Part shown: piece after piece, positions 1-64,000 of the stretch
How positions within the stretch are numbered: position 1 is the first letter of the stretch
Layout: every line of letters begins with the position of its first letter
Source: Microbacterium sp. SORGH_AS_0862
GTDB taxonomy: Bacteria > Actinomycetota > Actinomycetes > Actinomycetales > Microbacteriaceae
Length of the DNA stretch: 64,000 bases
NCBI RefSeq assembly: GCF_030818795.1
Contig: NZ_JAUTAY010000001.1
Location: 2,232,001 to 2,296,000 of the forward strand
Reading direction: 5' to 3'
The notes under the pieces: generated by a model
The model's input: the letters and a program-made list of their open reading frames with translations, nothing else
What the model was told of the DNA's origin: nothing
Databases searched by the model: none
Position numbers and translations under genes: made by a program

Positions 1-1
1 G

Positions 2-160
2 CCCGCGTGGCTCACGCTGCTCGTGCTGCTGCTGGTGCTTCCCGCGGTGCTGATCGTGTGGACGTATCGCGAGCCGAAGGAGCTGGTGGTCGCGCTGAGT
101 CTCACCTCGCTCGGCTCGCTGGCCTACGCGGCGCTGGTCTTCTGGGCTCTCCACGGCTGA
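2..160 (+). CDS. C-terminal end of a membrane protein, cut by the window edge
   Basis: Only the last 52 codons are inside the window; the frame is open to the left edge and stops at TGA 158-160. It encodes two hydrophobic stretches separated by a short YREPKE loop, so it is the end of an integral membrane protein with its terminus after the last helix. The family cannot be named from this piece. It points the same way as the degraded GNAT gene that follows 13 bases later. Confidence 0.6.
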   Translation, partial: PAWLTLLVLLLVLPAVLIVWTYREPKELVVALSLTSLGSLAYAALVFWALHG

Positions 161-173
161 GCGGCGGACGACC

Positions 174-493
174 ATGGTCTTCGTCGCGGACACCGATCCG
201 GCTCGCCTCGACCGCGCCTGGATCTGGCGGATGCTCTCGAGCGAGGTGTACTGGCATCGGTGGCGTTCGTCAATGACGCGTACCTTGCGGACGTGGTCGT
301 CGATCCCGCCGCACGCGGCGCCGGCGCCGGCAAGCTCCTCGTGCGCACCATGATCGACGAAGGTCCCGGTGCCGAGTTCCGCTGGACGCTGTTCACCGGC
401 GACGCGCACGGCCTGTATCGGCAGTTCGGTTTCGACACCCCCGACGAGACGGCGATGGTCCGCCCCGGAACGCGGCGGGTGCGCGAGGGCTGA
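174..493 (+). pseudogene. GNAT acetyltransferase, internally deleted and frameshifted
   Basis: Two halves of one GNAT protein sit in different frames. The first, from ATG 174, has the family N-terminus (Asp-Arg-Ala-Trp, then LSSEVYW at about residues 21-27). The second, open around position 245-493, has the core strand and acetyl-CoA loop (YLADVVVDP, then RGAGAGKLLV) and the usual end (WTLFTGDAHGLYRQFGF). The roughly 35-40 residues that normally lie between YW and the core strand are missing, and the join changes frame. A downstream GTG at 260 could give a 77-residue piece, but it would lack the N-terminal half of the fold. I read it as a decayed gene. Confidence 0.6.
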
Positions 494-497
494 GGGC

Positions 498-764
498 TCA
501 GTCCCCGGATGCGGCGTCTTCGGCCTCGGCGTCGTCGGCACCGAGCGGGCGGCGCGGCTCGCGGGGCTTGCCGAGATCGGCCGTCGCCTCCGCCAGGGGC
601 CGGCGCAGGAAGAGGATGGACAGGCTCAGCCCGATCAGCGCGGCGAAGATGGCCGCGAGCCAGTACAGCTCCTGGAACACGGGCAAGAGCATGAGGATCG
701 CGAACGGCACGAGGAACGCGAGAACGCGCAGCACTGAATAGACGATCGCGGGACGGGCCTTCAC
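498..764 (-). CDS. DUF4229-type small membrane protein
   Basis: This 88-residue protein has two transmembrane helices (about residues 7-28 and 33-52) followed by a polar, acidic tail (DDAEAEDAASGD). That architecture and sequence match the actinobacterial DUF4229 family, whose role is unknown. The GTG start is supported by TAGGAT at 776-771 and a six-base gap, which makes the transcript probably leaderless. It is divergent from the PLDc_N protein at 835, with both promoters in the 70-base gap. In many actinobacteria this family lies close to menaquinone genes, as it does here. Confidence 0.75.
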   Translation of the reverse strand: MKARPAIVYSVLRVLAFLVPFAILMLLPVFQELYWLAAIFAALIGLSLSILFLRRPLAEATADLGKPREPRRPLGADDAEAEDAASGD

Positions 765-770
765 CCCCTC

Positions 771-776
771 ATCCTA
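771..776 (-). promoter_or_regulatory. -10 box TAGGAT, DUF4229 gene
   Basis: On the minus strand TAGGAT is followed by six bases and the GTG at 764, the spacing expected for a leaderless mRNA. Confidence 0.6.
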
Positions 777-822
777 CGCGTCGGGTGCCTGCGCTCTCGG
801 GGCCCGTGCAGGCCACGCGGCC

Positions 823-828
823 TAGGAT
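823..828 (+). promoter_or_regulatory. -10 box TAGGAT, PLDc_N gene
   Basis: TAGGAT lies exactly six bases before ATG 835, so the transcript probably starts at the start codon. Confidence 0.6.
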
Positions 829-834
829 GGGGGA

Positions 835-1212
835 ATGGTCCGGCTCCTGCTCATTCTGGCGCTGGTTGCCGTCGTCTTCTGGGTCTACACGGTCGTGGAC
901 TGCGCGGTGCAACCGGCCACGCGTCACCGCGGCGTCAGCAAGGGCACCTGGATGGTCATCGTGATCCTGCTGCCCGTCGTCGGCGGCATCCTGTGGTTCG
1001 TGACCGGGCGCGCGCGCAAGAACGCGGCACCGGTGCGGCGGGCACCCGACGACGATCCGGACTTCCTCCGCACGATCGGCTCGATCAGCGACCAGGACGA
1101 GCGCATCCGCCGTCTCGAGGAGGAGCTCGCCCAGCTCGACTCCGACGACCAGGCGCCCGGTGCGCCGGAGCGGCCCGCGCCGCATCGGCCCGACGAGGAC
1201 GAGCCGCGCTGA
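835..1212 (+). CDS. PLDc_N-domain membrane protein
   Basis: A 125-residue protein with two transmembrane helices (about 2-22 and 39-60) joined by a short polar segment. This is the PLDc_N module, named for the N-terminus of cardiolipin synthases and often found alone in actinobacteria. The C-terminal half is cytoplasmic and charged, with a short predicted coiled coil near residues 83-100 (ERIRRLEEELAQL). No phospholipase HKD motif is present, so it should not be catalytic. Its TGA (1210-1212) is one base from the menD ATG at 1214, so the two are probably co-transcribed. Confidence 0.75.
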   Translation: MVRLLLILALVAVVFWVYTVVDCAVQPATRHRGVSKGTWMVIVILLPVVGGILWFVTGRARKNAAPVRRAPDDDPDFLRTIGSISDQDERIRRLEEELAQLDSDDQAPGAPERPAPHRPDEDEPR

Positions 1213-1213
1213 G

Positions 1214-2992
1214 ATGACGACGCCCGAAGACGCCGGTCGCGCGCCGGCGACGGATGCGGCTGCGGCCCTGCTCGCGCAGCTGATGGAACGCGGCGTCGAG
1301 CACATCGTGGTGAGCCCCGGTTCGCGGTCGCAGGCGCTCGCGCTGGTCGCCGCCGCCGCAGAGACATCGGGACGCGTGCGGGTGCACGTGCGCATCGACG
1401 AGCGGGTCGCGGGTTTCACCGCCCTCGGGATCGGACGAGAATCCGGTGTCCCCGCGGCTGTGGTGTGCACGTCCGGAACCGCCGTCGCGAACCTCATGCC
1501 TGCCGCGCTCGAGGCGCATCACGCGGGCGTCCCGCTGCTGCTGCTCACCGCCGACCGACCGCCGGAGCTGCGCGGCGTCGGGGCGAACCAGACCACACGG
1601 CAACCGGGGCTGTTCCATCCCGCCACCCGCCTCGACATCGACGCTCCGGTGCCCGACGCGATCGACGCGGACGGTTCGTCCGAGCAGAGCCGCATGTTCC
1701 GCCGGCTCGCCGATGACGCGTTCGACGCCGCTCTGGGCGCCGGCACGCGCCCCGCCGGTCCCGTGCACGTCAACCTGCCCGTCCGTGAGCCTCTGGCAGG
1801 CGCTCTTCCCGCCTGGTTCGCCGTCTCCGGCGCTGACGAGTCGGCTGGCTCGCAGGAGGAGGAGCCCGCATCCGGAGCGCTCTATCAGGGCGGCGGCGGA
1901 ATCGGTGAGTCCGACGTCCCCGCGGAGCCCGGAGCCGCTCCGCTGCTGCTGGCGCAGGGGCCGCGTACGGTCGTGATCGCGGGAGCGGATGCGGGAGCCG
2001 ACGCCGAGCGTGTCTCGCACGAGGGCGGCTGGCCGCTCATCGCCGAGATCGTCAGCGGGGCCCGGTTCGGCCGCCTGCTCGTGCACGGCTACCGGCAGGC
2101 GCTGTCGGACCCCGAGCTCGGGGGACGCGTCGAGCGTGTCGTCGTGTGGGGGCATCCGACGCTGAGCCGTGAGGTCACCGCTCTGCTGCGTCGCGACGAT
2201 GTCGAGGTCGTCGCGATCCGCGGTCCCGGCGAGCCGCTGAACCTCAACGGTCGCACGACGGCCGTCGACGCGGTCGCCGTGGCGTCCGGCGACGCCGATC
2301 GTGCGTGGCTGGGGGAGTGGATGCGGGCGTCCCGTGCCGCATCTGTCGATCTTTCGCCGCCCGCGCCCGACGCGGACGGCCTGGCCTCCGCCGTGCCGCG
2401 CGAGCGGCTGTCGGCGGTCTCCGCGGAACTCGACGTGCTGCGCGCCCCGCTCGATCGAGCGGCGCTCGTCGATGCCGTGTGGCGCGCGAGCTGGCCCCAC
2501 GACCGGCTGGTCTTCGGGTCCTCCCGCCTCGTCCGCGTCGCCGATCAGGTGCTGGGCGGCAAGAAGGTTCCGGTGCACGCGAACCGCGGGCTCGCCGGCA
2601 TCGACGGCACGATCGCGACCGCGACGGGCGTGGCGATCGCGAGTCAGGACGAGGGGCGCCCCGGCGTGACCCGAGTGCTGCTGGGCGATCTCGCCCTGCT
2701 GCACGACGTCGGAGCCCTGCTGCTGCCGGCGGCCGAGGCGGAGCCGCGCATCCAGGTGATCGTGGGCAACGACGGCGGCGGCACGATCTTCGACGGGCTC
2801 GAAGTCGCGAGCGTCGCGGATGCGGCCGCGATCGACCGCGTGCAGTACACGCCGCAGTCGGTGCGACTGGAGCACCTGGCTCTCGCCTACGGGTGGGAGT
2901 ACCGCCGGATCACGACGCGGGCGGCGCTCGACCAGGCGCTCACCTCCCCCGCCGGCGGCCGTCAGCTCATCGAGGTGCCGCTGGAGCGCTGA
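1214..2992 (+). CDS. menD: SEPHCHC synthase (MenD)
   Basis: MenD joins 2-oxoglutarate to isochorismate using thiamine diphosphate, the first committed step of menaquinone synthesis. The 592-residue length is usual. The N-terminus has the MenD signature PGSRSQ (35-40), then a CTSGTAVANLMPA stretch and TADRPPELRG. The thiamine/Mg site near residue 518 reads GNDGGGTIFDGLE. The ATG at 1214 is chosen because homologues begin a short distance before the PGSRSQ motif and because it nearly abuts the preceding stop. It converges with menF, whose stop is only five bases away. The middle region (roughly 205-240) is a low-conservation linker. Confidence 0.95.
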   Translation: MTTPEDAGRAPATDAAAALLAQLMERGVEHIVVSPGSRSQALALVAAAAETSGRVRVHVRIDERVAGFTALGIGRESGVPAAVVCTSGTAVANLMPAALEAHHAGVPLLLLTADRPPELRGVGANQTTRQPGLFHPATRLDIDAPVPDAIDADGSSEQSRMFRRLADDAFDAALGAGTRPAGPVHVNLPVREPLAGALPAWFAVSGADESAGSQEEEPASGALYQGGGGIGESDVPAEPGAAPLLLAQGPRTVVIAGADAGADAERVSHEGGWPLIAEIVSGARFGRLLVHGYRQALSDPELGGRVERVVVWGHPTLSREVTALLRRDDVEVVAIRGPGEPLNLNGRTTAVDAVAVASGDADRAWLGEWMRASRAASVDLSPPAPDADGLASAVPRERLSAVSAELDVLRAPLDRAALVDAVWRASWPHDRLVFGSSRLVRVADQVLGGKKVPVHANRGLAGIDGTIATATGVAIASQDEGRPGVTRVLLGDLALLHDVGALLLPAAEAEPRIQVIVGNDGGGTIFDGLEVASVADAAAIDRVQYTPQSVRLEHLALAYGWEYRRITTRAALDQALTSPAGGRQLIEVPLER

Positions 2993-2996
2993 GCGC

Positions 2997-4241
2997 TCAG
3001 GCCAGAGCTTCGACGATCGGTCGGAACTTCACCCGCGTCTCGAGCAGCTCGGACTCGGGATCGCTCGCGGCGACGATCCCTGCGCCGGCATAGGCGGTGA
3101 GGGAGACGTCACCACCCGAGTCGGGCGTGTCGAACTGTGCGCACCGCAGCGCGATCGCCCATTCGCCGTCGCCGGCCTGGTCGATCCACCCCACCGGACC
3201 GGCGTAGCGACCGCGATCGAAGGGCTCGAGGCGGCGGATGACATCGAGCGCCGCCGGCGTGGGGGTGCCGGCGACGGCGGCCGTCGGGTGCAGCGCCGCG
3301 ACGAGGTCGAGCGACGACGCCGTGTCGGAGAGCGCACCTTCGACGTCCGTCGCCAGGTGCCAGACGTTCGGCAGCTTGAGTGTGAACGGCTGCTCGCTCG
3401 AGCGCAGCGCTCGGGTGTGCGGGTCGAGCGCGGCCAGAACGCTGCGCACCGCGAACTGATGCTCGTCCTGATCCTTGGTGCTCGTGGCCAGGGCCAGGGC
3501 GGCCGCCGCATCCGTATCCGGATCCGTGCCGCGTGCCGTGGTGCCGGCCAGGACGCGGGCGGTGACGGTGCCCTGCTCGACGGTCACGAGGGTCTCGGGG
3601 CTGGCTCCGATCAGTCCGTCGACGGCGAAGGCCCACGTGTCGGGGTAGCCGGATGCGAGGGCGCGCACGAGGCGGCGCAGGTCGGAGCCGGCGGGCACGG
3701 TGCCGGCGAGGTCTCGCGCGAGGACGACCTTGCTGACCTCGCCCGCCGCGATCGCCGCGACGGCTTCGCGCACCGAGGCGATGTAGCCGGCGGGGTGCTG
3801 ACGGCCGGGGCCGAGGGTCGCGGACCAGTGCGCACCGTAGGGCGTCGCCGCCGGAGCGAGGGCGGCATCGTCACTCCATCGGATGCGGGTGAGCCAAGAG
3901 CGCCCGTCGCGGCGTCCGATGACGACGGGAGGAACGAGCAGGGCGCCGGGCCGTGCAGAGCGGCGGTCGAAGGGCAGGGCGCCGAAGGCGACGAGGCCCG
4001 TGCCGGGGATCTCGAGCGGGTCGTCCACGACGGCGGCGTCGGCGAGCTCGCGCCAGCGGTCGGCGCGCGCGTCGGCATCGGAGGCGAAGGGGAGGGCGAG
4101 CGGCTCGCCGAGACCCACCATGCCCTCACCCCGGCGCTGCCACACGAGGGGGCGAGCGGGGTCGGTGAAGGCGAGCAGATCGTCGATCGGGTCGATCTCG
4201 CGGGTCTCGACGAGCAGCCGAGGACGCGAGGCACGAATCAC
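2997..4241 (-). CDS. menF: Isochorismate synthase (MenF/EntC family)
   Basis: This protein of 414 residues converts chorismate to isochorismate, the substrate of MenD. The chorismate-binding domain occupies the C-terminal two thirds, with KVVLARDL, IGASPETLV, AGTTARG and HPTAAVAGTP in family order. The N-terminal third is the usual variable domain. The GTG at 4241 is supported by TAGGCT at 4253-4248 with a six-base gap. It converges on menD, so the two functionally linked genes share no transcript, while it diverges from menG at 4317. A catecholate siderophore role is possible for this family, but the menD/menG neighbours favour menaquinone. Confidence 0.92.
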   Translation of the reverse strand: MIRASRPRLLVETREIDPIDDLLAFTDPARPLVWQRRGEGMVGLGEPLALPFASDADARADRWRELADAAVVDDPLEIPGTGLVAFGALPFDRRSARPGALLVPPVVIGRRDGRSWLTRIRWSDDAALAPAATPYGAHWSATLGPGRQHPAGYIASVREAVAAIAAGEVSKVVLARDLAGTVPAGSDLRRLVRALASGYPDTWAFAVDGLIGASPETLVTVEQGTVTARVLAGTTARGTDPDTDAAAALALATSTKDQDEHQFAVRSVLAALDPHTRALRSSEQPFTLKLPNVWHLATDVEGALSDTASSLDLVAALHPTAAVAGTPTPAALDVIRRLEPFDRGRYAGPVGWIDQAGDGEWAIALRCAQFDTPDSGGDVSLTAYAGAGIVAASDPESELLETRVKFRPIVEALA

Positions 4242-4247
4242 CCTCCC

Positions 4248-4253
4248 AGCCTA
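4248..4253 (-). promoter_or_regulatory. -10 box TAGGCT, menF
   Basis: Minus-strand TAGGCT, six bases upstream of the GTG at 4241; leaderless arrangement. Confidence 0.6.
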
Positions 4254-4304
4254 GACTCGCCCCGCTCGAGGAAGGCCCAGCGAGAGGGGTGCGCACGCAC
4301 GCCG

Positions 4305-4310
4305 TAGGCT
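4305..4310 (+). promoter_or_regulatory. -10 box TAGGCT, menG
   Basis: TAGGCT, then six bases, then GTG 4317; leaderless arrangement. It is 51 bases from the opposing menF -10 box. Confidence 0.6.
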
Positions 4311-4316
4311 GGTGAT

Positions 4317-5057
4317 GTGAGCGAGAGCCCTGACCAGCACCGCGCCGACCTCGGCAAGGATCCGGGCCGTGTCAGCGGCATGTTTGACGAGGTCGCCGCC
4401 GGCTACGACCGCACCAACACGGTGCTCAGCCTCGGCAACGACCGACTCTGGCGCGTCGCGGCGACGCGCGCGATCGCGCCGCGCGCCGGGCAGCGCATCC
4501 TCGACCTCGCCGCCGGCACCGGCGCGAGCGCCGTGACGCTGGCCCGAAGCGGAGCGGAGGTGGTCGCCGCCGACTTCTCGCCGGGCATGATCGCCGAGGG
4601 CGTCAGGCGCCACGGGCACATCATGAACCTCACCTTCCAGGAGGCGGATGCCACCGCCCTCCCGTTCGAGGACGCGTCGTTCGACACCGTCACGATCTCG
4701 TTCGGCCTGCGCAACGTCAACGACCCCCACGCGGCGCTCGCCGAGATGCGCCGCGTGACCAAGCCCGGCGGCCGAATCGTCGTCTGCGAGTTCTCGCATC
4801 CGCCGCACCCGCTGTTCGCCGACCTCTACCGCTTCTACAACGACCGCGTCCTGCCCGTCGTGGCCCGCGGCCTCAGCTCGAACGCGGACGCCTACGACTA
4901 CCTCAACGAGTCGATCAAGGACTGGCCCGACCAGCGCACGCTCAGCGGCTGGATCCGGGATGCGGGCTGGGTCGACGTCGCGCACCGCGACCTCACGTTC
5001 GGCATCGTGGCGCTGCATCGCGCGCGTGCGCCGTTCGTCGATCCCGCAGCGAACTGA
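4317..5057 (+). CDS. menG: Demethylmenaquinone methyltransferase (MenG/UbiE)
   Basis: This 246-residue SAM-dependent methyltransferase carries out the last step of menaquinone synthesis. Motif I is ILDLAAGTGAS (61-71), and the UbiE/MenG hallmarks FDEVAAGYD, TISFGLRNV and EFSHPPHPL are all present. The GTG start is fixed by the leaderless-type -10 box six bases upstream. It is followed after 48 bases by the polyprenyl diphosphate synthase, which has its own -10 box. Together with menD and menF the cluster covers the ring-joining, methylation and side-chain steps. Confidence 0.95.
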   Translation: MSESPDQHRADLGKDPGRVSGMFDEVAAGYDRTNTVLSLGNDRLWRVAATRAIAPRAGQRILDLAAGTGASAVTLARSGAEVVAADFSPGMIAEGVRRHGHIMNLTFQEADATALPFEDASFDTVTISFGLRNVNDPHAALAEMRRVTKPGGRIVVCEFSHPPHPLFADLYRFYNDRVLPVVARGLSSNADAYDYLNESIKDWPDQRTLSGWIRDAGWVDVAHRDLTFGIVALHRARAPFVDPAAN

Positions 5058-5093
5058 CGGTTCACAGCGGGTCGAGCCTCTCCGGCCCGCGGG

Positions 5094-5099
5094 TAGGCT
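5094..5099 (+). promoter_or_regulatory. -10 box TAGGCT, polyprenyl synthase
   Basis: TAGGCT, six bases, then GTG 5106. The six bases also contain AGAGGA, so a weak ribosome-binding role is not excluded. Confidence 0.6.
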
Positions 5100-5105
5100 A
5101 GAGGA

Positions 5106-6167
5106 GTGACACGGAGCCCCTCTGCGCCTGGCGCGCACCTCGCGAGCAGACTCGGCCTCGCCGACCGTGTCTTCGCCGGTCCCGTCTCCCGCCGACTGCA
5201 GAAGACCGTCGAAGACGGCCTGGCCAAGGTCGAGGCCCATCTCGCCGACGAGTTGCACGTGGCCGATGCGCTCGCCGACGCCACCAGCCGTTACCTCTAC
5301 GAGGCCGGCGGCAAGCGCGTGCGTCCGATGCTGACGGTGCTCACCGCGCAGCTGGGCGACGGCGTCAACGAGCAGGTGATCGACGCCGCATCCGCTCTCG
5401 AGCTGACCCACCTCGGATCGCTCTACCACGACGACGTCATGGACGGTGCGGACGTGCGCCGGGGCGTGCCCGCCGCGCACTCCGTCTGGGGCAACAGCGT
5501 CGCCATCCTCACCGGTGACCTGCTGTTCTCCCGCGCGAGCCAGATCATGTCGCGTCTGGGCGATAAGGCCATGAAGCTGCAGGCCGACACCTTCGAGCGG
5601 CTCGTGCTCGGCCAGATGCACGAGACCGTCGGTTTGCAGGCGGGCGATGACCCCGTCGACTTCTACCTGCAGGTCCTGAGCGACAAGACCGGCTCGCTCA
5701 TCGCGGCCTCCGCGCAGGCCGGTGTCCTCTTCTCGCACGCCCCCCTGGCGTACGAACAGCCCCTGCTGACCTTCGGAGAGAAGGTCGGTGTGGCCTTCCA
5801 GCTGCTCGACGACGTCATCGACCTCTCGGCGGATGCGGCAGAGACCGGCAAGGTGCCCGGCACCGACCTGCGCGCGGGCGTGCCCACCATGCCGTACCTG
5901 TTGCTCGGACGCCTCGACGATCCCGCATCCGTCGACCTGCTCGCGCGCATCGACGCGGGCGTCGCGCAGATCGCCGACGGGGCCGACCCGGCGCTGCTGG
6001 ACGATCCGCTGGCCGAGCTGCGCGAACACGCCGCCACCGAGCAGACTCTGGCGCTCGCGCACGAATGGTCGGATGCGGCGGTCGCCGCCCTGGAGCCGCT
6101 CCCGCGCGGTGCGGTCCGCGAGGCGCTCACGCGCTTCGCCGACGCGGTCGCCGACCGCAGCAGCTGA
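5106..6167 (+). CDS. Trans-polyprenyl diphosphate synthase (menaquinone side chain)
   Basis: A 353-residue trans-isoprenyl diphosphate synthase. The first aspartate-rich motif is DDVMD (109-113) in LYHDDVMDGADVRRG, and the second is DDVID (235-239). GGKRVRP near residue 69 binds the pyrophosphate. Length and context beside menG indicate a hepta-, octa- or nonaprenyl synthase making the menaquinone tail, as for HepT and GrcC-type proteins. The exact chain length cannot be read from the sequence. An N-terminal extension of about 25 residues is typical of actinobacterial members. Confidence 0.9.
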   Translation: MTRSPSAPGAHLASRLGLADRVFAGPVSRRLQKTVEDGLAKVEAHLADELHVADALADATSRYLYEAGGKRVRPMLTVLTAQLGDGVNEQVIDAASALELTHLGSLYHDDVMDGADVRRGVPAAHSVWGNSVAILTGDLLFSRASQIMSRLGDKAMKLQADTFERLVLGQMHETVGLQAGDDPVDFYLQVLSDKTGSLIAASAQAGVLFSHAPLAYEQPLLTFGEKVGVAFQLLDDVIDLSADAAETGKVPGTDLRAGVPTMPYLLLGRLDDPASVDLLARIDAGVAQIADGADPALLDDPLAELREHAATEQTLALAHEWSDAAVAALEPLPRGAVREALTRFADAVADRSS

Positions 6168-6238
6168 TCTCCGCGCCTGCGAACCAGAGCGCTCGAGGCG
6201 TCGCCACTGACGCCGCTGTATCCCTCGAAAGGACTCCC

Positions 6239-7612
6239 ATGACCAAGCTCCGGCTGGCCATCGTCGGCGCAGGACCCGCGGGCATCTACGCGGCCGACAT
6301 CCTGCTGAAGGCCGAGCGGGCGTTCGACGTCTCGATCGATCTGTTCGAGCACCTCCCCGCTCCCTACGGTCTCGTTCGCTACGGCGTCGCGCCCGACCAC
6401 CCTCGCATCAAGGGCGTGATCACGGCCCTCCGCGACGTGCTCGACCGCGGTGACATCCGCCTGTTCGGCAACGTGCGCTTCGGCGAGGACATCACCCTCG
6501 ACGACCTCAAGAAGCACTACAACGCGGTGATCTTCGCCACCGGGGCGATCCGCGACGCGGACCTCGACATCCCCGGCATCGACGCGGAGGGCTCCTACGG
6601 CGCCGCGGACTTCGTGAGCTGGTTCGACGGTCACCCCGACGTGCCGCGCACGTGGCCTCTGGACGCCTCCTCGGTCGCCGTCATCGGCAACGGCAACGTC
6701 GCGCTCGACATCACGCGCATGCTCGCCAAGCATGCCGTCGACCTGCTGCCGACCGAGATCCCCGACAACGTGCACGCGGGGCTCGAGGCCTCGACCATCA
6801 CCGACGTCCACGTGTTCGGGCGCCGCGGCCCCGCCCAGGTGAAGTTCACGCCGCTCGAACTGCGCGAGCTCGGCGAGCTGCGCGACGTCGACATGGTCGT
6901 CTACGACGAGGACTTCGACTACGACGAGGCTTCGCTCGCCGCGATCGCGAGCAACAAGCAGGTCAAGGTCATCGACCGCGTGCTGCAGGAGTGGCGCACG
7001 CGTCCGGGTGCGAACGGCGCCGGCGGTGAGGCGTCTCGGCGCCTGCACCTGCACTTCTGGGCCAAGCCCGTCGAGGTCAAGAAGGATGCGGCGGGCCGCG
7101 TCGCGGCGCTGGTCTACGAGCGCACGCGTCCCGACGGCGAGGGCGGTGTCGCCGGCACGGGCGAGCTGCGCGAGGTCCCGATCCAGCAGCTGTATCGCGC
7201 GGTCGGCTACTTCGGCTCGCCGCTTCCCGGCGTCCCGTTCGACGAGCGCCACGGAGTCATCCCGAACCTCGAGGGCCAGGTGCTGCACCCCGACTCGAAC
7301 GAGGTCGTCCCCGGCGTCTATGCGACCGGCTGGATCAAGCGCGGACCCGTGGGGCTGATCGGTCACACCAAGTCCGACGCGATGGAGACCGTGCGCCACC
7401 TCATCAACGGCCAGGCCTCGTGGTGGCAGCCCGAGGATGCCTCCCCCGAGGCGGTCCCGGCCCTGCTCGCCGAGCGCGGTGTGCGCTGGACCGACCTCGA
7501 GGGGTGGCACCGCCTCGATGAGCACGAGATCGCCCTCGGGGCGCCCGCGGAGCGTGCGCGCATCAAGGTCGTGCCCCGCGACGAGATGGTGGCGATCTCG
7601 CGCGGCGAGTGA
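6239..7612 (+). CDS. Ferredoxin/adrenodoxin-type NADP reductase (FprA-like)
   Basis: This 457-residue flavoprotein transfers electrons between NADPH and ferredoxin. The FAD-binding Rossmann motif is GAGPAGIYAAD near residue 9. It is followed by the FprA-specific PAPYGLVRYGVAPDHP, and by an NADP-binding GNGNVALD near residue 158. The C-terminal GWIKRGPVGLIGHTKSDA is diagnostic of the adrenodoxin reductase family. ATG 6239 follows GAAAGGA at a good distance. It stands 71 bases after the polyprenyl synthase and probably reads from its own promoter. Confidence 0.9.
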   Translation: MTKLRLAIVGAGPAGIYAADILLKAERAFDVSIDLFEHLPAPYGLVRYGVAPDHPRIKGVITALRDVLDRGDIRLFGNVRFGEDITLDDLKKHYNAVIFATGAIRDADLDIPGIDAEGSYGAADFVSWFDGHPDVPRTWPLDASSVAVIGNGNVALDITRMLAKHAVDLLPTEIPDNVHAGLEASTITDVHVFGRRGPAQVKFTPLELRELGELRDVDMVVYDEDFDYDEASLAAIASNKQVKVIDRVLQEWRTRPGANGAGGEASRRLHLHFWAKPVEVKKDAAGRVAALVYERTRPDGEGGVAGTGELREVPIQQLYRAVGYFGSPLPGVPFDERHGVIPNLEGQVLHPDSNEVVPGVYATGWIKRGPVGLIGHTKSDAMETVRHLINGQASWWQPEDASPEAVPALLAERGVRWTDLEGWHRLDEHEIALGAPAERARIKVVPRDEMVAISRGE

Positions 7613-7650
7613 GCTCGCGACCGATCGGGCGCTTCCCGGACGTGCATCGC

Positions 7651-7656
7651 TAGGCT
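7651..7656 (+). promoter_or_regulatory. -10 box TAGGCT, alpha/beta hydrolase
   Basis: TAGGCT, six bases (GGCGAC), then ATG 7663; leaderless arrangement. Confidence 0.6.
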
Positions 7657-7662
7657 GGCGAC

Positions 7663-8634
7663 ATGAGCGCCTGGGTCCCCGACATCCTCGGGCCCGGGTT
7701 CGCGCAGCTGACCCTGCCACTGGATCTTCCTGCGGACGACGGTCCGCTGGTGGCGACCCTCGTGCGGCACCTGCCGCATCCGGTCGGACGGCTGGTCGCG
7801 CCCCTCCGCGACGTCGACGTGCTGTACGTCCACGGGTGGTCGGATTACTTCTTCCAGACCGAGCTCGCGCGTTTCTGGGCCCGGCTCGGTGCGCGCTTCT
7901 ACGCCCTCGACCTCCACCGGTACGGTCGGAGCCTGCGTGAGGGACAGGTTCCGGGCTACGCCGACAGCCTCGACGAGTACGACGCCGACATCTCGGCGGC
8001 GCTCGCCGCGATGGGGCCGCGCGGCAACAGACGTCTCGTGCTCCTCGGGCATTCCACGGGCGGGTTGACGCTGTCGCTGTGGTCGGCACGCCACCCGGGG
8101 ACCGCGTCCGCGGTCGTGCTCAACAGCCCGTGGCTGGAGTTCCAGATCGGGTCGTTCGGGCGCCAGGCCATCGCGCCCCTCATCCAGGCGCGGGCGCGCG
8201 TTCAGCCCCGCGGGTCGCAGCCCGTCGTTGACCTCGGGTTCTATACGCGGGCGCAGACCGAGCTGGGTGTGCTGCCGATCCCTGGCTACCGCGAGCAGTG
8301 GCGTCCGGCGCAGGGTTTCGCGACGCATCCCGGCTGGCTGCATGCCGTGCTGGAGGGGCATGCGCGCATCGCCGCGGGCGTGGATGTGGGGGCGCCCGCG
8401 TTCGTCCTGCTCTCCGCGCGTTCGTCGTCGCCGATCCGCTGGAGCGAGCAGATGACCTCGACCGACTCCGTGCTCGTTGTCGACGACATCGCGCGAGCCG
8501 CGCTCAAGCTCGGTCCGCTCGTGACGGTCGCGCGCATCCAGGGGGCGGTGCACGACGTGTTCCTCTCGGCGCCTGAGCCGCGGCGCGTCGCGTACGCGGA
8601 GCTCGAGCAGTGGGCGCGCGCACGCTTCCACTGA
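7663..8634 (+). CDS. Alpha/beta hydrolase
   Basis: A 323-residue serine hydrolase with the nucleophile elbow GHSTGG, placing the catalytic serine at residue 131. The strand before it reads RRLVLLGHST. An oxyanion-type region (YVHGWSDYFFQTE) lies near residue 50. The late segment VARIQGAVHDVFLSAPEPRR contains the likely catalytic histidine (AVHDVF). No signal peptide is seen, so it is cytoplasmic. Lysophospholipase-like hydrolases of this form are common in Microbacterium, but the substrate is unknown. Confidence 0.8.
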   Translation: MSAWVPDILGPGFAQLTLPLDLPADDGPLVATLVRHLPHPVGRLVAPLRDVDVLYVHGWSDYFFQTELARFWARLGARFYALDLHRYGRSLREGQVPGYADSLDEYDADISAALAAMGPRGNRRLVLLGHSTGGLTLSLWSARHPGTASAVVLNSPWLEFQIGSFGRQAIAPLIQARARVQPRGSQPVVDLGFYTRAQTELGVLPIPGYREQWRPAQGFATHPGWLHAVLEGHARIAAGVDVGAPAFVLLSARSSSPIRWSEQMTSTDSVLVVDDIARAALKLGPLVTVARIQGAVHDVFLSAPEPRRVAYAELEQWARARFH

Positions 8635-8710
8635 TGTTTGGGAGCCCGAAAAGCTGACAATCGTGTCGTGGAGTTGAGTTCGGTTTTCCGAAATCGGCAG
8701 GCTGGATGAC

Positions 8711-8726
8711 GCGGGCGATCGCCCGC
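8711..8726. repeat. Perfect 16-base palindrome upstream of mntP
   Basis: GCGGGCGATCGCCCGC is fully self-complementary and lies 28 bases before the mntP start. It could be an operator for a dimeric repressor or a chance GC-rich palindrome. It does not match a manganese riboswitch that I can recognise. Confidence 0.4.
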
Positions 8727-8754
8727 ATCTCCCCGCCATCACATCAGGAGCGTC

Positions 8755-9321
8755 ATGTCGTTCTGGGCATTGCCTCTGCTCGCCGTCGGCGTCTCCGCCG
8801 ACGCCTTCGCGGTCGCCCTCGGCAAGGGGCTGCAGCTACGCTCGCAGATCGTCCGCAACGCCCTCGTGCTCGCGCTCGCCTTCGGTCTCGCGCAGGCGCT
8901 CATGCCGCTGCTCGGGTACCTGCTCGGCAGCGCGTTCGCCGCGTTCATCGAGCCGTTCGACCACTGGGTCGCCTTCGCGCTGCTCGCCGCCGTCGGCGTC
9001 AAGATGCTGTGGGAGGCGCTGACGCCCGACAAGGACGGCGCGGAGGCCGGAAGTGCCCGGCTCTCGACGCGGGAGACGATCGTGCTCGCCGTCGCGACCT
9101 CCATCGACGCGCTCGCCGTGGGCTTGAGCTTCGCGTTCCTCAACTTCCCGGTGTGGATCGCGGTCATCGCGATCGGCCTGGTGACCTTCGTGCTGTCGTT
9201 CGCCGCGGTGCTCATCGGGCATCGCATCGGCACCCGCTTCCGTCGTCCGGCCGAGATCGTGGGCGGCCTGGTGCTCATCGGCATCGGCACGCAGATCCTG
9301 ATCTCGCACCTCACCGCCTGA
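8755..9321 (+). CDS. mntP: Manganese efflux pump MntP
   Basis: This 188-residue inner-membrane protein exports Mn2+. It has six transmembrane helices arranged as two repeats, each with the conserved acidic motif: SADAFAVALGKG (Asp16) and TSIDALAVGLSFA (Asp118). These are the family hallmarks and the length is usual. ATG 8755 follows AGGAG at 8746-8750. A perfect palindrome upstream may be regulatory. A strong hairpin terminator follows at 9347. Confidence 0.93.
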   Translation: MSFWALPLLAVGVSADAFAVALGKGLQLRSQIVRNALVLALAFGLAQALMPLLGYLLGSAFAAFIEPFDHWVAFALLAAVGVKMLWEALTPDKDGAEAGSARLSTRETIVLAVATSIDALAVGLSFAFLNFPVWIAVIAIGLVTFVLSFAAVLIGHRIGTRFRRPAEIVGGLVLIGIGTQILISHLTA

Positions 9322-9346
9322 CGGCACCGCCGTCGCGGCACGAGAA

Positions 9347-9372
9347 AGCCCCTCCCGCGAAGGGGAGGGGCT
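9347..9372 (+). terminator. Intrinsic terminator after mntP
   Basis: Ten-base stem AGCCCCTCCC/GGGAGGGGCT with a six-base loop, 25 bases after the mntP stop. There is no long T tract, as is common in actinobacteria. It may also serve the sigma factor transcript arriving from the other strand. Confidence 0.75.
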
Positions 9373-9524
9373 ACACGACACGACATCGCGCTTCACGCGA
9401 CGACGATGACCCGAACATCCCCGGCGCGCGGTGTTGCTTCGCCCCAGGCTTTCACCCCGCAGCGGGTGTCGGTGGAATGTGAAACGACTCTCATGACGTT
9501 CTCACGCGGGGCGTGCGGAGTCAC

Positions 9525-10073
9525 CTAGCCGGCTTCCTCCATGCCCGCCCTACGGCAGGCTCCGAGCGCCTTGCGGGCGCGGGCCACGCGCTGACGCGCA
9601 GCGGCGGCGGTCAGGCCCAGCTGCTCGGCGATCTGAGTGCTGGACAGGCCGTCGACGACACTCAGCAGAAGGGGCCGGCGAAGTTCGTCCGGGAGGTCGT
9701 TGATGGCGGCCAGCGCGCCGGCGAGCAGGAGCCGCGTCTCGACGTCGAGGGCGGTGTCGGCGTCGTCGCTACGGTCGTCGGCAATCGGCACGACGGGATG
9801 CCGGCGCCGCTGTCGGGCGAGGTCGTAGGCGGCGTTCCGGGCGATCGCGTCGAGCCACGAGCACATCTGCCCCGGCTCGGGCGAGTGGATGTGCTCCACT
9901 GCGCGCCAGGCGCGCATGACCGCATCCTGCGCGACATCGTCTGCATCGGACGGATCGACGCCCAGCGAGATCGATCGCCGACGCAGTCGCTGCGGGTCGG
10001 AGCGGATCATCGCCTCGAGGGCGGCGTGCGTGCGGGACGAGGCGGGGGATGCTGGCGACATGAGGGAGTTCAT
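9525..10073 (-). CDS. ECF-type RNA polymerase sigma factor
   Basis: A 182-residue sigma-70 family protein with only regions 2 and 4. Region 2 reads ADDVAQDAVMRAWRAVEHI and CSWLDAIARNAAYDLARQRRR. Region 4 reads LRRPLLLSVVDGLSSTQIAEQLG followed by the recognition helix AAARQRVARARKAL. No anti-sigma factor gene is adjacent. A SnoaL-like protein lies 87 bases upstream on the same strand. The regulon is unknown. Confidence 0.85.
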   Translation of the reverse strand: MNSLMSPASPASSRTHAALEAMIRSDPQRLRRRSISLGVDPSDADDVAQDAVMRAWRAVEHIHSPEPGQMCSWLDAIARNAAYDLARQRRRHPVVPIADDRSDDADTALDVETRLLLAGALAAINDLPDELRRPLLLSVVDGLSSTQIAEQLGLTAAAARQRVARARKALGACRRAGMEEAG

Positions 10074-10160
10074 CCGTTCGGGAGGACGTCGCAGAATCCT
10101 ACCGACGCCGCCGGCGAGCGGGGACGGCGACCCATCGCCACCGCCCCCGCCGGCGCGCGC

Positions 10161-10541
10161 TCAGACGGTGCCGAAGGGGTTGTCGATCGCGTACCGCCAG
10201 CCGTGCTCCTCGTCGTAGACGGCGACGTCGGCCGTGCTGCCGCCGAGCGACACCTGGCTGCCGTCGGCGGCGGTTCCCTCGAGCTTCCAGTCGGCGATCG
10301 CAAGGCCGATGGAGCCGTTGACGAACACGTTGCGCACGGCCATCGAGATCGGCAGGCCGATCGCGAGGAACTGCTCCAGCGCGCCCGCGACCGCCTCGTC
10401 GCCCGTGACCGGCTGACCCGGGGCGGGCACGAAGACGGCGCCGGGGGCGTTGAGAGCGGTGAGGGCGGCGAGGTCGCGCGCGTTGAAGCGGCGGGCGAAC
10501 TCGGCGGGCAGCTGGTCGAGCGAGGTGACGGGGGAGGTCAT
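10161..10541 (-). CDS. SnoaL-like (NTF2-fold) protein
   Basis: This 126-residue protein has the NTF2/SnoaL pattern: a helix with EFARRFNARDLAALTALNAPGAVFVP, a strand pair, then SIGLAIADWKLEG and a C-terminal WRYAIDNPFG. ATG 10541 is chosen over an upstream in-frame start because GAAAGGAAGACC sits directly before it. Such proteins are often annotated SgcJ/EcaC or NTF2-like. It precedes the ECF sigma gene on the same strand. SnoaL domains are fused to the sigma factor in the ECF41 group, so a functional link is conceivable but unproven. Confidence 0.7.
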   Translation of the reverse strand: MTSPVTSLDQLPAEFARRFNARDLAALTALNAPGAVFVPAPGQPVTGDEAVAGALEQFLAIGLPISMAVRNVFVNGSIGLAIADWKLEGTAADGSQVSLGGSTADVAVYDEEHGWRYAIDNPFGTV

Positions 10542-10631
10542 GGTCTTCCTTTCGATGCGACCGCGAGGTGCGGTCACCGAGGAAGACGTCGCAGCCGCCG
10601 ACCTGTGACGAGAAAGTCCTTCAGACCTGGC

Positions 10632-11120
10632 TTACCGGTAGTTCGTGAACTGCAGGTCGACGTCGAGGTCGGCGGCCTTGAGCAGTCGCTGGACTTCCTG
10701 CAGGTCGTCGCGGGACTTCGACTGCACGCGCAGTTCGTCGCCCTGGATCTGGGACTTGACGCTCTTGGGGCCCTCGTCGCGGATGATCTTGCCGATCTTC
10801 TTCGCGATCTCCTGCGAGATGCCTTCCTTCAGCGTCGAGACGATCCGGTACTCCTTGCCGCTCGCAGTGGGCTCGCCCGACTCCAGGCTCTTGAGCGAGA
10901 TGCCGCGCTTGATGAGCTTGGTCTGGAAGACGTCGAGCACCGCGTTCGCGCGGTCTTCGCTGTTGGCCTTGATGAGGATCGACTCGCCGCTCCACTCGAT
11001 GGAGGCGTCCGTGCCCTTGAAGTCGTAACGCTGCTCCACTTCCTTGCGGGCCTGGTTCAGGGCGTTGTCGGCCTCCTGCCGATCGATCTTGGAAACGATG
11101 TCGAACGAGGAATCTGCCAT
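10632..11120 (-). CDS. YajQ-family nucleotide-binding protein
   Basis: This 162-residue protein matches the YajQ/UPF0234 family end to end: [15 protein letters not shown] at the start, [12 protein letters not shown], and the closing FTNYR. The family binds nucleotides, cyclic di-GMP in some members, and its role in actinobacteria is not settled. ATG 11120 is chosen because the family begins with this ADSSFD sequence. Confidence 0.92.
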
Positions 11121-11175
11121 GCCGCGATTCTTCCATGGGCGGATGCGGCCCGCATCCGGCGTCCGTGTCGATTCG

Positions 11176-11181
11176 TAGACT
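11176..11181 (+). promoter_or_regulatory. -10 box TAGACT, FBP-domain gene
   Basis: TAGACT, six bases, then ATG 11188; leaderless arrangement, divergent from yajQ. Confidence 0.55.
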
Positions 11182-11187
11182 TGTGTC

Positions 11188-11679
11188 ATGCGGGCTCTGA
11201 CCGAGGAACAGGTGCGCGAGTCGTTCGTGAACGCCGCGCCGGAGGAAGTGCGGGTGGCCGCCATGCCGCACGACTTCCTGCTCACCGACTGGGACCACCT
11301 CGACTTCCTGGCGTGGCGCGACCCGCGCTCGCGTGGCCGGGGTTACCTGGTTACCGAGTCCGAGGGGCGGCCGGCGGGCGTGGTGCTCCGCGCCGCGGAG
11401 GGCAACGGCCGTGCGCGATCGGCGATGTGCAACCTGTGCCACACGATGCAGCCCGGCGATCAGGTCGCGCTGTTCACCGCGCGCCGGGCGGGCGAGGCGG
11501 GGGAGAGCGGTGACAGTGTGGGAACGTACATGTGCGCCGATCTGTCGTGCCACGAGACCGTGCGGTTGGCGGCCCCCCTCGCGCCGAGCGAGATCCGGGC
11601 GAGCGTCGACCGCCGCATCGACGGCACACGCGCACGGGCTGAAGCGTTCGTCGGGCGCGTGAAGGGGGAGCAGGCATGA
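11188..11679 (+). CDS. FBP-domain (fusidic-acid-resistance-type) zinc protein
   Basis: This 163-residue protein carries the C-terminal treble-clef zinc finger of elongation-factor-G-binding proteins. The ligands are Cys81 and Cys84 (CNLC), Cys116 and Cys121 (CADLSC). By family, such proteins bind EF-G on the ribosome and rescue fusidic-acid-stalled complexes; in actinobacteria the stand-alone form is common and its role untested. Its TGA overlaps the start of the following PfkB kinase (ATGA), implying translational coupling. Confidence 0.8.
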
Positions 11680-12590
11680 CCGCAGCAGGACGGGTGGCCG
11701 TCATCGGAGACGCGCTGATCGACGAATTGCGCGACGACACCGGAGTGCGCGAGTTCGTCGGGGGAGCGGCCCTGAACGTGGCCGTAGGGTTGGCTCGTCT
11801 GGGGCTTCCCACCACACTCATCGCGATGGTCGGCGACGACGAGCCCGGCGACCGCATCCGCGCTTATCTCGATGACTTCGGCGTCGAGCTGGTAGCGAAC
11901 CCGTCGCCGCACGGCTCGTCGCGCGCGGTCAGCACCCGCAACGCCGGCGGGGAACCGGTCTACGTGTTCAACGAGGCGGCCTGCAACCGCCGCATCCACT
12001 TCGGCGACGAGGAGCGTCGTGTGATTTCGGATGCGGCGATCACGGTCGTCAGCTGCTTCCCATTCGACGACGCCGCGCAGGCCGCCGAGCTCGCGGATGC
12101 GGTTCGCGCCGCGGACGGGCTGCTCGCGGTCGACCCGAACCCACGCGAGGGGATGATGCACGACCGGGCTGCATTCGTCGAGGGCTTCGAGGCGCTCGCC
12201 GCGCTCGCCGACCTCGTGAAGATCGGCGACGACGATGCGGAACTCCTGTACGCGGCATCGCTGGACACCGTGCGTGACCGGATGCGGGAGATCGGTGCCG
12301 TGGCCGTCCTGACCACGCGCGGCGCGCAGGGTGCGGGCGTCGTCACGGATGTGGTCGCGATCGAACGTCCGATCGCCTTCGTCCCCGGCGTCATCATCGA
12401 CACGATGGGTGCGGGCGACGCGGTGCTGTCGTCGGCGGTCGCATCGCTGCTGTCCGAGCATCCGAGCGACGAGGCGGCGTGGGCGACACTGGTGGACACG
12501 GCGATGGAGGTCGCGGCCGCGACCTGCCGTTTCGAAGGTGCGCTGCTGCGCTTGCCCTCCGCGTTGTCGGGGCTCGATCAGGGCTCCTGA
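11676..12590 (+). CDS. PfkB-family carbohydrate kinase
   Basis: A 304-residue ribokinase/fructokinase-like enzyme. The N-terminal signature is GGAALNVAVGLARLG near residue 29. The C-terminal ATP/anion-hole motif is DTMGAGDAVLSSAVAS near residue 244, with the catalytic aspartate inside GAGD. The substrate is uncertain; fructose or a related sugar is the family default. It is translationally coupled to the FBP-domain gene. Confidence 0.87.
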   Translation: MTAAGRVAVIGDALIDELRDDTGVREFVGGAALNVAVGLARLGLPTTLIAMVGDDEPGDRIRAYLDDFGVELVANPSPHGSSRAVSTRNAGGEPVYVFNEAACNRRIHFGDEERRVISDAAITVVSCFPFDDAAQAAELADAVRAADGLLAVDPNPREGMMHDRAAFVEGFEALAALADLVKIGDDDAELLYAASLDTVRDRMREIGAVAVLTTRGAQGAGVVTDVVAIERPIAFVPGVIIDTMGAGDAVLSSAVASLLSEHPSDEAAWATLVDTAMEVAAATCRFEGALLRLPSALSGLDQGS

Positions 12591-12695
12591 GCCGCCGCGC
12601 GCGGGCCCGTCGCTGATTTCTGAGTATGTCGGCGAGGGGGTAGTATCGGAGATCGCGCCTCTGGTCGACTGTACAAGCTGGGCAGGTGCGCACTT

Positions 12696-12780
12696 GGCGA
12701 GTTACCCAAGCGGCCAAAGGGATCTGACTGTAAATCAGCCGGCGTAGCCTTCGGGGGTTCGAATCCCTCACTCGCCACCA
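12696..12780 (+). tRNA. tRNA-Tyr (GTA)
   Basis: Acceptor stem GGCGAGT/ACTCGCC, anticodon loop with GTA in CTGACTGTAAATCAG, a long variable arm typical of a class II tRNA, T loop GGTTCGAATCC, and an encoded CCA at 12778-12780. Length is 85 bases. Confidence 0.97.
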
Positions 12781-12783
12781 CCA

Positions 12784-12817
12784 AAGCCGAAAGCCCCCGC
12801 ACGGGGGCTTTCGGCTT
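12784..12817 (+). terminator. Terminator of tRNA-Tyr
   Basis: A 15-base perfect stem (AAGCCGAAAGCCCCC with GGGGGCTTTCGGCTT) and a GCAC loop, running into TTTT. It is a strong intrinsic terminator four bases after the tRNA. Confidence 0.9.
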
Positions 12818-12849
12818 TTCTGTGCTGTGCCCGTGTGCGAGGCGTGCTT

Positions 12850-12891
12850 CCCTGTCACAGATCGACGTGTTGAGCGCGATCTGTGACAGGG
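12850..12891. repeat. Inverted repeat with 15-base arms
   Basis: CCCTGTCACAGATCG (12850-12864) and its exact complement CGATCTGTGACAGGG (12877-12891) flank a 12-base spacer. It lies after the tRNA-Tyr terminator, outside any gene. It has no T tract and may be an extragenic palindrome, the end of a lost element, or a protein-binding site. Confidence 0.7.
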
Positions 12892-13021
12892 GAGCACAGT
12901 CTCTCCGCCTCTCCGTGCGTCGACGGTGGGTTCAGGCCGCCGCCCACAACCCTCCTCGGTGGATCGGCGCGGCGTGCCAGGATGAGAGGGCGGGCGAGGG
13001 GCGCCCGCGAAGGGAGCCGTG

Positions 13022-13990
13022 ATGTCCGCGCCGCAACCGCCCGTCGCACCGTCCGCCGCGCCGACCACGGAGTCGTCGAGCCCGAACCGTCTCGTGCGGG
13101 CCGGCATCTGGGTCGCCATCGGCGCCCTGATCGCCGCGGCGCTCGTCAGCGTCGTCTGGGTGCTCATCGGTTCTCAGAACGGCATCGTTGGACGCGCGTT
13201 CCTCACGATCTTCCTGCTCGCCGCCTTCGCCGGCGTCTCGATCCTCGACGCGCATCTGGCCCCTCGGCGTCCCGGGTGGTTCGTGCTGACGAGCATGATC
13301 GCGTGGGTGCTGATCCTCATCGTCGGCGCCTTCCTCATCTGGATGCCGGAGCGTCCTTCCTTCGACGCATATCGGTACACCGACGGTCTCACCGGCTTCA
13401 CCCGGTTCTTCTCGTTCCTGATGATCGTGCTGATCGTCCAGCTCGCCGTCCTCCACGTGCGTCTGTACACCAGGGCCATCATCCGCGTTCCCACCCTGTT
13501 CAACCGCATCGTCGGATACGTGACCGTCGGCCTCGTCGCAGCCCTCGTCGTGCTGCTCGTGCTGCCGCTGACGATCCAGGAGTGGGTGGACTTCTACGAC
13601 GTCTACTGGCGCGTCGTCGTGGCCGTGACGATCCTGGCGGCCGTCGGCACTGCGCTGGTCCCGTTGGTCAACCTGCTGTTCGGCCCCAAGACGCCCCGCG
13701 CCGAGGCGGCGCCTCCGACCTGGCCGGTCGCTGCCCCGCAGGCGTGGCCGACATACGTCGACCGCGTCACCCCGCTGCCGGCACTGCCCGACGGCTCGCC
13801 CGACTGGCAGGCCTACTACACGGGATACCCGACGGGCTGGCACCCGGCGCCGCCGGCGGTCTCGCCCACGGCGGAGGCGGCGTACGGCGCCCGGCCGCCC
13901 GCATCCGCCGCGCCGGTCACGCCGTCGGAGCCTCCTGCGGCCCCCGGGTACGAGGGCTTCCCGCCCCCGCCGCCGCTGCCCCCGCGCTGA
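13022..13990 (+). CDS. Hypothetical polytopic membrane protein with Pro-rich tail
   Basis: A 322-residue protein I do not recognise. It has a short polar N-terminus rich in Pro and Ala, then about six transmembrane helices between residues 25 and 215. A cytoplasmic Pro/Ala/Tyr-rich tail follows (repeats of PP, GYPTGWHP and GYEGFPPPPPLPPR). Such tails are common in actinobacterial membrane proteins of unknown role. The ATG at 13022 sits about seven bases after AAGGGAG; an overlapping GTG at 13019 would add one residue. It stands alone between the tRNA-Tyr region and the convergent flavoprotein gene. Confidence 0.6.
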   Translation: MSAPQPPVAPSAAPTTESSSPNRLVRAGIWVAIGALIAAALVSVVWVLIGSQNGIVGRAFLTIFLLAAFAGVSILDAHLAPRRPGWFVLTSMIAWVLILIVGAFLIWMPERPSFDAYRYTDGLTGFTRFFSFLMIVLIVQLAVLHVRLYTRAIIRVPTLFNRIVGYVTVGLVAALVVLLVLPLTIQEWVDFYDVYWRVVVAVTILAAVGTALVPLVNLLFGPKTPRAEAAPPTWPVAAPQAWPTYVDRVTPLPALPDGSPDWQAYYTGYPTGWHPAPPAVSPTAEAAYGARPPASAAPVTPSEPPAAPGYEGFPPPPPLPPR

Positions 13991-14037
13991 GCCTTCGCGG
14001 TCCACGTACCGACGCAGCGGCCGAGTGTTTCCCCGTG

Positions 14038-15624
14038 TCAGCCGGGCAGCAGCGCGAGCGCGGCCATCGCCGCGTTGTGACCGCCCAGTCCGCTAACGGC
14101 CCCGCCGCGTGCCGCGCTCGACCCGCAGCGCAGGATGCGGGAGTGCGCCGTCTCGACGCCCCACGCCGCGGCGGGGGAGGCGGCATCCGCGTCGTCCTCA
14201 CGCCACGGCCACGACAGCGGACCGTGGAAGATGTCGCCGCCGGTCATACCCAGCGAATCCTCGAGATCCGCCGTGGTGCGCGCCTCGATGCAGGGCGCTC
14301 CCGTCGGGGACTCCCAGATGCAGTCGGCGAGAGGCTCGGCGAGCACGGACTCGAGTGAGCGCTCTGCCGCCGCCAGCAGGGTGGCACGCATCGCGTCGGG
14401 GTCCGCGCCGTCGAGGAGTCGATGCGGTACCTGAAGGCCGAACAGGGTGAGCGTCTGCGCGCCCGCCTCACGCAGCTCCGACCCCAGGATCGAGGGGTCG
14501 GTGAGCGAGTGGCAGTAGATCTCGGCCGGCAGCGGATCGGGGATGCGGCCGGCGACCGCCTCCGTGTACGCGGTGTCGAGCTGGGTCATCGTCTCATTCA
14601 CGTGGAACGTCCCCGCGAACGCCGCCTCCGGTGCGACGTAGCGATCGTGCAATCGAGGGAGACGGCGCAGGAGCATGTTGACCTTGATCTGCGCGCCCTC
14701 CGGTTCCGGCCGTTGCGGGGCGCCGGCTCCCGCCGCGGCGAGCAAGTGATCGAGCACGGTCGGCCCGACGGCGGAGAGCACGAGCCGACCGGTGACGACG
14801 CCCGCATCCTTCCCGCCGTAGCGCACCTCGCCGTCGGGACTCACGCTCGTGACCGCGGCTCCGGTGCGGATCTCGGCGCCCGCGGCCCGTGCGGCGCGCT
14901 CCAGCTCCGCGCTGACGTGTCCCATCCCGCCGACCGGGACGTCCCAGTCCCCGGTTCCGCCGCCGATCACGTGGTACAGGTAGCAGCGGTTCTGTCGCAG
15001 GGAGGGATCGTCGGCGTGCGAGAACGTGCCGATGAGTCCGTCGGTGAGCGCGATGCCACGGGCGAGATCGCTCTCCAGGCTGTCGCGCAGCAGCGTGCCC
15101 AGCGGCCGGGCCGTGATCGCGTCCCATAGCGCGTCGTCGCCGAGCGCCGCGCGCAGAGCGGATGCGGTGGGCAGCGGTTCGGTCATGGAGGGGAAGACCG
15201 TGCGCGCCAGCGGTGCGAGCCGCGCATTCAGCCTCCGGTAGCGATCCGACTCCGCGGCGCTGCCCGTCGCACGGCGGAAGCTCGCGTCCGTCGCCTGCGC
15301 GTCGCCGGTGTCGACGAGCACGCCGCGCGCCGGGTCGGCCGGGTCGGGTGTGTACGAGGAGAAGCGCCGGCGCCGCAGGGTCAGGCGCAGCCCGAGGTCG
15401 TCGACGATGCGGGTGGGCAGGAGGCTCACCAGGTAGGAGTATCGCGACAGTCGCGCAGAGACGCCGGCCCACGGCGACTCGGAGACGGCCGCGCCTCCGG
15501 TGTGGCCGAGCCGCTCCAGCACCACGACCGAACGCCCCGCGCGGGCGAGGTAGGCGGCGGCGACGAGGGCGTTGTGGCCCCCGCCGACGATCACGACGTC
15601 ATGGGTCGGTGCGATGACGGTCAT
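14038..15624 (-). CDS. Phytoene-desaturase-like FAD oxidoreductase
   Basis: A 528-residue flavoprotein of the phytoene dehydrogenase/PYROXD2-like family. The dinucleotide-binding motif is VIVGGGHNALVAAAYLARAGRSV (residues 11-33 region), followed by the second motif HTGGAAVSE. The C-terminal FAD region contains DIFHGPLSWPW and LGGHNAAMAALAL. No carotenoid genes are nearby, so a carotenoid role is doubtful. The start is supported by a leaderless-type TAGCGT box. It is divergent from the inositol monophosphatase gene. Confidence 0.83.
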   Translation of the reverse strand: MTVIAPTHDVVIVGGGHNALVAAAYLARAGRSVVVLERLGHTGGAAVSESPWAGVSARLSRYSYLVSLLPTRIVDDLGLRLTLRRRRFSSYTPDPADPARGVLVDTGDAQATDASFRRATGSAAESDRYRRLNARLAPLARTVFPSMTEPLPTASALRAALGDDALWDAITARPLGTLLRDSLESDLARGIALTDGLIGTFSHADDPSLRQNRCYLYHVIGGGTGDWDVPVGGMGHVSAELERAARAAGAEIRTGAAVTSVSPDGEVRYGGKDAGVVTGRLVLSAVGPTVLDHLLAAAGAGAPQRPEPEGAQIKVNMLLRRLPRLHDRYVAPEAAFAGTFHVNETMTQLDTAYTEAVAGRIPDPLPAEIYCHSLTDPSILGSELREAGAQTLTLFGLQVPHRLLDGADPDAMRATLLAAAERSLESVLAEPLADCIWESPTGAPCIEARTTADLEDSLGMTGGDIFHGPLSWPWREDDADAASPAAAWGVETAHSRILRCGSSAARGGAVSGLGGHNAAMAALALLPG

Positions 15625-15630
15625 GCCGCC

Positions 15631-15636
15631 ACGCTA
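15631..15636 (-). promoter_or_regulatory. -10 box TAGCGT, FAD oxidoreductase
   Basis: Minus-strand TAGCGT, six bases before the ATG at 15624. Confidence 0.55.
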
Positions 15637-15663
15637 ACGGCGGACCCTCGCTCCGCGCGACGG

Positions 15664-15669
15664 TAGCGT
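15664..15669 (+). promoter_or_regulatory. -10 box TAGCGT, inositol monophosphatase
   Basis: TAGCGT, six bases (GGGAGC), then ATG 15676; the mirror of the opposing promoter 28 bases away. Confidence 0.55.
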
Positions 15670-15675
15670 GGGAGC

Positions 15676-16482
15676 ATGCCTTCCGCTCTGGATTTGCAAT
15701 CGCTCGCCATCGAGGTCGCGAGGGAGGCGGGCGCGCTCGCCGCCCGGCGCCGTCGCGAGGGCGTGCAGATCGCGGCGACGAAGTCCGCGCTGGCGGACAT
15801 CGTGACCGACGCCGATCGCGAGGTCGAGCAGCTGGTGCGCGAGCGTCTCGCGACGGCGCGTCCCGACGATGGGTTTCTCGGGGAGGAGGGCGGCGCGGCC
15901 GCATCCGCCTCTGGGATCACGTGGGTCGTCGATCCGATCGACGGCACCGTCAACTACGCCTACGGCATCCCGGCGTACGCCGTGAGCATCGCGGCCGTGT
16001 CGGGGGAGCCCGACCCGCAGAACTGGGACGCGCTGGCTGGTGCCGTCTACAACCCCGCCGTCGATGAGCTCTTCACCGCGGCGCGGGGTGAAGGAGCGCG
16101 TCTCGTCTCGTCGATCGAGGGCGAGCGGATGCTGCGCGTCGCCGAGCCGTCGGATGCGGGTGCGCTGCTGGCCACGGGATTCGGGTACGATCCGGCGACC
16201 CACGCGCCGGCGCTCGAGCGGCTCGCCGGGGTGATGCCGCTCGCGCGCGACCTGCGCAGAATGGGTGCGGCCTCGCTGGATCTGACGGGCGTCGCGGCCG
16301 GTCGCATCGACGGCTACTACGAGAAGGGCCTGTGGCCGTGGGACCACGCGGCAGGGGCCCTCATCGTCGCCGAGGCCGGCGGCGTCGTGGCGGGACTCGG
16401 TGGCAAGCGCGCGGACCGCGAGATGACGATCGCGGCCGCACCGGGCCTGTTCGCCGCACTGCTCGCCCGCCTCGAGGACTGA
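15676..16482 (+). CDS. Inositol monophosphatase family protein
   Basis: A 268-residue Mg-dependent phosphatase. The metal sites are visible: TDADREVEQ near residue 43, GEEGG near residue 70, DPIDGT (86-91), and the late WPWDHAAGALIVAEAGG. The family includes inositol-1-phosphatase, histidinol phosphatase and PAP phosphatase, and the substrate cannot be settled here. The length is typical. It stands alone, divergent from the FAD oxidoreductase. Confidence 0.9.
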   Translation: MPSALDLQSLAIEVAREAGALAARRRREGVQIAATKSALADIVTDADREVEQLVRERLATARPDDGFLGEEGGAAASASGITWVVDPIDGTVNYAYGIPAYAVSIAAVSGEPDPQNWDALAGAVYNPAVDELFTAARGEGARLVSSIEGERMLRVAEPSDAGALLATGFGYDPATHAPALERLAGVMPLARDLRRMGAASLDLTGVAAGRIDGYYEKGLWPWDHAAGALIVAEAGGVVAGLGGKRADREMTIAAAPGLFAALLARLED

Positions 16483-16619
16483 TACGCGCGCATGGCATTC
16501 TCAGGCTCCGGGTTGTAGTGTTTACCTATTCGTTATCTTCGTTGCCCGAACGAGGATGAGCATCTCCTTCCGTTTTCCCTGTCGCTTCCCGTGCGACCGA
16601 GACCGAGGCTGACCACGTT

Positions 16620-18077
16620 TTGACCCCCCTAGATCCCCAGGCGGAGACCGCTCCCACGCGACGCTCCGGCCGGAACCGCGCTGCTGAGGCGGCTTCTTCG
16701 GGGACCTCGGATGCGGTCGCTCCGCTCACCCGCGCGCAGCTTCGCGCGCGCCAGGCGGCCGCGCACCCCGCGCCGGTCTGGTCGGCGCAGCGCGCGATGC
16801 CCGTCGCCGAGCCCGAGCTGGTGCTCGAGGTCGTGCCGGAGCCCATGGCCGCCGCCGATGTCACGCTGTCGGTACCCGCTGAGCCGGTCGCTGCGGCCGA
16901 GGTGACGCTGTCGGTATCGGAGTCAGAGGCGCCCGTCGCCGAGGCGCCGCTGCCCCGTCGCCGTGCGCGTTCGCTCGCCCAGACCTCCGTCGCTTCGGCG
17001 ACTCCCATCGACGTCGCCCTGGACGCCATCGACGATGAGCCGGTCGCTCTGCCCGTCGTCGACACCGTGTCGGTCGCTTCGGAGACGGAGGCGAGCCCGG
17101 CCGAGCTGCCCGTCGCGGATGTCGCGGCGGATCTCGACGACGAGGCGCGTGTGTTCGCCGAGGCGGTTCTCGCCGACGAGGCCGAAGCGCACGCGATCGC
17201 CGACGAGTTCGAGGCCGCCGCCCGGCTCTTCTCGTTCACGGGTGTGACCCCCATCCAGGTCGCCGCGGCCGCGATCGCCGACGAGCCCGTCGCGGCGCAG
17301 GATGCCGCCGAGGCCGCTCCGGCGAAGCGTCGCCGCTTCAGCGGTGCGGCGTTCAAGCGTGCGACGGCCGCATCCGCCACCGTCGGTGCCATGGGAATCG
17401 TCGGGCTGCTGGCGATCGGCATGACGACGCCCGCTGAGGCCGTCTCGGGCGCAGGCAACTCCGCCGCCGCATCCGTCTCGATCGCGACCGGCTCGAAAGC
17501 CGGCACCTCGAGCGCGCTGTCGAGCGACGAGATTCAGGCGTACGTGGCTCCGGCCGATGCGCAGGTCACCGCCCTGAACCGCAGCGACTACTCCACGGCG
17601 TCGACCGCGGAGCTCGCCGCCGAGTCGGGCATCACGCACTACTCGAACTTCTTCACCAACAACGCGAACAACCCGATCCAGTGGCCGTTCAAGGTGGGCG
17701 TCTCGATCAGCTACGGCTTCGGGATGCGCGACGGCACCATGCACGAGGGCTTGGACTTCACGCCGGGCGAGGGTGCCGAGATCCAGGCTGTGGCCGACGG
17801 CGTCGTGCGCACCGCGACGGAGAGCGGCGGAGGCTACGGCGTGATGATCATCATCGATCACGTGATCGACGGCAAGCTCGTCTCGACCCGCTACGGCCAC
17901 ATGCAGTATGGCTCGCTGCAGGTGAAGACGGGCGACACCGTGAAGGTGGGCCAGTTCATCGGCCGGGTAGGCGACACCGGCCACTCGTTCGGCGCGCACC
18001 TGCACTTCGAGGTGCTCGACAACGGCACGACGGCGATCGACCCGCTGCCGTGGCTGCGTCAGCACGCCGGCGGCTGA
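16620..18077 (+). CDS. M23-family peptidoglycan endopeptidase with long N-terminal region
   Basis: A 485-residue protein ending in a LytM-type M23 domain: the first zinc ligands lie in HEGLDF (His375 and Asp379), and the last in HLHFEV (His460 and His462). The first 240 residues are low-complexity Ala/Glu/Pro/Val with repeated AEVTLSV and PVA elements, so they are probably a disordered cytoplasmic region. One hydrophobic helix (about 250-272) anchors or exports it, leaving the peptidase outside. The start is TTG 16620, chosen because no better in-frame ATG or GTG lies before the conserved opening. An AT-richer stretch at about 16510-16545 is the likely promoter. Confidence 0.85.
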   Translation: MTPLDPQAETAPTRRSGRNRAAEAASSGTSDAVAPLTRAQLRARQAAAHPAPVWSAQRAMPVAEPELVLEVVPEPMAAADVTLSVPAEPVAAAEVTLSVSESEAPVAEAPLPRRRARSLAQTSVASATPIDVALDAIDDEPVALPVVDTVSVASETEASPAELPVADVAADLDDEARVFAEAVLADEAEAHAIADEFEAAARLFSFTGVTPIQVAAAAIADEPVAAQDAAEAAPAKRRRFSGAAFKRATAASATVGAMGIVGLLAIGMTTPAEAVSGAGNSAAASVSIATGSKAGTSSALSSDEIQAYVAPADAQVTALNRSDYSTASTAELAAESGITHYSNFFTNNANNPIQWPFKVGVSISYGFGMRDGTMHEGLDFTPGEGAEIQAVADGVVRTATESGGGYGVMIIIDHVIDGKLVSTRYGHMQYGSLQVKTGDTVKVGQFIGRVGDTGHSFGAHLHFEVLDNGTTAIDPLPWLRQHAGG

Positions 18078-18146
18078 CCGGCCGTGTTTCGTCGGGGCCC
18101 TCGGCTCTGATATTCTTTTCTGGTTGCCCGGATTGCTCCGGGAAGC

Positions 18147-18218
18147 GCCCCGATAGCTCAGTGGCAGAGCACTTCCATGGTAAGGAAGGGGTCGTCAGTT
18201 CAATCCTGACTCGGGGCT
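18147..18218 (+). tRNA. tRNA-Thr (GGT)
   Basis: Acceptor stem GCCCCGA/TCGGGGC, D arm GCTCAGTGGCAGAGC, anticodon stem CTTCC/GGAAG with loop ATGGTAA giving GGT, T arm GTCAGTTCAATCCTGAC. Length is 72 bases without CCA. Confidence 0.96.
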
Positions 18219-18252
18219 CGCAGCATCCGGTGGTCCGCCGCCGGAACGTCGC

Positions 18253-18326
18253 GGCAGGGTAGCTCAGTTGGTGAGAGCGCACGACTCATAATCGTGAGGT
18301 CGCGGGTTCAAGCCCCGCTCCTGCTA
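18253..18326 (+). tRNA. tRNA-Met (CAT), elongator type
   Basis: Acceptor GGCAGGG paired with TCCTGCT including two G-T wobbles, D arm GCTCAGTTGGTGAGAGC, anticodon stem ACGAC/ATCGT region with CAT, T arm GCGGGTTCAAGCCCCGC. It is 34 bases after tRNA-Thr and probably co-transcribed. A CAT tRNA could in principle be a lysidine-modified tRNA-Ile; the sequence resembles elongator Met. CCA is not encoded. Confidence 0.93.
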
Positions 18327-18328
18327 CA

Positions 18329-18360
18329 GACAAGGCCCCCGGTTCCGCCGGGGTTTTGTC
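18329..18360 (+). terminator. Terminator of the tRNA-Thr/tRNA-Met unit
   Basis: CCCCGG and CCGGGG arms around a TTCCG loop, followed by TTTTG, directly after the tRNA-Met gene. Confidence 0.75.
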
Positions 18361-18467
18361 GTGTCCGGGCACACTCAAGCGCTGGGCGGAATGAGGTTCT
18401 TGCCGGTTCTGTGCCGTTTGCGGAGTGATCAGAGCCCGACGTCGGGGGCCGCCACCAGACTCATCGT

Positions 18468-19349
18468 ATGACTGACGGCTACTACGGGGGACGCGCGATA
18501 CCGATTTCGGAGCCCCGTGAGCTCGCCGCGGTGCAGCACGTCCGGGCCAGATTGGCGCTGGTACCGCAGCTTGCTGAACGGTGGAATCGGATCGCGCGTG
18601 GGAAGGCGGGTCCGCGAAGCGAGTTGGCCTTCGACGATGACGTGACACATTGGACGCGTGTCAGCTCTCACGTCGCCCACAATCTGCACCATGCAATTGA
18701 CTGCCTGCGTGCGCTCGGTGTTCTGATCCCGCCGGCGGGGGAACTCACTGTTCCCTATGTCGCGCATTTCCCGGTGGCACGCTCAGGACTCGAGGCGGCT
18801 TCGACCGCCCTTTGGATCTTGCAGCCGGATGATCCCCGACAAAGGATCGAACGCCATCTGCGAAACCTCTGGTGGGAGGTCAGCGATGAGGCCTCGTTCA
18901 CGGGGGCATCGGAGCGCCTGGCTCCCGATGACTTGTCGCACCTCGTGGATCGGCAGCGCAAGGGTCAGAAGGCGTGGAAGCGGAAGTACGTGGATCAGAT
19001 TCGGGCAGTGGCGATGCGAGCAGGTGTGGCGGATCCCACGCTAGGCCGATATGCAGTCAGCTTCGCCGAGATTGTTCGCGAGGCCACCGCCGCGACAGGG
19101 TTGCCGGGTGGGTATGGGGAGATGGTTTGGCGGACGATTAGCGGCCTGAGTCATCCATCGATGCTCCGCTCTGTTCGCTTCATGCATCGAACGGAGTTCG
19201 CCGATCGCGAAGAAGGGATGGTCAATGTGGAGATCTCCAACGACACGCAGACTCTTCAATACACGGTGGATGCTCTCGTCCTCCAATTCACGACGGCGCT
19301 GGAGGTCCTCGCGTGGCGCAAGCTAAAGATCGGAATTCCGATCGTTTAG
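18468..19349 (+). CDS. Hypothetical protein of the accessory region
   Basis: A 293-residue soluble protein I do not recognise. It is helix-rich, with a Trp/His-containing segment (THWTRVSSHVAHNLHHAIDCLRALG) near residue 62 and a basic stretch (RQRKGQKAWKRKY) near residue 163. A late GGYGEMVWRTISGLSHPSM is also notable. It has no signal peptide or clear membrane segment. Codon use is visibly less GC-biased than in the flanks (many A/T third positions), and it directly follows a tRNA pair, so acquisition by transfer is likely. A CAGACT box six bases before ATG 18468 suggests a leaderless message. Confidence 0.6.
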   Translation: MTDGYYGGRAIPISEPRELAAVQHVRARLALVPQLAERWNRIARGKAGPRSELAFDDDVTHWTRVSSHVAHNLHHAIDCLRALGVLIPPAGELTVPYVAHFPVARSGLEAASTALWILQPDDPRQRIERHLRNLWWEVSDEASFTGASERLAPDDLSHLVDRQRKGQKAWKRKYVDQIRAVAMRAGVADPTLGRYAVSFAEIVREATAATGLPGGYGEMVWRTISGLSHPSMLRSVRFMHRTEFADREEGMVNVEISNDTQTLQYTVDALVLQFTTALEVLAWRKLKIGIPIV

Positions 19350-19603
19350 AAACTGTTGGGATGGCGCGATGAGGGCGTCGAGGCCGGTGCGGGGACTCGT
19401 CGCTCGGAGCGTCGGTGCGGCATAAGGCCGACTGGACATCGACGTTGACTGTTCAGCGGCGGTGGTGAACGACGTGCGTTCTGCGGGAGCGGCGTAGAGC
19501 GGGCCGCCCTTCGAGATCTGGCTCCGCCAGAGCGACCGATCGGACTCATCAGACCTGCGCTCGAGCCGTTACGTGAGCGAAACGTCAGCGTCACCCATCT
19601 GGC
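19350..19603. other. Intergenic stretch without a recognisable gene
   Basis: About 250 bases between the hypothetical gene and the amidase promoter. I see no supported coding frame, RNA or repeat in it. The bases just downstream (19604-19634) hold the repeat cluster described as a candidate operator. Confidence 0.5.
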
Positions 19604-19634
19604 ATGCGTCAATGCGTCAATAAGTCATGACACA
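19604..19634. promoter_or_regulatory. Candidate operator upstream of the amidase
   Basis: Two direct copies of TGCGTCA (19605-19611 and 19613-19619) are followed by the palindrome GTCATGAC (19624-19631) and CATGACA. The same elements, TGCGTC/GACGCA and CATGACA, occur in front of the nitrile hydratase genes at 24874-24912. A shared regulator, most simply the ArsR protein encoded between them, is inferred. Confidence 0.5.
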
Positions 19635-19691
19635 TTTGCTCGCTGGATTCGATCGACTCGGTGAGCGAGACGCGTGACGAGAGGACCGAGG

Positions 19692-21236
19692 ATGGCCGTG
19701 ACCCGCCCAACAAGGGATGACGTGAAGGCGTTCGCCCAGCGCTTCCGCTACGACTACGACGACACGGAGTTCGACGAGCTGCACGCCCTCGCTGTCGCTG
19801 GCCTGGCCGGCTACGACGTCGTCGATGAGCTCTATGTGAAGCACGTCGAGGTCGAGCCGCCCGTGCGGGAGTCGCAACGGCCCGTTGACGAGGAGAACTT
19901 GCTCGCTGCGTGGTACGTCCGGACCGAGATCGCTCCGCTCTCCACAGGAGTGCTCGACGGCCGCACGGTCGCCATCAAAGACAACATCGCCGTCGCCGGC
20001 GTCCCGATGATGAATGGCTCGCGCACCCTCGAGGGCTACGTCCCCCGGGAGGACGCCACGGTCGTCACGCGCACACTGGCGGCGGGCGCGACCATCCTCG
20101 GCAAGTCTGTGTGCGAAGACCTGTGCTTCTCGGGGTCGAGTTTCACCTCCGCGAGCGGGCCGGTGCGAAACCCCTGGAACCTCGGACGGACGACCGGTGG
20201 CTCCTCCAGCGGCAATGCCGCGTTGCTCGCATCCGGCGAGGTCGATCTCGCCATCGGCGGCGACCAGGGCGGTTCGGTGCGCCTCCCGGCATCCTTCACA
20301 GGTGTGGTCGGACACAAGCCGACCTTCGGCCTCGTCCCCTATACCGGCGCCTTCCCGATCGAGAGGACGATCGATCACCTCGGCCCGATGGCGCGCACTG
20401 TCGAGGATGCCGCGCTCCTGCTGTCGGTGCTCGCCGGCCCGGATGGGCTGGACTCGCGTCAGACGGAGGCCACCCGGGGCCCCGGCGACCTCTCGACAGT
20501 TGCCGACGGAGTCTCCGGGATGCGCATCGGTCTGGTCGCCGAGGGATTCGGCATCCCTGGGCTCTCCGACCCGGAGGTCGACGAGGTCGTGATCGCGGCG
20601 GCCGAGGCGCTCTCCTCCGACGGTGCCACGGTCACCCGTATCAACATCCCCGAACACCTGGACGCCGGGGCGCTGTGGGGCGTGATCGCGACCGATGGCG
20701 CGACATACCAGATGCTCGACGGCAACGGCTACGGACTGGGGGTCGAGGGCTATTACGACCCCCATCAGATGGAGTACTTCGCCCGGGGCAAGCTCGATCG
20801 GGGCCATGCGCTCTCCGAGTCGGTCAAGGTGACGGCACTCACGGGTGCGTGGGGACTGCAGGGGCTCGGCGGCTCCTCCTACGCCAAAGCGCGCCGTCTC
20901 GTCCCCTACGTTCGCGCAGCGTACGACGCGGCGCTGGCGCAGGTCGACGTCCTGGTCATGCCGACCACGCCCTTCACTGCGCTTCCTTTGTTGGAAGCGG
21001 GCGACGATCGTGCCGAGTACCTCCGCAAGGCGCTCAGCATGATCGGCAACACTGCCCCCTTCGACGTCACCGGGCACCCCGCCACGTCGGTACCGGCGGG
21101 CCTGGTGTCCGGTCTTCCCGTCGGCCTGATGGTGGTCGCGCCGCGATTCGACGACGCGCTCGCCCTGCGCGTAGCAGCGGCCGTTCAAGCGCGGATCGGT
21201 ACGCTCAAGCCGCCCAGGCCGGCCCGTCACGTCTGA
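19692..21236 (+). CDS. Amidase (amidase signature family) of the nitrile pathway
   Basis: This 514-residue enzyme hydrolyses amides to acids and ammonia, the second step after nitrile hydratase. The Ser-cisSer-Lys triad is visible: Lys96 in VAIKDN, the glycine-serine loop GGSSSGN (169-175) with the cis-serine, and Ser195 in GGDQGGSVR. The N-terminal alpha-helical segment (FAQRFRYDYDDTEFDELHAL, then YDVVDELY) is the form found in amidases linked to nitrile hydratase in Rhodococcus. ATG 19692 follows GAGGACCGAGG; a GTG at 19674 would add six residues. It is first in a co-oriented run that continues with cbtB after 44 bases. Confidence 0.9.
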   Translation: MAVTRPTRDDVKAFAQRFRYDYDDTEFDELHALAVAGLAGYDVVDELYVKHVEVEPPVRESQRPVDEENLLAAWYVRTEIAPLSTGVLDGRTVAIKDNIAVAGVPMMNGSRTLEGYVPREDATVVTRTLAAGATILGKSVCEDLCFSGSSFTSASGPVRNPWNLGRTTGGSSSGNAALLASGEVDLAIGGDQGGSVRLPASFTGVVGHKPTFGLVPYTGAFPIERTIDHLGPMARTVEDAALLLSVLAGPDGLDSRQTEATRGPGDLSTVADGVSGMRIGLVAEGFGIPGLSDPEVDEVVIAAAEALSSDGATVTRINIPEHLDAGALWGVIATDGATYQMLDGNGYGLGVEGYYDPHQMEYFARGKLDRGHALSESVKVTALTGAWGLQGLGGSSYAKARRLVPYVRAAYDAALAQVDVLVMPTTPFTALPLLEAGDDRAEYLRKALSMIGNTAPFDVTGHPATSVPAGLVSGLPVGLMVVAPRFDDALALRVAAAVQARIGTLKPPRPARHV

Positions 21237-21280
21237 CGACACCCACCACACCCCCCTCACCCATCCCTATAGGAGAAATC

Positions 21281-21496
21281 ATGAGCACTCACTCCGAGGT
21301 CATGGCGGTCCCGACGGTCTACGCCGCGAGCACCGCCGTGCGCGTCGCCTGGATCGCCGGCGCGGTCCTGGTCGCCGCCGCGGCCTACTACTTCGTCGGA
21401 ATCGACCAGGGTGTCGTGTCGGTCTTCGGATCCGACACGCACATCCACGAGATGATGCACGACGGCCGGCACCTGCTCGGCTTCCCGTGCCACTGA
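21281..21496 (+). CDS. cbtB: CbtB, small subunit of a cobalt transporter
   Basis: A 71-residue protein with one transmembrane helix (about residues 20-42) and a metal-binding tail containing HIHEMMH, GRH and a final PCH. This is the CbtB pattern. CbtAB is a predicted cobalt transporter otherwise found under cobalamin control. Here it lies between the amidase and the cobalt-type nitrile hydratase, so it probably supplies Co to that enzyme, the job done by NhlF in Rhodococcus rhodochrous J1. AGGAG lies seven bases before ATG 21281. It is followed by cbtA after 11 bases. Confidence 0.88.
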   Translation: MSTHSEVMAVPTVYAASTAVRVAWIAGAVLVAAAAYYFVGIDQGVVSVFGSDTHIHEMMHDGRHLLGFPCH

Positions 21497-21507
21497 GGAC
21501 GGACGTC

Positions 21508-22386
21508 ATGAGCGCGGAATCGCGGATCGTTCTCGCCGGCGCGGGTGCCGGTCTCGTCGCAGGCCTCCTCGGCGCGGTGGTGTCGCTGATCACCGTGGAG
21601 CCGTCGATCTCGGCCGCGATCGACTACGAGTCGATGCGGTCGGCGGCGGAGGCTGCGGTCGGCACCGGCACGGTGACCGGTGGTCACCATCATGGCGCGG
21701 TCGACCCGTCCGCGGGCGGGGGCGAGGAAGAGGTCGTGCCCCGTGCGGTGCAGGCGACGCTCGGTGTCTTCCTGTCTGTAGGGCTGTTCGGTCTCGCGAT
21801 GGGTCTTCTCATCGCCGCGGTCGCATACGGGCTGCGCAAGCTCCTCCCGCAGCTGTCTGCCCGCCGGGCGGCGCTGGTCGCGGGCACGCTCGCCTTCGTC
21901 GCCGGGTTTCTGGTGCCATACGCGAAGTATCCGAGCGACCCTCCAGCCATCGGCTCGCACGGAGACCTCGTCGCTCGCACCGCCGCGTACTACTCGATGG
22001 TCGCGATCTCGGTGTTCGCGATGACGATCGCGGTCGTCGTCGCCGCCCGGCTGTCCGCCCGATGGGGATGGTTCGCTGCCATCGTGGCCGTCGGCGGGGG
22101 ATACCTCGTCGTCATGCTCGCCGTCGCGGCGTTCCTGCCCTCCGTGGCACAGATCGTCGGAGCTGCGTCCGAGATCCCGGGGCCGGTCATGGACGGAGAC
22201 GACATCGTCCTCGACGGTTATCCGGCCGCGGTGATCGGTGGGTTCCGGCTGGGATCCCTGCTCGTGGCGACGACGATCTTCGGCGTGGCGACTGTGCTGC
22301 TGGCTGCCGTGATCGGATTCCGGGCGCGGGGACGGGGTGACGCCGTTCCGCAGGTGGGATCGAACGATCTCGTTCTGTCGCCATGA
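21508..22386 (+). CDS. cbtA: CbtA, membrane subunit of a cobalt transporter
   Basis: A 292-residue membrane protein of the CbtA family. It has a first helix at about residues 7-28, a His-rich loop (TGGHHHGA, about residues 60-67), and four further helices. Between helices is the conserved FLVPYAKYPSDPPAIG, a CbtA signature. With CbtB it should form the cobalt uptake system serving the nitrile hydratase. ATG 21508 is preceded by TGAGGACG. Its stop overlaps the start of the next gene (ATGA). Confidence 0.88.
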   Translation: MSAESRIVLAGAGAGLVAGLLGAVVSLITVEPSISAAIDYESMRSAAEAAVGTGTVTGGHHHGAVDPSAGGGEEEVVPRAVQATLGVFLSVGLFGLAMGLLIAAVAYGLRKLLPQLSARRAALVAGTLAFVAGFLVPYAKYPSDPPAIGSHGDLVARTAAYYSMVAISVFAMTIAVVVAARLSARWGWFAAIVAVGGGYLVVMLAVAAFLPSVAQIVGAASEIPGPVMDGDDIVLDGYPAAVIGGFRLGSLLVATTIFGVATVLLAAVIGFRARGRGDAVPQVGSNDLVLSP

Positions 22387-22952
22387 CGGACCGAGACCGG
22401 ATCGCCGCCCGAGCTGAGATCGTGTTCGTCGTACAAGCGACGACCGTGTCTCAGCTGCGGGCAGCCTTCCCCTCTGCCGACGACGAGCTCGCGTCAGCCG
22501 GCCTCCAGCAGTGTCGGAGGTCGTCTATGCGCTCCGGTCGACACGACGTGCTCTCCGCCCCCGAGCCGACATGTGTACAGACGGTCGCGGCGCTCGGATG
22601 GCCCCCGCCACGGGTCGTGTCCGATCTGCGAGGTGCCGAGCCCGGGGAGTGGCAGGGAAGAGAGCTCGCGTCGCTCTCACCGGACCAGTTCCAGCACTGG
22701 CGGGCAGGGGTAGCGCCTCCCGGTGGCGAGTCCGTGGCCGACCTGCTCCTGCGCGTTCGGAACTTCGTCCACGGAGTCGGGGGCGGACGGTACGTCGCCG
22801 TGGTGCCACAGGCTGTCGCGCGGGTGACTGTCCTGGTGGCTCTCGGGCTCCCCGCCTCGAAGATCTGGGAGATGGACGCCGATCCCCTTTCCACCGTGGC
22901 CGTCGCCCGTCGAGCCGGCGGCGAGACTCGGTTGCGGCTGGTGAACCTGTGA
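22383..22952 (+). CDS. Histidine-phosphatase-fold protein, catalytic histidines absent
   Basis: A 189-residue protein that follows the histidine phosphatase (phosphoglycerate mutase-like) pattern: SDLRGAEPGEWQGREL, PPGGESVADLLLRVRNFV and VTVLVALGLP align with the family. The catalytic RHG near the start is replaced by QAT (residues about 18-20, VVQATT), and the second histidine motif SHG by PQA (VVPQAVAR). It should therefore be inactive as a phosphatase. It is translationally coupled to cbtA, which suggests a structural or binding role in the cobalt/nitrile hydratase system. The fold call is fairly sure; the role is unknown. Confidence 0.75.
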   Translation: MTDRDRIAARAEIVFVVQATTVSQLRAAFPSADDELASAGLQQCRRSSMRSGRHDVLSAPEPTCVQTVAALGWPPPRVVSDLRGAEPGEWQGRELASLSPDQFQHWRAGVAPPGGESVADLLLRVRNFVHGVGGGRYVAVVPQAVARVTVLVALGLPASKIWEMDADPLSTVAVARRAGGETRLRLVNL

Positions 22953-23027
22953 TTCCGGGACGACATGCTCGTCTGCACGGGCGGTAGACTCCCGACATCG
23001 CGGCTGCACGAGGAGAAGAGGGTGGTC

Positions 23028-23381
23028 ATGGATGCCGACAGTGTGTTCGACTCCCTCTCCAGCTCGGTCCGCCGCGACATCCTGACTTTTCTCTCGACGC
23101 ACGGTGATGCCAGTGCCGGAGAGATCGCGGATGCCATCTCGGACGTCGGGCGTACGGCGGTATCCACCCACCTGCGTATTCTTCGTTCGTCGGGTCTGGT
23201 CAGTGAGCGACGCGCCGGACGTCAGCGGTTCTACTCTCTCGATCGCGAGGGTTCGGCCATGATCGCCGTCGGCTACTTCCAGTCGCTGATGCGCAACGCT
23301 CTCGAGGATGCCGAGAGCGGAAAGGCTGCGGTGACTCCCGTGTCCGCCTCGCCCGCATCTCGGGCTCGACGCGCCGGCTGA
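23028..23381 (+). CDS. ArsR-family transcriptional regulator of the nitrile hydratase locus
   Basis: A 117-residue winged-helix protein: SVFDSLSSSVRRDILTFLSTHG, then the recognition helix AVSTHLRILRSSGLV, and the wing ERRAGRQRFYSLD. No cysteine metal site is present, so it is not a metal-sensing ArsR. In Rhodococcus rhodochrous J1 the low-molecular-mass nitrile hydratase is controlled by the ArsR-like repressor NhlD and the amide sensor NhlC; this gene and the next occupy those roles. ATG 23028 follows GAGGAGAAGAGGG. The tail after residue 95 is low-complexity. Confidence 0.85.
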   Translation: MDADSVFDSLSSSVRRDILTFLSTHGDASAGEIADAISDVGRTAVSTHLRILRSSGLVSERRAGRQRFYSLDREGSAMIAVGYFQSLMRNALEDAESGKAAVTPVSASPASRARRAG

Positions 23382-23390
23382 TCCACGCGC

Positions 23391-24788
23391 GTGTCGGGCA
23401 TCGTCCTCACAGCGACGCGCGACGTGGCGTTGACGCCGGAGGCGGTTTTCGAGACGCTCGGCAGCTGGTTGTTCGGCGCGTCGTTCGAGCGGCTCGAGGT
23501 CGGCCGGCCCTTGACGCTGACGGTGCCGTTCGGGGGTGCCGCTTCAGGTTTCACCATTTTCGGGCGGATCAGGCGCATCGTCTGGGGGCAGTCGATCGTC
23601 ATCGAGCACTCGCAACCGTGGCGCGGCACGGTGCGCCTTCGTCTCACACCGCTCCCGATCGGCGCCCGCGTCACCCTCTCGTGCGATGTGGATGACGCGG
23701 GCGTGGGGTGGATGGTCCGGCGAACAGGAATCCCGTCATCCGCCCCCGAGAGCGCGCGGGGGAGGCGCTGGGGCCTTCTCACGACGAAGTCCGGGTCCGG
23801 CGCGGTCTTCGCCCTGGGGACGGAGAATGCCGCGCTGCTGGCGATCGACGAGCTCAACGCCGCGGGCGCGGGGATGGAGAACGACCTCGTCGTGGGTGAC
23901 GACGGGACCGACCCGGCCATGGCGGCGGTCGAGGCCGAGCGACTCATCGCCGCCGGATGCCGGGTCATCGTGGCCGCTGTCATCTCCGCGAGCTTCACGG
24001 CCGTGCAGCAGGTCGCCCAGCGCCACGGCGTACTGGCGGTGCATTCCGTGCTCAATGAAGGGGGGCGCCCGGCGCGCTCGGTGCTGCGACTCGGTGAGCG
24101 CCCGGCGGATCAGCTGCGCGCTGCCCTCACGCCGCTCATGCGAGAGACCGGCGGGTCGCGCTGCTACATCGTGGGGCATACGTACTCGTGGTCACGCTCG
24201 GCGGCCCGTGTCGCGAGAGGAATGCTGGCGGATCTGGGGGCCGGCGTGGCCGGTGAGGCCCGCCTCCCGCTGGGCCACCACGATTACGCTCCCGTCGTCG
24301 AGCGGATTCGGCGATCGGGCGCCGATCTGGTGCTCTCCACTCTCGTCGGCGACGACGAGGTGCGTTTCGAGCGGTCCAGCCACGAGCTCGGACTCCGATC
24401 GACGGCGACCACTTTGTCGCTCGTTCTCGACGAATCGACCCGGGAGCACATCGGCGCCGAACAGAGCGCCGGCGTATGGGCGGCGATGGGGTACTTCGAG
24501 GCGTCTCCCTCATCCGTGAACCAGGCGTTCGTCGCCCGGTATCGTGCCCGTTTCGGGGCATGGGCGCCGCCCTTGTCGAGCCTTTCGGAGTCTGTCTACA
24601 GCACCATCCTCCTTCTCGAGCGCGCCCTTGCCGACGATCCGGACGCGACCGCCGACGCGTGGGCACGGGCGGTACGCCAGGTGCGGTTGGAGACGCCGCG
24701 CGGTCTCCTCACCTTCGGCGACGGAGAGACCTATGCGTCGACGATCCGCGTGGCCATCGCAGGGCAGACCGGCTTCCACCTGCTCTGA
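23391..24788 (+). CDS. SRPBCC domain fused to an AmiC-like amide-binding sensor
   Basis: A 465-residue protein with two parts. Residues 1 to about 118 read as an SRPBCC/AHSA1-type domain: an opening strand, the helix PEAVFETLGSWLF, paired strands and RVTLSCDVDDAG. From about residue 125 to the end is a type I periplasmic-binding fold of the AmiC/NhlC kind: GLLTTKSGSGAVFALGTENAALLAIDELN, MAAVEAERLIAAGCRVIVAA, then YFEASPSSVNQAFVARYRARFG. There is no signal peptide, so it acts in the cytoplasm, like AmiC. It starts nine bases after the ArsR gene and probably relieves repression when an amide or nitrile is bound. NhlC-type sensors known to me lack the SRPBCC part. Confidence 0.78.
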   Translation: MSGIVLTATRDVALTPEAVFETLGSWLFGASFERLEVGRPLTLTVPFGGAASGFTIFGRIRRIVWGQSIVIEHSQPWRGTVRLRLTPLPIGARVTLSCDVDDAGVGWMVRRTGIPSSAPESARGRRWGLLTTKSGSGAVFALGTENAALLAIDELNAAGAGMENDLVVGDDGTDPAMAAVEAERLIAAGCRVIVAAVISASFTAVQQVAQRHGVLAVHSVLNEGGRPARSVLRLGERPADQLRAALTPLMRETGGSRCYIVGHTYSWSRSAARVARGMLADLGAGVAGEARLPLGHHDYAPVVERIRRSGADLVLSTLVGDDEVRFERSSHELGLRSTATTLSLVLDESTREHIGAEQSAGVWAAMGYFEASPSSVNQAFVARYRARFGAWAPPLSSLSESVYSTILLLERALADDPDATADAWARAVRQVRLETPRGLLTFGDGETYASTIRVAIAGQTGFHLL

Positions 24789-24841
24789 GCCACGGTTTGT
24801 GTCGCGCGTGTGAAGTTTTCCGCGCGGTGCGATGTCGACGC

Positions 24842-24912
24842 TTGACGATCCGGTTCTCTACGCGTTCTGTATATGACAACGTGTCAGTGCGTCGTGACGC
24901 AATGACATGACA
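24842..24912 (+). promoter_or_regulatory. Nitrile hydratase promoter/operator region
   Basis: A -10-like TGTATATG (24869-24875) is followed at once by two perfect inverted repeats: TGACA-ACG-TGTCA (24874-24886) and TGCGTC-GT-GACGCA (24888-24901), then CATGACA (24906-24912). They would cover the transcription start, fitting repression by the ArsR protein. A TTGACG at 24842 is too far away (22 bases) to be a standard -35. Related elements precede the amidase. Confidence 0.55.
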
Positions 24913-24955
24913 AGGGGGCAGTCCGTCCCCGTCTGACCGAGAAAGAGAGCGAGAT

Positions 24956-25663
24956 ATGAACGGAGTGTTCGACCTCGCCGGCACCGATGGAATCGGCCCC
25001 GTCGTCGTGCCGGAGAGCGAACCTGTCTTCCGCAGCGAGTGGGAGAAGGCCGTCTTCCCCATGTTCGCGATGTGCTTCCGCGCGGGCTTCTTCGGCGTCG
25101 ACGAGTTCCGTCACGGGATCGAGCTCATCGATCCTGTGGTCTACCTCACGTCGCCCTACTACGAGCACTGGGTCCACACCGTCGAGCATTACGGCGAGAA
25201 GCGTGGGGTGCTGGATCTCGATGAACTCGACCGTCGCACCGCGTACTACCTCGCCCATCCCGACGCGCCCCTGCCCGAACACGCTGACGACCCCGATCTG
25301 CTCGCGTTCGTCGATGCCGTCGTGAAAGCCGGAGCCACCGCGAAGCGGGAGTCCGACGTGCCCCCCGCGTTTCGGGTCGGTGACATCGTCCGTGTGGAGC
25401 GCGACGCGCCGCACGGGCACACGCGCCGAGCGCGATACGTCCGTGGCGCGGTCGGAGAGATCGTGATGGCGCATGGCGTCTTCATCTACCCCGACACTGC
25501 CGGCAACGGTCTGGGCGAGGCGCCGGAGCACGTCTACACGGTGAGATTCATCGCCGAAGAACTCTGGGGGTCCGGGGCCGATCAACCGCGGGACTCCGTC
25601 TACTTCGATGTCTGGGAGCCCTACATCGAACTCGTCGAGCGCAAGGAAGAGAACGCAGCATGA
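24956..25663 (+). CDS. nthB: Nitrile hydratase beta subunit
   Basis: A 235-residue beta subunit of nitrile hydratase, which hydrates nitriles to amides. The opening [16 protein letters not shown] is the family signature. The two arginines that contact the metal-site sulfenate and sulfinate groups are at the expected places, Arg52 (FRHG) and Arg157 ([11 protein letters not shown]). The C-terminal SH3-like barrel includes [17 protein letters not shown] and [13 protein letters not shown] 24956 follows GAAAGAGAGCGAG. The beta-alpha-activator order is that of cobalt nitrile hydratases. It overlaps the alpha start by four bases. Confidence 0.96.
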
Positions 25664-26268
25664 GTGCACACATCCGCAGCCAGGAAGAGATCGCCGCACG
25701 CGTGAAGGCCCTGGAGTCGATGCTGATCGACAAGGGCATCATGACGACACAGGCGATCGACCGCATGGTCGAGATCTATGAGAACGAGGTCGGACCGCAG
25801 CTGGGCGCTCGTGTCGTCGCCAAGGCGTGGGCGGACCCCGAGTTCAAGGCCCGCTTGCTCCACGATGCGTCGGAGGCGTGCGCGGAGCTGGGCATCAGCG
25901 GTCTGCAGGGCGAGGACATGGTCGTCGTCGAGGACACCCCGGAGGTCCACAACGTCATCGTCTGCACGCTGTGCTCCTGCTACCCCTGGCCCGTCCTCGG
26001 ATTGCCGCCGAACTGGTACAAGGACCCCCAGTACCGCGCGGCGATCACTCGCGAGCCTCGGAAGGTGCTCAGTGAAGCGTTCTCCTACGACCTGCCGACG
26101 GACGTCGAGGTGCGCGTCTGGGATTCCAGCAGCGAGATGCGCTACTGGGTGCTCCCGCAGCGGCCCGCCGGTACGGAGGGGTGGACCGAGGAACAGCTCT
26201 ACGAGCTGGTGACCCGTGACTCCATGATCGGTGTGGGAGCGACCAAGGCCCCCGAGGAGCTGTCGTGA
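25660..26268 (+). CDS. nthA: Nitrile hydratase alpha subunit, cobalt type
   Basis: A 202-residue alpha subunit carrying the metal centre. The ligand loop reads [10 protein letters not shown], with Cys102, Cys105, Ser106 and Cys107. Thr-Leu after the first cysteine and Tyr after the last are the cobalt form; iron enzymes have CSLCSCT. Downstream are [25 protein letters not shown] and [21 protein letters not shown], both family signatures. The protein is cytoplasmic. Start and stop overlap both neighbours by four bases, so the three genes are translated as one coupled unit with fixed stoichiometry. Confidence 0.97.
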
Positions 26269-26696
26269 CATCCGTTCTGCCATCGCCGTACGTCGATGAC
26301 GGCGACCTGGAGCGGGATCGCCGTCGGGTTGCGGAGCTCGTGTGCGATCTGCCCGGGGGTTCACCGGATCAGTTGTCCTTCGAGAGCCCGTGGGAGATCC
26401 GCGCCTTCGCCCTCGCCGTGACGGCTTACCACGCGAAGAAGTTCGACTGGGCGCAGTTCCAGAGCGCGCTGATCGCCTCCATCTCCGAATGGGAGGCGCG
26501 CGGCGGCGACCGGGAAAGCGACCCCTGGTCGTACTACGAGCACTGGCTCGTGGCGCTCGAAGACGTGATGGTGGAGGCGGGCGATGTCGATCCGTCCGCC
26601 CTCGATGCGCGCACCACAGAAGTGCTGGCCACCCCTGCCAACCGCAACCATCACGAGGCGCACCCGGAACCGATCGCCATCGATCCGGCTCGATGA
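26265..26696 (+). CDS. Nitrile hydratase activator / accessory protein
   Basis: This 143-residue protein resembles the N-terminal half of the beta subunit ([40 protein letters not shown]). That is the pattern of NhlE/NhhG/P14K activators, which carry cobalt into the alpha subunit, for instance by subunit swapping. The GTG at 26265 overlaps the alpha stop. The C-terminus is short and flexible. A 17-base hairpin follows three bases after the stop and closes the operon. Confidence 0.9.
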
Positions 26697-26698
26697 TG

Positions 26699-26736
26699 AT
26701 GCACGAGGGAGGGGCGAGTGCCCCTCCCTCGTGCAT
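26699..26736 (+). terminator. Terminator of the nitrile hydratase operon
   Basis: A perfect 17-base stem (26699-26715 with 26720-26736) and a GAGT loop, just after the activator gene. It lacks a T tract but its stability makes termination very likely; it could act in both directions. Confidence 0.85.
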
Positions 26737-26801
26737 CCCGGTTCACTCCGCGCACGGTCAGACGTAGCTCCGGATCGACAGGCGTGGGCCTCTCGGTCGT
26801 G

Positions 26802-26924
26802 TCAGCTGCGGTGCCGCTCGAAGAGCTCAGCCGTCTCCGCGGCAATGCGGTCGTGAACGCGCCGCCGGCGGATGTCTGCGCCACGGTAGTGCGGGAACGC
26901 CGCTGACACAATCATCTCGGCCAT
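26802..26924 (-). CDS. Small ORF, 40 residues, unrecognised
   Basis: From ATG 26924 (after AGAGGAT) a 40-codon frame ends at TGA. It encodes a charged, helix-prone peptide with VSAAFPHYRGADIRRRRV and a second helix ETAELFERHRS. The codon pattern and strong charge periodicity look coding. It could also be a remnant of a larger gene, since nothing around it is recognisable. It lies opposite to the nitrile hydratase operon, beyond its terminator. Confidence 0.4.
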   Translation of the reverse strand: MAEMIVSAAFPHYRGADIRRRRVHDRIAAETAELFERHRS

Positions 26925-27001
26925 GCCGCGATCCTCTCATCTGGCCGCGTCACAGCACGAGTGAGGGCATGCGGCCGCCGCGTCGTACGCGCGCGCCCTC
27001 G

Positions 27002-27599
27002 TCAGAGGGATGTTCTATCGGCGGAGGTTATCGCGGGTGACGCGTACTCCTCGACGACGACGCCCGAGCCGAAGGCGCGAGTGCGGATGAGATCGAACGG
27101 GCGCGGTGCGTAGGGTGCGTTGCCGATGAGAGGGATCGCGCGCCCGAGCGCGACGGGGTTGCGTTTCAGGATGAGACGGTCGATATCCGGCAGCAGGGTG
27201 CCCGCGAGCTCACCGCCGCCGCACAGCCAGATGCCCGAGCCGTCTTCCTCTTTCAGGCTGCGAACGGTGGCGAGAGGATCGGCGGTGAGCGAGATCGCCG
27301 GCGCGACTTCGCGCGCTCGGCGGCTGGCGACGATCTGGTACAGGTGCGGGTAGGGGCTGTCGATGCCGACCTCCAGCGCGGGCGCGAGGGTGTTCCACCC
27401 CCATGATCACGGTGTCGAACCTGGTTCGCGGCGGCTCGATGCCCATCGCCGCGTGCGCGTGCGCGGGCAGCGCGTCGGCGTACTCCTCGAAGACGGCCGA
27501 GGCGTGATCGCCCTCGACGAGGAAGGCGTCGAACCCGCCGCCCGGATCGGCGATGGAACCGTCGATGCTGACGGCGACCTAGCAGGAAAGCTCTCGCAT
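27002..27599 (-). pseudogene. Dihydrofolate-reductase-family (RibD_C-like) gene with two lesions
   Basis: Read from ATG 27599, the protein would be a dihydrofolate-reductase-like oxidoreductase: MRELSC, VAVSIDGSIADPGGGFDAFLVEGDH, RTRFDTVIMG, then WNTLAPALE, DGSGIWLCGGGELAGTLLPDIDRL and the closing EYASPAIT. Codon 7 is TAG (27581-27579), where homologues have a Tyr. An extra base in a C run at 27398-27402 also breaks the frame between VIMG and WNT. Both lesions together make a sequencing slip unlikely. The neighbouring TetR gene, divergent from it, was probably its regulator. Confidence 0.8.
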
Positions 27600-27669
27600 G
27601 CTCACTTCAATCACGACGGGTGTCCTGGTTGAACTACAGCAGGCGTTGTGGTTTGGCTAGCACGGGGTC

Positions 27670-28236
27670 ATGGTCCGAGATGACGAACGCCGATCTGCGC
27701 TCGCCGATGCGGGGATCCGCGTGCTCGCGGAGGAAGGGGCGAGGGGTCTCACCCACCGTGCGGTGGATGCCATCGCCGGCACTCCGCGGGGCACCGCGTC
27801 CAACTACTTCCCCACGCGCGGAGATCTCGTCTCCGCATTGACGAATCGCATCGAAGAGCGGCTGACCCCCGACCCGGACGTCATCGCGTCACGCGATTCC
27901 CGCTCGCCGGACGGGGCGCTGTTCGCGGAGTACCTGCAGGACGTGGTGCGGCGCCTGAGCGCCGACCCGCACGTCTCGCTTGCGCTCTTCGAGCTCCGAC
28001 TCGAAGCGGCGCGCAAGCCCGCTGTCGCCGCGGCGCTGGGAGCCTGGCGACAGCGCGCTCTCCTCGACGATGTGGCGTTCAACGAGGCCGCCGGCCTTCC
28101 CGGCGGGAGGACCGAGATCGCATTGCTCCACTTCGCGATCGACGGGCTCCTGCTCGACCATCTCACAGTGCCGCTCGACACCGGTCTCACGGTCGAGGCG
28201 GCCGTGGATGAGCTCGTCGATCGGATCCTTCCGTAG
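27670..28236 (+). CDS. TetR-family transcriptional regulator
   Basis: A 188-residue regulator with an N-terminal HTH: ALADAGIRVLAEEGARGLTHRAVDAIAG, then the recognition helix TPRGTASNYFPTRGDLVSAL. The C-terminal ligand domain is all-helical and contains LALFELRLEAARKP. Divergent TetR/dihydrofolate-reductase-family pairs are common in actinobacteria; here the partner gene is broken. A TAGCAC box six bases before the ATG suggests a leaderless message. Confidence 0.85.
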   Translation: MVRDDERRSALADAGIRVLAEEGARGLTHRAVDAIAGTPRGTASNYFPTRGDLVSALTNRIEERLTPDPDVIASRDSRSPDGALFAEYLQDVVRRLSADPHVSLALFELRLEAARKPAVAAALGAWRQRALLDDVAFNEAAGLPGGRTEIALLHFAIDGLLLDHLTVPLDTGLTVEAAVDELVDRILP

Positions 28237-28262
28237 GAGTAGATCCGGGCGGGGATAGCCCC

Positions 28263-29204
28263 CTACCGCAACACTTCCACACCGAAGCCCGACACCACCG
28301 CCCGCACCTCGTCGAGGTAGCGCTGCGCCTGTTCGGTGAGCCCGAGGGCGGCCTGACCGATCCAGCCGATCTCGATCCTCACGTCGACCTCGAGGGGGAC
28401 GGCGACGATCTCGGGATCGAGGTCGTCGCTGATGATGCCCGTGGAGATCGTGTAGCCGCCGAGACCGATCATGAGGTTGAAGATCGTCGCGCGGTCGGAC
28501 ACCCGGATCTCCTGCTTCGCGGAGAGGGTCGAGAGGATCTCCTCAGCGAGGTAGAACGAGTTGTTCGCACCCTGATCGAAGGTGAGTCGCGGCAGATCGG
28601 CGAGGTCGTCGAGTGTCGCACGACCCCGTGCGGCGAGCGGGTTCTTCCGCGAGATGAAGATGTGCGGCTCGGCGAAGAACAGCGGATGGAAGGCCAGCCC
28701 CGCATCGCGGAGCAGCTTGTTGATCACGTTCCGGTTGACGTCGTCGCGGTACAGGATGCCGATCTCGCTGCGGAGCGTGCGGACGTCCTCGATGATGTCC
28801 CACGTGCGCGTCTCGCGCAGCGAGAACTCGTACTCCGCCGCGCCGAAGCTCCTCACCATCCGCACGAACGCGTCCACGGCGAACGAGTAGTGTTGCGTGG
28901 ACACGCCGAGCAGGCGCCGGGCCGGGGGCCGGCCGAGATAACGCTGCTCGAGGAGCGCGACCTGCTCGACGACCTGCCGGGCGTAGCCGAGGAACTCGGT
29001 GCCGTCCGCGGTGAGCGTCACGCCCCGTGCCGACCGGATGAGGAGGGCTCGCCCGACGCGGGCCTCGAGGTCTTTCATCGCCGCCGACATCGTCGGCTGC
29101 GAGACGTAGAGCAGATCGGCCGCGGCGGAGATCGATCCCTCCGCCGCGACCTCCACGAAGTAGTGGAGCTGTTGCAGCGAAATGCCTGCGGAGGTCTTTG
29201 CCAT
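28263..29204 (-). CDS. LysR-family transcriptional regulator (likely of mesXD)
   Basis: A 313-residue LysR protein. The HTH lies at about residues 9-66 (LQQLHYFVEVAAEGSISAAADLLYVSQPTMSAAMKDLE), followed by the linker helix and a periplasmic-binding-like effector domain. It is divergent from mesX, 121 bases away. The gap contains CTAT-N8-ATAG (29214-29229), a candidate LysR site. By position it is likely to control the methionine synthase pair, in the manner of MetR, but the effector is unknown. Confidence 0.85.
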   Translation of the reverse strand: MAKTSAGISLQQLHYFVEVAAEGSISAAADLLYVSQPTMSAAMKDLEARVGRALLIRSARGVTLTADGTEFLGYARQVVEQVALLEQRYLGRPPARRLLGVSTQHYSFAVDAFVRMVRSFGAAEYEFSLRETRTWDIIEDVRTLRSEIGILYRDDVNRNVINKLLRDAGLAFHPLFFAEPHIFISRKNPLAARGRATLDDLADLPRLTFDQGANNSFYLAEEILSTLSAKQEIRVSDRATIFNLMIGLGGYTISTGIISDDLDPEIVAVPLEVDVRIEIGWIGQAALGLTEQAQRYLDEVRAVVSGFGVEVLR

Positions 29205-29213
29205 AGTCGAAGG

Positions 29214-29229
29214 CTATAGCAGCGCATAG
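29214..29229. promoter_or_regulatory. Candidate LysR binding site
   Basis: CTAT (29214-29217) and ATAG (29226-29229) form an inverted repeat with an eight-base spacer, between the divergent LysR and mesX genes. Confidence 0.4.
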
Positions 29230-29325
29230 TCACGCCGAATTACCCGATGGGTGCGGATCCTCGGCACGATGACACGACAACCCCTGCGCGACCCACCGGC
29301 CGCGTGAGATCCCGATTGGCTGCGC

Positions 29326-30318
29326 ATGACGAACGAACTCGCGTTCCGCATCTCCACGACCCCGTTCGACGAGGACTACTCGCCTTCCGCCGAGTCCCGT
29401 GCCACGACGAACTTCGCCAACCTCGCCCGCGGGGAGGATCGGCAGCAGAACCTCCGCAACGTTCTCACGATGATCGATCGCCGGTGCAACGACCTCGCCC
29501 GGTGGGACAACCCTGACGGCGACCGGTACGCCGTCGATCTCGAGATCGTCTCGGTGGATGCGGGGCTGACCGCCGACGGCGAAGAGCGCCACTTCCCCCT
29601 GCTCGAGGTGCTCGACCTCCACATCCGCGACCTGCACACCGGCGTCCGCCATCACGGGATCGTGGGCAACAACTTCTCGTCCTACGTGCGCGACTTCGAC
29701 TTCAGCGTGCGCCTTCCCGCCGTCACCGCTGATGCCGGCGCCTTCACGGTCCCCGATGACTTCGGCGCCCTGCACGGTGCGCTGTTCCAGGCGTTCCTGG
29801 ACTCGGACGCCTACCGTGCGCGCTTCGAGGCGCCGCCGGTGATCTGCATCAGCGTCTCGACGACCAAGACGTACCGTCGCACCGACAACACGCATCCGGT
29901 GCTCGGTGTCGAGTACCTCCAGAGCGAGTACTCGCTGACCGACGAGTATTTCGCCCGCATGGGGCTTCGGGTGCGCTACTTCATGCCCGCGGGTGCCGCG
30001 GCGCCGCTGGCGTTCTACTTCCGGGGCGACCTGGCCAACGACTATACGAACCTGCAGCTCATCGGCACGATCAGCACGATGGAGAGCTTCCAGAAGATCT
30101 ACCGCCCGGAGATCTACAACGCGAACGCGGCCGCGGGCCGCGTCTACCGCCCGAGCCTGGAGCACGGCGACTTCTCGCGCACGCAGGTCGACTACGACCG
30201 CGTCGAGCGCGCGCAGCTGGCGATCACGCAGGGAACCTACGCGGCAGAGCACTTCCTGACGCCCTACGGTGATGTGCTCGCACGATGGGCTGGTCTCGAG
30301 CCGGCACTCGCCCGATGA
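29326..30318 (+). CDS. mesX: MesX (DUF1852), partner of the methionine synthase MesD
   Basis: A 330-residue DUF1852 protein. The family opening FRISTTPFDEDYSPS and the segments NNFSSYVRDFDFSVR and YFRGDLANDYTNLQLIGTISTMESFQKIYRPEIYNAN are conserved landmarks. By published genetic work DUF1852 (MesX) is required with oxygen for MesD, and it was proposed to make the methyl donor. It is cytoplasmic with no membrane segment. Its stop overlaps mesD (ATGA), implying co-translation. Confidence 0.87.
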   Translation: MTNELAFRISTTPFDEDYSPSAESRATTNFANLARGEDRQQNLRNVLTMIDRRCNDLARWDNPDGDRYAVDLEIVSVDAGLTADGEERHFPLLEVLDLHIRDLHTGVRHHGIVGNNFSSYVRDFDFSVRLPAVTADAGAFTVPDDFGALHGALFQAFLDSDAYRARFEAPPVICISVSTTKTYRRTDNTHPVLGVEYLQSEYSLTDEYFARMGLRVRYFMPAGAAAPLAFYFRGDLANDYTNLQLIGTISTMESFQKIYRPEIYNANAAAGRVYRPSLEHGDFSRTQVDYDRVERAQLAITQGTYAAEHFLTPYGDVLARWAGLEPALAR

Positions 30319-31355
30319 ATCTCGCAGAGACGCCCGCGCTGCTGCCGACCGCGATCGTCGGGAGCCTCCCGAAGCCCTCGTGGCTCGCGAAGCCGGAAGT
30401 CCTCTGGTCTCCGTGGGAGCTGGCGGGTGGGGCCCTCGTCGAGGGCAAGCAGGACGCGTTGCGCATCGCCGTGCAGGAGCAGCAGCGTCGTGGCATCGAC
30501 ATCGTCAGCGACGGCGAGCAGACCCGCCAGCACTTCGTGACGACCTTCATCGAGCACCTGGCGGGCGTCGATTTCGAGCGCCGCGAGACGGTGCGCATCC
30601 GCGACCGCTACGACGCGAGTGTGCCCACCGTCGTGGGCACCGTGAGTCGGCCCGAGCCGGTCTTCGTCGACGACGCGCGGTTCCTCCGCCAGCAGACGGA
30701 CCGCCCCCTGAAGTGGGCGCTTCCCGGCCCCATGACGATGATCGACACGCTCGCCGACCGCCACTACAGAAGTCGCGAGAAGCTGGCGTGGGAGTTCGCG
30801 GTCATCCTCAACGAGGAGGCCAAGGAGCTCGAGGCGGCCGGTATCGACGTCATCCAGTTCGACGAGCCCGCCTTCAACGTCTTCTTCGACGAGATGCGCG
30901 ACTGGGGAGTGGCCACGCTGGAGCGCGCGGCCGAGGGGCTGCGGGCGGAGACCGTCGTGCACATCTGCTACGGCTACGGCATCGAGGCGAACACCCGGTG
31001 GAAGCAGACGCTGGGGTCCGAATGGCGCCAGTACGAGGAGTCCTTCCCGCTTCTGCAGCGGTCGGCGATCGACATCGTGTCGCTCGAGAGCCACGGCTCC
31101 CGCGTACCCATGGAGCTCATCGGACTCCTGCGCGGCAAGAAGGTCATGCTCGGCGCCATCGACGTCGCCACCGACGAGATCGAGACGCCCGAGGAGGTCG
31201 CCGACACCCTCCGTGAGGCGCTCCACTACGTCGACGCCGACAAGCTGATGCCCAGCACCAACTGCGGCATGGCGCCGCTGTCGCGGGAGGTGGCCCTCGC
31301 GAAGCTCAGCGCGCTGAGCGCCGGCGCCGCGATCGTGCGCGAGGAGCGGGCCTGA
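30315..31355 (+). CDS. mesD: Folate-independent methionine synthase MesD (MetE C-terminal type)
   Basis: A 346-residue protein with only the catalytic barrel of cobalamin-independent methionine synthase and no MetE N-terminal folate domain. The zinc/homocysteine site is intact: His216 and Cys218 (HICYG), Glu258 (SLESHG) and Cys317 (TNCGM). Also seen are GSLPKPSWL at the start and DIVSDGEQTR. Coupling to mesX identifies the MesD subtype rather than MesA-C. With metY at 54436 it gives a route from O-acetylhomoserine through homocysteine to methionine without folate or B12. Confidence 0.87.
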   Translation: MNLAETPALLPTAIVGSLPKPSWLAKPEVLWSPWELAGGALVEGKQDALRIAVQEQQRRGIDIVSDGEQTRQHFVTTFIEHLAGVDFERRETVRIRDRYDASVPTVVGTVSRPEPVFVDDARFLRQQTDRPLKWALPGPMTMIDTLADRHYRSREKLAWEFAVILNEEAKELEAAGIDVIQFDEPAFNVFFDEMRDWGVATLERAAEGLRAETVVHICYGYGIEANTRWKQTLGSEWRQYEESFPLLQRSAIDIVSLESHGSRVPMELIGLLRGKKVMLGAIDVATDEIETPEEVADTLREALHYVDADKLMPSTNCGMAPLSREVALAKLSALSAGAAIVREERA

Positions 31356-31364
31356 CCCACGCCG

Positions 31365-32915
31365 TCACGCGTTCGCGCGGCCCACAGCATGCTGCTTCGC
31401 GTCGGCCGCAGCGGCGGCCTGTCGCCGCGCCTGTTCGAGGAACACCGCGGTGAGCACCGCACCGATCCGCGCCGACCCCGGCTCGAGTGGACCGATGACA
31501 CCGGTGATCCGCTCGAAGCGCTGATAGAAGGTCTGCCGGTGGATACCGAGGGATGCGGCGGCATCCGTCTTGCTGCCGAGATTCTCGGCCAGTGCACGCA
31601 GCGTGTCGAACAGCTCGCCGTGTGAGACGGCGTCCCGATCGAGCAGGGCGCCGATCTGCTCGTCGATGAACTCCGCGACCGGCTCGATCTGCGACAGCAG
31701 CGGCCAGAGTCGCGTCACGGCGATGCTCGCCGCATCCACCACCGGATCCGACAGAGACGTGTACGGCACGCTCTCCCGCGCGGAGCGCACGGCTCGCACG
31801 GCCCGGTCCACGCTCGCGCTTGTGGGTCCGACCGCGGCACGCACTCCGCCGCGAGCGGCGAGGAGGCGCAGCGCATCCGTCACCGCACCGCGCACGTTCT
31901 GCGCGTCCCATGACGGGGCGAACCCCACGATGCCGACGTACTGGCCGTCGGCGAACTGCCCGGTCGAACGCGGCGAGATCCCGCCGATCGCCTCCTGCAC
32001 GGCCGCGACGTCAGAGGCGGCGTCGAGTTCGACGACGAATGGGATGAACCGGTCGTCGGGCTCGAATCCCAGCCGCACGGCCAGCGTCGTGAGCTCCCGC
32101 GCGTGCTCGGCGGCCGAGGTCCGCGGTCCGCTCGACGCCAGCAGCGAGATGAAGCGGCTGCGGCGCCGGTCGTGGGGAGAGAGCGGATGCGTGCGCAGCA
32201 GCGCGATGGCGAGGATCTCGGGCGCCCGTGACAGCGCGCCCGAGATGAGGTGGATGTCGGCGTCCGCCGCCGGGCGCAGCGTCAGCGTGGCGACGACCGT
32301 GCCGCCGAACGACACCGGTGCGGTGTACTCGATGCCGAGCGACGGCGTGTCGGCGTCGACGAGCGCGACTCCCAGCGTCTGCCCGGACAGTGACGTGAGC
32401 TGCGCCGAAGAGTTCGCCTGATCGCGGATGAGGGCGAGCAGCTGATCGATGCTCGCAAGATTCTCGATCGCCTCGGAGAGCGCGAGGGAGATCCGATCGG
32501 CGATGCGCAGGCGCCGCAGGCTCACGTCGGCGAGCTGGCTGTTGATGCTCTCGCAGATCTGCACGAACGGCACCCGGCGCCGCAGGTGGATCACAGGCAG
32601 GCCATTCGCCTCCGCGTGCTCGACGAGCGCCTCGGGGATGCGGGGGAGTCGGGGCGTCGTCTCCACGGCGAGCGCGGCGATGTCGCGCGCGATCAGCGTG
32701 TCGACATAGGTGCGCAGCTGAACCGCATCCGCCGTGACCAGATTGACCCCCTCCATGAGGATGAGCTCCCCACCGCGCAGGAGCGGCGCGATGTCGAGCT
32801 GTTCGCTCGCGTGCACCCAGCGCACATCCACCTCGGATGCGGTGCCGCACACGAGTTCGGGTTCGGTCTTCTGGACGACGGCGTCCGCGAGGATCTGATC
32901 GAGCAGGAGGGGCAT
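31365..32915 (-). CDS. PucR-family transcriptional regulator
   Basis: A 516-residue regulator. The N-terminal PucR domain (about 1-125) includes DQILADAVVQ, GGELILMEGVNL and ALAVETTPRLPRIPEALV. A central GAF-like region follows, and the C-terminal HTH_30 domain reads LFDTLRALAENLGSKTDAAASLGIHRQTFYQRFERI. PucR proteins govern purine and other nitrogen catabolism. It is divergent from the NCS1 permease and deaminase, its likely targets, and converges with mesD. Confidence 0.9.
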   Translation of the reverse strand: MPLLLDQILADAVVQKTEPELVCGTASEVDVRWVHASEQLDIAPLLRGGELILMEGVNLVTADAVQLRTYVDTLIARDIAALAVETTPRLPRIPEALVEHAEANGLPVIHLRRRVPFVQICESINSQLADVSLRRLRIADRISLALSEAIENLASIDQLLALIRDQANSSAQLTSLSGQTLGVALVDADTPSLGIEYTAPVSFGGTVVATLTLRPAADADIHLISGALSRAPEILAIALLRTHPLSPHDRRRSRFISLLASSGPRTSAAEHARELTTLAVRLGFEPDDRFIPFVVELDAASDVAAVQEAIGGISPRSTGQFADGQYVGIVGFAPSWDAQNVRGAVTDALRLLAARGGVRAAVGPTSASVDRAVRAVRSARESVPYTSLSDPVVDAASIAVTRLWPLLSQIEPVAEFIDEQIGALLDRDAVSHGELFDTLRALAENLGSKTDAAASLGIHRQTFYQRFERITGVIGPLEPGSARIGAVLTAVFLEQARRQAAAAADAKQHAVGRANA

Positions 32916-33039
32916 ACATTCTGTCCATTCGCCGTGACCGCGAGTTTACAGAGCGCCGCGAGCGCGGAAACACCGCCGCCGCATGCTGGGTGGCGACCCG
33001 CTCCACTGATCGCTTCACCTCGCGAGAAGGACACCGCCC

Positions 33040-34503
33040 ATGTCTTCTGCCAGTCCGCACGACATCGAAGAGACCCTCCAGCCGATCCCGGAATCCGCCC
33101 GCACGACCCGCGTGTCCGGCCAGTTCTGGATCTGGATGGGGGCCAACATCGCCCCCATCAACTGGGTGCTGGGAGCTCTCGGCATCAGTATGGGGCTCAG
33201 CCTGCTCGACACGATGCTCGTGCTCGTGATCGGCAACCTGATCGGCATGGGCCTGTTCGGCATCTTCGTGCTGTTCGGCCAGAAGACCGGCGTCACCGGC
33301 ATGCTCCTCGGCCGTGCCGTGTTCGGTCGCCGCGGCAACTACCTGCCCTCGGTGATCCAGGCCGTGGTGGTCATCGGATGGTGCGCCGTCAACACGTGGA
33401 TCGTCCTCGATCTCGTGACGGCCCTGCTCGGCGAGCTGGGCTGGCTGGATCCGACCCAGGCCAACATCGGCTGGAAGATCGGCATCGCCGCCCTCATCAT
33501 GGCGATCCAGGTGGGCGTGGCGCTCGCCGGATACAAGGCGATCGCGGCGTTCGAGCGGTGGACGGTGCCCCCGACGGTGCTCGTGCTGGTGATCATGTCG
33601 ATCGTCGCGTGGTTCTTCCTCGACATCGACTGGGGCTACTCCGGCCCCGCCGGCGCGGAGCTCTCCGGCGGCGACCGCATCGTCGCCATGTCGGCGGTCA
33701 TGACCGCGATCGGCATCGGCTGGGGCATCACCTGGCTGACCTATGCGGCGGACTACTCGCGCTTCATCAGCACGAGCGTGCCCCGTCGCAAGCTCTATCT
33801 GGCAAGCGCCCTGGGCCAGTTCATCCCCGTCATCTGGCTCGGTCTGCTCGGGGCCTCCCTCGCCACGAAGAACGGCACGGTCGATCCCGGCCAGCTCATC
33901 GTCGAGAACTTCGGCGCCCTCGCCATCCCGGTCCTGCTGCTGGTGCTGCACGGGCCCATCGCGACCAATGTGCTCAACATCTACAGCTTCAGCGTCGCCG
34001 CCCAGGCGCTCGACCTCAAGGTCGGACGCAAGGCCCTCAACATCCTCGTCGGCGTGCTCTCGCTCGCCGCCGCCGTCTTCTTCATCTTCCAGGAGGATGC
34101 GGCCCAGACCCTCGACGCGTGGCTTGTCGGGGTCGTCGGCTGGGTCGCCACGTGGGGCGCGATCATGCTCGTGCACTACGGCATCTTCGAGCGCCGCTCG
34201 CGCCGGTTCGACCACCTGTTCGACGCCGTCGGCTCGAAGCGTCTGCCCGACGTCAACCCCCGCGCGATCATCGCCTTCTTCGTCGGGATCGTCTTCACCT
34301 GGCTGTTCCTGAACGGCATGGTGCCGGCGCTGCAGGGTCTCGGCTCGCAGGCGCTCGGAGGCCTCGACATCTCGTGGCTCACGGGCGGCGTCGCCGCCGG
34401 CCTCACCTACTGGCTGCTGGCCCGCACCAGCCACAAGCGCTGGGTCGAGGTGCAGCAGTTCACGGCGACGCCGGAGCCCCGCGAGACCGTGTCCACCCGC
34501 TGA
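33040..34503 (+). CDS. NCS1-family nucleobase permease (cytosine/purine type)
   Basis: A 487-residue membrane protein with about twelve transmembrane helices. The NCS1 landmarks are FWIWMGANIAPINWVLGALG in the first helix, GQKTGVTGMLLGRAVFGRRGNYLPS, and ADYSRFISTSVPRRKLYLASALG. It imports cytosine, purines or related compounds with a cation. It precedes the amidohydrolase by 45 bases in the same direction, so substrate import and deamination are probably coupled. ATG 33040 follows CGAGAAGGA. Confidence 0.9.
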   Translation: MSSASPHDIEETLQPIPESARTTRVSGQFWIWMGANIAPINWVLGALGISMGLSLLDTMLVLVIGNLIGMGLFGIFVLFGQKTGVTGMLLGRAVFGRRGNYLPSVIQAVVVIGWCAVNTWIVLDLVTALLGELGWLDPTQANIGWKIGIAALIMAIQVGVALAGYKAIAAFERWTVPPTVLVLVIMSIVAWFFLDIDWGYSGPAGAELSGGDRIVAMSAVMTAIGIGWGITWLTYAADYSRFISTSVPRRKLYLASALGQFIPVIWLGLLGASLATKNGTVDPGQLIVENFGALAIPVLLLVLHGPIATNVLNIYSFSVAAQALDLKVGRKALNILVGVLSLAAAVFFIFQEDAAQTLDAWLVGVVGWVATWGAIMLVHYGIFERRSRRFDHLFDAVGSKRLPDVNPRAIIAFFVGIVFTWLFLNGMVPALQGLGSQALGGLDISWLTGGVAAGLTYWLLARTSHKRWVEVQQFTATPEPRETVSTR

Positions 34504-34548
34504 GGATCCCCGCCCCGCCTCGCCCCCACCCCTCGACGGAGAACCACC

Positions 34549-36069
34549 ATGAGCACCTTCATCCGCGACGCCCACGTCATCACCATGGACCCCATCTCGG
34601 GCAGCACCCCGCTCGTGCGCAGCATCCGCATCGCCGACGGCGTCATCGTCGCGATCGGCGAGCACCTCGAGCCCGAGCCGGGCGACGAGATCATCGAGGG
34701 TCACGACCGCCTGGTCGCACCCGGTTTCGTGAACGCACACACCCACTCGTGGGAGATGTTCTACAAGGGCCGCTACGACAACCTGCCGCTCGAGATGTGG
34801 ATGGCGATGTCGTATCCGATCCTCGGCGACAGTCGTGTCGCGCCGGACCTCGTGCGTCTTCGCACGACCCTCTTCGGCATCGAATCGCTCAAGGCGGGGG
34901 TGACGACGCTCGTCGACGACGTGCTCGAGACGCCGGGGCAGGATCACGAGCAGCTCGCCGCAGTCTTCGACGCCTACGAGCAGCTGGGCGTGCGGGCGAA
35001 CATCTCGGGACACGTCATCAACCGCCCCTTCCTCGACACGGTGCCCTTCGCCGAGGAGTACCTGCCCGGCGACGTGGTGCGCGAGATCCGCGCCGCGCAC
35101 GTGCCGTCCACCGAGGAGTATCTGAGGTTCGCCCGCGAGGCCTTCGCCGCCCACCACGGTCGCGCGAACGGCCGGCTGCGGTTCATGGTCGCGCCCTCCG
35201 CCCCGCAGCGGTGCGAGCCCGCGCTGCTGACCGGGGCGACCGAGATGGCACTCGAGTTCGCGGCGGAGTGCCACATCCACGTGCTCGAGACCAAGACGCA
35301 GCTGGTCACCGGGGACGAGTCGTACGGCGGGAGCCTGGTCGCCTACATGGCGTCGATCGGTGCGCTCTCGCCGAACACGACGCTCGCGCACGGGATCTGG
35401 CTCACGGATGCCGACATGCACACCGTCGCTGCGGCGGGCACCTCGATCTCGCACAACCCCATCTCCAACCTCAAGCTCGGCTCGGGGATCGCCGCGTGGC
35501 GCAAGCTGCAGGACGCGGGCGTCAACCTGGGCCTCGGCACGGACGGCTGCTCGAGCAGCGATTCGCCGCGCATGCTCGATGTCGTCAAGACCGCGGCTCT
35601 GCTGCACAAGGTGACAGAGCCGGGCATCGACCGGTGGCCCACGGTCGCCGAGGTGCTGGCCGCCGCCACGATCGGGGGAGCGCGCAGCGCCGTGCTCGAC
35701 GACGCCGTGGGCTCGCTCGAGGTCGGCAAGCAGGCGGACCTGGTGATCTACGACCTCGAGACCATGGCGTTCACGCCCCGTCAGAAGCTCGACCTGCAAC
35801 TCGTCTACTCCGAGAACGGCTCCTCGATCGACATCGTCATGGTGCAGGGCCGCGTGGTCGTCGCCGGCGGCGAAGTGATCACGGTCGACGAGCGCGCCGC
35901 ACGGGCCGAGCTCGCCGAGCGTCTCGACGAGATCATCGAGCGTCAGGACCGCCTCGACGAGCGCAACCAGGCGGTGATACCCGGTCTCGCGCGCATGTAC
36001 GAGCGCGCGACGTCCACGCCGGGCGCCGTCAACCGCTTCAGCGGCGACGAGCGCGCCTGGCTCGTCTGA
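34549..36069 (+). CDS. Amidohydrolase, ATZ/TRZ-type deaminase
   Basis: A 506-residue metal-dependent hydrolase of the amidohydrolase superfamily. The metal ligands are His64 and His66 (AHTHSW), His244 (HIHVLE), His281 (AHGIW) and Asp332 (GTDGCSSSD). The pattern LTDADMHTVAAAGTSISHNPISNLKLGSG is typical of deaminases such as cytosine, guanine, 8-oxoguanine or SAH deaminase and TrzN/AtzB. The C-terminal 75 residues form an unusual charged, helical extension ending in FSGDERAWLV. The permease and PucR neighbours favour a nucleobase substrate. A triazine substrate is possible but not supported here. Confidence 0.87.
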   Translation: MSTFIRDAHVITMDPISGSTPLVRSIRIADGVIVAIGEHLEPEPGDEIIEGHDRLVAPGFVNAHTHSWEMFYKGRYDNLPLEMWMAMSYPILGDSRVAPDLVRLRTTLFGIESLKAGVTTLVDDVLETPGQDHEQLAAVFDAYEQLGVRANISGHVINRPFLDTVPFAEEYLPGDVVREIRAAHVPSTEEYLRFAREAFAAHHGRANGRLRFMVAPSAPQRCEPALLTGATEMALEFAAECHIHVLETKTQLVTGDESYGGSLVAYMASIGALSPNTTLAHGIWLTDADMHTVAAAGTSISHNPISNLKLGSGIAAWRKLQDAGVNLGLGTDGCSSSDSPRMLDVVKTAALLHKVTEPGIDRWPTVAEVLAAATIGGARSAVLDDAVGSLEVGKQADLVIYDLETMAFTPRQKLDLQLVYSENGSSIDIVMVQGRVVVAGGEVITVDERAARAELAERLDEIIERQDRLDERNQAVIPGLARMYERATSTPGAVNRFSGDERAWLV

Positions 36070-36095
36070 TCGCGCCGCGGGTCGGGGATGGGCGG

Positions 36096-36101
36096 TAGCC
36101 T
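36096..36101 (+). promoter_or_regulatory. -10 box TAGCCT, VOC protein
   Basis: TAGCCT, six bases (GCCGGA), then ATG 36108; leaderless arrangement. Confidence 0.55.
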
Positions 36102-36107
36102 GCCGGA

Positions 36108-36512
36108 ATGGCCGCCCCCGTCCCGTACCTGCAGTTCGCCGGCATCGCCGCCGACGCGTTGAAGACCTACCGCGACGTGTTCGGCGGTGAGCTGGAGCTC
36201 CACACCTTCGCCGAGTTCGGCCGCCAGGACGGCGCGCCGTCCTGGGTCGCGCACGGCGAGCTGCGCGGACCCGTCGACCTGTTCGGCTCGGATGCGGCAG
36301 ACGGTGCCGCATCCGTCCAGGTGCACGGCGTGCTGTTCGCGCTCCTCGGCGCCGGCGACGCGGCCACGTGCCGGCGATGGTTCGACGCGCTCGCCGCGAC
36401 GGGAACCGTCATCGAGGCCATGGGGGAGCGTCCGTGGGGCGACGTCGACGGTCAGGTGCGCGACGCGTTCGGGGTGACCTGGCTGATCGGCTATTCGCCC
36501 GCCGGGGCTTAG
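36108..36512 (+). CDS. VOC-family (PhnB-like) protein
   Basis: A 134-residue protein of the vicinal-oxygen-chelate superfamily in its PhnB-like form: PYLQFAGIAADALKTYRDVFGGELELHTFAEFG at the start, ALLGAGDAATCRRWFDALAATG in the middle, and MGERPWGDVDGQVRDAFGVTWLIGY at the end. It lacks most metal-binding residues of true glyoxalases. The function is unknown. Its stop overlaps the convergent LacI gene by four bases. Confidence 0.83.
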   Translation: MAAPVPYLQFAGIAADALKTYRDVFGGELELHTFAEFGRQDGAPSWVAHGELRGPVDLFGSDAADGAASVQVHGVLFALLGAGDAATCRRWFDALAATGTVIEAMGERPWGDVDGQVRDAFGVTWLIGYSPAGA

Positions 36513-37540
36513 CCGAGGGTCGCCGACCGGATGGAGGCGCGTACGACGACCGGCATCTCCACGAGGTGGATGCCGGGCGGCGGGCCGTCCGGCTCGAGCA
36601 GGAGCTCGACCGCGCGACGGCCCATCTCCTCGTGCGGCAACCCGATGGTGGTCAGGCCAGGTCGCAGGTAGGCCGCGAGCTCGTCGTTGTCGAAGGAGAC
36701 GAGCGACACGTCGTCGGGGATGCCGAGGCCTGCCTCCGCCAGCGCCTGCGAGGCGCCGAAGGCCAGCCGGTCGTTGAGGCAGATGATCGCCGTCAGCCGC
36801 TCGCCCTCTGCCAGAAGTCGTGCGATCACTTCGTGGCCGCTCGCCGGCTCCCACAGCCAGATGGATTCCGAGCGCGCCAGGGTCATCCCTCGCTCGCGCA
36901 GGGCATCGGACATGCCGCGGATGCGGGACGCGACCGTCTCGGAGCGGAACACGTCGCGCTCCGCCTCGGCGTCGTAGCCGAGCAGCACGATGCCCTCGGT
37001 GATACCGGCGTCGGCGAGCAGTTCGACCGCCCGTCGCCCGCCGGTCTCCTCGTCGGGGAGCACGCTGCAGGTGTGCACGTCGTTCGTCGCGTTGAGCATC
37101 ACGATACGCGTGCGGGAGGGCAAGGGTGGGACGAAGGTCTCCCGCGCCCGCATGGAGGCGAAGATGATGCCGTCGACCTGGCGATCCAGCAGTGCCGAGA
37201 CCGCTTCGACCTCGCGTTCCGGCTCACCGCCGGTCTCAGCGACGAGCACGACGTGCCCCGCCGCCTCCGCCGCCTCGAGGGAGCCCTTGATGAGTCCGCT
37301 CGCGAAGCGGGTCGTCGCGACGTGATCGGAGACGAAGCCGATCGTGTGGGTCGTGTCGGTGCGCAGTGCTCTGGCCGCGACGTTCGGCCGGTATCCGAGC
37401 TCGGATGCGGCGGCGTGCACGCGCTCATGGGCATCGGCCGACAAGCGGGTGTCGGGGCGGCCGTTGAGGATCATCGACGCCGCTGACGGCGACAGCCCGG
37501 CCCTGCGCGCGACATCCGCAAGGGTGACTCGCTTGCCCAC
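36509..37540 (-). CDS. LacI-family repressor of the adjacent sugar operon
   Basis: A 343-residue LacI protein. The N-terminal HTH reads VTLADVARRAGLSPSAASMILNG and is followed by the hinge LGYRPNVAARAL. The effector domain begins HTIGFVSDHVATTRFASGLIKG. The GTG at 37540 follows AGGAGGT at good spacing and puts the HTH at the usual distance from the start. It is divergent from the ABC transporter, and the CGCAC-AAT-GTGCG palindrome in the gap is its likely operator. Confidence 0.92.
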   Translation of the reverse strand: MGKRVTLADVARRAGLSPSAASMILNGRPDTRLSADAHERVHAAASELGYRPNVAARALRTDTTHTIGFVSDHVATTRFASGLIKGSLEAAEAAGHVVLVAETGGEPEREVEAVSALLDRQVDGIIFASMRARETFVPPLPSRTRIVMLNATNDVHTCSVLPDEETGGRRAVELLADAGITEGIVLLGYDAEAERDVFRSETVASRIRGMSDALRERGMTLARSESIWLWEPASGHEVIARLLAEGERLTAIICLNDRLAFGASQALAEAGLGIPDDVSLVSFDNDELAAYLRPGLTTIGLPHEEMGRRAVELLLEPDGPPPGIHLVEMPVVVRASIRSATLG

Positions 37541-37583
37541 GCACACCTCCTCGAATGCTCCCCCAGCGTACGCGGAGCGGACA

Positions 37584-37618
37584 TTGACACTGGGGACCCA
37601 GTATGCGCACAATGTGCG
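37584..37618 (+). promoter_or_regulatory. Promoter and LacI-type operator of the sugar operon
   Basis: TTGACA (37584-37589), an 18-base spacer and CACAAT (37608-37613) form a promoter. The inverted repeat CGCAC-AAT-GTGCG (37606-37618) covers the -10 box, so a bound repressor would block RNA polymerase. Confidence 0.65.
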
Positions 37619-37714
37619 TGCTAAATCCATTCAGCAGCCGGATCGGCGAGAAGATGACCCGATCTTCCCGTCATCCGGAGCCGTGTTTTGCACCACAGAC
37701 AAAGGAGTCGCCCC

Positions 37715-39073
37715 ATGACCACGACACCGCACCGCCGCCTGCGTCGCTCAGGGCCGTTCGCCCTGCTGGCGATCACCGGGCTCGCCGTAGCCGCTCTGAC
37801 GGCCTGCGCGCCGGGAGCCGCGGCACCGGCCGCCCAGAACGACGTCACCGTTTCGACCGAGCTCACCTCCGACCCGGTCGAGCTGACGATCGCCGACGAG
37901 ACGGGCTTCCCGGTCACCGACAAGCTGACCGAGGAGTTCACCAAGCAGCACCCGAACGTGACCTTCACCATCACCCGTGACACGTTCCAGAACCTGACGG
38001 CCAACGCCCCCAAGCTGCTCGCGAGCGCGACACCGCCCGACCTCATCCGCCTCCCCACCCTGGGTGACACGGTGCGCGACGGTCTCGTCGCCAACCTCGA
38101 CCCGTACTTCGATGCCTACGGCTGGGATGCGTGGCCCGCCTCGCAGCTCGCACCGCTGCGGATGAGCGAGGACGGCATCCGCGGCTCGGGTTCGCTGTAC
38201 CAGCTCGGGCTCGGCTACAGCATCACCGGCATCTACATGAACGACAAGCTCGCCGCCCAGCTCGGGATCGACGCACCGCCGCAGACGCTCGCCGAGCTCG
38301 AGGACGACATGGCCAAGGCCAAGGCCGCCGGCATCCTGCCGATCATGGCCGGTGACAAGGACGGCGTCGTCAACTTCGTCGTGCAGGCGGCGATGAACCA
38401 GTACGTGGACAAGGACCAGTTCCTGTCGTGGATGTTCAACGAGCCGGGCGCCCGCTACGACGAAGAGGGCAACGTGAAGGGCGCCGAGCTCGTGCGCAAG
38501 TGGGCGGACGCGGGCTACTTCCCGTCCGACATCAACGCGATCGACTACTTCACCTTCACGAGCCGGTTCGGTGAGGGCGAGGGGCTGTTCACCTTCAACG
38601 GCAACTGGGAGGCGGCGAACTACCAGAAGGCCCTCGGCTCCGACGTGTCGTTCTTCCTCGTCCCGCCGGCGGAGGCCGGAGGCGACCACGTCGCCATGGG
38701 CGCGGCGAACTCCTTCTCCGTGGCGGCCAAGTCGGCGCACCTGAACGAGATCGTGTACTTCCTCAACTGGGTGCACACCGACCCGACCGCGCGCCAGATC
38801 ATCGTGGATGTCACCGGTGCCTCGCCCGGCGGCGACCCGTCGCTCGAGCAGCCGAAGGTCGAATCCGGCTCGCTCATCGAGGATGCGCTCGCGATGTCCG
38901 CGCAGATCGGCGCCGAGAACGGCCAGGTCGACTTCATGGCCAACACGACCGCCGGCATCTACGCCGGATCGATCATCCCCGAGTCGCAGCTGCTGGTGAC
39001 GAGCCAGATCACGGGCAAGGAGTTCGTGGACCGCGTGCAGGCGTTCTACGAGAAGGAGGTCGGCGGCAAATGA
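37715..39073 (+). CDS. ABC transporter sugar-binding lipoprotein
   Basis: A 452-residue extracellular solute-binding protein of family 1. The lipoprotein signal peptide ends with LTAC, placing the lipid-anchored cysteine at residue 31. The mature part shows the usual ELTIADETG opening, LASATPPDLIRLPT, MFNEPGARYDEEGNVKGAELVRKWADAGYF and GNWEAANYQKALG. It delivers an oligosaccharide to the two permeases that follow. AAAGGAG lies ten bases before ATG 37715. No ATPase gene is present; such systems often share one MsiK-type ATPase. Confidence 0.92.
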   Translation: MTTTPHRRLRRSGPFALLAITGLAVAALTACAPGAAAPAAQNDVTVSTELTSDPVELTIADETGFPVTDKLTEEFTKQHPNVTFTITRDTFQNLTANAPKLLASATPPDLIRLPTLGDTVRDGLVANLDPYFDAYGWDAWPASQLAPLRMSEDGIRGSGSLYQLGLGYSITGIYMNDKLAAQLGIDAPPQTLAELEDDMAKAKAAGILPIMAGDKDGVVNFVVQAAMNQYVDKDQFLSWMFNEPGARYDEEGNVKGAELVRKWADAGYFPSDINAIDYFTFTSRFGEGEGLFTFNGNWEAANYQKALGSDVSFFLVPPAEAGGDHVAMGAANSFSVAAKSAHLNEIVYFLNWVHTDPTARQIIVDVTGASPGGDPSLEQPKVESGSLIEDALAMSAQIGAENGQVDFMANTTAGIYAGSIIPESQLLVTSQITGKEFVDRVQAFYEKEVGGK

Positions 39074-40038
39074 CCGACCCTGCGGTCGCCGCTGTTGCGG
39101 CACCCCGACCCGACGGCACCGCCGCGGCGACGACCGCACCCCCGCGCCGGGCCGCCGCCAAGGCGGCCGCCCGGCGCGGGACGCTCGCGGGTTGGCTGCT
39201 GCTCGTGCCGGCGCTCGCGGCCTACGTGTCGTTCGTCGTCTGGCCCCTCATCCAGGGGGTGCAGTACTCCTTCTACGACTGGAACGGCATCGGCGTCGCC
39301 CGTTGGGTGGGGGTGGACAACTACCTCACCGTCTTCACCGACCCCGACCTGCTCGGCGCGATCCGCAACGCCTTCGTGCTGATCGCGTTCTTCACGATCA
39401 TCCCCGTGGGCGCGGGTCTCGTGCTCGCGACCCTCATCCGGGGACTGCGCTCGAAGGCGTTCGCCGCCTCGGCGCAGACGGTGCTCTTCCTGCCGCAGAT
39501 CATCCCGCTGGCTGCAGCGGGTATCGCCTGGTCCTGGATGTACGCGCAGACCGGCGCGGTCAACCAGATCCTGGGATGGCTGGGCCTCGGGTGGATCACC
39601 CGCCCCTGGCTCGCTGACTACGGCACGGCACTTCCCGCTGTCGGTCTGATCGGATCGTGGGTGCTGACGGGGCTGTGCACCGTGCTGCTGCTCACCGGCC
39701 TCGGCAAGATCGACGTCTCGCTCTACGAGGCGGTTCGGCTCGACGGGGCCGGGTGGTGGCGCGAGTTCTTCACCATCACCCTCCCCGGGCTGCGCCAGGA
39801 GATCGCCGTCCTCGTGACCGTCACCGTCATCGCCGCGCTGTCCAGCTTCGACATCATCTACACCTCGACGCAGGGCGGCCCGGGCCGGGCCACTCTCGTG
39901 CCGGGCCTGTCCATCTTCCGCATCGGGTTCACCCAGAGCGACGTCGGCCTCGCATCCGCCTTCGGCATCGTGCTGATGGTGCTGGTGCTCGTCGTCGTCC
40001 TGCCCATCCAACGACTCTCGAGAGCGAGCGACTCGTGA
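39070..40038 (+). CDS. Sugar ABC transporter permease (MalF type)
   Basis: A 322-residue permease with a polar Ala/Pro-rich N-terminus of about 35 residues and six transmembrane helices. The cytoplasmic EAA loop EAVRLDGAGWWREFFTITLPGL contacts the ATPase. VQYSFYDWNGIG in the first periplasmic segment is typical of MalF-like subunits. Start overlaps the binding protein stop (ATGA), and its own stop overlaps the second permease (GTGA). Confidence 0.92.
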   Translation: MTDPAVAAVAAPRPDGTAAATTAPPRRAAAKAAARRGTLAGWLLLVPALAAYVSFVVWPLIQGVQYSFYDWNGIGVARWVGVDNYLTVFTDPDLLGAIRNAFVLIAFFTIIPVGAGLVLATLIRGLRSKAFAASAQTVLFLPQIIPLAAAGIAWSWMYAQTGAVNQILGWLGLGWITRPWLADYGTALPAVGLIGSWVLTGLCTVLLLTGLGKIDVSLYEAVRLDGAGWWREFFTITLPGLRQEIAVLVTVTVIAALSSFDIIYTSTQGGPGRATLVPGLSIFRIGFTQSDVGLASAFGIVLMVLVLVVVLPIQRLSRASDS

Positions 40039-40859
40039 TCGCCAGCCGCACCGAGCGTGTGCTCGGTTACCTCCTGCTCAGCGTGGCGGTGATCGTCACC
40101 ATGCTGCCGCTGGTCAGCATGTTCTCGGCCGCCCTGCAGCCCGCCGACCGCAACCCGACCGGACTCACCTGGCCGACCGACCCGCAGTGGGGCAACTTCG
40201 CCACCGCGTTCGAGACGGGCCACGTCTGGCAGCTGATGGGCTCCAGCATGCTCATCGTTCTCGGCGTCGTGCCGGCGAGTCTCATCGCGGCCACCCTCGC
40301 CGGGTTCGCGCTCGGATCGCTCCAGGTGCGTTTCGGGCGGGGCGTGCTGGTGTTCTTCATCCTGGGCCTGACGATCCCGTTCGAGGCCCTCATCATCCCG
40401 CTCTACTACCAGGCGCAGTCGCTCGGCACCGTGAACACCCCGTGGGCGGTGATCTTCCCGCTCATCGGGCTGTACATGCCGTTCGGTGTGTTCTGGATGC
40501 GCGCCCACTTCATCAACGTGCCCAGGGAGCTCTCCGAGGCGGCCCGCGTGGACGGGGCGTCGCTCTGGCGTGAGTTCCGCAGCATCCAGCTCCCGCTCGC
40601 GATGCCCGCGCTCTCCGCTCTGGCGATCCTGCTTTTCATCTGGACGTGGAACCAGTTCCTGCTTCCGGTCGTGCTCATCGCCGACCCGCTGCAGCGGACG
40701 GTCGCGGGTGCGCTGACCTTCTTCCAGGGGCAGTACTCGCTCAGCATCCCGCTGCTGAATGCGGGGGCGTTGATCATCATCACGCCCGCGGTCGTGCTCT
40801 TCCTCATCTTCCAGCGGCAGTTCATCCGTGCGCTCGTGCAAGGCGCCGTCAAGGGCTGA
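40035..40859 (+). CDS. Sugar ABC transporter permease (MalG type)
   Basis: A 274-residue permease with six transmembrane helices and the EAA loop EAARVDGASLWREFRSIQLPLAMP. GLYMPFGVFWMRAHF and FIWTWNQFLLPVVLI are typical MalG-type stretches. The GTG at 40035 overlaps the preceding stop and puts the first helix near residue 10, as in the family. Confidence 0.92.
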   Translation: MIASRTERVLGYLLLSVAVIVTMLPLVSMFSAALQPADRNPTGLTWPTDPQWGNFATAFETGHVWQLMGSSMLIVLGVVPASLIAATLAGFALGSLQVRFGRGVLVFFILGLTIPFEALIIPLYYQAQSLGTVNTPWAVIFPLIGLYMPFGVFWMRAHFINVPRELSEAARVDGASLWREFRSIQLPLAMPALSALAILLFIWTWNQFLLPVVLIADPLQRTVAGALTFFQGQYSLSIPLLNAGALIIITPAVVLFLIFQRQFIRALVQGAVKG

Positions 40860-40896
40860 GCGACCCTTCCCCTTCCCCATTCATGAGGAGAACTCT

Positions 40897-41853
40897 GTGA
40901 CGTTCACGCTGCCCGACCACTGGGTCTGGGACTTCTGGTTCGCCCGCGACGGCGACACCCACCACATGTACTTCCTGCAGGCGCCGACCTCGCTCGGAGA
41001 TCCCGATCTGCGCCACCGCAATGCGACGGTCGGTCACGCCACCTCCACCGACCTGCGGACGTGGACCGTCCACGGCACGGTGCTGCGGCCGTCGGGCGGG
41101 GCGGCGCCGGATGCGACGGCCACGTGGACGGGCAGCGTCGTCCGCGACGCGCAGATCTGGCGGATGTTCTACACGGGCTCGCGGTTCCTCGACTCCGCGG
41201 CGCACACGAACGTGGAGACGGTGCTGGCCGCATCCGCATCGGAGCCGGGCAACTGGGCGAAGGATGCGTCGGTCGTCGTCGCCGCAGACCCGCGGTGGTA
41301 CGAGACGCTGGATGACGGCACTTGGCACGAACAGGCATGGCGCGATCCGTGGGTCTTCGCCGACCCCGCCGGAGACGAGTGGCACATGCTCGTCACCGCG
41401 CGCGCCGCGGGCCATGGCGACCGCGACGCCGGGGTGATCGGCCACGCCCGCTCGGACGACCTCTCGCGCTGGGAGGTGCGTCCGCCGCTCAGCGTCCCCG
41501 GTGCGGGTTTCGCGCACCTCGAAGTCCCTCAGCTGGTGCAGATCGACGGCCGATGGGCGCTCATCTTCTCGTGCGATTCCGCGCACCTCGCCGGGACGCG
41601 GACCGGTGCGCGGGGCGGGATCTGGGCGGTGGCCCTCGACGATCCGCTCGGGCCCTACCCCGTGGACCGGGCCGTGCTCGTCGCGAGCGAGAAGCTCTAC
41701 AGCGGTCGCATCACGCAGGATGCGACCGGGCGCGATGTGATGCTCGCGTTCGAGAACGTCGGCACGGACGGCGTCTTCGTGGGCGCGCTGTCGGATCCGC
41801 TTCCGGTGCGCTGGGAGAACGACCGTCTCATCGTCGAGGAGAGCGCAGCATGA
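40897..41853 (+). CDS. Five-bladed beta-propeller glycosidase (GH32/GH43/GH68-like)
   Basis: A 318-residue cytoplasmic protein with the beta-fructosidase-type propeller. The three catalytic positions can be placed: Asp12 (WVWDFWFARDGD) as nucleophile, Asp150 (WRDPW) as transition-state stabiliser, and Glu209 (HLEVPQL) as acid/base. Repeated strands of the form GHATSTDLRTWTVHG and GHARSDDLSRWEVRP mark blades. The substrate is probably a fructoside or similar sugar imported by the ABC system. The GTG follows GAGGAG. Its stop overlaps the next gene. Confidence 0.8.
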   Translation: MTFTLPDHWVWDFWFARDGDTHHMYFLQAPTSLGDPDLRHRNATVGHATSTDLRTWTVHGTVLRPSGGAAPDATATWTGSVVRDAQIWRMFYTGSRFLDSAAHTNVETVLAASASEPGNWAKDASVVVAADPRWYETLDDGTWHEQAWRDPWVFADPAGDEWHMLVTARAAGHGDRDAGVIGHARSDDLSRWEVRPPLSVPGAGFAHLEVPQLVQIDGRWALIFSCDSAHLAGTRTGARGGIWAVALDDPLGPYPVDRAVLVASEKLYSGRITQDATGRDVMLAFENVGTDGVFVGALSDPLPVRWENDRLIVEESAA

Positions 41854-43052
41854 TCGAGATCAACGGCCACATCGCCCCCGGCTTCGAGGCGGTCGGCGAC
41901 GCCTTCGCGGCGGCGTTCGAGGGGCTTCCGCGGATGGGGGGAGCTCTGGCGATCCGCGTCGACGGCCGAAGCGTCATCGATCTCTGGGCCGGTTCCGCGG
42001 ACGCGCGCACCGACCGTCCGTGGGAGCGCGAGACCCCGTCGGTGATCTTCTCCTGCTCCAAGGGTCTGATGTCGATCCTCGTCGCCCGGCTCGCCGCATC
42101 CGGGCGGGTCGATCTGGACGGCCCCCTGGCCGCACTGTGGCCGGAGTTCGGCCAGCACGGCAAGGATGCGGTGACGGTCGGCGACGCGCTGGCGCACCGC
42201 GCGGGGGTGCCGGCGCTGAGCGTCGATCTGACGACCGAGGACGTGCTCGACTTCGACCGTGTCGCCGCGCTGCTCGCGGCGCAGGAACCCCTCTGGACAC
42301 CGGGGGAGGCGTGGGCGTACCACGCGCTCACGCACGGCTGGATCTCGGGCGAGATCGTGCGTCGGGCGAGCGGGCTCGCCCCGGCCGCGGCGTTCCGCGA
42401 GATGGCCGATCTGCTCGGTGCGGACGCGTGGCTCGGGTTGCCGCCCGAGCGCGCCGGCTCGGCCGCGCACCTGTTCGTCGGTGCCTCCCTCCAAGGCCTC
42501 GTGGCACAGCAGGCTGCTCGGCGCGCACCCGGAGCGGTCGACTGGGGCGATCGTGCCATGACCCTCGGCGGCGCTCTGCCGCCGACTCTCGTGGGCGAGG
42601 CGGCGGGCTTCAACACGCCGGCGGTGCAGGCCGCCGTCATCCCCGGGGCCGGGGTCGTCGCCACGGCGCGCGCCGTCGCAGCGATGTGGTCGGCGACCGT
42701 GTCCGAGACCGACGGGGTGCGGCTGCTCGACGACGACACCGTCATCGCGGCCACGCGCGAGCGCACGGCGGGACCGCCGTTCTTCGACGCGCCGGCGCCG
42801 TGGCCGCGCTGGGGCGCCGGGTTCCAGCTCGACTCCGAGGCGCGGCGGTACCTCGGACCGTCGAGCTTCGGCCACGACGGCGCGGGCGGGCAGGTCGCGT
42901 TCGCCGATCTCGACAGCAGGGTCGGCTTCTCGTTCGTCACGAACTGGATGGAGGCCGTCGACGATCACCGGGCGACGCGGATCGTGGACGCGCTCCGCGA
43001 GGTCGTGGCCTCGTCCCCGAGGGCCGGCTCCGACAGGCGCCGGCGGGCCTAG
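41850..43052 (+). CDS. Beta-lactamase-fold serine hydrolase (class C / EstB-like)
   Basis: A 400-residue protein with the serine beta-lactamase fold. The catalytic SxxK motif is SCSK (Ser68, Lys71) and the tyrosine motif lies in [12 protein letters not shown] late [11 protein letters not shown] replaces the KTG box, as in esterases of the EstB type. No signal peptide is seen, so it is cytoplasmic. Translational coupling (ATGA) to the glycosidase suggests removal of an ester substituent from the imported sugar; this is inference. Confidence 0.82.
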
Positions 43053-43984
43053 TCGACCAGCGAGAAGGAGACCCCGACGAGGTCTGCGGAGGTGTCGAAC
43101 ACCCGCACCCCTTCCTCGGCGTTGCGCAGCGGCTTGTAGAGCGACTGCTCACCGGGCTTGCCGCCGACGCGGCCGAACCCGGTCGGGCCGTAGAACCTCC
43201 CCGGCTCGCCCATGGTCGCCGCCATCAGCGCCGGCAACCCCGCGGACTCGACCGTGCCCGTCAGCCCGAGCCGCGTCATCCGTTCGATGCCGCGCCGGCC
43301 GGACAGGGCCTCGGCCCGCCCGATCTCGGGACGGGCGGCGAGCAGATTCGTCGGGGCGACGCCCGGGTGCGAGATGTTGCTCGTGATACCCCAGCCGGCC
43401 GCGACGCTGCGCTTCTGCAGCTCCAGCGCCCAGAGTCCGAAGGCGATCTTCGACTGGCGGTAGGCCCTCATCCCGTCGTACGAGCGCTCTGCGTTGAGGT
43501 CGTCCCAATTGATCTTCCCGCTCGCCGCGGCGATGCTCAGCTGCGAGGTGATCCGGGCTTTGCCCGCCCTCAGCAGCGGCAGCAGCCGGGCGGTCAGGGC
43601 GACGTGACCGAGGTGGTTGGTGCCCCACTGCAGTTCGAAGCCGTCGGCCGTGGTCTGCCGGTCGGGCGGTGTCATGACGCCCGCGTTGTTGATGAGCACG
43701 TGGATCGGGGCGCCCGCCGCGGTCAGGGTCTCGGCGAGCCCGGCGACCGACGCGAGCGACGAGAGGTCGAGGTCGTGCAGGGTGATGGTCGCGTTCGGGG
43801 CGGCGTCGCGGATGGCGGCGACCGCCGCCTCGCCCTTCGTGCGGTTGCGTACCGGGAGGATCAGTTCAGCGCCGGCTGCGGCGAGGCGGGTGGCGATGCG
43901 CAGACCCATGCCGTCGCTGCCGCCCGTGAGGAGGGCGCGCTTTCCGGTGAGGTTCGGGATGTCGAGAGTGATCTGTCGAGGCAT
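43049..43984 (-). CDS. Short-chain dehydrogenase/reductase
   Basis: A 311-residue SDR. The cofactor motif is [21 protein letters not shown], then NNAGVM and the catalytic YRQSK. The extended length and [17 protein letters not shown] region resemble retinol-dehydrogenase/oxidoreductase SDRs. ATG 43984 is chosen because the upstream in-frame extension is non-conserved and runs into the divergent gene. It overlaps the convergent esterase by four bases. It is divergent from the XRE regulator, its likely repressor. Confidence 0.87.
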
Positions 43985-44069
43985 GTTCCCACTGTCCGGG
44001 GGCGATCCGCCGGCATCCAGGGACAGACGATCCGTGGATCGGGCGGTCCGGTGCGGGTAGAAACGAAGC

Positions 44070-44924
44070 ATGCCCCACGACCGCGCCGGCCTCGCCGAGT
44101 TCCTCCGGCACCGCCGCGAGGCGCTGAAGCCCGAGGATGTCGGCCTGCCCCGCGGTCCGCGGCGCCGCACCGGCGGCCTTCGCCGCGAGGAGGTCGCCGC
44201 GCTCGCGTTCATGTCGACCGACTACTACTCGCGCATCGAGCAGGAGCGCGGGCCGCAGCCGTCGGAGCAGATGATCGCCGCGATCGCCCAGGGTCTGCAC
44301 CTGTCCCTCGACGAGCGGGACCACCTGTTCCGGCTGTCGGGGCACCCGGCGCCCGCGCGGGGTGTTTCCACGGAGCACATCAGCCCGGGCATGCTGCGCA
44401 TCTTCGACCGTCTCACCGACACCCCCGCAGAGATCGTCACCGAGCTCGGTGAGACGCTGCGGCAGACGCCGCTCGGCGTCGCGCTCGTCGGCGACCTCGT
44501 CTCGCGCACCGGTCCGTCGCGCAGCATCGGTTACCGCTGGTTCGCGGACCCGCACGGCCGCGATCGCTACGCCCCGGCCGACCACGCCCGGCTGTCGCGG
44601 CTCTTCGCCTCTGGTCTGCGCGAACTGGTCGGCAAGCACGGCCCGTCGTCACGCGCGGCCGCCATGGCGGAGGCGCTACGAGGGGAGAGCGAGGAGTTCC
44701 GGGTGCTGTGGGACGCGCAGATCGTCGGCGAGCGTCCGACAGAGCTCAAGCGCTTCGTGCATCCCGAGGTCGGAGAGCTCGACCTGACGTGTCAGACCCT
44801 CCTCGACCCCGAGAGCGGCCACTCGTTGTTGGTGTACACCGCCGTCCCCGGTTCCCCGTCGGCCGAGCGTCTGCAACTCCTCTCGGTGATCGGCACGTCC
44901 CTCACCTCCTCCGTGGTTGAGTAG
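44070..44924 (+). CDS. XRE-family regulator with MmyB-like ligand domain
   Basis: A 284-residue regulator. The XRE HTH (about residues 5-70) reads [40 protein letters not shown]. The rest is the MmyB-like (MLTR) ligand-binding domain with [23 protein letters not shown]. Divergent XRE/MmyB and SDR pairs are widespread in actinobacteria, and the regulator probably senses a small hydrophobic ligand. TAGAAA lies six bases before ATG 44070. Confidence 0.87.
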
Positions 44925-44934
44925 GCCGCGGCGC

Positions 44935-46302
44935 TCATTGGGCAGAAACGCCCTCGTCGCCGCCGAGCTGGCCGGGATGCGTGAGCCGCCACCACTCTGT
45001 GGGCGGCTCGATGACGCCCGACACGACGACGTCGGCCGTCGTGGTGTTCGGCCCCGCGGTCCAGGTGAGGGTGCCGACGACCTCGCCGTCGGTGTACGTC
45101 GTGGGCTCCGAGACGTCCATGTCGACCGTGATCGCGGTGTCCGACCAGGTCAGGATGCTGGGGGCCGAGGCGACGACCAGGGCCGCACGTGAACCCCAGC
45201 GGGTCGAGAGGGAGCCGATCTGCTGCCCCTCCTCGGCGAGCTGCACCGCGTGGAACCCGTCACGGATGCTCTTCAGCTGCGCACGCACGACGCTGTCCAC
45301 CGTGCTGCGGGAGTACACCCCGAGCACGACGCCGGTGACGTGCAACGGCTCGCCGATTCCCACATCCAGCGTCGAGGTGTACAGCAGGTTGTAGTTGTCG
45401 GGTCCGAGGTTCCCGGTCTTGAGGCCGGTGATCCCGTCGACGCCCAAGAGGTTGTTCGTGTTGCTCACTGTGCCGAGATCGCCCAGCGACGCCGACGGCA
45501 TCGCGGCGATCGCGGCGATGGTCGGCTCGGATGCGGCCAGCTTGCCGAGGGTGATGAGGTCAGCGGGCGTGGCGGTGTTGCGCGCACTGATCCCGGTGGG
45601 CTCCACGATCGTGGTGCCGGTCATCCCGTGCGCATCGAGCCAGGTGCGTGCTGCTCCGACGAATCCGCTCCGCGAGCCGAACGCCCAGGTGGAGACGGCG
45701 TCCGCGTAGTTGCTCGCGGAGGGAAGCAGCATCGCCGTCAGCGCGTCGCGCAGCGACATCGAACTGCCGGTCGGCATGGCGAGGATCGTCGCTCCCTGCA
45801 CGTAGTACTCGTCGTACAGGTCGTGGTCGGCCTTCGAGAACGTGATCGTGGGCCCGGGGTCGTCCGGCCCGCCGAGCGGTGATGCGTCGAGCACGACGAG
45901 CGCCGTGATGAGCTTGCTGATGCTCGCCAGCGGGCGCGCCTCATCGCCGCCGCTCGAGGTCCAGATGCCGCCGGCGCCCGCGCCGAGGTAGGCGTCTGCG
46001 CCAGACACGCTCAGCGCCGACGCGCCCTCCGTCGGCATCGCGATGCCGGCCGCTCCGGGTGCGGACACCGACGGCTTCTCGGCCGTCATCGCCGGAGCGG
46101 GCAGGGGCGCGTTCAGTGCCCAGATCGTGTAGCCGCCGCCCGCCGCGAGAGGGAGTGCCACGAGGATCAGCAGCACGGTCGCCACGATCCAGCGCCGCCG
46201 TCGGCGCACCCGGGGATCGACGGGCGGCGGGTCGTCCGCACCGGCGTCGAGCAGGTCGGCGAACGGGACCAGTTGATCGGTCGGGTCGTCGTGCGTCGTC
46301 AT
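44935..46302 (-). CDS. D-alanyl-D-alanine carboxypeptidase-type penicillin-binding protein
   Basis: A 455-residue membrane-anchored DD-peptidase. The N-terminus is cytoplasmic, with the basic RVRRRRR before a single helix (about 38-61). The penicillin-binding motifs follow: SISK (Ser127, Lys130), PSASN near 194-198, and KTG in GLKTGNLG. The C-terminal 100 residues form a separate beta-domain. ATG 46302 puts the helix at the usual distance. It probably trims peptidoglycan pentapeptides outside the membrane. Confidence 0.88.
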   Translation of the reverse strand: MTTHDDPTDQLVPFADLLDAGADDPPPVDPRVRRRRRWIVATVLLILVALPLAAGGGYTIWALNAPLPAPAMTAEKPSVSAPGAAGIAMPTEGASALSVSGADAYLGAGAGGIWTSSGGDEARPLASISKLITALVVLDASPLGGPDDPGPTITFSKADHDLYDEYYVQGATILAMPTGSSMSLRDALTAMLLPSASNYADAVSTWAFGSRSGFVGAARTWLDAHGMTGTTIVEPTGISARNTATPADLITLGKLAASEPTIAAIAAMPSASLGDLGTVSNTNNLLGVDGITGLKTGNLGPDNYNLLYTSTLDVGIGEPLHVTGVVLGVYSRSTVDSVVRAQLKSIRDGFHAVQLAEEGQQIGSLSTRWGSRAALVVASAPSILTWSDTAITVDMDVSEPTTYTDGEVVGTLTWTAGPNTTTADVVVSGVIEPPTEWWRLTHPGQLGGDEGVSAQ

Positions 46303-46370
46303 GTCGGGCCCCCATCCCTCGCGCGCAGGCACCATCCTGCCGTATACGGTGCGGGAGAGGTGGTGCGTAC

Positions 46371-47303
46371 TCAGCCGCGGACGTCGGCGCGCAGCGGGTC
46401 GGTCACGCCGTCGATGCAGGCGTAGCGCGCGATGTCCCATCCGGCGAGCTCCGCCCCGGCTCGATACGCGGACTCGAAGAAGTCGAGCGCCGCCGTGCGC
46501 GGGTCACCCGTCTCCTGGGCGCACGCGAGCGGGTAGACGGCGAGATGGGAGGTGCCTCGATCCAGCCAGAGCGCCCCCTCGGGGAGCGGGCGCTGCGCGA
46601 TGCCCGCCGGCTCCGGCGACGTGTAGGAGTAGAACGCGGGCTCCGGCACTCTCGCGTCTCCGAACCAGAACCCCGACGAGACGACCTCCCGGGAATAGGC
46701 CTCACGAGTGACGCTGTCGGCCTGATCGGTGTGCGGCACGACCGTGTCGGAGAAGCGCGTCGCGGCGATGTCGAGCGTGTGCCAGAAGTGATGCACGGGA
46801 CTCGTCTTGCCGCTGAAACGGCCGCAGAACTCTTCGAGCACGAGTCCGGCATCCGAGAGCAGTCGCCAGTAGGCCGTGACGGATGCGGGGTCGTACGCGT
46901 CGTGCTCGGTGTCGTCGCGGAACGGGCGGGTCGCGTCGGGCAGGTCGAACGGCGTCGCGTCGACGATCGGCGCGGCGTCGACGCCGGCACCCTCGAGGGC
47001 GCGGACGACGTGCGCGTGGAAGTCCGCGACGGAGAGTCCCGGCAACGAGAACGACGTGCGGACGCCGTCGCTCGTGACCACTTTCAGGCGGTGATCGATG
47101 AAGTCGAAGTCGACCGCGAAGGTCGGGTCCGCACCCATCGGACGCGTTGTGATCCCGGAGCCGGTGAGGTGGAACGGCACGTTCCACCAGTGGTTGCGCC
47201 GCACGCTGCGCGCGAGCCGCAGTTTGCCGACCAGCTGCACGAACCGGTGCACAGTCTCCTTCGTGGGCTGCCAGGCATTGTAGGGCAGACGCGTCTCGAG
47301 CAT
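46371..47303 (-). CDS. DUF5996 family protein
   Basis: A 310-residue cytoplasmic protein matching DUF5996: LPYNAWQPTKETVHRFVQLVGKLRLARS, HWWNVPFHLTGSGITT, FSGKTSPVHHFWHTLDIAATRFS and LDRGTSHLAVYPL. The family function is unknown. ATG 47303 follows GAAGAGG. It stands between the DD-peptidase and the divergent flavin monooxygenase. Confidence 0.85.
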   Translation of the reverse strand: MLETRLPYNAWQPTKETVHRFVQLVGKLRLARSVRRNHWWNVPFHLTGSGITTRPMGADPTFAVDFDFIDHRLKVVTSDGVRTSFSLPGLSVADFHAHVVRALEGAGVDAAPIVDATPFDLPDATRPFRDDTEHDAYDPASVTAYWRLLSDAGLVLEEFCGRFSGKTSPVHHFWHTLDIAATRFSDTVVPHTDQADSVTREAYSREVVSSGFWFGDARVPEPAFYSYTSPEPAGIAQRPLPEGALWLDRGTSHLAVYPLACAQETGDPRTAALDFFESAYRAGAELAGWDIARYACIDGVTDPLRADVRG

Positions 47304-47484
47304 GCGGACCTCTTCCGTGGTCGGATGCGGCCGCCGTCGCCGCGTCCCATGATCCGAGCATGCCATCCGCACCGGACGATCCGCGTGGAGGAGGCCTCGA
47401 CACCTGTCGGAGCAGTGCGGCCGGATCCGTTCCTATCGTCGTCGCACACACCTCGTCTCACGGGTGTCGGGAAGGACGGCGCAG

Positions 47485-48618
47485 ATGGCCGAGCGACTGC
47501 GGATCGGCATCGCGGGCGGATCGCTCGGCGGGCTCGGCGCGGCGGCGCTGCTCACACGGGCCGGGCACGACGTCACCGTCTTCGAGCGCTCGGCGAGCGG
47601 GCTCTCGGGCCGGGGTGCGGGGCTCGTCGCGCAGGATGAACTCCTCGCGCTCCTCGACGCGGCGGGACGCCCGGATGCGGCGCGCGGCACCGTGACCTCC
47701 GAACGCATCGTCCTCGATCGCGCGGGACGGATCGTCTCCCGCGACCCCACGCCGCAGACGCTGCTGTCGTGGGACGTGCTCTACGACGCCCTGCGCTCCA
47801 CGCTCGCGGACGCGGCGTACCTCACGGGGATGCGCGTCGCGGGCGGGGGGGGGGGGGGGGGAGGGGGGTCGCCCGGCGGTGCATATCTCGATCTGGGCTC
47901 GAGAGGCCGACGCGAGTTCGATGTCGTGGTCGGGGCGGACGGGCTGCATTCGGCGGTGCGGGGATTCGTGGCGCCCGAGCAGAAGACGAACGCGTACAGC
48001 GGCTACGTCACCTGGCGCGGGCTCCTTCCGGAGACGGCGCTGCCGTCGGAGGCCGCCGACGTGTTGGCCGGACGGTTCGCGTTCTTCACGGGGCGCGGTG
48101 GACACGCTCTCGGCTACCTCGTGCCCGGGCCGCGCGGCGAGATCGAGCCGGGCCTGCGGCGCTACAACTGGGTCTGGTACCGCACCCTGACCCGCGATGC
48201 GTTGAGCGACGTCCTGGCCGCATCGGGAAGGCGCCGCGACGCGGCCTCGCTCGCACCGGGCGAGCTTCCGGTCGGTCTGCGCGAGAGCCTGGTGGATGAC
48301 GCGCAGCGGCTGCTCCCGCCACCGTTCGCCGATGCGGTGGCTGCGGAGCCGCATCCCTTCCTGCAAGCCATCTACGACTACGTCCCGCCGCGGATGACCG
48401 CCGGCCGGGTCGCCCTGCTCGGCGATGCAGCCGTGGTCGTGCGACCGCACACTGCGAGGGGGGCGGCGAAGGCAGCGGCCGATGCGCTGGCACTGGCGGA
48501 CCTGCTCGCCGAGCGGGGTGCCACTGAGGCGCTTCGTGCCTACGACGCGACGCGGCTCCCGGTGGGACGGTGGATCGCAGACTACGGGCGCAGGCTGGCG
48601 GCCGGCCTGCCGCTGTGA
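47485..48618 (+). CDS. FAD-dependent monooxygenase with a 17-G homopolymer
   Basis: A 377-residue flavoprotein of the PHBH/salicylate-hydroxylase-like type. The motifs are [28 protein letters not shown] for [17 protein letters not shown] (DG motif), and [15 protein letters not shown] (GD motif). Between the substrate strand and the DG motif the reading frame passes through an uninterrupted run of 17 G (47845-47861), encoding a polyglycine segment. A change of one base in this tract would end the protein early, so the frame is either phase-variable or a sequencing-sensitive spot. The substrate is unknown. Confidence 0.83.
47845..47861. repeat. Homopolymer of 17 G inside a coding frame
   Basis: Seventeen consecutive G, followed after one A by six more G. 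It lies at about residues 121-129 of the flavin monooxygenase. Confidence 0.85.
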
Positions 48619-48646
48619 GCGACAAGAGCCGTTCGAGCGGGAATGC

Positions 48647-49984
48647 TCAGAACGGCGGGTCGCCCGGCGGTGACGCGTCCGGAACGAACGTGGGTGTGCG
48701 CCGCTCCGGGACGACGGTGTAGATGCGGCCCGTCGGGCTCGTCCACTCGGTGGACGCATCCGCGAACTGCCGCACCTTCCACCCGCCGTGGTGCTTGACG
48801 GTGTGATGCCCCTTGCACAGCGGGGTGAGGTTGTCGGCGCCGGTCGAACCGCCGTGCTCCCAGGCGATGGTGTGGTCGATCTCGCACCGGTTCGCCGGAA
48901 CCATGCACCCCGGAGCGCTGCACCGGGCGCTGCGCCACCGTGCGAGCCGTCGCAGGCTCGCCGGCGGTCGGTACTGCGTGCGCCCGACCGACAGGACGAG
49001 ACCCGTTTCGGGATGTGTGAGGACACGCATCCATCCGTCGGCGCCGCCGCACAGCTCGCGAGCCTTGGCGAGGGGGATGGGGCCGACGCCGTCGACGACG
49101 GCTGCGACCTCGCTCGCGCCGAGGAGGGTGAGCGCGGGCACGGTCACCGCGACGGTCGCGCGGATGCCGCGCGCCTGCGCGCCGTGCTGCGGCACCTCGC
49201 CGTCGATCAAGAGGTCGGCTGCGACGTCTGCGCGTGCCTGATCGAGTGTGCGCTGCCGGTTCGTCTCGTCGCCCACGGAGCTTTCCGGGCTTTCGGATGC
49301 GGCCGGCTCTGCGGCGATGAGGGCTGCGGCGGTGCGTGTGAGGCGGTCGAAGATCGCCCTCGCCTCGACGGCCGGCAGATACACGGTGAGCCACGCCATT
49401 CCGTCGCGGTCGTCGTCGACCGCGACCCGGCGTGTGTCGAGCGCCTCACGCTGCCGCTCCGCCAGCGTGGCGGCCCGGGCGTCGTCGACGAGACGGCGCA
49501 CGGCGTGCCGGAAGACACCGATGGGCAGGCGCACCGCGAGCTCGAGCGCGAGCGGGGCCAACTCTTCGCGCAGCCATGGCTCGGCGCGATCGACGGCGTC
49601 GACGAGAGCCTCGGCGTGTCGCTGGGTGATCTGCGCACGGCTCAGCGCGGCGAGGGTCTCGGGGTACCGCTCGACGAGCGCCACGGCGTGGGCGATGAGG
49701 CGGTCGGCCGCTGCTTCGGTGGCCCCGATCGCCTGCGCGAGCTCGAGGCGCAGCGAGCGCTCCACGATGCCCCGATCGTGCCGACCGGCGCGCTTAGCCT
49801 CCGCGTGCGCATCGGTGCGCATCTCGGCGATCGCCCACACCTGCTCGGCGGCGAAGACGGACAGCATCGCGGAGACCTCGACGACACGATCGACCGCGTC
49901 TTCGGGCTCGACAGGCGCCCTCTCGACGTCGCGCGCGAACGACGCGTCGGGATCCTCTTCGAAGAGGGGCGCGTCGCTGGACAT
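48647..49984 (-). CDS. DUF222 / HNH endonuclease-domain protein (13E12 type)
   Basis: A 445-residue protein with the long helical DUF222 region (about 20-280) and a C-terminal HNH domain: RCEIDHTIAWEHGG, NLTPLCKGHHTVKH, with the zinc-type CSAPGC just before. These occur in several copies in most Microbacterium genomes and are often linked to 13E12 repeats. The biological role is unproven. The start is supported by TATTGT six bases upstream. The protein is hypervariable between DUF222 and HNH. Confidence 0.87.
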   Translation of the reverse strand: MSSDAPLFEEDPDASFARDVERAPVEPEDAVDRVVEVSAMLSVFAAEQVWAIAEMRTDAHAEAKRAGRHDRGIVERSLRLELAQAIGATEAAADRLIAHAVALVERYPETLAALSRAQITQRHAEALVDAVDRAEPWLREELAPLALELAVRLPIGVFRHAVRRLVDDARAATLAERQREALDTRRVAVDDDRDGMAWLTVYLPAVEARAIFDRLTRTAAALIAAEPAASESPESSVGDETNRQRTLDQARADVAADLLIDGEVPQHGAQARGIRATVAVTVPALTLLGASEVAAVVDGVGPIPLAKARELCGGADGWMRVLTHPETGLVLSVGRTQYRPPASLRRLARWRSARCSAPGCMVPANRCEIDHTIAWEHGGSTGADNLTPLCKGHHTVKHHGGWKVRQFADASTEWTSPTGRIYTVVPERRTPTFVPDASPPGDPPF

Positions 49985-49990
49985 ACCTTC

Positions 49991-49996
49991 ACAATA
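49991..49996 (-). promoter_or_regulatory. -10 box TATTGT, DUF222-HNH gene
   Basis: Minus-strand TATTGT, six bases (GAAGGT), then ATG 49984. Confidence 0.55.
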
Positions 49997-50049
49997 GGGA
50001 GGGCCTCCGACATCGTGACGGTGCTCGAGACGGGTGTGGGCGCCGCCTG

Positions 50050-50627
50050 TCACCGCGTTCCGGCGGCTCGCAGCGGGGGCAGATGGCCGGTCGCCGCCGC
50101 GAGCGCTCGCACGACGATGAGCGGCGGGTCGACGATGACACCTTGAGAGATCAGCGCATCCAGCTCCGCGAGCGGCATCCGTGCCAGCCTCACCTGCTCG
50201 GCGGGGTCTGACGCGTCGGGTCGTGTCCAGGCGAACCCGGATGTGGAGATGAACAGGTGAGTCGGCCACGCGGCGCGGCCGGGGTTCATGAAGAACGTGT
50301 GCAGATGCCGAAGATCGTCGGGCACGATGCCGAGTTCCTCTTCGAGTTCGCGCCGCGCCGCTGCGAGAGAGTCTCGTCCGCGCGGCCACCGCCTCCGGGA
50401 AGGTCGTAGATCCAGCGGCCGATGGGGTAGCGGTACTGCCGAGAGATCAGGACATCGTCTCCGTCGACGACGAGAGCAGCGACGGAGTACGGCACGCTCT
50501 CGTCGACCTCGAAGGAGGTCTGGGAGCCGTCCGGGAGGAGGACGGTGTGGTCGACCAGAGTCACGCGTCCGACGTGCGCGAGGGAACGACCGATCGCGGT
50601 CCAGTGGGGTTCGGGGCGGTCGACCAT
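50050..50627 (-). pseudogene. Nudix hydrolase gene with a frameshift in the Nudix box
   Basis: The N-terminal part from ATG 50627 reads RVTLVDHTVLLPDGS, VAALVVDGDDVLISRQYRYPIGRWIYDLPGGGGRADET. The continuation AAARRELEEELGIVPDDLRHLHTFFMNPG lies in another frame. They join at CTCTC/GAGAG near 50364-50372. Adding one base there restores the exact Nudix box spacing (G-x5-E-x7-RE-x2-EE-x-G). It is an ADP-ribose pyrophosphatase-like Nudix enzyme. The gene is either recently inactivated or carries a sequencing error in a short repeat. Confidence 0.82.
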
Positions 50628-50633
50628 CCGCCC

Positions 50634-50639
50634 ACCCTA
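50634..50639 (-). promoter_or_regulatory. -10 box TAGGGT, Nudix gene
   Basis: Minus-strand TAGGGT, six bases (GGGCGG), then ATG 50627. Confidence 0.5.
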
Positions 50640-50672
50640 CGAAGGAACGCGCAAGGCGGCGATGATGGAGGC

Positions 50673-51152
50673 ATGGTCGACGTCACCTTCCGGCGCTTCT
50701 CGGACGACGAGTTCCCCGCGTGGATCGCCGTTCAGCATCGCGCGTACACCGAGGAGCGCGTGCGCGCCGGCGATGACCGCGCCACCGCCGAGCGCATCGC
50801 CGCCGAGTCCTACACGGAGCTCTTCCCGGGCGGGCTTCCCGCCGCGGGACACGATGTGCTCCACGTCGAGGCGGCGGGCCGCACCGTCGGGGTGACGTGG
50901 CTGGGCCCGCATCCGCGCGGGAACGAGGGCGTGTGGTGGGTGTGGGACATCGAGATCGACGAGCCGTATCGAGGGTGCGGCTACGGGCGAGCGGCAATGC
51001 TCCTGGCCGAGCGGTACGTCGCCGAGCGGGGTGCGCGGGAGCTCGCGCTCAACGTCTTCGGCTTCAACGAGCGCGCCCGCCGGCTGTACGAGTCGCTCGG
51101 CTTCGGCGTGACGGCGGTGCAGATGAGCAAGCCGGTGCACCCGGAGTCCTGA
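50673..51152 (+). CDS. GNAT family N-acetyltransferase
   Basis: A 159-residue complete acetyltransferase. The acetyl-CoA loop is YRGCGYGRAAML, preceded by WVWDIEIDEP and followed by LNVFGFNERARRLYESLGFGV. The N-terminal helices match the GNAT fold. ATG 50673 follows GGAGG at close spacing. It is divergent from the Nudix gene. The substrate is unknown. Confidence 0.88.
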   Translation: MVDVTFRRFSDDEFPAWIAVQHRAYTEERVRAGDDRATAERIAAESYTELFPGGLPAAGHDVLHVEAAGRTVGVTWLGPHPRGNEGVWWVWDIEIDEPYRGCGYGRAAMLLAERYVAERGARELALNVFGFNERARRLYESLGFGVTAVQMSKPVHPES

Positions 51153-51155
51153 ACC

Positions 51156-52001
51156 TCAGGCGTGATCGCGCCAGGAATGCTGCGGCGCGTAGCCGAGCAG
51201 GCGCTGCGCCTTCGCGGTGGAGAACAGGCTGTCGTTCGCGCCGATCTCGCCTCGCACCTCGACGCCGGGGAAGACCTCGGCGACCAGCTCGGCGTTCGGA
51301 CGCGACATGACCGTGTCGGCCGCGGCGATGAGGAAGTGGTCGAAACCTGTCGGAGCCGTCTCGAGCGCGCGGAGAACGGCCTGCGCGCCGTCGCGGGCGT
51401 CGATGTAACTCCACAGGTTCCACTTGCGCGCCCGTGCGTCACCGTCGAAGGAAGGGAACTCGGCGTAGTCCTCGGGAACCATGACGTTCGAGAAGCGCAG
51501 CGCCGTGATCGACAGCTCCGGATGCCATCGCACCAGCTCGATCGCCATCCGCTCCTCGAGGTGCTTGACGAGCGAGTACACCGACTCCGGCCGCGCGGGG
51601 TAGTCCTCGTCGACGGGGATGTAGGGCGGCGGGACGTCGAAGGGGAGCCCTTGAACGGTCTCGCTCGACGCGGTGACGATCCGGTGGATGCCGAGCCGGG
51701 TCGCGGCGTGCAGCACGTTGAAGGACACCGTCATGTTGTTGTGGAAGACGGCGACGTCCGCGCGCAGACCCGGTGCGGGAATCGCGGCCAGATGCACGAG
51801 CGCGTCGACGCCGTCGTGCTGATCGTTGACCGATCCGAGCGCGTCGACCACCTGGCCGTAATCCGTCAGATCGACCTGCACGAAGCCGGGACCGCGCTCG
51901 CCGACGACATCGAGACCGATGACCTCGTGTCCGGCCGCGGCCAATTCGCGAACGACCACGCGTCCGAGCTTCCCCGATGATCCCGTCACTGCGATCCGCA
52001 T
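51156..52001 (-). CDS. NAD-dependent epimerase/dehydratase
   Basis: A 281-residue extended SDR. The cofactor motif is VTGSSGKLGRVVVREL, then VDALVHLAAIPAP, the substrate strand VTASSETVQG and the active-site YSLVK. Such proteins act on nucleotide sugars or uronic acids; uronate dehydrogenase-like enzymes share the LAAIPAPG motif. ATG 52001 is the first codon before the glycine motif. It converges closely with the GNAT gene. Confidence 0.87.
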   Translation of the reverse strand: MRIAVTGSSGKLGRVVVRELAAAGHEVIGLDVVGERGPGFVQVDLTDYGQVVDALGSVNDQHDGVDALVHLAAIPAPGLRADVAVFHNNMTVSFNVLHAATRLGIHRIVTASSETVQGLPFDVPPPYIPVDEDYPARPESVYSLVKHLEERMAIELVRWHPELSITALRFSNVMVPEDYAEFPSFDGDARARKWNLWSYIDARDGAQAVLRALETAPTGFDHFLIAAADTVMSRPNAELVAEVFPGVEVRGEIGANDSLFSTAKAQRLLGYAPQHSWRDHA

Positions 52002-52115
52002 CTCTCCAGCGTGCCACAGGGTGAGGCGGATAGCGGCCGCAGCCGCGGAGGGCAACCCCGGCGGAGCTCGCAGCCGACGTGCTTAGCGTGACGCAACGAC
52101 GATCGGAGGCCGCCC

Positions 52116-52562
52116 ATGTCACGCAATGTCCGTCGCATGTCTTGCACGCCCGAAGATGTCTTCGCCGTGATGGCGGACGGCTGGCTGTACCCCTCGTGGG
52201 TGGTGGGGGCCTCACGGATGCGGTCGGTCGACGATTCCTGGCCGGCTGAGGGGGCGCAGCTGCACCACTCGTTCGGGGTCTGGCCGGTGCTGATCGACGA
52301 CACCACCCAGGTGCGCGAGTACGATGCGCCGCGGCGGATCGTGCTCCGTGCGCGCGGCTGGCCGATGGGGGAGGCACGCGTCGTGATCGAGGTGCGATCG
52401 AGCGAGGACGGATGCGTGGTGCGCATCACGGAGGACGCGGTCGCCGGCCCCGGAGCGTGGATACCGCGGTGGATCATGAACCCGCCGCTGCACCTGCGCA
52501 ACGCCGAGACGCTGCAGCGATTGGCCTTCCTGGCGGAGGGTCGCGCCGCGAGAGGGGGATGA
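52116..52562 (+). CDS. SRPBCC family protein
   Basis: A 148-residue protein with the START/SRPBCC fold: SCTPEDVFAVMADGWLYPSWVVGASRMRSVDDSWPAEG, then HHSFGVWPVLIDD, and a final amphipathic helix LHLRNAETLQRLAFLAEGR. It binds hydrophobic ligands by family. It precedes the FAD oxidoreductase by seven bases on the same strand, and the two are likely to act on the same lipid-like substrate. GGAGG lies nine bases before ATG 52116. Confidence 0.85.
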   Translation: MSRNVRRMSCTPEDVFAVMADGWLYPSWVVGASRMRSVDDSWPAEGAQLHHSFGVWPVLIDDTTQVREYDAPRRIVLRARGWPMGEARVVIEVRSSEDGCVVRITEDAVAGPGAWIPRWIMNPPLHLRNAETLQRLAFLAEGRAARGG

Positions 52563-52569
52563 TCGAAGG

Positions 52570-54021
52570 GTGAGCGATCTCGACGTCATCGTGGTCGGAT
52601 CGGGGCCGAATGGACTCGCAGCCGCCGTGACCCTCGCCAGGGCCGGACTCGTCGTCCGGGTCTACGAGCGCGCCGCGACCCTCGGCGGCGGCGCGTCCTC
52701 GGCCGGTCTGACGCTGCCCGGGTTCCTCCACGACGTGTGCTCGGCCGTGCATCCGCTCGCCTTCGAGTCCGCGTTCTTCCAGGCCTTCGGGCTCACCGAA
52801 CGCGTCGAGTTCGTGGTTCCCGAGGTCTCGTTCGCGCATCCGCTCGACGGCGGGCGTGCAGCGCTCGCGTACCGGGACCTCGACCGCACGAGTGAGGAGC
52901 TGGGGCGCGACGGTGCGGCCTACGCGCGGCTCATGCGTCCCTTGGCCGAGAACACGCGCCAGCTGGCCGAGCTGACCGGCGGCCCGCTGCTGCGCTTCCC
53001 GGCCGACCCTGTGTTCGCCGCGCGATTCGGCGTGCGCGTACTCGATCAGGGGTCGCCGCTCTGGGGGCGGAGGTTCCGCGAAGATGCAGCGCCCGCCCTC
53101 GTCACCGGCGTGGCCTCGCACTCGATCCTGCCGCAGCCGAGCCTCGCCGCATCCGGGGCCGGGCTCGCACTGGGCGCCTACGCGCACGCGCGCGGCTGGC
53201 CGATCCCGATCGGCGGCAGCCAGGCGATCGTCGACGCGATGGTGGCGGATCTGCGCGACCACGGAGTCGAGGTCGTGCGCGATCACGAGGTTCGCTCGCT
53301 CGCGGAACTGCCTCCGGCTCGCGCGGTGCTGCTGGATGTCACCCCCGCGGCGCTTCTGCGCATCGCCGGCGACGACCTGCCGCCCTCGTACCGGCAGGCG
53401 CTGGGCCGGTTCCGTTACGGAGCCGCCGTCGCCAAGGTCGACTTCGCGTTGTCCGCGCCCGTCCCCTGGGCCGATCCCGCGGTGGCGCAGGCCGGCACGG
53501 TGCACCTGGGCGGCACGCGGGGCGAGATCGCCGCCGCCGAGAACGACGTCGTGCACGGGCGGATGCCGGAGCGCCCCTACGTGCTCATCTCGCAGCCCTC
53601 GCTCTTCGACCGCACGCGCGCCCCCGACGGCGGGCACACCCTGTGGGCCTACACCCACGTGCCCGCCGGCAGCGACGCCGACCGGGAGGAGGCCGTCGTC
53701 GCCCAGATCGAACGGTTCGCACCCGGATTCCGCGACACGATCCTGGCCGCTCGTTCGCGCACCGCCGTCGACCTCGCCCGCCACAATCCGAACTACCCCG
53801 GCGGCGACATCGCTGCGGGCAGCCCCGACGTCGCGCAGCTGCTCAAACGCCCGGTGCTGCGCCGCGACCCCTGGCGCACGCCGCTTCCGGGGGTCTACCT
53901 GTGCTCGGCGTCGACCTCGCCCGGCCCGGGTGTGCACGGACTCGGCGGATGGTGGGCTGCGCGGAGCGCCCTGGGGCACGTGTTCGGCATCCCGGAGACG
54001 CCGTCGCTGTCACCGCGCTGA
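52570..54021 (+). CDS. Phytoene-dehydrogenase-like FAD oxidoreductase
   Basis: A 483-residue flavoprotein: VIVVGSGPNGLAAAVTLARAGLVVRVYE for FAD, LGGGASSAGLTLPGFLHDVCSAVHPL, and the C-terminal STSPGPGVHGLGGWWAAR. It is a paralogue in type, not in close sequence, of the flavoprotein at 14038. It is coupled to the SRPBCC gene and its last 12 bases overlap the convergent small gene. The substrate is unknown. Confidence 0.87.
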   Translation: MSDLDVIVVGSGPNGLAAAVTLARAGLVVRVYERAATLGGGASSAGLTLPGFLHDVCSAVHPLAFESAFFQAFGLTERVEFVVPEVSFAHPLDGGRAALAYRDLDRTSEELGRDGAAYARLMRPLAENTRQLAELTGGPLLRFPADPVFAARFGVRVLDQGSPLWGRRFREDAAPALVTGVASHSILPQPSLAASGAGLALGAYAHARGWPIPIGGSQAIVDAMVADLRDHGVEVVRDHEVRSLAELPPARAVLLDVTPAALLRIAGDDLPPSYRQALGRFRYGAAVAKVDFALSAPVPWADPAVAQAGTVHLGGTRGEIAAAENDVVHGRMPERPYVLISQPSLFDRTRAPDGGHTLWAYTHVPAGSDADREEAVVAQIERFAPGFRDTILAARSRTAVDLARHNPNYPGGDIAAGSPDVAQLLKRPVLRRDPWRTPLPGVYLCSASTSPGPGVHGLGGWWAARSALGHVFGIPETPSLSPR

Positions 54022-54318
54022 GCGCAGCCGTTCCCAGTCCACGTCGATCGTGCGGGGGAGCGCGCGGGAGAACCGCGCCGGCAGCACCGTGCCGGGCTCC
54101 GGCCAGTACCGGGTGTCGATCACGACCTCGACCGACGCCGTCGCGCCTTGGAAGCCCTCGGCGGCGAGGGCCACCTCGACCGTGCAGCTCTGGTGACGCC
54201 GCCGAGAAGACGGCGCGGTCGCCGACAGGATGCGGGCGGTGCCGATCCAGGGTGAGCCGAGCCCCGATTCGGTCAGCCTGTCCAGCGCCTCGGCTGCCTG
54301 CTCGGTCCAGTCCTCCAT
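54010..54318 (-). CDS. Hypothetical protein of 102 residues
   Basis: A small soluble protein with an N-terminal helix (TEQAAEALDRLTESGLG), a beta-rich core (CTVEVALAAEGFQGATASVEVVIDTRYWPEPG) and a C-terminal DVDWERLRSAR. I do not recognise a family. Homologues of this shape seem common in Microbacterium. It is convergent with the FAD oxidoreductase (12-base overlap) and divergent from metY. A TATCGT box lies seven bases before the ATG. Confidence 0.6.
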   Translation of the reverse strand: MEDWTEQAAEALDRLTESGLGSPWIGTARILSATAPSSRRRHQSCTVEVALAAEGFQGATASVEVVIDTRYWPEPGTVLPARFSRALPRTIDVDWERLRSAR

Positions 54319-54435
54319 GTCACCGACGATAGCGACCGGCGCGTGTGCGCCGACGCACGCCGACACACGAATCGGGGCGGCGCCGAGCGGCCGGTAGGCT
54401 GCGGGAAACCCGCATCCCCCTTCGAAAGGGCCCTC

Positions 54436-55725
54436 ATGGCCGACCGCGAATACGGCTTCCGCACGCGCGCCATCCACGCCGGCAACATCCCCGACGCCGT
54501 CACCGGCGCCCGTGCGCTGCCGATCTACCAGTCCTCGGCGTTCGTCTTCGACGACACGGAGGATGCGGCCGCGCGCTTCGCGCTGCAGAAGTACGGCAAC
54601 ATCTACAGCCGTCTGGCGAACCCGACGACGGCGTCGTTCGAGGAGCGAATCGCCTCGCTCGAGCAGGGCCTCGGCGCCGTGGCCACCTCCAGCGGACTCT
54701 CGGCGCAGTTCATCACGTTCGCCTCGCTGGCGGGGGCGGGCGACCACATCGTGGCCAGCGCCAACCTCTACGGCGGCTCCATCACCCAGCTCGACGTGAC
54801 GCTGCGCCGATTCGGCGTGGAGACCACGTTCGTGGCCTCGGCGGACCCCGCCGATTACGCCGCCGCCATCACCGACCGCACCAAGGCGGTGTTCGCGGAG
54901 ACGGTGGCCAACCCCTCCGGCGAGGTCGCCGACATCGAGGGCCTCGCAGCGGTCGCCCACGCCGCCGGTGTCCCGCTCGTGATCGACTCGACGGTCGCCA
55001 CGCCCTACCTGTGTCGTCCGATCGAGTGGGGCGCCGACATCGTCGTGCACTCCGCCACCAAGTTCCTCGGCGGTCACGGCACCTCTCTGGGCGGGGTCGT
55101 CGTCGAGTCGGGCCGCTTCGACTGGTCGAGCGAGCGCTTCCCCCTCTTCACCGAGCCGGTGCCGAGCTACGGCGGACTCGAGTGGTCCGGAAACTTCGGC
55201 GAGTACGCCTTCCTCACCCGCCTGCGCGCCGAACAGCTGCGCGACATCGGCCCGGCGCTCGCGCCGCACTCGGCCTTCCTGCTCGCCCAGGGCGTCGAGA
55301 CGCTGCCGTACCGCATGAAGGCGCACGTCGAGAACGCGCGTGCCGTGGCCGAATGGCTCGATGCCGACCCGCGCGTCGAGTACGTCACCTGGGCGGGGCT
55401 TCCCGGCCACATCCACCACGACCGGGCCAAGAAGTATCTTCCGGAGGGCCCCGGCGCCGTCTTCAGCTTCGGGGTCAAGGGCGGTCGCGCGGCCGGTCGC
55501 ACGTTCATCGAGTCGGTCGATCTCGCCAGCCACCTCGCCAACATCGGCGACGCGAAGACGCTCGTCATCCACCCCGCATCCACGACCCACGCGCAGCTCA
55601 CCGAGCAGCAGCTCATCGACGGCGGCGTGCTGCCGGGGCTCGTGCGCATCAGCGTCGGCATCGAGGACGTCGACGACATCATCTACGACCTCGACCAGGC
55701 CCTCGCCGCCGCGCAGGAGGCATGA
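54436..55725 (+). CDS. metY: O-acetylhomoserine sulfhydrylase (MetY)
   Basis: A 429-residue PLP enzyme of the Cys/Met metabolism family. It makes homocysteine from O-acetylhomoserine and sulfide. The PLP lysine is Lys209 in HSATKFLGGHGTSLGG, and the longer length and the opening YGFRTRAIHAGN, PIYQSSAFVF mark MetY rather than MetB/MetZ. Also seen is YNIYSRLANPT-type KYGNIYSRLANPT. ATG 54436 follows GAAAGGG. It feeds MesD encoded at 30315. The next gene starts within its stop. Confidence 0.93.
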   Translation: MADREYGFRTRAIHAGNIPDAVTGARALPIYQSSAFVFDDTEDAAARFALQKYGNIYSRLANPTTASFEERIASLEQGLGAVATSSGLSAQFITFASLAGAGDHIVASANLYGGSITQLDVTLRRFGVETTFVASADPADYAAAITDRTKAVFAETVANPSGEVADIEGLAAVAHAAGVPLVIDSTVATPYLCRPIEWGADIVVHSATKFLGGHGTSLGGVVVESGRFDWSSERFPLFTEPVPSYGGLEWSGNFGEYAFLTRLRAEQLRDIGPALAPHSAFLLAQGVETLPYRMKAHVENARAVAEWLDADPRVEYVTWAGLPGHIHHDRAKKYLPEGPGAVFSFGVKGGRAAGRTFIESVDLASHLANIGDAKTLVIHPASTTHAQLTEQQLIDGGVLPGLVRISVGIEDVDDIIYDLDQALAAAQEA

Positions 55726-56309
55726 TGAACGACGTGACCGCCGCCGAGGAGACCGTCGAGACCCGCCTGCCGAACGGGCTGACGTGCGCCCTGCCCGCCA
55801 GCTCGCCCCTCGCCAAGCTGCTGCGCTCGCAGCGCACGTGGGAGGGGCCGGGTGCGAAGGAACGCCTCGCGATCCTTCGCGCCGCGAAGAGCATCGCGAT
55901 CGTCGGCGCCTCCGCGAATCCGGCGCGCTCGAGCTACTTCGTCGGCACGTACCTCCTGCAGTCCGGCGACTACCGGGTGTACTTCGTGAACCCGAACGCC
56001 ACCGAGATCCTCGGTCAGCCCGCCTACCCCGATCTCGCCTCGCTGCCGGAGGTGCCCGACATCGTCGACGTCTTCCGCCGCGCCGACGACATCCCCTCGG
56101 TCATCGACGACGCCCTCGCGGTCGGCGCGCCCACCGTCTGGGTGCAGCTCGGGATCTGGAACGAGGATGCGGCCCGCTACGGTGAGAGCAAGGGGCTGAC
56201 CGTCGTCATGGATCGCTGCATCAAGATCGAGCACGCGCGCTTCCATGGCGGCCTGCACCTCATGGGGTTCGACACCGGCCAGATCAGCTCCCGGCGCACG
56301 CTGCGGTGA
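55722..56309 (+). CDS. CoA-binding domain protein
   Basis: A 195-residue protein with a Rossmann-type CoA_binding domain: SIAIVGASANPARSSYFVGTYLL, YRVYFVNPNATEILGQPAYPDLASLPEVPDIVDVFRR, then VWVQLGIWNEDAARYGESKGLTVVMDRCIKIEHAR. Such proteins commonly follow metY in actinobacteria. The role is unknown. The start overlaps the metY stop (ATGA), and the stop overlaps the ClC gene (GTGA), so the three are coupled. Confidence 0.88.
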   Translation: MMNDVTAAEETVETRLPNGLTCALPASSPLAKLLRSQRTWEGPGAKERLAILRAAKSIAIVGASANPARSSYFVGTYLLQSGDYRVYFVNPNATEILGQPAYPDLASLPEVPDIVDVFRRADDIPSVIDDALAVGAPTVWVQLGIWNEDAARYGESKGLTVVMDRCIKIEHARFHGGLHLMGFDTGQISSRRTLR

Positions 56310-57583
56310 GCGCGACGCGGCTGCGCCCCGCCGTCGGTCACCTCACGCGGATCGGCGCGGCGACCCTCCTCGCGGGTGTCGGTACGGGCCTCGCCGTGCT
56401 CCTGTTGGTCTGGATCGTCCACTCGATCGAGCACCTCGTCTGGGGCGAGGGCCGAGGCCCCTTCCTCGACGGTCTCGCCGCACCATCCGAGTTCTGGCTG
56501 CCGCTGGTCACGGTCAGCGCGGCCGGCGTCATCGCGGCCGTCGGCTGGTACCTCATCCGCCGTTTCGGGCGTCCCGTGGCGAGCGTCGAGCAGGGCGTCT
56601 CAGGGCGACGGATGCCGGTGCTGGAGACCCTCGTCGACACGGTCCTGCAGGTCGTCTCGGTCGCGCTGGGCGCCTCGATCGGCAAGGAGGTCGCCCCGCG
56701 AGAGCTCGCCGCAATGGCGTCGTCGAAGGTCGTCGGTTGGTTCCGCCTGACGCCGCGCTGGCGTCGCATCCTGATCGCTTCGGCCGCGGGCGCGGGTCTC
56801 GCGGCCGTCTACAACGTGCCGCTGGGCGGCGCGGTGTTCTCGGTGGAGATCCTCCTCGGCGAGTTCTCGATCGCCGCCGCCGTGACCGCGCTCGCGGTCA
56901 GCGCGATCGCCACGCTGGTCGCGCGGCCGCTCGTGGGCGACCAGTCGCTCTACGACCTGGGATCGATCGAGGTCAACGCGTCTCTGCTCGTCGCGGCTCT
57001 CGTCATCGGACCGCTGATGGGAGTCGTCGCGACCAGCTTCGTGGCGGCGACCAAGCGCCTGAGCGCCTTCCGGCCCACCGGCTGGAAGCTGCTCGTCGTG
57101 CTCCCGATCGTGTTCGCCGCCGTCGGCGCCGTCGGGATGTTCTTCCCGCTCATCCTCGGAAACGGGCGCGCCCTGGCGACCGCCGGCTTCGAGCTGAGCG
57201 AGCCGGTCGTGTTCCTGCTCGTCCTCGCCGTGCTGAAGTACGTCGCGACGACGCTCTCCCTCGGCGCGGGCGCCATCGGCGGAACGCTGCAGCCCTCGGT
57301 CGCGATCGGTGCCGCACTGGGAGCGGCAGCGGCGGCGGGATGGGCCCTGCTCTGGCCCGGGGCGAGCGGCACGGGACTCGCCGTCGTCGCCGCGGCCGCC
57401 TTCCTCGCCGCGAACATGCGCGCGCCGTTCACCGCGATCGCCCTGATCATCGAGTTCACCGACACGGGTTTCTCTCTGCTACTGCCGATGTTCCTCGCTG
57501 TCGCCGGTTCGCTCGCGGTCGCGGGGCTGCTCAAGCGCGGCGGTCTCGCCGGCTTCACGCCGGTCGACCCCGGTCGCGAGTAG
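56306..57583 (+). CDS. ClC-family chloride channel/antiporter
   Basis: A 425-residue membrane protein with about ten to twelve helices. ClC landmarks are ASIGKEVAPRELAAM (the GKEGP-type selectivity region), SAAGAGLAAVYNVPLGGAVFSVEILLG, and GAGAIGGTLQPSVAIGAALGAA. No CBS domains follow, so regulation by nucleotides is unlikely. It is the last gene of the metY run. A hairpin at 57620 may end the transcript. Confidence 0.9.
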   Translation: MSATRLRPAVGHLTRIGAATLLAGVGTGLAVLLLVWIVHSIEHLVWGEGRGPFLDGLAAPSEFWLPLVTVSAAGVIAAVGWYLIRRFGRPVASVEQGVSGRRMPVLETLVDTVLQVVSVALGASIGKEVAPRELAAMASSKVVGWFRLTPRWRRILIASAAGAGLAAVYNVPLGGAVFSVEILLGEFSIAAAVTALAVSAIATLVARPLVGDQSLYDLGSIEVNASLLVAALVIGPLMGVVATSFVAATKRLSAFRPTGWKLLVVLPIVFAAVGAVGMFFPLILGNGRALATAGFELSEPVVFLLVLAVLKYVATTLSLGAGAIGGTLQPSVAIGAALGAAAAAGWALLWPGASGTGLAVVAAAAFLAANMRAPFTAIALIIEFTDTGFSLLLPMFLAVAGSLAVAGLLKRGGLAGFTPVDPGRE

Positions 57584-57619
57584 CCGCAGGTCGGCCTGCC
57601 GAGACTCCGCGCGTCGCGG

Positions 57620-57649
57620 CGAGCGAGCATCAGATCGTGTGCTCGCTCG
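57620..57649. terminator. Hairpin between the convergent ClC and TetR genes
   Basis: CGAGCGAGCA (57620-57629) pairs perfectly with TGCTCGCTCG (57640-57649) across a ten-base loop. There is no T tract. Its place between convergent genes suggests a shared terminator. Confidence 0.45.
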
Positions 57650-57661
57650 ATGAACGGGTGC

Positions 57662-58342
57662 TCACTCGACGGGGCGAGACTTGGCGAGGCGTGCCGCAAC
57701 GGCGGCGATGACGGCATCGACGTCGAAGGCGAACTGCGCGTCGCCGTAGGCGTCGAAACCGCTCGCGTCGAGCCGGCGCAGCAGGCTGAGATCCGTGGCG
57801 CCCGTCTCGCGGAGCATTCCGCGGAACTGCGCGACCTGCGGATGTCCGCCCGCCCCCGCGGCCGCGACCTCCTCCCGGGCGAAGCCCGTCGCGACGGTCG
57901 TCAGCAGCAGGAGAGTGCGCCCGGCGGTGACCTCGTCGAGCCCGCCCTCGAGCAGCCGTTCCAGCACGACCTCGGCGGGCCGGACCGCGGCGAGGGTCGC
58001 CCGCGACAGGGTGCGGAAGTGCTCGACGAGGGCGCCCGAGGCCACCAGCGACTGCCGCATCCCCTCGGCGAAGGTGCGACAGGCCTGCGGCCACGGCGCA
58101 TCCGAGGGGATCTCGAGCGCCGCGATGCGGGTCAGGAACACGTCCTCGGCGAGCAGCTCCAGCAGGCCCTCACGCCCGTGCACGTAGTGATGGAGCGCCT
58201 TGCGGTCGACCCCGAGCGCGTCGGCGACACCCTGCATCGTGAGCTGCTCCGACGGCAGCGCCCGCGCCGTGTCGAGGATCGCGGCGCGGTCCAGTCCTGC
58301 GCGTTCACCGCGTCCTCGACGGGAGGGGGATTCTGGCGTCAC
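57662..58342 (-). CDS. TetR-family regulator with TetR_C domain
   Basis: A 226-residue regulator. The HTH reads LDRAAILDTARALPSEQLTMQGVADALGVDRKALHHYVHGREGLLELLAED, and the rest is the TetR_C-type ligand domain (HFRTLSRATLAAV, TVATGFAREEVAAAG). The GTG at 58342 follows GAGGAGACGGAG. It is divergent from the SDR gene, and an inverted repeat in the gap is a likely operator. Confidence 0.87.
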   Translation of the reverse strand: MTPESPSRRGRGERAGLDRAAILDTARALPSEQLTMQGVADALGVDRKALHHYVHGREGLLELLAEDVFLTRIAALEIPSDAPWPQACRTFAEGMRQSLVASGALVEHFRTLSRATLAAVRPAEVVLERLLEGGLDEVTAGRTLLLLTTVATGFAREEVAAAGAGGHPQVAQFRGMLRETGATDLSLLRRLDASGFDAYGDAQFAFDVDAVIAAVAARLAKSRPVE

Positions 58343-58398
58343 GTCGGCTCCGTCTCCTCGATCTTCTCGGGCGCATCGGTCCTGACGAGCGTAGTATT

Positions 58399-58410
58399 TC
58401 CCGTGCGGGA
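58399..58410. promoter_or_regulatory. Candidate TetR operator
   Basis: Inverted repeat TCCCG-TG-CGGGA, flanked by AT-rich bases (TATTTCCCG, GGGATTTG), in the divergent gap between the TetR and SDR genes. Confidence 0.5.
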
Positions 58411-58456
58411 TTTGTCCGTCGAACGGCGACGGCCCGCTCGAGAGAAGGGCTCTGCA

Positions 58457-59470
58457 ATGTCGGAGAGTGTGGTGTTGACCGCGAACAGCACGATCGCGCA
58501 ATGGCTGGATCACCCCGTCGGGGGCGACCTCATCCGCGGGCTGCTCGCCGCATCGGGCACGACGGAGGACGCGCTGGGCCCCGTCCGATCCCAGCCGCTC
58601 CAACAGCTCGTCGCGCTGAGCCAGGGGCAGCTGCCGCAGTCCGTGGTCGACGATCTCGTCCGTCAGGCGAACGGCGGCACGATGCCCGAGCAGACGGGCC
58701 CTGCGCCGTGGGTCGAGCGCGTGGTCGCGGGCCGCTTCGCCGGTCGCACCGTGATCGTCACGGGAGCCGCATCCGGGATCGGACGCGCCGTGGCGTCGCG
58801 CGTGCTCCGAGAGGACGGCCGCGTCATCGCCGTCGACATCTCCTCCGATCGCCTGGACGAGCTGGTGGCGGCGCACGGCGGGGAGAAGCTCGTGGCGGTC
58901 GCCGGCGACATCACCGACCAGGGGGCCGTCGACCGGATCGTCGCCGCCGCCGGAGAGCGGATCGACGCACTCGCGAACGTCGCCGGGATCATGGACGACT
59001 TCTCGCCGCTGGGTGAGACGACGGATGCGGTGTGGGAGCGCGTCATGTCCGTCAACGTCACGGGCACGTTCAAGCTGTCCCGTGCGGTGATCCCCGCGAT
59101 GACCGCGGCCGGAGGCGGCGCCATCGTGAACGTCGCCTCCGAGGCGGGCCTGCGCGGCAACGCCGCGGGGAACGCGTACACGGTCTCGAAGCACGCCGTG
59201 GTCGGGCTCACCAAGTCCGCCGCATTCATGTACGGCCCCGCGGGGATCCGGGTGAACGCCGTAGCGCCAGGAGCGGTCGCCACCGGGATCGCGCTGCCGC
59301 CGCACCTCTCCGAGAGCGGGCGCGCCCGGGTGTCGCCCTTCGAGCAGCTCATCCCGACCGTGGCCACGGCGGAACAGCTCGCCGCATCCATCACCTTCCT
59401 GCTCTCGGACGACGCTGCCAACATCAATGGGGTGATCCTCGCGTCCGACGGAGGGTGGTCGGTGCAGTGA
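58457..59470 (+). CDS. Short-chain dehydrogenase with an N-terminal helical extension
   Basis: A 337-residue protein in which a classical SDR domain begins only at about residue 97: VIVTGAASGIGRAVASRVL, NVAGIMDD, the catalytic serine in NVASEAGL and the YTVSK motif, ending DGGWSVQ. The first 85 residues are a separate helical region (TIAQWLDHPVGGDLIRGLL, then LQQLVALSQGQLPQSVVDDLV). This resembles the short helical tail seen at the end of some GH3 glycosidases, a resemblance I hold with low confidence. ATG 58457 begins this conserved-looking extension. It is divergent from the TetR gene. Confidence 0.83.
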   Translation: MSESVVLTANSTIAQWLDHPVGGDLIRGLLAASGTTEDALGPVRSQPLQQLVALSQGQLPQSVVDDLVRQANGGTMPEQTGPAPWVERVVAGRFAGRTVIVTGAASGIGRAVASRVLREDGRVIAVDISSDRLDELVAAHGGEKLVAVAGDITDQGAVDRIVAAAGERIDALANVAGIMDDFSPLGETTDAVWERVMSVNVTGTFKLSRAVIPAMTAAGGGAIVNVASEAGLRGNAAGNAYTVSKHAVVGLTKSAAFMYGPAGIRVNAVAPGAVATGIALPPHLSESGRARVSPFEQLIPTVATAEQLAASITFLLSDDAANINGVILASDGGWSVQ

Positions 59471-59487
59471 CGTCTCGGGGGCGGCGG

Positions 59488-59493
59488 TAGGCT
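59488..59493 (+). promoter_or_regulatory. -10 box TAGGCT, TauE exporter
   Basis: TAGGCT, six bases (CTCCCG), then GTG 59500. Confidence 0.6.
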
Positions 59494-59499
59494 CTCCCG

Positions 59500-60303
59500 G
59501 TGACCGACGCCCCCGCACGCGTGCTTGCGCCACGCACTCCCGCCTTCATCCTCACCTGCATCGCGACAGGGCTGCTGGCAGGTCTCCTGTCGGGACTGTT
59601 CGGCGTGGGCGGCGGCACCGTGATCGTTCCGCTACTGGTCCTGTTCCTGAAGTTCGACCAGCGTCTCGCCGCGGGAACCTCGCTCGCCGCGATCGTGCCG
59701 ACCGCCGCCGTCGGCGTCATCTCCTATGCGGTGCACGGCTCGGTCGCGTGGGTGCCGGCGGTCCTGCTGGCTGTCGGCGCCGTCGTGGGCGCTCAGATCG
59801 GCACCTGGCTGCTGCCGAAGATCTCGCAGACGGCGCTGCGGTGGGGCTTCGTCGCCTTCATCGTCGTCGTGATCGCAAGCCTGTTCTTCGTCATCCCCTC
59901 CCGCGACGCGGAGATCGAGGTGACGATCTTGTCCAGCATCGCCCTGGTCGTCGTCGGGGTCTTCACGGGGATCATGGCCGGCCTCATCGGCGTCGGCGGA
60001 GGGGTGATCGTCGTTCCGGTGCTCGTACTGCTGTTCGGTGCGAGCGACCTGGAGGCCAAGGGTACGTCGCTGCTGTTCATGATCCCCACCGCCCTGTCGG
60101 GAACGATCGGCAACCTCCGTCGCAAGAACGTCGACCTCCTCGCGGCCGCGCTCGTCGGCGTCGCCGCCTGCACGACCACGGCGGTCGGTGCGTGGATCGC
60201 GACGTTGCTCGATCCCTTCGTCGCCAACATCCTGTTCGCCGCGTTCCTCGTCTTCATCGGCACGCAGATGGCGATCAAGGCCGTCCGCGGCCGCAAGCGC
60301 TGA
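59500..60303 (+). CDS. TauE/SafE family anion exporter
   Basis: A 267-residue membrane protein with about eight helices in two repeats, each opening with a glycine motif: GLLSGLFGVGGGTVIVPLLVLF and GIMAGLIGVGGGVIVVPVLVLLFG. These are TauE/SafE signatures. The family moves sulfite, sulfoacetate or related organic anions. The GTG is fixed by the leaderless-type box. It stands alone between the SDR and hadA. Confidence 0.88.
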   Translation: MTDAPARVLAPRTPAFILTCIATGLLAGLLSGLFGVGGGTVIVPLLVLFLKFDQRLAAGTSLAAIVPTAAVGVISYAVHGSVAWVPAVLLAVGAVVGAQIGTWLLPKISQTALRWGFVAFIVVVIASLFFVIPSRDAEIEVTILSSIALVVVGVFTGIMAGLIGVGGGVIVVPVLVLLFGASDLEAKGTSLLFMIPTALSGTIGNLRRKNVDLLAAALVGVAACTTTAVGAWIATLLDPFVANILFAAFLVFIGTQMAIKAVRGRKR

Positions 60304-60339
60304 GCGATTTCTGACGGCGGCCCGACTCGGGCCCCTCGG

Positions 60340-60345
60340 TAGGAT
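60340..60345 (+). promoter_or_regulatory. -10 box TAGGAT, hadA-hadB-murB operon
   Basis: TAGGAT, six bases (GGGGCT), then GTG 60352; probably drives the whole three-gene operon. Confidence 0.6.
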
Positions 60346-60351
60346 GGGGCT

Positions 60352-60798
60352 GTGCCCGTGAATCCCACCCTCGTCGAGCGCGCCTTCGAGCCGACACCGC
60401 CGTACCTCGTCGGTCGTGAGAAGGTGCGCGAGTTCGCCCGTGCCGTCTTCGCCACCGATCCCCAGCACACCGACCCGGCTGCTGCCCGGGCGCTCGGCTA
60501 CGCCGATGTCGTCGCGCCGCCGACCTTGGCGATGGTGATCCAGGACCTCACCCTGCAGCAGCTGCTCGCAGAGCCCGACTCGGGGATCGCCCTCGAGCGC
60601 ACGATCCACGCCGAGCAGCGCTTCCGCTACTCGCGGCCCATCGTCGCCGGCGACGAGCTCACCGCGCAGCTGCGCGTGACGGGCGTGCGCGCCGTGGGCA
60701 AGGGCGCCATGGTCACGAGCGAGGCCGAGGTGACGGATGCGGCGGGCGCACACGTCGTGACCGCCACATCCATCCTGCTGATCGGAGGCGAGGAATGA
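60352..60798 (+). CDS. MaoC-type dehydratase subunit (HadA/HadC-like)
   Basis: A 148-residue hot-dog-fold protein of the FAS1-like/MaoC N-terminal type: FEPTPPYLVGREKVREFARAVF, AAARALGYADVVAPPTLAMVI and IHAEQRFRYSRPIVAGDEL. It lacks the catalytic D-x4-H of HadB and would be the substrate-binding partner. It is coupled to hadB (ATGA). In actinobacteria without mycolic acids the pair is conserved beside murB, with an unproven substrate. Confidence 0.87.
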   Translation: MPVNPTLVERAFEPTPPYLVGREKVREFARAVFATDPQHTDPAAARALGYADVVAPPTLAMVIQDLTLQQLLAEPDSGIALERTIHAEQRFRYSRPIVAGDELTAQLRVTGVRAVGKGAMVTSEAEVTDAAGAHVVTATSILLIGGEE

Positions 60799-61202
60799 CC
60801 GCGTACGAGATCGGCCAGGTCGTCGCCGAGCGCGACGTGCACCTGACGCGCGAGTCGCTCGTGCGGTACGCGGGCGCATCGGGCGACTTCAACCCCATCC
60901 ACTTCCGCGACGACGTCGCCGCCCGCGTCGGCCTGCCCGGCGTCCTCGCCCACGGCATGCTCACCATGGGGCTGTCGGTCGAGACGATCGTGCCCTGGCT
61001 CGGAGATGCCGGCCGCATCCGCGAGTACGGCGTGCGCTTCACGCGACCCGTCGTCGTCGATGCCGAGACCGGAGCCGACGTGCGCGTCGTCGCCACCGTC
61101 GGCCAGATCGACGACGAGACGCTGCGCATCGACCTGACGGTGACCCACGCCGACACGACCGTGCTGGGCAAGGCGCAGGTGCGGGTGGCCCGCGAGGCAT
61201 GA
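60795..61202 (+). CDS. MaoC-type dehydratase catalytic subunit (HadB-like)
   Basis: A 135-residue hydratase-2-fold protein with the catalytic motif YAGASGDFNPIHFRDD, in which Asp and His are the active pair, followed by LPGVLAHGMLTMGL. It should hydrate or dehydrate an enoyl/3-hydroxyacyl thioester as a heterodimer with the preceding subunit. Start and stop both overlap neighbours by four bases. Confidence 0.9.
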   Translation: MTAYEIGQVVAERDVHLTRESLVRYAGASGDFNPIHFRDDVAARVGLPGVLAHGMLTMGLSVETIVPWLGDAGRIREYGVRFTRPVVVDAETGADVRVVATVGQIDDETLRIDLTVTHADTTVLGKAQVRVAREA

Positions 61203-62335
61203 CCGCCGTAGAACCGCTGCCGCTCGCGCAGCTGACCACGCTGGCCACGGGTGCCGCCCCTGCGCGGATGCGCGAGGCGCGGTCTCGCGACGAGCTGATC
61301 GCCGCGCTGCGCGAGGTCTGGGCCGACGGCGACGACTGGTTCGTGCTCGGCGGCGGGTCGAACCTCCTGGTCGGCGACGAGCCGTTCGACGGCACCGTGG
61401 TGCGTGTGCTGACCCGGGGCATCGAGCGGCTGCCCTCGCCCCGCGAGGGCTTCGCGCGTCTGCGCGTGCAGGCCGGACACGACTGGGACGCGCTGGTCGC
61501 CGACACCGTGACGGCGGGGCTCGCCGGCATCGAGGCGATGAGCGGCATCCCCGGCACCGTGGGCGCGGCGCCCGTGCAGAACGTCGGGGCGTACGGGCAG
61601 GACATCTCGCAGACGCTGGTCGAGGTGGAGCTCATCGACGAGTCCACCGGCGAGGTGTCGACGGTACCTGCCACCGAACTGAACCTCGGCTTCCGCACCT
61701 CGGTGCTCAAGCACCACTACGGATCCGTCGCCGCCCGTCGGGCCGTGATCCTCTCGGTCACCCTGGAACTGCAGCAGGTGGGCCACGGAGCGGCGCCCGT
61801 GCGCGGCGAGCAGCTGCGTCGGGCGCTGGGTCTCGAGGCGGATGCGGTCGTCTCGCTCGCCGAGGTGCGCGACACCGTGCTCGCCACCCGCCGCAGCAAG
61901 GGCATGGTGCTCGATGCGGATGACGCCGACACGCGCTCCGCGGGCTCGTTCTTCCAGAACGCCGTGGTGTCGCAGGAGTTCGCGCGCACCCTCCCGGCGG
62001 AGTGCCCGAGGTGGCCGCTCGAGCCTGAGATCGAGCCCGTGCGCGTCATCCCGCTCGACCAGTTCGACGGGTACGTCCCCCCGGCTCCCGTGCGCTCGAT
62101 CGACGTGAAGGTCAGCGCCGCGTGGCTCATCGAGCACGCGGGGATCGGCAAGGGCTTCCGCATCGGCCGCTCGCGCGCCGCGGTGTCGAGCAAGCACGCG
62201 CTCGCGCTGACGAACCGCGGCGGGGCGACGGCGGGCGAGGTCGCCGAGCTCGCGCGCTTCATCCAGCAGCGGGTGCAGCAGGAGTTCGGCCTGATCCTCC
62301 AGCCCGAGCCCGTGCTCGTCGGCGTCGAGCTCTAG
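61199..62335 (+). CDS. murB: UDP-N-acetylenolpyruvoylglucosamine reductase (MurB)
   Basis: A 378-residue FAD enzyme that makes UDP-MurNAc for peptidoglycan. FAD-binding is seen in FVLGGGSNLLVGDEPFDGTVVRV and IEAMSGIPGTVGAAPVQNVGAYGQDI. The catalytic serine lies in AGSFFQNAVV, and EHAGIGKGFRIGRSRAAVSSKHALALTN closes the type I MurB pattern. It is the third gene of the had operon (ATGA overlap). It overlaps the convergent MFS gene by four bases. Confidence 0.95.
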   Translation: MTAVEPLPLAQLTTLATGAAPARMREARSRDELIAALREVWADGDDWFVLGGGSNLLVGDEPFDGTVVRVLTRGIERLPSPREGFARLRVQAGHDWDALVADTVTAGLAGIEAMSGIPGTVGAAPVQNVGAYGQDISQTLVEVELIDESTGEVSTVPATELNLGFRTSVLKHHYGSVAARRAVILSVTLELQQVGHGAAPVRGEQLRRALGLEADAVVSLAEVRDTVLATRRSKGMVLDADDADTRSAGSFFQNAVVSQEFARTLPAECPRWPLEPEIEPVRVIPLDQFDGYVPPAPVRSIDVKVSAAWLIEHAGIGKGFRIGRSRAAVSSKHALALTNRGGATAGEVAELARFIQQRVQQEFGLILQPEPVLVGVEL

Positions 62336-63615
62336 CCGATCGCGGCGGCATCATCGCGCGCGGCGCGGCGCGCGATGATCACGACGCCCGCGGCGGCCGC
62401 GCCGAACATCACCGCCAGGATCGCCCATCCGACCGTGCCGAGATTGATCGCCGCCATCGTCACGACGGCGGGCGCGATCATCGCCCCGAGCGCGTAGCCG
62501 GTGCCGTAGACGCCCTGGTAGCTGCCCATCCGCTCCTGTGGGGCCAGGTCGAAGCTCAGGCTCCAGCCGGCGGCGCTCGAGGTGATCTCGGCGAGCGAGT
62601 GCACGAGAACAGCCGCGAGGAGGATCACGCCGGCGAGCGCGATCGGCCCCCACCCGTCGCCGCCGACCCAGCCGGCCCCCGCCCACAGTGCGCAGGCGAG
62701 AACCATCAGGACGCCCGCGTTGCGCATGGCCCGCCCGGCCCCCGCGAAGGTGCCGGTGCCACGGCTCATGCGCACCTGCAGCAGCACGACGACGATCGTG
62801 TTCACGAGCAGGAGCGGGCTCACGAGCACGTCGGGGGCGATCGTGTGCGCGACGACCCACAGCGGCACGCCGACCTCGAACAGCCCGAACTGGATGCCGA
62901 AGACGCCCATGAGTCCCGTCAACCACAGGAAGCGCGCATCGCGGTAGGGGCTCGGGCCCTTCTGCGTCGCGGCGTCCGCATCCGTCTCGCCGCGCGACGT
63001 GCGCCCTACGTCGACCCGCTCGGCGGACAGACCCGCGACCAGCACCGCGGACACGAGGAACAGGGCGCCCGCGATCGACATCGTGATCTGGAAGGCGAAG
63101 GCCGTGCCCAGCGCCAGGGGGATCGCGGCGACGGCGGTCCCGACGCCGATGCCGACGTTGGTGACGGTGCGCATCATCGCGCGGATGCGGACACGGTCCT
63201 CGCCGAGGAACGCGCGGCCCACGACGGCGGAGCGCACGCTTCCGTTGCCCTGCTGTGCGAGCGTCACGAGAGACGCGGCGATCACGAGGGTCGCCAGATC
63301 GTGCACCAGGACATAGCCCATGAGGGCTGCACCCTGGAGCACGTGCAGCCAGAGCAGCATCCGGCGGGCGCTGAAACCGTCGGCCAGGTGCCCGAAGACG
63401 AGCGAGCTCACGACGCCGACGGCGCCGGCGATGGTCAGGCCGATGCCCACGGACAGGGCGGGAACTCCGACGATGAGGGTCAGGTAGAGGGTCGTGAGCG
63501 TGAAGAAGGCGCCCCGGCCGAGGGTATCGACGAGCGTGATCGTGAGCAGGCGTCGCAGCGTCTGGTCGTCGGAGATGAGGGTGCGCAGGGGAAGGGTGGG
63601 GGTGGTGCTCGTCAC
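62332..63615 (-). CDS. MFS transporter
   Basis: A 427-residue permease with about twelve helices. The first is followed by LTLIVGVPALSVGIGLTIAG, and the loop between helices 2 and 3 reads GHLADGFSARRMLLW, a variant of the MFS A motif. The central loop (about 195-215) is short and charged. The start is GTG 63615. The substrate is unknown; it resembles drug exporters. The divergent regulator at 63671 may control it. Confidence 0.87.
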   Translation of the reverse strand: MTSTTPTLPLRTLISDDQTLRRLLTITLVDTLGRGAFFTLTTLYLTLIVGVPALSVGIGLTIAGAVGVVSSLVFGHLADGFSARRMLLWLHVLQGAALMGYVLVHDLATLVIAASLVTLAQQGNGSVRSAVVGRAFLGEDRVRIRAMMRTVTNVGIGVGTAVAAIPLALGTAFAFQITMSIAGALFLVSAVLVAGLSAERVDVGRTSRGETDADAATQKGPSPYRDARFLWLTGLMGVFGIQFGLFEVGVPLWVVAHTIAPDVLVSPLLLVNTIVVVLLQVRMSRGTGTFAGAGRAMRNAGVLMVLACALWAGAGWVGGDGWGPIALAGVILLAAVLVHSLAEITSSAAGWSLSFDLAPQERMGSYQGVYGTGYALGAMIAPAVVTMAAINLGTVGWAILAVMFGAAAAGVVIIARRAARDDAAAIG

Positions 63616-63670
63616 CGTCCCATTCCCGCAGCGGCTGCGCCCTCGTGCAATCGATGTAGATTATGGCTTC

Positions 63671-64000
63671 ATGATTCGGTACGAGATGGAAGCGGCGGAT
63701 GTGTCCGCCGTCCGCTTCGGCGTCTCGCCGCTGTCCGAGCTCGGCCTGGCTCTGCGCGCCCTGTACGAGCCGGAGTGGTTTCCGCTGCAGCGCCCGTGGG
63801 TGCAGCGGATCGCCGGGGTGCGGTCGCTGCTCGACGAGGAGATGCTGCTGTCGCTCGTCAACGACAGGCGATGGGTCGCGGACTTCGTGAACCCGCGGCC
63901 CTCCTCGCCGCTGACCTCTCTGGAGGACGAGCTCGCCGACCTCGGCCGCATCAGCCGGGCGCATCTGTACGCGGACCTCGAGAAGGTGCATGGGAGCGTG
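63671..64000 (+). CDS. Start of a DUF5937/ArsR-type regulator, cut by the window edge
   Basis: The first 110 residues are present and open to the edge. They read MIRYEMEAADVSAVRFGVSP, LGLALRALYEPEWFPLQRPWVQ and WVADFVNPRP, the opening of the DUF5937 region that precedes an ArsR-like HTH in actinobacterial regulators. The DNA-binding part lies outside the window. It is divergent from the MFS transporter, its likely target. A GATTAT box lies six bases before the ATG. Confidence 0.7.
   Translation, partial: MIRYEMEAADVSAVRFGVSPLSELGLALRALYEPEWFPLQRPWVQRIAGVRSLLDEEMLLSLVNDRRWVADFVNPRPSSPLTSLEDELADLGRISRAHLYADLEKVHGSV

Follow-up and report, generated by a model that had tools for sequence, protein, structure and literature searches.

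Downstream of an arsR gene and upstream of the nitrile hydratase genes of Microbacterium sp. SORGH_AS_0862 lies a gene whose product appeared, in a sequence-only reading, to join an SRPBCC domain to an AmiC-like amide-binding fold in a single chain. The locus raises the question of whether such a protein is real and, if so, what it does beside ArsR and the genes for nitrile degradation. The features found in the window, the whole stretch of 64,000 nucleotides that was analyzed, are given in Table 1.

Table 1. Features of the nitrile-degradation cluster, with positions counted from the first nucleotide of the window
Feature	Position	Strand	Basis and remarks
Candidate operator GTCAATGCGTCAATAAGTCATGAC	19608..19631	+	Begins 66 bp before amidase start; identical in L164
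Amidase	19674..21236	+	Pfam; NF005565 above cut-off
CbtB, probable cobalt transporter subunit	21281..21496	+	
CbtA, probable cobalt transporter subunit	21487..22386	+	Pfam
Histidine-phosphatase-like protein, probably without usual catalytic residues	22383..22952	+	Pfam; motif inspection
ArsR-family winged-helix protein	22965..23381	+	HTH_20, HTH_5 (Pfam); NF033788 above cut-off
Fusion of SRPBCC-like domain (residues 1-118) and AmiC/UrtA-like binding fold (121-465); probable amide-sensing co-regulator	23391..24788	+	ORF, Pfam, structure models, fold searches
SRPBCC/AHSA1-like domain	23391..23744	+	Alignment of 53 sequences, Pfam on relatives, model, fold searches
AmiC/UrtA-like binding domain	23751..24785	+	Pfam, structure alignment, alignment of 53 sequences
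Candidate operator GTCAGTGCGTCGTGACGCAATGAC	24883..24906	+	Begins 73 bp before nthB start; L163 and L164 carry similar dyads there
Nitrile hydratase beta subunit (nthB)	24956..25663	+	Pfam, NCBIfam
Nitrile hydratase alpha subunit (nthA), CTLCSC motif (Co-type)	25660..26268	+	Pfam, NCBIfam
Nitrile hydratase accessory protein	26265..26696	+	NCBIfam

The fusion gene was open throughout from a GTG start and encoded a single chain of 465 amino acids, and the frame read on the reverse complement of the same segment was interrupted by stops. Antisense ORFs of up to 260 amino acids (23273-24055) were also listed over the gene; antisense ORFs of such size are common in GC-rich DNA. The whole chain was modeled with a pTM of 0.92. 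Modeled in isolation, residues 1-118 adopted a small SRPBCC/AHSA1-like helix-grip fold (pLDDT 87), and residues 121-465 took a type I periplasmic-binding fold nearest to AmiC/UrtA, so that both halves of the proposed fusion were upheld. The gene thus encodes a genuine two-domain protein. An assembly error as the origin of the fusion was ruled out because the same layout recurs in many independent records.

The first domain is overlooked by standard annotation. Residues 1-120 of the window protein gave no Pfam match at E ≤ 1, hence none above a curated cut-off, and the SRPBCC assignment therefore rests on relatives and structure. In the alignment of 53 sequences (the window protein and 52 listed homologues), Pfam at E ≤ 1 recognized AHSA1 in 10 members and Polyketide_cyc2 in 7. 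Both families were matched inside the first 112 residues by five of six relatives scanned singly, among which the curated cut-off was passed by three for AHSA1 and by none for Polyketide_cyc2; P0094, a Rhodococcus sp. JVH1 protein scanned singly, matched neither. With a profile of 15 N-domain sequences, structure 3q6a was found at E 0.0013; an Aha1 protein was matched no better than unrelated chains (E 0.61). The families named among the 50 titles listed for each fold search were Aha1, PR-10, START/StARkin, CoxG, polyketide cyclase and similar ones, with the exception of 3oh8, a longer chain (456 residues) titled epimerase; the remaining uncharacterized proteins among the listed matches we take to be SRPBCC proteins. 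Residues P76, W77, G79, and W107 were invariant in all 53 aligned sequences, W26 was found in 49 and H73 in 45 of them. In the model, the second helix of the fold is replaced by a loop and the last helix is short, at about 11 residues (102-112), whereas the helix closing the SRPBCC cavity is normally long. With these features, no large closed pocket is evident.

The second domain matched Peripla_BP_6 over residues 128-443 (E 3.3e-60). It aligned with AmiC (1pea, E 2.1e-15) and better with UrtA-type proteins (8tg1, E 1.3e-32), which are its closest solved relatives. Residues S199, F202, N222, E223, Y265, and W267 were invariant in 53/53 sequences. Two of them, S199 and Y265, correspond to AmiC Ser85 and Tyr150, which together with Thr106 we take to be amide contacts; Thr106 is not retained, its position being occupied by V220 in the fusion. 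As judged from the alignment, this comparison favors an amide as the ligand. The AmiC residues Tyr83, Tyr104, Thr106, and Tyr152 are replaced by V197, H218, V220, and W267, and these differing wall positions suggest a different, perhaps larger, amide. No signal peptide was apparent, and in the model a folded domain fills the N-terminus where one would sit.

The fusion had seemed without a described counterpart and possibly peculiar to this genome, which did not hold: the same two-domain layout was present in the 52 aligned homologues, taken from among the matches listed, and in P0094. About 80 of the best 120 of 123 homologues, the window protein included, covered at least 95% of the query. 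Within Microbacterium, 46 of 366 genomes matched at E ≤ 1e-40 and six of these matches reached into the N-domain, and in a phylum-wide draw 30/396 genomes matched and two reached it. The N-domain profile at E ≤ 1e-8 found 20 of 401 genomes of a family that probably includes Rhodococcus, 1/35 and 1/36 genomes in further sets, and none of 300 genomes in another family. Among 72,556 plasmid records, nine had a place covering at least 80% of the query. The fusion is therefore patchy but broadly spread in Actinomycetota, plasmids included, and represents a widespread type of regulator that is real, conserved, and biologically sensible, not a one-off.

Stand-alone copies of the N-domain were sought as well. 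At E ≤ 0.001, a class-wide search matched 10 of 394 genomes, two of them with fused copies; the other eight, whose frames had 150-239 amino acids, matched weakly (E 1.4e-5 to 9e-4), and no ArsR was found within about 1.5 kb of flank at these eight loci. All matches at E ≤ 1e-8 in the class-wide search and in the sets of 401, 35, and 36 genomes lay in frames of at least 464 amino acids except one of 336 (L175/L195, the same place). The fusion frame there is short, with 305 residues counted from the beginning of the N-domain; neither nitrile hydratase nor amidase was matched in the stretch, and the copy may be broken.

The gene order in the window is amidase, cbtB, cbtA, histidine-phosphatase-like gene, arsR, fusion, nthB, nthA, and accessory gene; the order in L162 differs, with the enzyme genes first and the fusion last. 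The nitrile hydratase setting that the sequence-only reading had pointed out was confirmed in the window and beyond it, since among the fetched stretches of 20 further loci nitrile hydratase genes were present in 18 and amidase in 19. Seven of these loci carried the VCSLCSC motif and the others tested VCTLCSC, presumably Fe-type and Co-type enzymes, respectively. Other neighbors of the ArsR-fusion pair were an amidase by itself in L001, an amidase and nearby branched-chain/urea-type ABC transporter genes in L003 and L165, iron-type ABC genes in L141, and an AMP-binding enzyme in L159. The setting thus agrees with a regulator that is linked to amide-related genes at most, though not all, loci.

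Several other elements of the cluster were recorded. The usual histidine-phosphatase catalytic motif is RHG; the histidine-phosphatase-like protein has VQAT at this place in the window, L163, and L164, and VHAM in L162, and is by its motif probably a pseudo-enzyme retained with the cobalt transporter genes. A cobalamin riboswitch, sought in 17000-31000, was not detected, and only two tRNAs were found there at gathering scores. These two tRNA genes (18147-18326) lie upstream of the cluster and mark a possible insertion site for nitrile-degradation genes. Just 3' of the nitrile hydratase operon is a strong inverted repeat (26698-26737, 14-bp arms), in which the consensus scan called no terminator.

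The ArsR protein of the window scored 64.2 bits with NF033788 (metalloregulator ArsR/SmtB family; cut-off 55). Its ORF opens at the position given in Table 1, and the relative L112 suggests that the true start is the ATG at 23028 (MDADSVFDSL). No Cys was present in the matched core, i.e., there are no Cys metal ligands there. Cys was lacking in 9 of 35 partner ArsR proteins, with one in 24 and two in 2, and by this count the 26/35 partners with at least one may still sense metals.

The pairing of the fusion with ArsR held in every fusion locus examined for it. An ArsR gene lay directly upstream on the same strand in all 15 fusion loci including the window, and an ArsR profile built from these 15 was positive in all 20 further loci, which were not used in building it, at 19-84 bp before the N-domain start; three of the 20 duplicate or nearly duplicate other loci (L190 repeats L142, L193 shares 93% of 31-mers with L002, and L194 98% with L193). 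Among 80 genome-contig loci of relatives, ArsR was found in 6/6 with the N-domain and in 0/74 without it. This contrast is supportive, not decisive, because the profile derived in part from the six, and transporter proteins, where no ArsR is expected, are probably encoded at many of the 74 loci. Four single-domain plasmid relatives were also examined. Three of them (L143, L167, and L168), located by nitrile hydratase/amidase genes, adjoin MarR genes; the fourth (L166), named "nitrile hydratase regulator", is flanked by a hydrolase gene on one side and ABC transporter genes on the other and has no ArsR or MarR gene next to it. A separate ArsR gene was seen further off in the L143 and L168 clusters, and L144 contains two nitrile hydratase sets, one of which adjoins an ArsR-fusion pair.

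Two DNA dyads of 24 bp, newly seen in this analysis, precede the amidase and nthB genes of the window. Both fit the pattern GTCA-N16-TGAC, and the nthB-upstream one reads TGTCAGTGCGTC-GT-GACGCAATGACA. With at most one mismatch, a pattern built from the two sites matched only these two in the 3.5-Mb genome, and since it was derived from them, only the absence of further matches is informative; a reversed control matched once. In 35 fusion loci, GTCA-N16-TGAC occurred 28 times, compared to 7.5 in shuffles, and 17 of the 28 matches, in 14 loci, began 60-106 bp ahead of amidase or nthB, with gene starts extrapolated from tblastn. The dyad-bearing loci comprised both Co- and Fe-type clusters; five of the 14 (L202, L204, L206, L207, and L209), Fe-type relatives of one another, share the same 24 bases. 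The form GTCAA-N14-TTGAC was found in 6 of 24 unique amidase-upstream regions, with a shuffle maximum of 2. The strict form GTCARTN12AYTGAC was matched 9 times in 549 kb from 38 fusion loci and never in 939 kb from 78 control loci; the loose GTCA-N16-TGAC was matched 28 and 12 times, respectively. The fusion set includes near-duplicates, and at least one strict match (L141) is not near a candidate gene.

The remaining 21 of the 35 loci had no site of such spacing before amidase or nthB, several of them having no such gene in the stretch. When plain palindromes were counted in 31 upstream regions, with one further region too short to use, an excess over chance was confined to the nthB-upstream regions of the window, L164, and L163, where the observed value was reached by 0, 3, and 5 of 100 shuffles, respectively; the amidase-upstream site of the window was not above chance in this count, being reached by 70/100. 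No enriched dyad was detected upstream of nthB across 21 regions. The 64-kb window holds 13 dyads as strong as the nthB site, that site included. A scan of 19300-27000 revealed no consensus sigma-70 promoter, and there was no dyad before arsR in the window. A different dyad, TATGT-N12-ACATA, was present upstream of arsR in 6 of 31 unique regions of up to 300 bp (e.g., L003; shuffle maximum 3) and may be a second operator type.

Taken together, the fusion is most likely a cytosolic amide sensor that works with the neighboring ArsR-type DNA-binding protein in controlling the nitrile-degrading genes. In the explanation that we favor with somewhat better than even confidence, ArsR would bind both dyads, ahead of amidase and nthB, and repress the two operons. 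The amide, product of nitrile hydratase and substrate of amidase, would fill the AmiC-like cleft of the fusion, and the loaded protein would change shape and relieve the repression, with the SRPBCC domain as the part that links sensor and ArsR, docking being the likeliest mechanism. Passages of a report on Rhodococcus rhodochrous ATCC BAA-870, whose plasmid cluster (L158) carries the same ArsR-fusion pair, describe its nitrile hydratase as constitutively expressed (PMC6941271), so that the pair would not ensure inducible control in that strain. This statement and the common single Cys in the ArsR partners weaken the explanation slightly.

Four other explanations were weighed. The SRPBCC domain could bind a hydrophobic ligand of its own, for example a nitrile, with the AmiC part binding the amide, as the sequence-only reading had proposed. 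Binding of hydrophobic ligands is frequent among SRPBCC domains, the model has the superfamily fold, and W26, H73, W77, and W107 could line a site; we consider a dual sensor unlikely given the short modeled domain with its missing second helix and short last helix, and given that the N-domain is also present in L001, L003, and L005 with no nitrile hydratase in the fetched stretch. In view of such loci, the presence of the N-domain tracks with ArsR and not with nitrile hydratase. Its linkage with ArsR suggests coupling to that protein more than a second sensor. It is distinctly unlikely that the SRPBCC domain serves the sensor only as a structural cap and plays no part in signaling to ArsR. The high pTM of the whole chain suggests the fixed inter-domain contact that a cap would make, but a cap leaves unexplained both the lack of upstream ArsR in the 74 relatives without the domain and the MarR genes beside three single-domain relatives.

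Given its AmiC-like binding domain, the fusion might also act in antitermination, partnering an antiterminator in the way that AmiC partners AmiR, with an incidental ArsR neighbor. This is very improbable, as Pfam finds no ANTAR domain in the fusion and nine neighboring proteins, ArsR is upstream in every fusion locus examined for it, and recurring dyads in DNA precede the enzyme genes. That the protein is a solute-binding component of a urea/amide ABC transporter mistaken for a regulator is scarcely credible, despite its UrtA-type solved relatives and the many homologues named substrate-binding proteins by their sources, since the fusion scored 135 bits with the UrtA model (NCBIfam TIGR03407; cut-off 492.75), the place of a signal peptide is taken by a folded domain, no ABC permease was found among the ten window proteins scanned, and L003 and L165 have a separate binding protein with their transporter genes.

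Nitrile hydratase of the Rhodococcus type is used industrially, and such regulators are needed for its induction. Examples are NhlC and NhlD in strain J1, reported to act as positive and negative regulator, respectively, and Nhr1 and Nhr2 in Fe-type clusters. These systems likewise combine an AmiC-like sensor with a small ArsR-like protein by amidase and nitrile hydratase genes. The window fusion matches the Nhr1/NhlC type in its gene setting, with an ArsR-like partner beside amidase and nitrile hydratase genes, and it is homologous to a protein already named as such a regulator, P0094, which is called nitrile hydratase regulator1 and has the same two-domain layout; since a member already bears this name, the fusion is not new as a protein. 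The layout occurs in the seven CSLCSC loci and in CTLCSC loci. Open-licence literature searches turned up nothing on the SRPBCC part, the ArsR tie, or the shared operator-like dyads. They gave no match for nitrile hydratase with SRPBCC or for "nitrile hydratase regulator", and the matches listed for "nhlC" were all unrelated by title. These three elements make up a testable circuit across Co- and Fe-type clusters.

AmiC-AmiR of Pseudomonas aeruginosa is described, in passages of PMC3795266, as a ligand-responsive complex of sensor and partner protein that dissociates on induction. In comparison, the window fusion has an additional N-terminal SRPBCC-like domain, and its partner is ArsR in place of the ANTAR protein AmiR. 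The single-domain NhhC-like regulators of Rhodococcus sp. M8 (L143), R. aetherivorans (L168), and Mycolicibacterium arabiense (L167) resemble the fusion in being AmiC-like and located by nitrile hydratase/amidase genes. Unlike the fusion, they have 344-361 amino acids and a MarR-type neighbor, and SRPBCC is absent by length, in L143 also by Pfam.

ArsR genes directly upstream of stand-alone SRPBCC (AHSA1) genes repeat the arrangement seen with the fusion. One such pair, ArsR with a tandem-AHSA1 protein, is encoded in the same genome (L155, 970-2418) and served as comparator; its SRPBCC protein differs from the fusion in having a strong AHSA1 match (E 1.2e-36) and no binding-protein domain. With the two partners present separately in this genome, the earlier description of the fusion as merging both in one chain is a fair one. 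In the loci examined, ArsR is upstream where the domain is present, and where it is absent, the neighbor is MarR in three nitrile hydratase/amidase loci or AmiR in Pseudomonas. From this we tentatively read, at somewhat less than even confidence, the SRPBCC domain as a coupling module that lets an AmiC-type sensor act on ArsR, with the stand-alone ArsR-SRPBCC pairs perhaps using the same contact. If so, the fusion would help to account for the frequent occurrence of SRPBCC genes downstream of ArsR genes, and the SRPBCC protein of such pairs may act on ArsR directly, as the N-terminal domain of the fusion is proposed to do.
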